The notes under the pieces are model-generated. The model was not told where the DNA came from, did no database searches, and worked only from the letters and a program-made list of their open reading frames with translations. A stretch of DNA of 26,208 nt, taken from a virus. The stretch covers positions 1-26,208 of the IMG/VR virus record IMGVR_UViG_3300021364_001732; one strand, written 5' to 3'. Shown piece by piece: positions 1-26,208 of this stretch; within the stretch, counting starts at the first letter, position 1; each line of letters opens with the position of its first letter. Made by a program: the position numbers and the translations under genes.

Positions 1-3000
1 CCAGTTCAATTAGTGCTGCTTCTGCATCTTTGAGTGGATCTTTATCTGCTTCTTCTGCTACATTATCAGGTAACTTGTCAGCTGCTGATGCCAACCTTTC
101 TGGTGACTTAAATGCCACTGGTGATGTTGGTGGTGCTACTGCTACTATCACAGGTAATTCTACCATTGGTGGCACTTTAAGTGTTGACAGTTCCCTAAGT
201 GCTGATTCTGCTGCAATATCCAATGCCTTAACTGCTGCTTCTGCTACATTATCAGGTAACTTGTCAGCTGCTGATGCCAACCTTTCTGGTGACTTAAATG
301 CCACTGGTGATGTTGGTGGTGCTACTGCCACTATTAGTGGTGCTATGAGTGCTGCTTCTGCTTCATTAACTGGTGCTTTAACTGCTGCTTCTGCTACTTT
401 GAGTGGGTCAATGTCCTCCGATAGTTTATCTACTTCCGCTAATGCTACTATTGGTGGGGATTTAACAATTTCGGGGAACTTGGTTGTTCAAGGTGATTCA
501 GTTCAAGTTAATGTTGGAAGTTTAGAAATTGAAGATTCAATGGTTAAATTTGGTCAAGGTAATTCTTCAGATTCTTTAGACTTGGGATTTTACGGTCAAT
601 ATTCCACAACCACTTCGGGAGACAGTTTCTCCAAAATTGACACTCTTGGAGCTTCCGATGGAGCTTCTGGTGATACTTTTGGATATGGTTCTGCAATATC
701 TAAAGATGGTGAGGTTTTGGTTGTTGGGTCCGCCTTTTGGGAAGGTTCTCAAAACGATCAAGGTGGTGTATATATTTATGATAAAAATGGAGATTCTTGG
801 ACTCAGAGGGGTGATGTTTTAACTGCATCTGATGCCGGGAGTGGTGATAGATATGGAACCTCTTGTGCTGCTAATAGTGATGGTTCCATAATTGCTGTTG
901 GTGCTATTACGTGGGATGGCAGTGCCACCAATCAGGGTGGTGTTTATGTTTATGAATATAGTAATGGTTCTTGGTCTCAAAAAGGGTCTACAGTAACTCA
1001 TTCAGATGCTGGAGCAGAAGACTATCACGTTGTGTGTTCTCTATCCTCTGATGGTACAATTCTTGCTGTTGGTGCTATTGGTTGGGATGCATCTGGTGCT
1101 TCTGACACAGGTGCTGTATATATTTATGATTGGAACTCTTCAACAGAAGATTGGGATCAAAGAAGTAGAGTTACTGCATCTGATGCTGCATCTGCTGATA
1201 GATTTGGATATGGAGTTTCTCTATCCTCTGATGGTACAATTCTTGCTGTTGGTGCTAGAGATTGGGAAGGTTCTTACACAGACCAAGGTGGAGTTTATAT
1301 TTATGATTGGAACTCTTCAACAGAAGATTGGGATCAAAGAGGGGATATCTTAGTTTCCAATTCTGAAGAGTCAGGAGTTATAGGTTTTGGATTAGCTGCT
1401 GAACTGAATGGTGATGGAACTGTATTAGCTGTTTCTCAGCAAGGTTCTTGGTCTAATATGAACGCTAAAGAAGTTCAAATATTTGATTGGAATTCTTCTA
1501 CAAGTTCTTGGGACTATAGAACTAAAATTGATGCAGAAAATGATGCAACCAGAACTCAAAATCAATCAGGATTTGGTACTTCAGTTGGAATAAATTCTTC
1601 TGGGGATAAAATTATTATTGGTGCAGTTTGGGATAATTCTCATAAGGGATATGTCTATACTTATAGTTCATCATCCACTGACACATATTATTCTGGTCTT
1701 TTTAGAGATCAGAGTGATTCTGGAAAGTTTAAGTTGTTCGATGGGATAACTTCTGAACCCGGAAACACTGTAGCTGATGTATCTTCAAATAAAGCAACTC
1801 TATTTGCTGATATTGAGGGTGACATCTCTTATGCAACTGCTAGAACCTTTTCTTTAAGTGGGGATATTGCAGGTTCTGCAACTTTTTCTGGGGATAATAG
1901 TCCTAATATCTCTGCTACTATTCAAGATGACTCTGTTCAGTTGTCCAATATTGACTTCTTCTTAGACGAAGATAATATGGATTCTGATTCGGCAGTTCAT
2001 GTTGCTTCTCAACAGTCAATCAAATCTTATGTTGCAACTAAGGTTGCTTCTGGTGGTCAGTCTGATTTAGAGGCAAAAGATATGTTAATGGTTGATTCTA
2101 CTGGTGATTATGTTAAAGTGAAGGAAATTACAAATTATTCTTTAATTAGTTCTGATGATGAGTCTAATGATTATGTAACAGTTTCAACAGAAATTGAGAG
2201 TGAATTTGAAGATTTATCTAAAGTTTATTTGAATGGTCAGAAATTGAGATTTTCATCTGACAATGGAACAACTAATGATTATTGGTTTTCTGAAACTGCT
2301 GCTGGTGCTACCAAATATAGTAATGACTTAACTGCTTCAGACCAAGCAGCATCCGATCAATTTGGTAGAGTTTCTATTTCTCAAGATGGAAATGTTATGG
2401 TTGTGGGTGCCCCTCTATGGGATAGATCAGGTGGTGGTTCTAATCATGGTGGAGTTTACGTCTATGATTGGAATTCTTCAACTGATTCTTGGGACCAAAG
2501 AGGTAGTGTTTTCTCACCATCTTCTGATGCTACTAATAATGTTAGATTTGGAACATCGACGGCATTAAGTTCTGATGGAACTTATCTTGCTGTAGGTGCT
2601 CTTCTTTATACTGACACTGCAACTTATCAAGGTGCTGCATACGTATACAAATGGAATTCCTCTACTAGTAGTTGGGATAAACAAGGTTCAACAATTGTAG
2701 CAGGTGATGCTGGTGCCAGTGATTATCATTCGAATGTCTCTATCAGTTCCGATGGGACTATTCTATCTGTAGGTGCCGCTTATTGGGATGCAGCTTCTGG
2801 TTCTGATCATGGAGCAGTTTATATTTATGATTGGTCAGATACTGATAGTGATGGAACTGCTGATTCTTGGGTTCAAAGGGGTTCTATATTAACTGCTAGT
2901 GATTCTGCTGCTGGTGATCAATATGGTAGGTCTGTTTCTCTATCCTCTAATGGTGAAATCCTTTTTGTTGGAGCACCTTATTGGGAAGGGGATAGTTCAA

Positions 3001-3461
3001 ATCAAGGTGGAGTTTATGTTTATGATTGGAATTCTTCTAACAGCTCTTGGGATCAAAGAGGTGACGTTTTAGAATCTAATAGTCCATCTTCTAATGGACT
3101 TTTTGGTTGGTCTGCGGAAACTAATGGTGACGGCACTGTCTTATCTGTTACAGAATATTTTTCAAGTAGTAATTCTAATAATATTCAAATATTTGATTGG
3201 AATTCTTCTACAAGTTCTTGGGACTATAGAAGTTCCGTTTCAGATATACCTTCAGGTGCAGTAAATTTCGGTTATACTATATCATTATCTTCTGATGCTG
3301 GTAAACTTGCTGTTGCCGCTTCCGGGAATGGATCCACAGTTGCAGGAAAAGTTTTTACTTATTCTGTATCATCTACTTCAACTAACGATAAAATCAATTT
3401 CAATAATGGTGTAATATCTGAGAATGATAAATTGGAAATTAGCTATATTATAAAATCATAA
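1..3461 (+). CDS. Fibre-like virion protein with two inserted FG-GAP-type propellers (5' partial)
   Basis: The reading frame is open to the left edge (in-frame codons from base 3), so the gene starts upstream; the TTG at 30 is not a credible start. About 1150 residues are visible. The N-terminal part is a low-complexity Ala/Ser/Gly/Thr repeat region (nt 1-430). A scaffold follows, with the motifs SLEIEDSMVKFGQ, LDLGFYG and GLFRDQSDSGKFKLFDG, and it ends in LEISYIIKS. The scaffold is interrupted twice by blocks of about 60-residue repeats (GDxFGxxxSLSSDGxxLAVGAxxW...GGVYVYDWNSS...W), which resemble FG-GAP/integrin-alpha-like propeller blades. The next gene has the same scaffold without these blocks. 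The likely role is a virion appendage that contacts the host surface; this is inferred from repeat architecture and from the neighbouring fibre genes. No lytic or glycosidase motif was recognised. Codons mostly end in T or A, unlike its paralog. Confidence 0.8.
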   Translation, partial: SSISAASASLSGSLSASSATLSGNLSAADANLSGDLNATGDVGGATATITGNSTIGGTLSVDSSLSADSAAISNALTAASATLSGNLSAADANLSGDLNATGDVGGATATISGAMSAASASLTGALTAASATLSGSMSSDSLSTSANATIGGDLTISGNLVVQGDSVQVNVGSLEIEDSMVKFGQGNSSDSLDLGFYGQYSTTTSGDSFSKIDTLGASDGASGDTFGYGSAISKDGEVLVVGSAFWEGSQNDQGGVYIYDKNGDSWTQRGDVLTASDAGSGDRYGTSCAANSDGSIIAVGAITWDGSATNQGGVYVYEYSNGSWSQKGSTVTHSDAGAEDYHVVCSLSSDGTILAVGAIGWDASGASDTGAVYIYDWNSSTEDWDQRSRVTASDAASADRFGYGVSLSSDGTILAVGARDWEGSYTDQGGVYIYDWNSSTEDWDQRGDILVSNSEESGVIGFGLAAELNGDGTVLAVSQQGSWSNMNAKEVQIFDWNSSTSSWDYRTKIDAENDATRTQNQSGFGTSVGINSSGDKIIIGAVWDNSHKGYVYTYSSSSTDTYYSGLFRDQSDSGKFKLFDGITSEPGNTVADVSSNKATLFADIEGDISYATARTFSLSGDIAGSATFSGDNSPNISATIQDDSVQLSNIDFFLDEDNMDSDSAVHVASQQSIKSYVATKVASGGQSDLEAKDMLMVDSTGDYVKVKEITNYSLISSDDESNDYVTVSTEIESEFEDLSKVYLNGQKLRFSSDNGTTNDYWFSETAAGATKYSNDLTASDQAASDQFGRVSISQDGNVMVVGAPLWDRSGGGSNHGGVYVYDWNSSTDSWDQRGSVFSPSSDATNNVRFGTSTALSSDGTYLAVGALLYTDTATYQGAAYVYKWNSSTSSWDKQGSTIVAGDAGASDYHSNVSISSDGTILSVGAAYWDAASGSDHGAVYIYDWSDTDSDGTADSWVQRGSILTASDSAAGDQYGRSVSLSSNGEILFVGAPYWEGDSSNQGGVYVYDWNSSNSSWDQRGDVLESNSPSSNGLFGWSAETNGDGTVLSVTEYFSSSNSNNIQIFDWNSSTSSWDYRSSVSDIPSGAVNFGYTISLSSDAGKLAVAASGNGSTVAGKVFTYSVSSTSTNDKINFNNGVISENDKLEISYIIKS
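52..328 (+). repeat. Exact 91-bp direct repeat, 186-bp period
   Basis: Bases 52-142 and 238-328 are identical, 186 bp (62 codons) apart. Both encode the SAADANLSGDLNATGDVGG module of the fibre N-terminus. The paralog downstream has three copies with the same period. Confidence 0.9.
597..1688 (+). other. First inserted six-blade propeller domain
   Basis: This stretch lies between scaffold motifs LDLGFYG (nt 576-596) and GLFRDQSDSG (from 1695). In the paralog these motifs are separated by only about 11 residues. It encodes six repeats of roughly 60 residues, beginning near ASDGASGDTFGYG, ASDAGSGDRYG, SDAGAEDYH, ASDAASADRFG, SNSEESGVIGFG and TQNQSGFGTS. Each has an SxDGxxLAVGA-type strand and a VYIYDW-type strand. 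The pattern resembles FG-GAP repeat proteins. The blade count comes from reading by eye; the fold is inferred. Confidence 0.7.
2325..3390 (+). other. Second inserted six-blade propeller domain
   Basis: This is a second block of six blades, placed after NGQKLRFSSDNGTTNDYWF and before the last scaffold strand. In the paralog the equivalent loop is about 15-20 residues. Blade order matches the first block: blade 3 of each begins with a DYH signature and ends GAVYIYDW, and blade 5 of each has (E/V)SNS and NGDGTVL motifs. This points to duplication of a whole propeller rather than independent blade growth. Confidence 0.7.
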
Positions 3462-3583
3462 TAAATAATGTGTTATATTATAAAAATTTTAAGTTTATAG
3501 TATGGTGAGTTTATATATAATTATGTGAAGTGAGAAATATATAATTAAATCATAATTTACATTTTTTTTAAAAGGAGAAAAAA

Positions 3584-5245
3584 ATGGCTTTACAAATTAA
3601 GGGTTCTTCCCAGATACAAGACGCTTCCGTTAGTTTATCTAAGATTGCTGACGTTGCTGCTGGTACAATTTTAGGTAGATCAGAAGACGAGTCCGGTAAC
3701 GGTGTTATGTCTGCTATGTCAGGTGCTGACATTAGAAAAATTGCTGAATTGCATTCTGATGATGCTGTTTCATTTGCTTCCGCATCTATTACTGGTGCTG
3801 TAAGTGCTGCTTCCGCAACTTTGAGTGGAGATTTGGCTGCTGCTGATGCTAACTTATCCGGTGACTTAAATGCTACTGGAGACGTTGGTGGTGCTACTGC
3901 TACTATTAGTGGAAATGCTACTATTGGTGGAACTTTAGGTGTTACTAGTTCCATGAGTGCTGCTTCTGCTTCCTTATCTGGTGCTTTAACTGCTGCTTCC
4001 GCAACTTTATCAGGTGATTTAGCTGCTGCTGATGCTAACCTTTCTGGTGACTTGAATGCTACTGGAGACGTTGGTGGTGCTACTGCTACTATCACTGGAA
4101 ACTCCACTATTGGTGGAACTTTAGCTGTAACCAGTTCTTTAAGTGCTGATTCTGCTGCTATCTCAAATGCTGTAACTGCTGCTTCTGCTACTTTAAGTGG
4201 AAACTTAGCTGCTGTAGATGCTAACCTTTCTGGTGACTTGAATGCTACTGGAGACGTTGGTGGTGCTACTGCTACTATTTCTGGTGCTGTAAGTGCTGCT
4301 TCTGCTTCCTTAACTGGTGCTTTAACTGCTGCTTCCGCTACTTTAAGTGGTGCAATGAGTTCTGCTAGTTTATCTACTTCCGCTAATGCTACTATTGGTG
4401 GAGACTTGACTGTAACTGGAGACTTAGTAGTTAACGGTGACAGTGTTCAGGTTAACGTTTCAACTCTACAAGTTGAAGATCCAATGATCAAGTTGGGTCA
4501 ATCTAATGGTGCTGACAGTTTAGATCTAGGTTTCTACGGTCTTTACAATGACGGTGCTGACAAGTATGCTGGTCTTTTTAGAGATCAGAGTGATTCTGGA
4601 AAGTTTAAGTTGTTCGATGGAATAACTTCCGAACCCGGAAACACTGTAGCTGACGTATCCTCCAACAAGGCAACTTTGGTTGCTGACATTGAAGGGGATA
4701 TCTCTTACGCTAATGCTGTAACATTCCAAATTTCCGGTGATGCTGCTGGTTCTGCTTCCTTCTCTGGAGACAACTCACCAAACATCGCTGTAACTATTCA
4801 AGACGATGCTGTTCAGTTATCCAACATTGACTTCTTCTTAGATGAAGATGATATGTCCTCTGATTCAGCAAGTCATGTTGCTTCCCAGCAGTCCATCAAG
4901 AAGTATGTTGACGATCAAGTTGCTTCCAATGGACAGTCTAACTTAGAAGCAAAAGACATGTTGATGGTTGATTCTTCTGGTGGATATGTTAAAGTTAAGG
5001 AAATTATTGAGTACATTACTATCTCGTCTGCTGGTGAAGCTGCGGTTAGTATTGAAGTTGAAGCTGAATTCGACGAATTGTCCATGATTTTCTTGAATGG
5101 TCAGAAATTAAGATTCTCTGATGATGCAGGAACTTCTAACGACTACTACTTCGAAAACAATGCTTCTTCTGAATTCAAGAAGTTGACTTGTGACATGTTC
5201 GAAGTTGGAGACGAGATTGAAGTAAGATACTTCATCAAGTCCTAA
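3584..5245 (+). CDS. Fibre-like virion protein, propeller-free paralog of the preceding gene
   Basis: The 553-residue product begins at an ATG preceded by AAGGAG (3572-3577). The N-terminus MALQIKGSSQIQDASVSLSK leads into three copies of the DANLSGDLNATGDVGG module (nt 3845, 4031, 4217; period 186 bp). A scaffold follows with VEDPMIKLGQSN, LDLGFYGLY, GLFRDQSDSGKFKLFDG and a C-terminal EVRYFIKS. I recall similar VEDP...DxGFYG modules in structural proteins of other marine T4-like phages, but no function is established here. The gene is rich in C-ending codons (AAC, GAC, TTC, TCC), as is gp23, which suggests high expression. The 122-bp upstream gap is very AT-rich and lacks an exact late box; TATAAAAA at 3479-3486 is one mismatch away. 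A terminator follows at 5281. It is probably an abundant virion appendage protein. Confidence 0.8.
   Translation: MALQIKGSSQIQDASVSLSKIADVAAGTILGRSEDESGNGVMSAMSGADIRKIAELHSDDAVSFASASITGAVSAASATLSGDLAAADANLSGDLNATGDVGGATATISGNATIGGTLGVTSSMSAASASLSGALTAASATLSGDLAAADANLSGDLNATGDVGGATATITGNSTIGGTLAVTSSLSADSAAISNAVTAASATLSGNLAAVDANLSGDLNATGDVGGATATISGAVSAASASLTGALTAASATLSGAMSSASLSTSANATIGGDLTVTGDLVVNGDSVQVNVSTLQVEDPMIKLGQSNGADSLDLGFYGLYNDGADKYAGLFRDQSDSGKFKLFDGITSEPGNTVADVSSNKATLVADIEGDISYANAVTFQISGDAAGSASFSGDNSPNIAVTIQDDAVQLSNIDFFLDEDDMSSDSASHVASQQSIKKYVDDQVASNGQSNLEAKDMLMVDSSGGYVKVKEIIEYITISSAGEAAVSIEVEAEFDELSMIFLNGQKLRFSDDAGTSNDYYFENNASSEFKKLTCDMFEVGDEIEVRYFIKS
3845..4300 (+). repeat. Three 186-bp-period coding modules
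   Basis: The string GATGCTAAC starts at 3845, 4031 and 4217, giving two intervals of exactly 186 bp. The encoded 62-residue unit is DANLSGDLNATGDVGG followed by Ala/Ser/Thr-rich spacer. The third unit is shortened after its conserved part. The same unit and period occur at the start of the window. Confidence 0.85.
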
Positions 5246-5269
5246 TTTTATTTTTTAAGATATTAGTCT

Positions 5270-5277
5270 TATAAATA
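5270..5277 (+). promoter_or_regulatory. Late promoter box TATAAATA
   Basis: This is an exact match to the T4 late (gp55) -10 element. It ends 3 bases before the terminator hairpin at 5281, so initiation about 6 bases past the box would fall inside the first stem arm. It would serve the small gene at 5340. Confidence 0.7.
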
Positions 5278-5280
5278 TCT

Positions 5281-5309
5281 GGGAGTGGGGTTTCCTCACT
5301 CCCTTTTTT
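5281..5309 (+). terminator. Intrinsic terminator after the fibre paralog
   Basis: GGGAGTGGGG (5281-5290) pairs with CCTCACTCCC (5294-5303), one G-U pair included, across a TTT loop. A run of six T follows. It would end transcripts of the upstream fibre gene. Confidence 0.9.
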
Positions 5310-5339
5310 AATTTACATTATACAATAGGAGTATTTAAA

Positions 5340-5609
5340 ATGAAAGAACCACTTTTTTTAGTTGAAATGACACAAGCTCAAATAGAGGGTCTTATTTCTG
5401 CACTTGACAGTGTAGTCAAAACAAACGGTCTAGGGGTTGCTGAAAAATGTGCCCAGATTTATAACACTTTACTTTCTGCTCAACCAAAAGTCGAACCAGT
5501 TATTGAACCAGAAGTTGAAGAGGTTTCCTTAGAAGAAGTTGAGGATGAATTGGAACAAATTATGGAAGTTCCTAAAAAAAGAAAAAGATCCACTAGAAAG
5601 AAAAAGTAA
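5340..5609 (+). CDS. Small charge-segregated protein of unknown function
   Basis: The 89-residue product starts at an ATG after AGGAG (5328-5332). Residues 1-50 look like a short helical domain (LVEMTQAQIEGLISALDSVV). A strongly acidic stretch follows (EPEVEEVSLEEVEDELEQ) and then a basic tail (KKRKRSTRKKK). I do not recognise the family. It is isolated between a terminator and the next late promoter, with a late box of its own, so it is probably made late with the virion proteins. The basic tail could bind nucleic acid or an acidic partner, but this is only inferred from charge. Confidence 0.7.
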   Translation: MKEPLFLVEMTQAQIEGLISALDSVVKTNGLGVAEKCAQIYNTLLSAQPKVEPVIEPEVEEVSLEEVEDELEQIMEVPKKRKRSTRKKK

Positions 5610-5612
5610 GAA

Positions 5613-5620
5613 TATAAATA
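5613..5620 (+). promoter_or_regulatory. Late promoter box TATAAATA
   Basis: This exact late box lies just after the stop of the 89-residue gene and 28 bases before the ATG of the first S74 fibre gene. Confidence 0.75.
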
Positions 5621-5648
5621 CTTTTGATAATAACTAGGAGTTTCTAAA

Positions 5649-6761
5649 ATGTCTATACCTGAAACATTACCACAACCACAAATAGTTAATGAGTTGAATA
5701 CTATTGAACAATGGCGTCAAAAAACAAACTCCATTATGAATAGGTTAAATTCATTGTATACTGAATCTAATAATTTAGAAGTTGGTGGTTCAATATATCT
5801 TGATAATCTCAAAACACCAACAGTTACCAGTGATGAAATATTAATTTGTGATCATCAAACAGGTAAAATAGAAAATTCTGGATTAACTGTTTCTGATATA
5901 TCTAGTTTACAGAATGGTAATTTTAGTGGAAATATCGTTGCGTCTGGTGCAATAACCACAAATAGTGGTGGGTTGTATGTTTATGGTGGAAACGGTGTTT
6001 TTGACGAAGATGTTTTTATTAGTGGTAGTTTAGATGTTGGTGAGAATATAACTTGTACTGGTGATGGTGTTAATTCTGGAATAATCACAGCAACAAAATT
6101 TATTGGTGATGGAACTGGTTTAACTCTACCACCAACAACTTTTATATGGTCAGTTGAATCAAATAATACTGATATCTACTATGACCAAGGTAGTGTAAGA
6201 ATTGGTAGTGGTTCATTAGATCCAGAACTGATTTTACAGGGTGTAAATGGAACTAGCAGGTTGCAGAACAGTGGAAACTTTTTAGAACTAGTTTCTGGTT
6301 CGAATGTATTCATGAGAAATTCTTTAACTAATGGGGATGTTTATATTGGTAATAGTTCTATTAAAGTTGACATATCTGAACAAAAAGTTGGAATTGGAAC
6401 TGGAAGTTTACCAACAGAAACATTAGAAGTCGGTGGAGATTCTTTATTCTCAGGTGATATTACAGTAACTGGTGATGTTGTATCCACATCTGATATCTCA
6501 CTCAAAGAGAATATTGAAGTTATATTGAATCCAATAGAAAAAGTAAAAGAATTGAGTGGATACACTTTTAACAGAATTGGACAGGATAAAAGAACTGTTG
6601 GTTTAATGGCACAGGATGTTGAAAAAGTTTTACCAGAAGCAGTATCATCAAATAATGGAATTAAAAGTCTTGCTTATGGAAACTTGGTTGCTCTGCTTGT
6701 TGAAACTGTAAAGGAACAGCAAAAGCAAATAGATGAACTCAGAGAAAAGATTGATAAATAA
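5649..6761 (+). CDS. Tail fibre with C-terminal S74 intramolecular chaperone
   Basis: The 370-residue product starts at an ATG after AGGAG (5636-5640). The N-terminal segment (about residues 1-45) is helical and Asn/Gln-rich. A Gly/Ser/Thr-rich beta region follows, with GDGTGLTLPP and VGIGTGSLPTETLEVGG, the repeat type found in phage fibres that form beta-helical stalks. The last 90 residues are a peptidase S74 chaperone domain: SDISLKENI, with the expected catalytic Ser281 and Lys286, then SGYTFNR, VGLMAQDVEKVLPEAV, AYGNLVALLVE and a terminal coiled coil. In this family the domain trimerises the fibre and then cuts itself off. It forms a late unit with the next fibre gene, 15 bases away. Confidence 0.85.
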   Translation: MSIPETLPQPQIVNELNTIEQWRQKTNSIMNRLNSLYTESNNLEVGGSIYLDNLKTPTVTSDEILICDHQTGKIENSGLTVSDISSLQNGNFSGNIVASGAITTNSGGLYVYGGNGVFDEDVFISGSLDVGENITCTGDGVNSGIITATKFIGDGTGLTLPPTTFIWSVESNNTDIYYDQGSVRIGSGSLDPELILQGVNGTSRLQNSGNFLELVSGSNVFMRNSLTNGDVYIGNSSIKVDISEQKVGIGTGSLPTETLEVGGDSLFSGDITVTGDVVSTSDISLKENIEVILNPIEKVKELSGYTFNRIGQDKRTVGLMAQDVEKVLPEAVSSNNGIKSLAYGNLVALLVETVKEQQKQIDELREKIDK

Positions 6762-6776
6762 TAAAAAGGGTTTGTA

Positions 6777-9278
6777 ATGATAGCTAGAATACAAATAAGA
6801 AGAGATACAGCATCTAATTGGACTGCAAATAATCCAATATTGACATTAGGTGAAATTGGGTATGACACTGATACTGAAAAATTTAAAGTGGGTATTAGTA
6901 ACAGTAGTCGATGGAATGATTTACCATATGAATTAGGTCAATGGAGATCTGATGCTTCTGGTAATATTTCATATGGTTATGCTAGTGATGGTCCAGCAGA
7001 AGGTAATGTATCTATTAATAATGATTTATTTGTTGGTGGTGACTTAACAGTTAAAGGTACAACCACAACTATCAATACAGAAGTTGCCACATTCAAAGAC
7101 GATATAATTCAATTAAATCTTGATGTTGATGATACTGGAATTTACAGTGGAACATTACAATCAGGTTTTGAAGTTAATAGAGGGAATGTTCCAGTTATTG
7201 GACAATCCACCCAAAAACTATATTGGGATGAAACATCTCTTAAATGGGTTATTGATACTGATCTTAATGTCTTAGGTGACATATACTCGAATGGGGTTGC
7301 TCTTTGGAGACTGAACGGTAATGACATTTATTTTGATAATGGTTATGTTGCTATTGGTTTAGACAATCCATCTTCTGTATTACATATAAAAGATGTTGCA
7401 CCCATAATAACCCTTGAAGATGAGAATAATCCTGCTCATATTTGGCAAGTTGGACAAAATGCAGATAAGTTTTTCATAAATACTGAAACTGCTGCTGATG
7501 GTTCAATGTTTTCTATGTTAGAGGGTGGAAATGTTGGAATTGGAACAGATAATCCAGCAACACTCCTTCATCTAAAAGATGATACCCCAGCTAATGAAAA
7601 TACATGTCTAAGATTAGAAAATGATGTTCAAGTTTGGGATTTGTGTAATAGAGGTGGTGATAATGATAAGTTCAAACTTCTTGATGTAAATGCAAACACA
7701 GCACCATTTATTGTTGAGAAAGCAGCAGCTGCAAATTCTTTATATATCAAATCAGATGGAAGTGTTGGAATTGGAACATCAAATCCATCTGCTAAACTCG
7801 ATGTTGCAGGGGAAATTAATTTTTCGGGATCAAGAGGTTCTTTTGTAAGTTCTCTATCACAACCAAGAATTTACAGAAGTGGAAGTGATCAAGGAACTTA
7901 CCCTTTTGATGATTTCGGGCATTTGATATTACAAACAAGAACTGATGGATCTAATCGTGATATAGTTTTTGCGACTGGCACAAATGGAGCAAATCTGACT
8001 GTAATAGATTCTGACGGAAATGTCGCAATTGGAACATCAACACAGTCAACTGCAAGACTTACTGTGGATAGTTCGACTGGAAATTTAGTTGCAAAATTCC
8101 AGAGCAGTGATGCAAATGCATACATTAGTTTTGCTGACAACTCCACATCAACTCCACCCTTAGTTGGTGCGGTTGCTGACGATTTTTCTGTATGGACTGC
8201 TAACACTAGAAGGATGACAATATTAAATAGCAATGGAAATGTCGGAATCGGAACTGAAAGTCCAGGCCAGATTTTACAAGTTGGTGGAGATGTTAGGGGT
8301 CAGATTTATATAGACGGAACTTCAACACAAAGCCCTACACTAACACTTGATCATACATCATTTACAAATGGTCGAAAATGGATTCTATATTCTGGTGGTT
8401 CCGCAGCTGAAAATTTTGATATTTATGATGGAACTGCAAATTTGCCAAGATTTTCAATAGACGAGAACGGTAATGTCGGTATTGGAGACACCACACCAGC
8501 AGAAAAATTAGAAGTAAACGGAGCAATAAAACTTGGAACAACTTCATCAACAAATGCTGGAACAATAAGATGGACTGGTTTTGATTTTGAAGGATATGAT
8601 GGAGCATCTTGGAACTCTCTAACGTCTAGCGGTGCTGTAAGCTCTCAGTGGACAACCTCTGGAAGTGATATTTACTATAATACAGGTAGTGTCGGAATTG
8701 GAACATCATCACCAGATGAACTTCTTCACGTATCAGACACTTCTGCAAACTCAAATCCTGGAATTAGAATAGAAAATGATGCTCAAGAATGGGTAATTTA
8801 CAATAGAGGTAGTGCATCTGATAGATTTCAAATTACCGATGTTACTAACACCGAAAATCCCTTCAAAATTCTTCCAGACTCACCAACCAATTCGATTAGT
8901 ATCACCACAGGTGGTGTTGCTATGGGGAAAGAAGTTGCATCGGAAGTATTAGATGTGGTTGGAAACATAACAGCAACAGGAACAATAACATCATCTTCTG
9001 ATATCACACTCAAAGAAAATATTGAACTAATATCAGACCCAATAGAGAAAGTAAAAGAGATAAGTGGATACACTTTCAATAAGAAAGGTGAAGACTTGAG
9101 ATTGGTCGGACTAATAGCACAAGAAGTTGAAAAAGTCCTTCCAGAAGCAGTTGCCGAAAACAACGAAGGTCTCAAAAGTGTTGCTTACGGAAACCTTGTT
9201 GCCTTACTAGTTGAGTGTGTAAAAAAGCAAGATGAAAGAATAGAAAGTTTAGAAAGAACTATAAAGGAAATGAAGTAA
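6777..9278 (+). CDS. Long tail fibre: Mtd-N-like head, beta repeats, S74 chaperone
   Basis: The 833-residue product starts at an ATG after AAGGG (6766-6770). Residues 1-50 (RIQIRRDTASNW, LTLGEIGYDTD, FKVGISNSSRWNDLPY) resemble the N-terminal domain of Mtd-type fibre proteins, which usually joins a fibre to the virion. Residues 80-130 carry LTVKGTTTTINTEVATF and a DDIIQLN segment. From about 170 to 690 there are repeated GNVGIGT...P units separated by divergent beta domains, probably distal receptor-binding regions. The C-terminus (from residue 741) is an S74 chaperone domain with Ser741 and Lys746 in SDITLKENI and a final coiled coil. Its S74 domain closely resembles that of the preceding gene, so the two fibres may be related by duplication. 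No separate promoter is evident. Confidence 0.85.
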   Translation: MIARIQIRRDTASNWTANNPILTLGEIGYDTDTEKFKVGISNSSRWNDLPYELGQWRSDASGNISYGYASDGPAEGNVSINNDLFVGGDLTVKGTTTTINTEVATFKDDIIQLNLDVDDTGIYSGTLQSGFEVNRGNVPVIGQSTQKLYWDETSLKWVIDTDLNVLGDIYSNGVALWRLNGNDIYFDNGYVAIGLDNPSSVLHIKDVAPIITLEDENNPAHIWQVGQNADKFFINTETAADGSMFSMLEGGNVGIGTDNPATLLHLKDDTPANENTCLRLENDVQVWDLCNRGGDNDKFKLLDVNANTAPFIVEKAAAANSLYIKSDGSVGIGTSNPSAKLDVAGEINFSGSRGSFVSSLSQPRIYRSGSDQGTYPFDDFGHLILQTRTDGSNRDIVFATGTNGANLTVIDSDGNVAIGTSTQSTARLTVDSSTGNLVAKFQSSDANAYISFADNSTSTPPLVGAVADDFSVWTANTRRMTILNSNGNVGIGTESPGQILQVGGDVRGQIYIDGTSTQSPTLTLDHTSFTNGRKWILYSGGSAAENFDIYDGTANLPRFSIDENGNVGIGDTTPAEKLEVNGAIKLGTTSSTNAGTIRWTGFDFEGYDGASWNSLTSSGAVSSQWTTSGSDIYYNTGSVGIGTSSPDELLHVSDTSANSNPGIRIENDAQEWVIYNRGSASDRFQITDVTNTENPFKILPDSPTNSISITTGGVAMGKEVASEVLDVVGNITATGTITSSSDITLKENIELISDPIEKVKEISGYTFNKKGEDLRLVGLIAQEVEKVLPEAVAENNEGLKSVAYGNLVALLVECVKKQDERIESLERTIKEMK

Positions 9279-9300
9279 ATAGTTCTCACTTTTAACATAT

Positions 9301-9308
9301 TATAAATA
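9301..9308 (+). promoter_or_regulatory. Late promoter box TATAAATA
   Basis: This exact late box is 21 bases before the ATG of the gp67-like gene, and it starts the head-assembly transcript. Confidence 0.8.
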
Positions 9309-9329
9309 AATGTGTCATGGAGTTATATT

Positions 9330-9503
9330 ATGAGTAAAAATTTTGAAATAGTTGACAATATATCTAAAGGGAATTTGTCTAAGGCAAGAGAACTGGTGAA
9401 ATTAGTTCTTGACCGTAAAGCAGTCGAATTTCTAGAAAAAGAAAAGGTGAATATCTCAAAAGACTTTTTAAACGATGGGTCCGATGAGACTGGAGAAGAG
9501 TAA
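9330..9503 (+). CDS. 67: Prohead core protein, gp67-like
   Basis: The product has 57 residues. I chose ATG 9330 because GGAG at 9319-9322 sits 7 bases upstream; an in-frame GTG at 9312 would place its start between the late box and this ribosome site. The pattern NLSKARELVKLVLDRKAVEFLEKEKVNISKDFL followed by an acidic tail matches my recollection of T4 gp67, whose helical part contains a similar xAR...L...KEKxxIxxxFL pattern. T4 gp67 is about 80 residues with a longer acidic tail. gp67 is an internal scaffold component cut by the gp21 protease. Its place ahead of g21 and g22 agrees. Confidence 0.75.
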   Translation: MSKNFEIVDNISKGNLSKARELVKLVLDRKAVEFLEKEKVNISKDFLNDGSDETGEE

Positions 9504-10055
9504 ATGAAATCTTTAAAAGATCTAAAAGTTGTAGAAGAGGAAGAAGCAATTGAAGTTAAGAACTCAAAAACTTTTTCCAATTTAAGAAAGAATAACCAAG
9601 ATGAAATTGAAGAAGTTGCGAAAGCTGTAACTGGAAGAGACCAAGAAATAATTGACCAACACCCTTTAGAAGTTATAGATGGGACACAAGGTGAAGATAA
9701 ACCTTTGGAAAATCAAAAGGGTAAGAAGAAAAAGAAAAAGGTTCAGAAGAATGTAATGTCTGATGATAATGGACCAAAACCACAATTAGAATCCAAAACC
9801 AAAAAAGTTGAAGATGTTTATTCAGTTATTGTGGAGTCGGTTGAGAAGAATAGAGATAAGAGAATCTATTTTGAATCCGATGATAGTTCTTTTGTTTTAG
9901 ATCCAAAAGTCTCTAAAATTATCAAGACTGTATATGAAAGTCTTAATAGAGATAATAGAAGAATTATGAGAGAGAAGTTGAATGAAAATTTATCTTCCTT
10001 TTGTAAGGTATTGTCTTTCTCTATATGTAAATTAGGAAAAGTAGAAGAGAGTTAA
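9504..10055 (+). CDS. Probable prohead core protein (gp68 position)
   Basis: The 183-residue product begins at the ATG directly after the TAA of the gp67-like gene (no spacer), so translation is probably coupled. It is highly charged: an acidic and helical N-terminus, a Lys block (KGKKKKKKVQK, about residues 73-83), and a more ordered C-terminal third (VIVESVEKNRDKRIYFES, then SSFCKVLSFSICKLG). I do not recognise the sequence itself. The charge, and its place between gp67 and the gp21 protease where T4 has g68, suggest a prohead core component. It ends 1 base before g21. Confidence 0.55.
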   Translation: MKSLKDLKVVEEEEAIEVKNSKTFSNLRKNNQDEIEEVAKAVTGRDQEIIDQHPLEVIDGTQGEDKPLENQKGKKKKKKVQKNVMSDDNGPKPQLESKTKKVEDVYSVIVESVEKNRDKRIYFESDDSSFVLDPKVSKIIKTVYESLNRDNRRIMREKLNENLSSFCKVLSFSICKLGKVEES

Positions 10056-10056
10056 A

Positions 10057-10707
10057 ATGAAACTGATAAAAGAGTTGATAGAAGAAGAAAACCTTCAATT
10101 CATCACTGAAGATAAAGATGGTGAAAAAAGATATTATATTGAAGGTGTTTTTATGCAAGCAGATGTTAAAAATAAAAATGGTCGAATGTATGGTTCGAAT
10201 ATGCTTGCCGAAAAGGTTGAAGAGTATTCCAAAAACTTTATTGAAAAAAATAGAGCTTACGGTGAACTAGGACACCCATCAAATCCTTCTATTAATTTGG
10301 AGAGAGTTTCACATAGAATTGTTTCCTTGAAAAAGGATGGTTCAAACTTCGTAGGTAAGGCACAAGTATCTAGCACCCCCTATGGTAACATCGTCAAAGG
10401 TCTTTTAGAAGACGGTGGAAAACTTGGAGTCTCATCTAGAGGACTGGGATCATTGATGAAGGAAAACGGAGTGTTAAAAGTTCAGAGTGATTTTATGATT
10501 GTCACTCCAGCAGACATTGTTGCAGATCCATCTGCTCCAGATGCTTTCGTTGAAGGTATCATGGAAGGTCGAGAATGGGTATGGGATAATGGTATCATTC
10601 GTGAAAAAACTGTTGAAGATTATAAACAAATTGTAGAGAAGACATCATCTAAAGATTTGAAGATGATGAAACTAAAGTTATTCGAAGATTTTCTTTCGAA
10701 ACTGTAA
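10057..10707 (+). CDS. 21: Prohead maturation protease gp21
   Basis: The 216-residue product is close to the T4 length (212). It cuts scaffold and capsid proteins during head maturation, usually after (L/I)xE. Visible family marks are YYIEGVFMQADVKNKNGRMY near the N-terminus, the catalytic His in GELGHP (His73), and the nucleophile motif LGVSSRGLG (Ser126 or Ser127), followed by DIVADPSAPDAFV. The gene lies between the core genes and g22/g23 as in T4-like phages. The C-terminal 40 residues are Lys-rich and helical. A late box follows at 10719. Confidence 0.93.
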   Translation: MKLIKELIEEENLQFITEDKDGEKRYYIEGVFMQADVKNKNGRMYGSNMLAEKVEEYSKNFIEKNRAYGELGHPSNPSINLERVSHRIVSLKKDGSNFVGKAQVSSTPYGNIVKGLLEDGGKLGVSSRGLGSLMKENGVLKVQSDFMIVTPADIVADPSAPDAFVEGIMEGREWVWDNGIIREKTVEDYKQIVEKTSSKDLKMMKLKLFEDFLSKL

Positions 10708-10718
10708 ATATTAATTAT

Positions 10719-10726
10719 TATAAATA
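10719..10726 (+). promoter_or_regulatory. Late promoter box TATAAATA
   Basis: This exact late box is 36 bases before the ATG of g22. Confidence 0.8.
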
Positions 10727-10762
10727 GATATAATAAATGCAAAACATTTAGGAGTATTAAAA

Positions 10763-11860
10763 ATGTCTAGTGAAATTTTAAATGAAGAAGAAGAAACTAT
10801 TGAAATTTCGGAAGAAACTACTGAGGTCGAAACAGAGGTTGAAACCGAAGAAACTGCTGAAGTTGAATTAGATGAATCTGTTGAAGTTGAAACAGATACA
10901 GAAGTCGAACTTACAGATGAAGAAACTGAAGGTGCTGTTTTAGAATCAGTTCTAGAAACCTTACCTACTTCTAAATCAGGAATGGTTCAAACTATCAACA
11001 CCCTATTAACTGAAATGACTAAGGATGAGTTACAATTTAAAGTAAAGCACTTAGTTGAAGTCTTAACTTCCACTGAAAAAGAAATTCTTGAAAGAGAAGG
11101 TGGGTTGAACTTAACAGAAGTTGATCTATCTGATGATGTTAATTCATTGTTTGAGGGTGAAGAGTTTGATGTAAACTTCCGAAGAAAAGCAACTTTGTTA
11201 TTCGAAACTGCTGTTGCTAAAAGAGTTGAAGAAGTTCAAACTAATATTGAAGAGAACTTCAAGCAAGATATGGAAGAGCAAGTTCTTGACTATAAAGAAA
11301 AGTTAGCAGAAGCTGTTGACAAACTTTTAAATGCTTCCATCGAAGATTGGCAAGATGATAATAAACTTGCTATTCATTCTGGACTTAAAGCAGAAATCAC
11401 TGAAGAATTCATGAGTGGATTAAAGACACTTTTCAAAGAGCATTACATTGATATCCCTGAAGATAAAGAAAATGAATATGTTAATTTGAAAGAGTCACAT
11501 GATAACACATCAATCAAGTTGAACGAAGAGATTGAAAAGAATATTGAACTTAAATCTACTATTCACGAACAGCAAAGAGAAATTTTGTTCTGGGAAAACA
11601 CTCAAGATTTGACAACTGTTGAACGAGAGAGATTGCAGAAACTTGCTGAAAAGATTGAATTTGATAATGAAGATGAGTATGTTGAAGGATTGGAAACAAT
11701 CAAGAAATGTTACTTCACTGAAAAAGAAGAAGAAGTTGTAACTGAAGAATCCGAAGAGATTGAAGAAGTTGAAACTCTTCAAGTAGTAGCTGAAACTACT
11801 GAACAACCTAAAACTAAAATTGAACGATATGCCCAAGATTTGGGTCGATATTGGAAATAA
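10763..11860 (+). CDS. 22: Prohead core scaffold protein gp22
   Basis: The 365-residue product starts at an ATG after AGGAG (10750-10754). It is the major internal scaffold on which gp23 assembles, and is later degraded by gp21. The first 60 residues are almost wholly acidic, with repeated TEVE/ETEE units. The middle is long amphipathic helix (KDELQFKVKHLVEVLTS, then FETAVAKRVEEVQTNIEENF). The C-terminus ends KIERYAQDLGRYWK, an ending typical of T4-like gp22. It is longer than T4 gp22 (269 residues), mainly through the acidic N-terminus and a second acidic stretch near residues 325-345. Many xxE sites could be cut by gp21. It lies between the protease and capsid genes and has its own late box. 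Confidence 0.88.
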   Translation: MSSEILNEEEETIEISEETTEVETEVETEETAEVELDESVEVETDTEVELTDEETEGAVLESVLETLPTSKSGMVQTINTLLTEMTKDELQFKVKHLVEVLTSTEKEILEREGGLNLTEVDLSDDVNSLFEGEEFDVNFRRKATLLFETAVAKRVEEVQTNIEENFKQDMEEQVLDYKEKLAEAVDKLLNASIEDWQDDNKLAIHSGLKAEITEEFMSGLKTLFKEHYIDIPEDKENEYVNLKESHDNTSIKLNEEIEKNIELKSTIHEQQREILFWENTQDLTTVERERLQKLAEKIEFDNEDEYVEGLETIKKCYFTEKEEEVVTEESEEIEEVETLQVVAETTEQPKTKIERYAQDLGRYWK

Positions 11861-11880
11861 TAATTGTAAAAAACAAATAA

Positions 11881-11888
11881 TATAAATA
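11881..11888 (+). promoter_or_regulatory. Late promoter box TATAAATA (capsid gene)
   Basis: This exact late box is 71 bases before the gp23 ATG, giving the longest leader among the late units here. Confidence 0.8.
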
Positions 11889-11920
11889 TATTTGTGATGA
11901 ACTAAGTGTAACTAAGATGT

Positions 11921-11937
11921 TAGATTCTGAAAATCTA
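11921..11937 (+). promoter_or_regulatory. Hairpin in the gp23 leader
   Basis: TAGATT (11921-11926) and AATCTA (11932-11937) form a 6-bp stem with a 5-base loop, 22 bases before the ATG and upstream of AAGGAG (11945-11950). It may stabilise the capsid mRNA. The stem is AT-rich and marginal. Confidence 0.4.
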
Positions 11938-11959
11938 TACGGAAAAGGAGAAAATTAAA

Positions 11960-13243
11960 ATGAGTTACGAAGATTTGTTGAAAAAATGGGAACCTATTCT
12001 TGAGCACCCTGAGTTTGCTGAGATTAAGGATCCTTACAAGAAAAAAGTCACAGCAATCCTTTTAGAGAATCAGGATCGTGACATGGAAGAAGCTAAAAAT
12101 GGTGGATACGGTTCTCTTAATGAAACTAATGTTGCTGGTGCTACTGGTTTTCAAAGTGCAAACACTGGACCTCAAGCAGGTTTTGACCCAGTTCTCATCT
12201 CTATGATTCGAAGAAGTATGCCAAACTTGATTGCTTTTGACGTAATGGGTGTTCAACCTATGAACGGTCCTTCTGGTCTTATTTTCGCAATGAAGAGTAA
12301 CTATACTGCACAAGGTGGAGCAGAAGCTCTTCACGATGAAGCTAACACTGGATTCTCTGGTGATGGTACTGCTAATGGTGCTGCAAATCCTTTTGATGCT
12401 GCTTATGCTGCTGGTTCAGGACTTGGAACTGCTGATGCTGAACTTTTAGGTTCTGGTGCTCCTGCTGGTGATTTTGCTGAAATGGCAATGTCCATCGATA
12501 AGATTTCTGTAACTGCAAAGTCCAGAGCTCTTAAAGCAGAATACACTATGGAATTAGCACAAGACTTGAAAGCAATTCATAATCTTGATGCTGAATCCGA
12601 ATTAGCAAACATTCTTTCAACTGAAATCATGGCTGAAATCAACCGAGAGATGATTCGAAAGATTAACTTGACTGCTACTGCTGGTGCTGCTGATACTCAA
12701 GCACCCGGAACTTTTGACTTAGACTTAGACTCCAGTGGTCGATGGTCTGTTGAAAAGTTCAAAGGACTTTTATTCCAAATCGAGAGAGATGCTAATGCTA
12801 TTGCTAAGGCTACTCGACGAGGAAAGGGAAATGTTATCATCTGTTCCTCTGATGTTGCTTCTGCTCTTCAGATGGCTGGTGTTCTAGATTACAATCCTGC
12901 TCTTCAAAACAGTCTACAAGTTGACGATACAGGAAGCACTTTTGCTGGTGTTTTGAACGGACGATACAAAGTTTATATCGATCCTTATGTATCTGGTGTT
13001 GAATATTACACTCTTGGATACAAAGGTTCCAGTGCTTATGATGCTGGTTTGTTCTACTGTCCATACGTTCCACTTCAGATGGTTCGAGCAATGGGAGAAA
13101 ACACTTTCCAACCAAAAATCGGTTTCAAGACTCGATATGGTTTGGTTGCTAACCCATTCGCTACTGCTGCTGGTGACGGTGATGTTAATTCTGCTAAAAA
13201 GAATCTTTACTACAGAGCTGTTAAAGTAGACAACTTATTATAA
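11960..13243 (+). CDS. 23: Major capsid protein gp23
   Basis: The 427-residue product has clear T4-like capsid marks: PVLISMIRRSMPNLIAFDVM, GVQPMNGPSGLIFAMKSNY, a Gly/Ala-rich insertion, KISVTAKSRALKAEYTMELAQDL, LANILSTEIMAEINREMIRK, then VGFKTRYG-like IGFKTRYGLVANPFA near the C-terminus. It is shorter than T4 gp23 (521 residues), as I recall for marine relatives. The gp21 protease is expected to remove an N-terminal peptide; L-N-E at residues 53-55, or L-L-E at 34-36, fit its site rule. The start ATG follows AAGGAG. The gene has many C-ending codons and CGA for Arg, consistent with very high expression. An intrinsic terminator follows at 13269. No g24 vertex gene lies next to it. Confidence 0.95.
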   Translation: MSYEDLLKKWEPILEHPEFAEIKDPYKKKVTAILLENQDRDMEEAKNGGYGSLNETNVAGATGFQSANTGPQAGFDPVLISMIRRSMPNLIAFDVMGVQPMNGPSGLIFAMKSNYTAQGGAEALHDEANTGFSGDGTANGAANPFDAAYAAGSGLGTADAELLGSGAPAGDFAEMAMSIDKISVTAKSRALKAEYTMELAQDLKAIHNLDAESELANILSTEIMAEINREMIRKINLTATAGAADTQAPGTFDLDLDSSGRWSVEKFKGLLFQIERDANAIAKATRRGKGNVIICSSDVASALQMAGVLDYNPALQNSLQVDDTGSTFAGVLNGRYKVYIDPYVSGVEYYTLGYKGSSAYDAGLFYCPYVPLQMVRAMGENTFQPKIGFKTRYGLVANPFATAAGDGDVNSAKKNLYYRAVKVDNLL

Positions 13244-13257
13244 TAACTATAATACAG

Positions 13258-13265
13258 TATAAATA
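13258..13265 (+). promoter_or_regulatory. Late promoter box TATAAATA in front of a terminator
   Basis: This exact late box ends 4-6 bases before the terminator stem. Initiation about 6 bases downstream (near 13271) would put the whole hairpin at the very 5' end of the RNA. It may instead be a chance or non-productive box, as another lies at 13302. Confidence 0.5.
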
Positions 13266-13268
13266 AAA

Positions 13269-13296
13269 AAACCTTCCCTTCGGGGAGGGTTTTTTT
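13269..13296 (+). terminator. Intrinsic terminator after gp23, UUCG tetraloop
   Basis: ACCTTCCC (13271-13278) pairs with GGGAGGGT (13283-13290), one G-U pair included, around a TTCG loop closed by C-G. The stem can extend through A-T pairs into the seven-T run (13290-13296). Confidence 0.95.
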
Positions 13297-13301
13297 GCTA
13301 T

Positions 13302-13309
13302 TATAAATA
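13302..13309 (+). promoter_or_regulatory. Late promoter box TATAAATA
   Basis: This exact late box is 17 bases before the ATG of the tail-tube-like gene and just downstream of the gp23 terminator. Confidence 0.75.
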
Positions 13310-13326
13310 TATTAGAGGATTATATT

Positions 13327-13821
13327 ATGAGCTATATTGACAGACAACCAATTGATAGAAATTTTTTGTCTAAAGATAATTTTAGTGCGGTTTTTTCAAA
13401 CTTCCCTAAAATGGAATACTTCATTCAGTCTTTTGAATTCCCCGGAGTTAATGTTCCAGCATTAAAGCAACCATCATATCTAAAAGGTATTGATGTACAC
13501 GGTTCTTTCATAGAGTATGATGATTTGTCAATAACTTTTGCTATTAATGAAGATTTCTCAAATTATAGAGAAATATATACTTGGTTGACTAAAACTGGTA
13601 CACCTCAAAATTTAAAAGAGTTTGAAACACCAGATAATTTAGATCACTGCACATTAATGATAACTTCCAATAATAAAAACACAATTCTGAAAGTTCGATT
13701 TGATAAAATATTTCCAATTGCACTTTCCTCATTCACATTAGATACAACTTCCGAACATAATATAGTCACTGCTACTGCTACTTTTAAGTTTAACTCAATG
13801 ACATTTGATGCAAATATTTAA
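13327..13821 (+). CDS. Tail-tube-fold protein (gp19/gp54 superfamily-like)
   Basis: The 164-residue product starts at an ATG after AGAGG (13313-13317). The pattern FSAVFSNFPKMEYFIQSFEF, PGVNVPALKQPSYLKGIDV, then EYDDLSITFAINEDFSNYRE and IYTWL, with a C-terminal TATATFKFNSM strand, resembles the T4-like tail tube family (gp19, 163 residues) and the tube initiator gp54. The length fits gp19. Position argues otherwise: between g23 and uvsY I would expect the tail terminator gp3 in marine T4-like phages, and g19 normally lies near g18 and g20. I therefore give no symbol. It acts in tail assembly in either case. Its TAA stop is part of the ribosome site of uvsY. Confidence 0.65.
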   Translation: MSYIDRQPIDRNFLSKDNFSAVFSNFPKMEYFIQSFEFPGVNVPALKQPSYLKGIDVHGSFIEYDDLSITFAINEDFSNYREIYTWLTKTGTPQNLKEFETPDNLDHCTLMITSNNKNTILKVRFDKIFPIALSSFTLDTTSEHNIVTATATFKFNSMTFDANI

Positions 13822-13830
13822 GGAGTCTCT

Positions 13831-14280
13831 ATGCGAGAATCTATTTCATTAGAAGAAATAGAAAGAATGTGGGAAGAGGATAGAAAAATGTTCCGTGATA
13901 AATTATCAGAACATAATCTTGATATCCCAAACCTACATGGTAGATATATGACAATATACAATACCGAAAGAATATTCAGAAAAACTCTCGACTTAAAGAA
14001 GAGAAGACTTTACATGACACTTAGGTCATATTTTTCTGGCACTCTCGACAAAATGACTTTGGATAAACACGGATGGATTCCATACGGTGTTAAAGTCCTA
14101 AAATCAGATTTAGATATACATATTGAATCACATGAATCTTTTTGTGATATTGAAAAGCAGGTTGAAGTATCTAATATCAAAATCAATCTGCTTGAACAAA
14201 TTTTAAGACTCATTATGAACAGAGGATTTCAAATCAAAAATGAAATAGAACTTGTTAAATGGGAGTCTGGTATCATTTAA
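13831..14280 (+). CDS. uvsY: Recombination mediator UvsY
   Basis: The 149-residue product starts at an ATG after TAAGGAG (13819-13825). UvsY helps load the UvsX recombinase onto gp32-covered single-stranded DNA. T4 UvsY has 137 residues. The C-terminus here (LEQILRLIMNRGFQIKNEIELVKWESG) aligns with the T4 ending, which has an SRGFAIK...FEAG pattern. The middle is basic (LDLKKRRLYMTLRSYFSG), as expected for DNA binding. It is 3 bases from uvsW, as the same pair are neighbours in T4. Confidence 0.8.
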   Translation: MRESISLEEIERMWEEDRKMFRDKLSEHNLDIPNLHGRYMTIYNTERIFRKTLDLKKRRLYMTLRSYFSGTLDKMTLDKHGWIPYGVKVLKSDLDIHIESHESFCDIEKQVEVSNIKINLLEQILRLIMNRGFQIKNEIELVKWESGII

Positions 14281-14283
14281 TAT

Positions 14284-15768
14284 ATGGAAATTGTAAAGAT
14301 CAGAAAAGTTAATGAAGCATTCATGAAGATAGAAGCTGACCAAGGAGTCATGCGTGATATCTCTGAACACTTTACTTTCTTTGCTGACAATTACAAATTC
14401 ATGCAACGATACAAGATAGGTATGTGGGATGGTAAAATACGACTTCTAAACTTACTCACAGGAAAAATATATGTGGGGTTATTACCAAGAGTGTTAGAAG
14501 TATGTAAGTCCCTAAATTATAAAGTTGTCTTCGATGATGTAAATGATTTCACTCCAAATTCTATAACAAAATCTGATTTGGAAGATTGGGTTAAAACATT
14601 AAATCTACCTTTCACACCAAGAGATTATCAAATGAGTTCTCTCCATGATATGGTTAATCGTAAAAGAATGGTTGTATTAAGTCCTACTGGTTCTGGTAAG
14701 TCACTTATTATTTATATGTTCATTCGTTGGTTCCTTTCTGAGTATCCTAATGAAAAACTCATGTTAGTAGTGCCAAATGTACACCTTGTTAATCAAATGT
14801 ATCACGACTTTGAAGAATATTCAAGTAAAAATTTATGGAATGTAGAAAATTTTTGCAAAAAGATATATTCTGGTCAAGACAAATCGTTTGAATCCAGTAT
14901 AGTTATAACAACTTGGCAATCAGTATACAAGTTAAGACCAGTTAAATTTGCACCTTTTAAAGCAGTCATATCTGACGAATGTCATTTAGCTAAGGCAACA
15001 TCACTTATTTCAATCCTTGAAAAGATGAAAAATGCTGAATATAGATTTGGTACAACAGGAACACTTGATGATATAAACTTAAATGAATTGACTCTCTGTG
15101 GTTTATTTGGTGATGTGAAAAGGCATGTGACAACTAAAACTTTGATAGAGAATAAGCACCTATCATCGTTCAGAATAAAGTATATAACTTTGAAGTATCC
15201 AGAAGATGAATGTAAAGAAGTTTGTAAGATGGATTATGTGGGTGAAGTTAATTATATTTTGGATCATGAAAAGAGAAATAAATTCCTCAAAAATCTGTGT
15301 AAACACTTGACAGGAAACACTCTAATACTGTATACTTATGTAGAGAAACACGGAAGTATATTATCAGATATTTTAAACGAAATTGAAGGTAAAGAAGTGT
15401 TTTTTATACATGGTGGAGTTGATGCTACTATAAGAGAAGATATAAGAAAAGAAGTTGAAGGAAAAGATAATTGTCTTATAGTTGCATCTTATGGAACATT
15501 TTCAACAGGAGTAAACATCAAGAATCTTCATAATGTCGTATTCGCATCACCAACAAAATCAAAAGTTAGATCACTTCAATCTATTGGTAGGGGTTTGAGA
15601 TTGGGTGAGAATAAAGATGGGTGTATTTTATTTGACATTTGTGATGATTTTTGTGTGAAGAGGAAATCAAATTACATGGTTAAACATGGAAATGAAAGAC
15701 TCAAGATTTACTACAAAGAAAATTTCGACATTGAGATGGTCAACGTCAAGTTCACCGGAAATAAATAA
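14284..15768 (+). CDS. uvsW: Superfamily 2 helicase UvsW
   Basis: The 494-residue product is near the T4 length. UvsW unwinds branched DNA, including R-loops and stalled forks, and helps the switch from origin- to recombination-driven replication. Motifs in order: the Q-like segment FTPRDYQ (110-116), Walker A SPTGSGKS (133-140), motif II DECH (231-234), motif III GTTGTL (about 257-262), motif V-like ASYGTFSTGVNIKNL, and motif VI QSIGRGLRLG (about 432-441). The N-terminal 90 residues form the small DNA-binding domain (YKIGMWDGKIRLLNLLTG). No strong ribosome site precedes the ATG, which lies 3 bases after the uvsY stop, so coupling is likely. The AT-rich sequence after the stop can form only a weak stem. 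Confidence 0.93.
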   Translation: MEIVKIRKVNEAFMKIEADQGVMRDISEHFTFFADNYKFMQRYKIGMWDGKIRLLNLLTGKIYVGLLPRVLEVCKSLNYKVVFDDVNDFTPNSITKSDLEDWVKTLNLPFTPRDYQMSSLHDMVNRKRMVVLSPTGSGKSLIIYMFIRWFLSEYPNEKLMLVVPNVHLVNQMYHDFEEYSSKNLWNVENFCKKIYSGQDKSFESSIVITTWQSVYKLRPVKFAPFKAVISDECHLAKATSLISILEKMKNAEYRFGTTGTLDDINLNELTLCGLFGDVKRHVTTKTLIENKHLSSFRIKYITLKYPEDECKEVCKMDYVGEVNYILDHEKRNKFLKNLCKHLTGNTLILYTYVEKHGSILSDILNEIEGKEVFFIHGGVDATIREDIRKEVEGKDNCLIVASYGTFSTGVNIKNLHNVVFASPTKSKVRSLQSIGRGLRLGENKDGCILFDICDDFCVKRKSNYMVKHGNERLKIYYKENFDIEMVNVKFTGNK

Positions 15769-15789
15769 ATTTTATTTTTAATTTATCTA

Positions 15790-15818
15790 TTGACTTATAT
15801 TATATAATATATTATAAT
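15790..15818 (+). promoter_or_regulatory. Host sigma70-type promoter for g55
   Basis: TTGACT (15790-15795), a 17-bp spacer and TATAAT (15813-15818), 20 bases before the ATG of g55. It is the first promoter of this type in the window and lies in very AT-rich DNA. Confidence 0.75.
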
Positions 15819-15838
15819 ATATATAAAGGAAATAAAAT

Positions 15839-16420
15839 ATGACTAAAGTAAAACCAAAAGATAAAGTACATTATGTGAACAATAAAGAGTTTTATGAATC
15901 AATAAAGGTTTACATCAATCAATGTAAAGTTGCAGAACAAATGGAAGCAGAATTACCAAGAGTTCCTGAGTATATTGGTGAATGTTTTTTTAAGATTGCC
16001 CAGAGAATAGCAACTAAACCCAACTTCACAAACTACACATTCAAAGAAGATATGATTTTAGATGGTGTTGAGAATTGTTTAAGGTATATCAGAAATTTCA
16101 ATCCAGAGAAAAGTAAAAACCCTTTCAGTTATTTCACAACAGTGATAACTTATTCTTTTCTTAGGAGAATTGAAAAGGAGAAGAAGTATACCTACATTAA
16201 GTTGAAAGCAATGGAGAATGAGTTGCATAGACATGATTCAATTGCAAACCTAAATCATTTTGATACTTCAAACTTCTCTGTTGATGGTGAAAACATGTAT
16301 GACAATTTCTTTCAATTCATAAAAGACTATGAAGAGTCCAGAAGAATTAAAAACGAGAAGAAGAAAAAACCAAAGACTAAAAAAAATAACGATCTTAAAT
16401 TATTTCTTGACGATGAATAA
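15839..16420 (+). CDS. 55: Late-transcription sigma factor gp55
   Basis: The 193-residue product (T4: 185) starts at an ATG after AAAGGA. gp55 binds host RNA polymerase core and recognises the late box TATAAATA, with the gp45 clamp as activator. Family marks are IGECFFKIAQRIATKPNF, then YTFKEDMILDGVENCLRYI and NFNPEKSKNPFSYFTTVITYSFLRRI, which correspond to sigma region 2. The C-terminal 50 residues are Lys-rich (RRIKNEKKKKPKTKKN) and end LKLFLDDE, a likely clamp-binding tail. It has a host-type promoter of its own, which fits early or middle synthesis. The seven late boxes upstream in this window are its expected targets. The partner gp33 is not in the window. Confidence 0.92.
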   Translation: MTKVKPKDKVHYVNNKEFYESIKVYINQCKVAEQMEAELPRVPEYIGECFFKIAQRIATKPNFTNYTFKEDMILDGVENCLRYIRNFNPEKSKNPFSYFTTVITYSFLRRIEKEKKYTYIKLKAMENELHRHDSIANLNHFDTSNFSVDGENMYDNFFQFIKDYEESRRIKNEKKKKPKTKKNNDLKLFLDDE

Positions 16421-16434
16421 CCTTGGAGGGTATA

Positions 16435-16722
16435 ATGAATATTCGAGAGTATGAAGGTGTTTTTTACAATTCAGAAGACTTTGACGCAACTGGTAGACCT
16501 TATGAAGATGCTGTCCCTGTGAGAAAAGAAACAGAGGATGAGAAGAAGGAAAGAATTCAAAAGGCACAGATGGCAGATGATACACACAAAGACAAGAAAG
16601 ATTGTAGTAAAAAATGTGGTGGTTGTAACTGTATGAATGAGTATATTCTACTCTTTTCAAATGTAAACAATGATGGTGTGAAATACGACTATTATGGTTT
16701 TAAGATTGAGGATTTTGAATGA
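16435..16722 (+). CDS. Small protein with a Cys cluster, unknown function
   Basis: The product has 95 residues. I chose ATG 16435 because GGAGGG (16425-16430) lies 4 bases upstream; an in-frame TTG at 16423 falls within this ribosome site. The N-terminus is polar (NIREYEGVFYNSEDFDATGRPYEDAV). A charged helix with EKKERIQKAQ follows, then a cluster Cys57-x3-Cys61-x2-Cys64-x-Cys66 (CSKKCGGCNC) that could hold a metal or form disulfides. I do not recognise the family. It sits between g55 and g47, and its stop overlaps the g47 start (ATGA), so it is cotranslated with the nuclease. T4 also has small unknown genes in this interval. Confidence 0.75.
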   Translation: MNIREYEGVFYNSEDFDATGRPYEDAVPVRKETEDEKKERIQKAQMADDTHKDKKDCSKKCGGCNCMNEYILLFSNVNNDGVKYDYYGFKIEDFE

Positions 16723-17777
16723 AATTGGCACTAATAACTGACACACATTTCGGTGGTAGGAATGATAGTCAGATTTTCAATGATTACTTCTTCAAGTTCT
16801 GGGAGGAAGAGTTTTTTCCAACAGTCTTAAAGAAGAAAATCAAAAAAGTAATTCATCTCGGTGATATCTTTGATAGAAGGAAATTTGCTAATATCAAAAC
16901 TCTAAATTCTTTTAGGGAAAGATTTGTTGAATGGTTTGAGAAAAACGGAGTAGAACTTCATATAATTGTGGGAAATCATGATGTCTACTACAAAGACACA
17001 AACCGAGTCAATACACCCAAAGAGATTTTAGGAGATAGGTATAAGAAAGTTAAAATCTATGAAGAACCTGAGATAGTCAAGTTTGGTAAAAGAAAGATTT
17101 TATTTCTCCCTTGGATTAACAGGGAAAACCATGATAAGACTATGGAACTTGTTTCATCAGGTGAAGCATCTGTTGTTATGGGTCATTTGGAATTGAATGG
17201 TTTTAAGATGTACAGAAACTCTGTTTGTCATCAAGGGATGAATCATACAATATTCAATAGTTATGATCTTGTTATGACTGGACACTACCACCACAAATCA
17301 ACAGTGGGGAATATTGCTTATTTGGGAAGTACTTATGAAATCACTTGGTCAGACTATAATGACCCAAGAGGTTTTCATATATTTGATACAAACACTCTTG
17401 ATTTAGAGTATCATCAAAACTCACATAAAATATTCCACAAAATTATCTATAATGATAATGGTGTTGAAACACTTGACAAGATAGTAAAAGACTTCAGTTT
17501 TTGTAAGAATAGTTATGTTAAGGTTTTAGTTGAAGCAAAGAACAATCCATATCTTTTTGATAAGTTTATTGACTCAATTCAACTACATGAACCTTTCGAT
17601 TTATCGATTATTGAAGACTTAAATTTATCTGTTGAAGAAGAGGAGATTGTAAACGAAGCTGAAGATACTGTCACGACACTGAACAAATATGTTGATGGAT
17701 TGGATGTAAATGTCAATCTTGATAGATTAAAAGAAGTTCTACTGTCTTTACATAGAGAAGCAATTGATTTACAATAG
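16719..17777 (+). CDS. 47: Recombination nuclease subunit gp47 (Mre11/SbcD-like)
   Basis: The 352-residue product (T4: 339) is the nuclease half of the gp46-gp47 complex, which resects DNA ends for recombination-dependent replication. All calcineurin-like phosphoesterase motifs are present: DTH (Asp8, His10), GDIFDRR (Asp49), GNHD (residues 85-88), GHLELNG (His156) and TGHYHH (His189, His191). The C-terminal part (about 250-352) is acidic and helical and should contact gp46. The start overlaps the preceding stop by 4 bases. It ends 6 bases before g46. Confidence 0.95.
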   Translation: MKLALITDTHFGGRNDSQIFNDYFFKFWEEEFFPTVLKKKIKKVIHLGDIFDRRKFANIKTLNSFRERFVEWFEKNGVELHIIVGNHDVYYKDTNRVNTPKEILGDRYKKVKIYEEPEIVKFGKRKILFLPWINRENHDKTMELVSSGEASVVMGHLELNGFKMYRNSVCHQGMNHTIFNSYDLVMTGHYHHKSTVGNIAYLGSTYEITWSDYNDPRGFHIFDTNTLDLEYHQNSHKIFHKIIYNDNGVETLDKIVKDFSFCKNSYVKVLVEAKNNPYLFDKFIDSIQLHEPFDLSIIEDLNLSVEEEEIVNEAEDTVTTLNKYVDGLDVNVNLDRLKEVLLSLHREAIDLQ

Positions 17778-17783
17778 AGTATT

Positions 17784-19493
17784 ATGATAATTTTTACAAA
17801 AGTTCGTTACAAAAATTTTCTTTCCACTGGGAATTATTTCAATGAGATACAGTTGGACAATAGTCCATCCACTTTGATTATGGGTAAAAATGGTGGAGGG
17901 AAGTCAACATTCTTAGATGCTATCTGTTTTGGTTTGTTTGGTAAGGCATTTAGAAATATCAATAAGAATCAGATGATAAATTCTATAAATGAAAAGGGTA
18001 CAGTAGTTGAGATTGAGTTCTCTATAGGTTCAAAAGAATATATGGTAAGAAGGGGTATCAAACCAAACATCTTCGAGATATATTTGAACGGTGAGTTTAT
18101 CAATCAGTCAGCAGATGTTAGAGATTTTCAAAAGAAACTTGAAAAAACTATTCTCAAGATGAACTATAAATCGTTCACACAAATAGTCATTTTAGGTTCC
18201 TCTAGCTTTACACCCTTTATGAAACTTTCAACCCAGAACAGAAGAGATGTGATTGAGGATATTTTAGATATTGACATATTCAGTATCATGAACACACTTC
18301 TCAAAGAAAGGTCTTCTGTACTTAAAACTGAAATGTCCCAGAATGACTATGATATAAAGTCCCTTGAATCTGGTATTGAGATGAAAGAGGAGTATATTGA
18401 AAAGTTGAAAGGTACAAAGCAAGATAGGGTTGAATCAATCAGAAGAGATATTCAAGAATGTAAGAGTACCATAGGTGAACTACAACTCCAAATTGATACA
18501 AAGATGAAAGAAATTGAGTCAATAACTATTGGTGACATCGGTAAACTGAATTCTGATCTTGAGGAGAGGGTTGATATTTTCAAGAAAATGAAAAACAACA
18601 AAGACAGACTCAAAAGAGAAAACAAGTTTTTCACAGAGAATAATCACTGTAATACATGTCACCAAGATATTGATGAGGAACTTTCAACTGAAATCATAAC
18701 AAATAATCAGAAAAGAATATCTGATTTAGATTCTGCTTTTGTTGATATACAGAAAATGATTTCAAATGTTAATGATTCAATCAAAGTTGAACAAGACAAA
18801 GTTGACACTGTAAATGAAATCAATACAGAGATACTTCATCTGAATCAAGAGATTGGTTTTCAGAATAAGAGTATTGAAAAGTATGAGAAAGAGATCGAGT
18901 TTCTTAAAAATAAGAATGATATGATTGATGGTGAGTATGAATCTCTAAATAAAATGAAAGAACAACACCAAGAATCACAGAAAAGTAAAGTTGAATTTTT
19001 GGAAAGAAATGAAATCTACAATATATGCAGTGTTTTATTGAAAGATACTGGTATTAAGACTAGAATCATAAAACAATATCTTCCGATTATGAACAAACTA
19101 ATCAATGGATATCTTAATGATTTTGATTTCTTTGCAAATTTTAATCTTGACGAGAACTTCAATGAAGTGATAAAATCAAGACATAGAGATGAATTTTCTT
19201 ACGATTCATTCTCAGAAGGTGAAAAACAGAGAATAGATTTAGCAATTCTTTTCACATGGAGGGAAGTGGCTAGAATGAAAAACTCTGTTAACACTAATTT
19301 ACTAATATTAGACGAGGTATTTGATTCTTCACTTGATGCTGAGGGAACAGAGAACTTCATGAAGGTTATGAACACCTTAGAAGGTAAAGGATTAAACACT
19401 TTCGTTATATCACACAAAACAGATTTATTAGCAGATAAATTTGACAAACAAATTAAATTTGAGAAGATTGGTAACTTCTCTCACAAAAAATAG
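17784..19493 (+). CDS. 46: Recombination ATPase subunit gp46 (Rad50/SbcC-like)
   Basis: The 569-residue product (T4: 560) is the ATPase partner of gp47. Walker A GKNGGGKS lies at residues 34-41. A Q-loop-like segment (SFTQIVILGSSSFTPFMKL) follows near 135. Two long coiled coils (about 190-275 and 305-410) flank a zinc hook with Cys289-x-x-Cys292 (NHCNTCHQD). The ABC signature FSEGEKQRIDLAILF is near residue 477, and Walker B LLILDEVFDSSLD near 514, followed by a His-switch segment VISHK. All parts needed for function are present. The terminal TAG lies directly before the -35 box of the g45 promoter. Confidence 0.95.
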   Translation: MIIFTKVRYKNFLSTGNYFNEIQLDNSPSTLIMGKNGGGKSTFLDAICFGLFGKAFRNINKNQMINSINEKGTVVEIEFSIGSKEYMVRRGIKPNIFEIYLNGEFINQSADVRDFQKKLEKTILKMNYKSFTQIVILGSSSFTPFMKLSTQNRRDVIEDILDIDIFSIMNTLLKERSSVLKTEMSQNDYDIKSLESGIEMKEEYIEKLKGTKQDRVESIRRDIQECKSTIGELQLQIDTKMKEIESITIGDIGKLNSDLEERVDIFKKMKNNKDRLKRENKFFTENNHCNTCHQDIDEELSTEIITNNQKRISDLDSAFVDIQKMISNVNDSIKVEQDKVDTVNEINTEILHLNQEIGFQNKSIEKYEKEIEFLKNKNDMIDGEYESLNKMKEQHQESQKSKVEFLERNEIYNICSVLLKDTGIKTRIIKQYLPIMNKLINGYLNDFDFFANFNLDENFNEVIKSRHRDEFSYDSFSEGEKQRIDLAILFTWREVARMKNSVNTNLLILDEVFDSSLDAEGTENFMKVMNTLEGKGLNTFVISHKTDLLADKFDKQIKFEKIGNFSHKK

Positions 19494-19522
19494 TTGACAA
19501 CCATTTCAAAATGTGTCATAAT
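19494..19522 (+). promoter_or_regulatory. Host sigma70-type promoter for the clamp operon
   Basis: TTGACA (19494-19499), a 17-bp spacer and CATAAT (19517-19522). It starts at the base after the g46 stop and would drive g45, g44, g62 and regA. Confidence 0.7.
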
Positions 19523-19555
19523 AGTAGTATGACATTTAACTAGGAGATCTATATT

Positions 19556-20245
19556 ATGAGTGCAATTTCCGTATCAGAAGATACTTTGAGAACCTTAAAA
19601 AACCTTGCCAGTATTAACCAGAGTTTACTTTTTACTTCTGGAAATACACTATCCACTATCAACAGTAGTAACAATGTTTTGTGTACTGCTCAGATTTCAG
19701 AAGACTTGCCAGCAGAGTTTGGTATTTATGATCTGAATAACTTACTAGGTACACTTTCTTTATTCACTAATCCTCAACTGGATATTAATTCCGATGGTGG
19801 TTATATGACTATTCGTGATGGTGAGAACTCTGGAACTACTGTAAAATATACTTTTGCCAGTAGGAACTTGATTAAAGTTCCACCGAAGAATCACATCACC
19901 TTACCAAGTGAAGATGTTTCTTTCACACTTGATGCAGATACACTTGCTAAATTACAAAAGGCAAGTTCAGTTATGGGTCTTCAATACCTATTTGTAAACG
20001 GTTCTGAGGGTGTTATCACAGTTGAACTAGGTAAACCTAGTGATGCTAATAGTAATCGTTTCAGAATCGTTGTAGGTGAAACACCACATGAGTTCTCTTT
20101 CATCTTTTTGATGGAGAATATCAAACTCTTACCAGATGATTATGATGTTGTGATTTCATCTCAATGTATCTCACAGTTCACATCTGTAAATTCTAACAGA
20201 ACATATTGGATATCAACAGAAACTGGTTCCAAATTCAATTCATAA
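19556..20245 (+). CDS. 45: Sliding clamp gp45
   Basis: The 229-residue product (T4: 228) is the trimeric processivity clamp. It tethers gp43 to DNA and also activates late transcription through gp55 and gp33. Recognition rests on length, on position ahead of g44/g62, and on clamp-like features: an N-terminal ISVSEDTLRTLKNLASINQS helix, the FGIYDLNNLLGTLSLF segment typical of T4-like clamps, and VVISSQCISQFTS near the C-terminus. The ATG follows TAGGAG (19541-19546). Its TAA stop is part of the TAAGGAG ribosome site of g44, 9 bases before that start. Confidence 0.92.
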   Translation: MSAISVSEDTLRTLKNLASINQSLLFTSGNTLSTINSSNNVLCTAQISEDLPAEFGIYDLNNLLGTLSLFTNPQLDINSDGGYMTIRDGENSGTTVKYTFASRNLIKVPPKNHITLPSEDVSFTLDADTLAKLQKASSVMGLQYLFVNGSEGVITVELGKPSDANSNRFRIVVGETPHEFSFIFLMENIKLLPDDYDVVISSQCISQFTSVNSNRTYWISTETGSKFNS

Positions 20246-20254
20246 GGAGAGTTC

Positions 20255-21202
20255 ATGAAAACTGGTGAAGAGTATATCTGGGCGCAAAAGTATCGACCAA
20301 AGACAGTTGATGAGTGTATCATTGTAGATGAACTCAAAGACAGATTTCAGAACTTTGTGGAGAATGGTGATCTACCAAATCTCCTACTTCATGGAACAGC
20401 AGGTACAGGTAAAACCACTGTTGCAAAAGCAGTATTGGAAACTCTGGGTTGTGATTACATAGAAATTAATGGTTCACTTGAAGGTAGAAACATTGATACT
20501 CTAAGAAACACAATCAAGAGTTTTGCCAGTTCTGTTTCCTTTACTGGTGGAAGGAAGTTCGTATTGTTAGATGAGGCTGACGGTTTGAATCCAACTTCAT
20601 TACAACCTGCTTTGCGTGGGTTTATGGAAGAGTTTTCTGCCAACTGTGGTTTCATTCTAACATGTAACTTCAAAGACAAGATTATCAAACCATTACATTC
20701 AAGGTGTAGTGTAATTAATTTTGTCGTTCCAAAAGATAAAAAACCTGTGATTGCTGCTGCCTTCTACAAAAGAGTCTGTGAAATTCTTGTAAAGGAAGGT
20801 GTTAAGTATGAAAAAGCAGTTGTAGTTAAACTTATACAAAAACACTTCCCTGATTTCAGAAGAGTGTTGAATGAACTACAACAATGTGCCAATGCTTCTG
20901 GTGGTATTACTAGTGAGGTTCTAGTTTCCAATGACGCAGCTATGGATGAACTTATTGTTCATTTGAAAGAGAAAAACTTCTCAAAGATGCGTGAATGGGT
21001 GTCTAATCACGGTGATACTGACCCAGAAAGGTTTTTTAGAAAACTATATGACGGAATGTATGAATGGATGAAACCTGAGACTATACCAACAGTTGTTGTG
21101 ACTCTTGCTGAATATCAATACAAAGCATGTTTTGTTGCTGACCAAGAGATCAATACTGTTGCTTGTCTTACTGAACTCATGGCTAATGAGGTTTGTAAAT
21201 AA
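20255..21202 (+). CDS. 44: Clamp-loader ATPase gp44
   Basis: The 315-residue product (T4: 319) is the large clamp-loader subunit, a AAA+ ATPase that with gp62 opens gp45 and places it on DNA. Visible motifs are WAQKYRPKTVDECI at the N-terminus, Walker A GTAGTGKT (47-54), Walker B VLLDEADGL (Asp106-Glu107-Ala-Asp), sensor 1 ILTCNFKDKI, and the arginine finger in LHSRCS (Arg150). A C-terminal helical collar domain follows. Its TAA stop shares one base with the g62 start (TAATG). Confidence 0.96.
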   Translation: MKTGEEYIWAQKYRPKTVDECIIVDELKDRFQNFVENGDLPNLLLHGTAGTGKTTVAKAVLETLGCDYIEINGSLEGRNIDTLRNTIKSFASSVSFTGGRKFVLLDEADGLNPTSLQPALRGFMEEFSANCGFILTCNFKDKIIKPLHSRCSVINFVVPKDKKPVIAAAFYKRVCEILVKEGVKYEKAVVVKLIQKHFPDFRRVLNELQQCANASGGITSEVLVSNDAAMDELIVHLKEKNFSKMREWVSNHGDTDPERFFRKLYDGMYEWMKPETIPTVVVTLAEYQYKACFVADQEINTVACLTELMANEVCK

Positions 21203-21693
21203 TGAAATTATTTGAAGAACTACCAGATGAAGTTAAATTTGATGATGAAGAGTGTTCCAAAGAGAGTTATTGCCCGTTTAAGTTCTTTTTAAGGTCTATA
21301 AATACCACCAAGGAGAATGTTTTATTGGATGACAGTAATGGTAAGATAGAGGAAGCATACAACCCTTTTATTATTAATAAGACTTTATCATACTTTCCTG
21401 ATACCATTATGCAATCCAATACAATGAATCAATTTTTCGATATCGACAAGAAGTTACAATATGACTTTTTGCTAAATAGTATTAGAAAGAAAAAAAGATT
21501 TAGTAGGTGGATTAAGTCTAACATTGAAGAGAATGTTGACACCGTAAAGCAATATTACAAAGTTGGAAATGAGAAGGCTGTTGAAATATTATCTTTACTT
21601 AATGATGAACAACTATCTATAATAAAAAGTGAATTGAGTGAAGGTGGCATAAGTGGAAGAAGAAGTAGTCGTACAAGGATTCGTGGAGATTAA
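21202..21693 (+). CDS. 62: Clamp-loader small subunit gp62
   Basis: The 163-residue product (T4: 187) is the single non-ATPase subunit of the loader. It has the SYCPFKFFLRSINTTKEN segment near the N-terminus and a basic helical stretch (LLNSIRKKKRFSRWIKSNIE). Recognition is mostly by position between g44 and regA with one-base overlap at its start. The C-terminus is a basic SGRRSSRTRIRGD tail read in overlap with the start of regA. A TATAAATA at 21297 lies within the coding sequence and is probably chance. Confidence 0.87.
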   Translation: MKLFEELPDEVKFDDEECSKESYCPFKFFLRSINTTKENVLLDDSNGKIEEAYNPFIINKTLSYFPDTIMQSNTMNQFFDIDKKLQYDFLLNSIRKKKRFSRWIKSNIEENVDTVKQYYKVGNEKAVEILSLLNDEQLSIIKSELSEGGISGRRSSRTRIRGD

Positions 21694-22051
21694 ACTTAAA
21701 AAGTCTGAGGATTTTTTAAAGATAAAAGAAACCTTGACAAGAATGGGGATACCATCTATAAAAGATAGGAAGTTATACCAATCTTGTCATATTCTACATA
21801 AAAAGGGCAAATATTACATTGTCCATTTCAAAGAATTATTCAAACTCGACGGAAAAAATACAGAAATTGAAGAAGAAGATGTGCAACGAAGGAATTTGAT
21901 TTGTTCTCTTTTAGAGGAATGGGAACTGATTGAATTGGTTGATAAAAGTAAAATTGAAGATAAACTTCACATAAAGAAAATAAAAATAATACCATTCTCA
22001 AAAAAAGATGAATGGGAACTTATAGCAAAATATAATATTGGTAAATATTGA
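21653..22051 (+). CDS. regA: Translational repressor RegA
   Basis: RegA binds the start regions of many phage early mRNAs and blocks translation. The core (KKSEDFLKIKETLTRMGIPS, LYQSCHILHKKGKYYIVHFKE, LLEEWELIELVD, KDEWELIAKYNIGKY) closely matches T4 RegA as I recall it. The start is uncertain. GTG 21653 (132 residues) has AAGG at 21641-21644 with good spacing. GTG 21683 would give 122 residues, the T4 length, and begins VEIKLKKSEDF like the T4 start, but AAGGA is only 3 bases away. I list the longer form. Either start lies inside the end of g62, so coupling is likely. Confidence 0.93.
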   Translation: MEEEVVVQGFVEIKLKKSEDFLKIKETLTRMGIPSIKDRKLYQSCHILHKKGKYYIVHFKELFKLDGKNTEIEEEDVQRRNLICSLLEEWELIELVDKSKIEDKLHIKKIKIIPFSKKDEWELIAKYNIGKY

Positions 22052-22076
22052 CATTAAAATTGATCTAGTGTATACT
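22048..22076 (+). promoter_or_regulatory. Host sigma70-type promoter for hsp20
   Basis: TTGACA (22048-22053), a 17-bp spacer and TATACT (22071-22076). The -35 box overlaps the regA stop codon (22049-22051). It would drive hsp20, the amidase gene and the next small gene. Confidence 0.75.
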
Positions 22077-22080
22077 AGAT
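22063..22080 (+). promoter_or_regulatory. Candidate operator overlapping the hsp20 -10 box
   Basis: ATCTAGT (22063-22069) and ACTAGAT (22074-22080) are perfect inverted repeats separated by GTAT. The 18-bp element covers the -10 box, so a dimeric protein bound here would block initiation. Part of the symmetry comes from the -10 sequence itself. Confidence 0.4.
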
Positions 22081-22094
22081 ATGTAAACTAAAAC

Positions 22095-22159
22095 AAAGAT
22101 GCCAATTTGGGTCTTTATTACTCAACTTGCTTATTTAAGGAGTTGAACAAGGAGTTATT
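22095..22159 (+). promoter_or_regulatory. Structured hsp20 leader with two ribosome sites
   Basis: A hairpin pairs AAAGAT (22095-22100) with GTCTTT (22111-22116) and CCA with TGG, with one bulged G. Then TCAACT (22122-22127) can pair with AGTTGA (22141-22146), which overlaps the first AAGGAG (22137-22142). A second AAGGAG lies at 22149-22154, 5 bases from the ATG. AAGGAGTT occurs twice, 12 bases apart. CTTG (22126-22129) can instead pair with CAAG (22148-22151) at the second site. The leader could control translation, for example by temperature; this is inference. Confidence 0.4.
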
Positions 22160-22561
22160 ATGCAAATGTCGAAATTTTTTGAGTTAGCTATTGCTGACAG
22201 TTTTTTGAAAGATAGTTTCAGTTTCAAGACTGAATCTAGTTACTACCCACCACACAATATCCTAAAACACAATGACAATAAGTTTGTTTTAGAAATTGCT
22301 GTTGCTGGTTTCTCACAGGAAGAATTAGAAGTGTTACTTGATAAGAATACTTTGGTTGTAACTGGTGAGAAGAAAAAATCTGAAGATTTATCAGTATCTT
22401 ACTTACATAAGGGAATTGGAAATAGAAGTTTCAAAAAGTCCTTTGTATTAGAAAGATATTTGGTAGTTGATGATGTCAACCTTTCAGATGGAATTCTAAA
22501 AATAGTTCTAGAAAGAGTTGTACCAGAAGAGGAACAACCTAGAATCTTAGAAATAGGTTAA
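22160..22561 (+). CDS. Hsp20-family small heat shock protein
   Basis: The 133-residue product has an alpha-crystallin domain at about residues 30-120. Recognisable strands are PPHNILKHNDNKFVLEIAVAGFSQEELEV, DKNTLVVTGEKK, the GIGNRSFKKSFVLERYLVVDDVNLSDGIL loop-strand, and LKIVLERVVPEEEQP. This is the IbpA-like pattern with the A-G-F/F-x-R-x-F-x-L signatures. The N-terminal arm is short (FFELAIADSFLKDSF). Hsp20 proteins hold unfolding proteins soluble; I recall that many marine T4-like phages carry one. ATG 22160 has a good ribosome site; ATG 22166 is a possible alternative. It is the first gene of a three-gene cassette between regA and g43. Confidence 0.9.
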   Translation: MQMSKFFELAIADSFLKDSFSFKTESSYYPPHNILKHNDNKFVLEIAVAGFSQEELEVLLDKNTLVVTGEKKKSEDLSVSYLHKGIGNRSFKKSFVLERYLVVDDVNLSDGILKIVLERVVPEEEQPRILEIG

Positions 22562-22577
22562 AAAGTTTTTTAAATAA

Positions 22578-22601
22578 GGTGAGAGGGTAAAACCTCTCGC
22601 C
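22578..22601 (+). other. Stable hairpin just before the amidase start
   Basis: GGTGAGAGG (22578-22586) pairs over 9 bp, one G-U pair included, with CCTCTCGCC (22593-22601) around a 6-base loop. No T-run follows, so it is not a clear terminator. The amidase ATG lies 8 bases downstream, and the only AGG-type ribosome sequences are in the 5' arm. Confidence 0.6.
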
Positions 22602-22609
22602 TATATATT

Positions 22610-23110
22610 ATGATGGTACACATAAATTTAATTTTACTCTTTACAATTTTAATCTCAAACGGTTATTACTCAGACTTCATTTTCGAAAAACCTTCAAGAA
22701 CAGTTGACAAGGTTTTCATCCATGCAAGTGATAGTGATTGGAAACATCACGATGATATTTCTGTTATTAGAAAATGGCATGTAGATGAAAATGGGTGGGG
22801 TGATGTTGGGTATCACTATTTCATAAAAAAGAATGGAACAATTCAGAAAGGTAGAGATATAGAACTCACACCTTCTGCTCAAAAAAGAAACAATGTAAGA
22901 ACAATAGCTATTTGTTTACACGGTAGAGAAAAATTCACAGAGAAACAATTTGAATCTTTAAGAAAACTATGCTTGGAGATTCACAGATCATATAACGGTA
23001 GAGTAACTTTTCATGGACATAAAGAAGTTACTGATGAAAAAACTTGTCCAAATTTTGATTACGTCAAAGTGTTGAACTTAGATAAACACGGACGTATGAA
23101 GGGAATATAA
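22610..23110 (+). CDS. N-acetylmuramoyl-L-alanine amidase (T7 lysozyme family) with hydrophobic N-terminus
   Basis: The 166-residue product is an Amidase_2/PGRP-type enzyme that cuts the lactyl-Ala bond of peptidoglycan. Against T7 lysozyme the zinc ligands are His38 (FIHASDSDW), His137 and Cys146 (HKEVTDEKTCP), with catalytic Tyr68 (GDVGYHYFIK) and Lys144. RKWHVDENGWGDVGYHY and GTIQKGRD also match. Unlike T7 lysozyme, there are about 21 extra N-terminal residues with a hydrophobic run NLILLFTILI, possibly a signal peptide or signal-anchor; no basic residue precedes it and no clear cleavage site is seen. ATG codons at 22610 and 22613 are both possible. It probably acts in lysis, though its cassette has an early-type promoter. 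A hairpin lies immediately upstream. Confidence 0.88.
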   Translation: MMVHINLILLFTILISNGYYSDFIFEKPSRTVDKVFIHASDSDWKHHDDISVIRKWHVDENGWGDVGYHYFIKKNGTIQKGRDIELTPSAQKRNNVRTIAICLHGREKFTEKQFESLRKLCLEIHRSYNGRVTFHGHKEVTDEKTCPNFDYVKVLNLDKHGRMKGI

Positions 23111-23111
23111 A

Positions 23112-23411
23112 ATGAATATTTATGCGATGAGATTAAAAACAGGTGAAGAAGTGATTTTTAGAACAGAAACTGACTTTACAAAGTTGGTGGAATCCATCAA
23201 TCAAAACGTTTTAATTAAAGTTGAAAAACCAGTAACCATGATGCCAGTTGATAGTAGAGTTACTTTTGTCCCTTGGGTGTTCTTTGCAAGGGAAGATAAT
23301 TTCACAGTAAGCACACAAGACGTGGTTTTATTTTACCATGCACAAGAGCAAATTGAAGCAGAATATAGGAGAATGACTAGCGGTATTATTACCAGTCCAT
23401 CATTAGCATAA
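23112..23411 (+). CDS. Small conserved-looking protein, possible Sm-like fold
   Basis: The 99-residue product starts at an ATG after AAGGGA (23099-23104), 1 base beyond the amidase stop. The N-terminal half (MRLKTGEEVIFRTETDF, then NVLIKVEKPVTMMPV and RVTFVPWVFFARED) reads as short beta strands with a turn, as in a small Sm/SH3-like barrel. The C-terminus is helical (QEQIEAEYRRM). I recall proteins of this kind near g43 in marine T4-like phages, but know no tested function. Position just ahead of the polymerase suggests a role in replication or RNA metabolism; this is weak inference. Confidence 0.75.
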   Translation: MNIYAMRLKTGEEVIFRTETDFTKLVESINQNVLIKVEKPVTMMPVDSRVTFVPWVFFAREDNFTVSTQDVVLFYHAQEQIEAEYRRMTSGIITSPSLA

Positions 23412-23414
23412 GTC

Positions 23415-23443
23415 TTGACTTTTTTACTTTATTAGTTTATAAT
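23415..23443 (+). promoter_or_regulatory. Host sigma70-type promoter for g43
   Basis: TTGACT (23415-23420), a 17-bp spacer and a perfect TATAAT (23438-23443), 20 bases before the g43 ATG. Leader length would be about 14 bases, with GAGG (23456-23459) as ribosome site. Confidence 0.8.
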
Positions 23444-23463
23444 AGTATTTAAAGTGAGGTTTT

Positions 23464-25935
23464 ATGCGTTTCTATACAAGTGTTAATTCCGTCAATGACA
23501 AAATGTGTGTCAGAGGTTTTGTCAACGGTAAAAGATTTATTGATAAAGTACCCTATCAACCTGCTATGTTCATGAAATGTAATGCAGGTGAGAGTACAAA
23601 ATACAGAGACATTTACGGCAACCCTCTAAAAAAGATTGTCTTTCAAGGTCTTCAAGAGGCAAAAGATAAGTGTTTTCAAAAGACCACCAGAGAAGATTAC
23701 TATGGGATGGCAAACTTCGAATACTCTTACATTTCTGACAACTACCCAGAAGATATAGAATTTGATCCTAAGTTGGTAAAGAAACTATATCTCGATATTG
23801 AGGTTTCTTCTGAGAATGGTTTTCCAAAACCAGAAGAAGCTTCAGAACCTGTAACCGCAATCACAGTTTCTGATGGTAAGAGGTATTTTGTTTTTGGATT
23901 GAAAGACTACAAACCACACAAAGAAAACATCCATTACAGGAAATGTAGCTCAGAGCATGAGTTGTTACACTACTTTGTCAAGTTTTGGGTTGGTTTTGAG
24001 GTTGATATTGTTACAGGTTGGAATACTAAGTTCTTTGATATCCCTTACCTTGTCAATCGTATCAAGACACTTTTAGGTGATAGGGAATCTAAAAAACTAT
24101 CACCATTCGGTGTTATTCGTGAACGTAGTGTTCAAAAACATGCAAATCTATCTGTACAAACTTACAATGTTTTGGGTGTTTCCGATTTGGATTACCTTGA
24201 AATGTACAAGAAATTCACCTTCACTAACCAAGAAAGTTACAGACTTGATCATATTGCTTCTGTTGAACTTGGTGAAAAGAAGTTGGACTACTCCGAGTAT
24301 GAAGGACTTTTCGACCTTTACGAAAAAGACTATCAGAAGTTTATTGAATACAACGTAAAAGACGTTGAGTTGATTGTTCGACTTGAAGAAAAACTTGGTT
24401 TCATTGAAATGGTCCAGACTATGGCTTATGATGCCAAGGTGAACTATGATGATACATTCTTTCAAGTTCGTATGTGGGATGTCATTATCTTCAATGCACT
24501 GAGAAAAGAAAATGTTGTGGTTCCACCAAAAATCAAACAACCAAGTCAACCTTTTGAGGGTGCTTATGTGAAAGAACCCAAGTCTGGATACTATGAGTGG
24601 GTGACTTCTTTTGACTTGAACTCTCTATATCCCCACATCATTATGCAATGGAACAGTTCACCTGAAACCCTTAAAAGAAAAAATGAACATGTTACTGTGA
24701 ATGATTTACTCAATCAGGTCTATGAACCAGACATAAATGACAAGGAATCTATGATGGCAAATGGTTCTGTTTATGACAGGACCAAGACTGGTATTCTACC
24801 TGCTTTGATGTCTAAAATGTATCAAGATAGAAAGAAGTACAAGAAAGAGATGATCAAGTTGCAGAAGGAGTATGAGAAGACCAAGGACCATAGTACAAAG
24901 ATGCTTGCAGACAAGTATTACAATCTTCAATTGGTCAAGAAGATTCAGTTGAATTCTGCTTATGGTGCGATTGGAAACAGGTTCTTTCGATTCTTTGATG
25001 TTCGTATTGCAGAAGGTATCACAACCTCTGGACAGTTAGTTATTCGATGGGCAGAGAAAAAGATGAATGAGTTTCTAAGCAAGAGATTTGGTAATGATGA
25101 AAAAGATTTCGTTATTGCTTCTGACACAGATTCTTTGTATCTTGACCTTTCGGATTATGTCAAAGAGATGGACACCAAAGATAAAACAGAAATCACTGAC
25201 AAACTAAACTTAATTTCACAGAACGAGATTCAACCTTACATGGAACAGTTCTATGATGAACTGAAAGATTATCTGAATTGTCCAAAACAAAAGATGGTTA
25301 TGGAACGAGAAGTGATTGCTGATCAGGGTATATGGATTGGTAAGAAACACTACGTTCTCAATGTTCTTGATTCAGAGGGTGTTCGTTACGAAAAACCTAA
25401 ACTTAAAATGATGGGTATATCTGCTGTCAAGAGTTCCACACCAGCTATCTGTCGTGATAATATTAAGAAGTCTATTGATATTTTGATGAACGGTAATCAA
25501 GAAGAGTTGTTTGATTTTCTTGACACTGCAAAAGAAAGATTTATGAAAGCAAATCCAGAAGATGTGATGTTTCCAAGAGGTGTGAACAATCTAAAAAAGT
25601 ATGCTGATAGAGACACACTTTACACAAAAGGTACACCGATACATGTTAAGGGTTCGTTATTGTACAATAAATACTTAGTCGAAAAGAACCTTGATAAAAA
25701 GTATGAAAAGATAGAAGAAGGTGAAAAGATCAAGTTCTGTTATCTAAAACAACCCAACCCAATATTTGATACTGTTTTTGCAGTCAAGAATGTCCTACCA
25801 AAAGAGTTTGGATTAGAAGAGTTTATCGACTATGAAAAACAATGGGAGAAAGCTTTCCTTGAATCTGTTGAAGATATTGTTGATGCTCGTGGTTGGAAGA
25901 CAAAAAAATCTTCAAGTTTGTTTGACTTTTTCTAA
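23464..25935 (+). CDS. 43: Family B DNA polymerase gp43
   Basis: The 823-residue product (T4: 898) is the replicative polymerase with proofreading exonuclease. Exo I is LYLDIEVSS (Asp111, Glu113), and Exo II lies in VTGWNTKFFDIPYLVNRI. Polymerase motif A is SFDLNSLYPHI (Asp384), motif B KKIQLNSAYGAIGNRFF (near 493), and motif C IASDTDSLYLDL (Asp554, Asp556). The C-terminus SSLFDFF matches the clamp-binding tail of T4-like polymerases (RB69 gp43 ends in a similar SLFDMF segment). No split or intein interrupts it. The codons of the final FDFF overlap the -35 box of the uvsX promoter. Confidence 0.97.
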   Translation: MRFYTSVNSVNDKMCVRGFVNGKRFIDKVPYQPAMFMKCNAGESTKYRDIYGNPLKKIVFQGLQEAKDKCFQKTTREDYYGMANFEYSYISDNYPEDIEFDPKLVKKLYLDIEVSSENGFPKPEEASEPVTAITVSDGKRYFVFGLKDYKPHKENIHYRKCSSEHELLHYFVKFWVGFEVDIVTGWNTKFFDIPYLVNRIKTLLGDRESKKLSPFGVIRERSVQKHANLSVQTYNVLGVSDLDYLEMYKKFTFTNQESYRLDHIASVELGEKKLDYSEYEGLFDLYEKDYQKFIEYNVKDVELIVRLEEKLGFIEMVQTMAYDAKVNYDDTFFQVRMWDVIIFNALRKENVVVPPKIKQPSQPFEGAYVKEPKSGYYEWVTSFDLNSLYPHIIMQWNSSPETLKRKNEHVTVNDLLNQVYEPDINDKESMMANGSVYDRTKTGILPALMSKMYQDRKKYKKEMIKLQKEYEKTKDHSTKMLADKYYNLQLVKKIQLNSAYGAIGNRFFRFFDVRIAEGITTSGQLVIRWAEKKMNEFLSKRFGNDEKDFVIASDTDSLYLDLSDYVKEMDTKDKTEITDKLNLISQNEIQPYMEQFYDELKDYLNCPKQKMVMEREVIADQGIWIGKKHYVLNVLDSEGVRYEKPKLKMMGISAVKSSTPAICRDNIKKSIDILMNGNQEELFDFLDTAKERFMKANPEDVMFPRGVNNLKKYADRDTLYTKGTPIHVKGSLLYNKYLVEKNLDKKYEKIEEGEKIKFCYLKQPNPIFDTVFAVKNVLPKEFGLEEFIDYEKQWEKAFLESVEDIVDARGWKTKKSSSLFDFF

Positions 25936-25950
25936 AATATATGTTATTAT
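25922..25950 (+). promoter_or_regulatory. Host sigma70-type promoter for uvsX
   Basis: TTGACT (25922-25927), a 17-bp spacer and TATTAT (25945-25950), 21 bases before the uvsX ATG. Its -35 box lies within the last codons of g43. Confidence 0.65.
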
Positions 25951-25971
25951 AGTTTTATAGGAGTAAAAAAT

Positions 25972-26208
25972 ATGGATTTTAGTAATATTGTTTCTGCTGC
26001 TGGTAATGAGTTTGCCCAGACTGCCAGTGATATGGATGAAACAGCATCATTTATTGATACAGGGTCATATACTTTAAATGCAATCATATCTGGTTCAATC
26101 TACAAAGGATTACCCGGAAATAAAGTGACTGCTTATGCAGGTGAACAGGCAACAGGGAAGACCTTTTTTGTTTTTGAGGCGGTGAAGAACTTTCTACAAT
26201 CTAACGCA
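25972..26208 (+). CDS. uvsX: RecA-like recombinase UvsX (3' partial)
   Basis: The first 79 residues are present; the gene runs off the right edge. The ATG follows AGGAG (25959-25963). UvsX forms filaments on single-stranded DNA and carries out strand exchange with UvsY and gp32. [20 protein letters not shown] followed by [16 protein letters not shown] is the family N-terminus, with Walker A GEQATGKT at residues 57-64. This loop is nearer to the RecA type than to that of T4 UvsX as I recall it. UvsY is encoded at 13831. Confidence 0.92.

Follow-up and report, generated by a model that had tools for sequence, protein, structure and literature searches.

Beta-propellers have been described in the adhesins of several phages, namely in Gp45 of Staphylococcus phage phi11, P2 of PRD1 and the C-terminal domain of PhiKZ gp131 (PMC4901313). 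The phi11 protein contains one five-bladed propeller per chain, which stands in line between stem and tower and is thought to bind a surface sugar, and the propellers of the other two, both suspected receptor-binding proteins, are seven-bladed or distorted five-bladed; in the available part of that account, no plain tandem paralogue is mentioned for Gp45, and no pair of loop insertions is reported for PhiKZ gp131 or PRD1 P2 (PMC4901313). FG-GAP proteins are also found in Vibrio phage nt-1 and in cyanophage S-TIM5 and S-MbCM6.

The locus described here lies on a 26-kb fragment of a marine T4-like phage (a myophage, taken from a virus record), which is 26,208 nucleotides long and is called the window below. 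It encodes a decorated fibre paralogue, protein A, followed by a plain one, protein B. Like the adhesins mentioned above, A carries propellers, but it differs from Gp45 in that its two propellers consist of six FG-GAP blades each and occupy loops in two different domains. The FG-GAP proteins of nt-1, S-TIM5 and S-MbCM6 are 28-35% similar to the propellers of A and, unlike A, are stand-alone proteins of ~400 aa or part of a giant structural protein of ~7000 aa. In S-MbCM6 (L131), the FG-GAP stretch similar to A lies in a single structural gene of ~21 kb (NC_019444.1:50779-71847). The A/B scaffold gave short, partial matches only in annotated phages, and the literature searched, with incomplete coverage, contained no description of FG-GAP tail fibres or of tandem decorated fibres. 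An initial interpretation made from the DNA letters alone (the sequence-only reading) had named no described phage system with this layout. In this respect it was too broad, given that adhesin propellers as well as FG-GAP proteins are already known from phages; what appears to be undescribed is the conserved pair of a decorated and a plain paralogue with two standard loops and nested cargo. The explanation that we favour, and hold to be probable though well short of certain, is that these are receptor-binding fibres of modular build, in which inserts enter at two hot spots and a plain partner stays constant.

Genomic setting of the fibre island

The window belongs to the T4-like phages according to its gp23-type capsid protein, which matches those of Melnitz and HTVC008M at ~62% over 99%, and its T4 gene order. 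The fibre genes are followed by gp21, gp22, gp23, UvsY, UvsW, gp55, gp46/47, clamp, clamp loader and DNA polymerase genes; some of these names come from Pfam (UvsY and the clamp loader among them), others from the annotated order in HTVC008M and Melnitz, and the remainder from reading. These two T4-like marine myophages share the order of virion and replication genes with the window, but lack its fibre island, which is situated between gp20 (portal) and gp21 (prohead protease) (Table 1); their gp20-gp21 gap holds small ORFs only. In comparison with the close relative L005 (a 137-kb contig, record G002), most of whose core genes occur in unchanged order at 80-98% identity, the island evolves fast, with 56% for A and 71% for B against mostly 80-98% for other genes. 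The boundaries in Table 1 are given for testing how such phages alter host contact.

Table 1. Positions of the fibre-island features in the window
Feature	Position	Strand	Description and evidence
Protein A, decorated fibre paralogue	3..3461	+	1152 aa in window; open frame from window edge, 5' end outside window
A stalk	3..575	+	Repeated ATGDVGGATATISG...TIGGTL units and strand region before site 1; 86% to B 135-321
Site 1, 5' flank (LDLGFYG)	576..596	+	Motif common to B and relatives surveyed
Propeller 1 (site 1)	624..1673	+	Six four-stranded FG-GAP blades; AF2, Foldseek
A middle domain (GLFRDQSDSGKFKLFDG ... VKVKE ... YLNGQKL)	1695..2240	+	3' flank of site 1 and 5' flank of site 2; 75% to B
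Propeller 2 (site 2)	2307..3368	+	Six FG-GAP blades inside C-terminal beta domain; AF2, Foldseek
Last strands of A (NDKINFNNGVISENDKLEISYIIKS)	3384..3461	+	3' flank of site 2; AF2 strands 583-588, 598-606
A-B intergenic stretch	3462..3583	.	Conserved, AT-rich; 97% to L004, L005, L006
Protein B, plain fibre paralogue	3584..5245	+	553 aa
B empty site 1	4541..4567	+	Nine-residue loop between DLGFYG and AGLFRD
B empty site 2	5156..5173	+	Short loop after NDYYFE
89-aa conserved protein	5340..5609	+	Between fibre pair and S74 fibres; 95-100% identical in L005, L004
Two more fibre genes of the island	5649..9278 (5649-6761, 6777-9278)	+	Pfam, PHROGs

Both additional fibres end in Peptidase_S74 chaperone domains (Pfam, PHROGs), and the second one starts with an Mtd_N domain. 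A C-terminal Peptidase_S74 domain is absent from A and B according to Pfam, so that these two are not S74 self-cleaving fibres; PHROGs returned weak matches of A and B to structural and tail-fibre families, and structural genes surround them. Because the island is located between gp20 and gp21, inside the head gene cluster, some probability has to be left to A and B being head fibres or capsid decorations, whose propellers would keep the particle close to cells or to surface material, and weak PHROG matches to 'head and packaging' structural families agree with this. However, gene order is weak evidence for a location on the particle, and S74 chaperone domains as well as matches to the distal subunits of T4 long tail fibres are found in the neighbouring fibres, which is why we rate a head position as rather unlikely.

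Several smaller observations concern the same region. The 89-aa protein, for which no Pfam family scored above the cut-off, is conserved amid fast-evolving fibre genes and might be a small assembly factor. On contigs that read through the stretch between gp20 and A, a protein of 371-465 aa is encoded there (L005:5368-6723), and the strands at its C-terminus are arranged much as at the ends of A and B. The T4 late-promoter sequence TATAAATA has nine late-promoter-like sites in the window versus 2.2 expected; seven of them, on the + strand and spread over 5270-13309, lie near gene starts.

Scaffold and propellers of the fibre pair

As the sequence-only reading had proposed, A and B share one scaffold with the same motif order: the stalk is 86% identical (A 14-200 versus B 135-321) and the middle domain 75% (A 563-771 versus B 328-532; both blastp). 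The two insertions of A were likewise placed correctly by that reading. At site 1, 365 aa separate DLGFYG (aa 193-198) from SGLFRD (aa 564) in A, compared with 9 aa in B, and at site 2, ~360 aa extend from NDYWFS (ending at 2291) to NDKINF (starting at 3384), a place at which the loop of B comprises a few residues. The stalk of A gave a weak bactofilin-like Pfam match under the cut-off of that family. The intergenic stretch between the two genes likely carries the start signals of B and is a possible recombination anchor; its 97% identity to L004, L005 and L006 is kept despite the differing propellers next to it.

The blades of A, which had been called FG-GAP-like from their letters, are recognised by Pfam FG-GAP_2 (PF14312) in nine stretches with 197 bits (cut-off 23, E 4e-59), and the same family scored above its cut-off in the relatives L004, L005, L006 and L007. 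AlphaFold2 was run on two shorter models; a multi-domain alignment of A had left propeller 1 without aligned rows. The model of propeller 1 (md37f0ba02f8a) has 24 strands in six groups of four, a pTM of 0.79 and a pLDDT of mostly 85-98 in 10-residue blocks, and that of propeller 2 (m9f7f5e103b33) reached similar confidence, with six repeats, counted by eye, set between strands of the C-terminal domain. A propeller fold of six four-strand repeats is accordingly predicted by the models for both inserts. In Foldseek searches against the PDB, integrin alpha propellers were the top matches of propeller 1 (E 3.6e-13, prob 1.0) as well as of propeller 2 (E 1.9e-12, prob 1.0), and giant-virus and phage FG-GAP proteins were among the best matches in predicted viral structures. 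Integrin alpha propellers are built of the same type of repeat but have seven blades, whereas each propeller of A has six, and a shared ligand is not claimed.

The pair and its cargo in related phages

Scans of viral contigs yielded A genes on L004, L005, L006, L007, L134, L140 and L156, which together with the window makes eight. All of these contigs except L007, which ends inside A, have A and then B, and the six further cases rule out a curiosity of a single genome. The gene next after A is a plain B in L004 and L005 (492 aa each) and in L134 (528 aa). In L140 and L006, B follows A and is truncated by the contig end, in L140 before site 1 and in L006, where it starts at 9530, after 25 residues. 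In L156, a second, different fibre is located between A and a plain B; this third fibre paralogue (L156:7855-9426) has a different middle domain. B is plain at both sites wherever it is fully readable (window, L004, L005, L134, L156). The combination of a decorated A with a plain B is kept beyond one contig. Scans with the B proteins of L134 and L140 as queries found no new complete pair, and a scan of genome contigs gave one distant domain match only, on a Flavobacteriaceae MAG contig, and no host.

The cargo of A varies considerably. Site 2 is filled with a propeller in seven of the eight genes (complete in six, truncated in L007 where the contig stops) and empty in L156; site 1 is filled in the window, L134 and L156 and empty in L004, L005, L006, L007 and L140. 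L004 and L005 have a single propeller at site 2. In L006, a domain of ~160 aa is nested between blades 3 and 4 of this propeller, and L134 combines a 198-aa insert at site 1 with a site-2 propeller whose nested domain is 92% identical to that of L006. L156 carries 214 residues at site 1, and the site-1 inserts of L134 and L156 look like unrelated domains. For the non-propeller inserts of L006, L134 and L156, nothing was found in Pfam up to E 10; by eye only, they have a sugar-binding look. The A gene of L140 (L140:4156-8223) also has a site-2 FG-GAP propeller, whose blades 3 and 4 are separated by a nested stretch; this stretch matches Sortilin-Vps10 and BNR repeats (E 5e-16) and is, judged from these matches, probably a second propeller inside the propeller.

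Among the A genes collected, a propeller at site 1 was seen in the window only, and the two-propeller state is accordingly known from this one contig, its relatives having one propeller or other inserts. This, together with the finding that the closest relative of propeller 1 sits at site 2 of another phage (L140), would fit a chimeric assembly of strain variants. We hold such an artefact to be highly improbable, since the insert is in frame at both ends, shows neither frame break nor stop and lies precisely in the loop that houses inserts in L134 and L156, too. Large site-1 inserts are rare, because 60 of the 63 distinct junctions at the collected loci hold loops of 5-14 aa and three hold inserts of 198-365 aa. 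All three were found in genes with a plain relative downstream and, in this sample, in A genes only, and for this reason the layout in the window is not put down to chance.

It could also be argued that the propellers are passengers, i.e. repeat-rich inserts tolerated in loops without a role in host contact, given that FG-GAP propellers are widespread in many kinds of large viral proteins and that the inserts can be lacking, as B and individual sites of the A genes show. The presence of a site-2 propeller in seven of eight A genes argues against this, as does its divergence, which is far greater than that of its flanks and would be expected of a host-contact module; moreover, unrelated-looking domains occupy the same two loops. 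Passengers are therefore considered improbable.

Probable cargo exchange and the proposed working of the pair

Between the window and L004/L005, DNA identity is 81-88% just before site 2, drops to 44-74% over propeller 2 and rises to 97-99% directly behind it, with the intergenic stretch included, and the 3' end of A from 3414 on is 91-99% identical to L004/L005/L006. The propeller of L006 is mostly 75-96% identical to that of the window. Propeller 1 shares 69-72% identity with the split propeller at site 2 of L140 but 51% with propeller 2 of the window, so that an origin of propeller 1 by internal duplication was rejected. The dip in identity over propeller 2 between conserved flanks and the closeness of propeller 1 to that of L140 suggest that the modules move between phages and between sites.

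Under the favoured explanation, A and B would be paralogues that form fibres on the virion of a marine T4-like myophage; their genes lie in the gp20-gp21 island, and their place on the virion is deduced from this gene context. A would be the variable, receptor-facing fibre, in which the domain above the stalk provides the loop of site 1 and the C-terminal tip domain that of site 2. Binding modules with a fold of their own may plug into both loops and be exchanged between phages by recombination via the conserved flanks, and in the window phage each site holds an integrin-like FG-GAP propeller. B, with the same stalk and middle domain and no cargo, may serve as a constant partner or as a second fibre. 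Uncultured marine T4-like phages would then possess an adhesin system that carries whole folded domains at two fixed loops, even one domain inside another, beside a cargo-free copy. From the precedent of phi11 Gp45 (PMC4901313) and the fast divergence we infer that the propellers bind sugars or proteins of the host surface. The receptor- or glycan-binding role suggested by the sequence-only reading is thus the likeliest one, and A and B may also form trimers and work together.

Phylogenetic trees were calculated for separate segments, which are short (64-144 columns) and contain few rows (11). In the first ~64 residues of the close group, identities are 58-81% between A proteins, 77-88% between B proteins and 55-64% between A and B of one genome; the N-terminal ends group by paralogue, and a grouping of A with B was rejected in two genomes (p 0.0004 and 0.0007). 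The middle segment, in contrast, groups by genome and not with all other A genes, and B as one clade was rejected (p 8.6e-6, dlnL 310). The C-terminal segment again groups by paralogue, with the within-genome pair rejected for the window, L004 and L005 (p <= 1e-10) but not for L134 (p 0.30), whose B end is a long branch. A simple separate evolution of the two paralogues was rejected by these trees, and in terms of sequence the middle of A and B is under concerted evolution. Mosaic trees of this kind would result from gene conversion, from selection for matching stalks, or from both.

The sequence-only reading had suggested that a propeller-decorated and a plain copy in tandem may build mixed or alternative appendages. 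The tandem plain copy is borne out, and the alternative use now appears weaker. If A and B were alternative fibres competing for one virion socket, mixed particles of two host ranges could result. The near likeness of stalk and middle within a genome is in line with this idea, and so are the two intact, adjacent genes and the conserved stretch upstream of B. However, the N-terminal segment of a fibre is usually the part that docks to the particle, and it is this segment that is paralogue-specific in the close group, with the rejected A+B pairing in two genomes; as far as alignments can tell, this argues for two fixed roles over swapping on one socket. Nor did a recombinase, an invertible segment or a phase-variation signal come to notice incidentally, and we give competition for a socket a low probability. 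Co-assembly of A and B was considered as well. In this case, decorated and plain chains would form one fibre, either as a hetero-oligomer or as a fixed stacked complex, and the homogenised stalk and middle would be kept matched because the chains form one fibre; the plain chain would set the number of bulky propellers per appendage, and cargo would be exchanged at the two standard loops. We regard co-assembly as doubtful; it can be put to a direct test because the two middle domains evolve in concert.

Repeats were also noticed at other loci. L005 encodes a 1518-aa protein (record G002:100326-104879) whose repeated domains appear Calx-beta-like to the eye and in which two stretches show a weak likeness to propellers (matches to Lactonase and Kelch). 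On a 202-kb viral contig (L145:1774-8544), four tandem paralogues of 554-561 aa each contain FG-GAP-like repeats.
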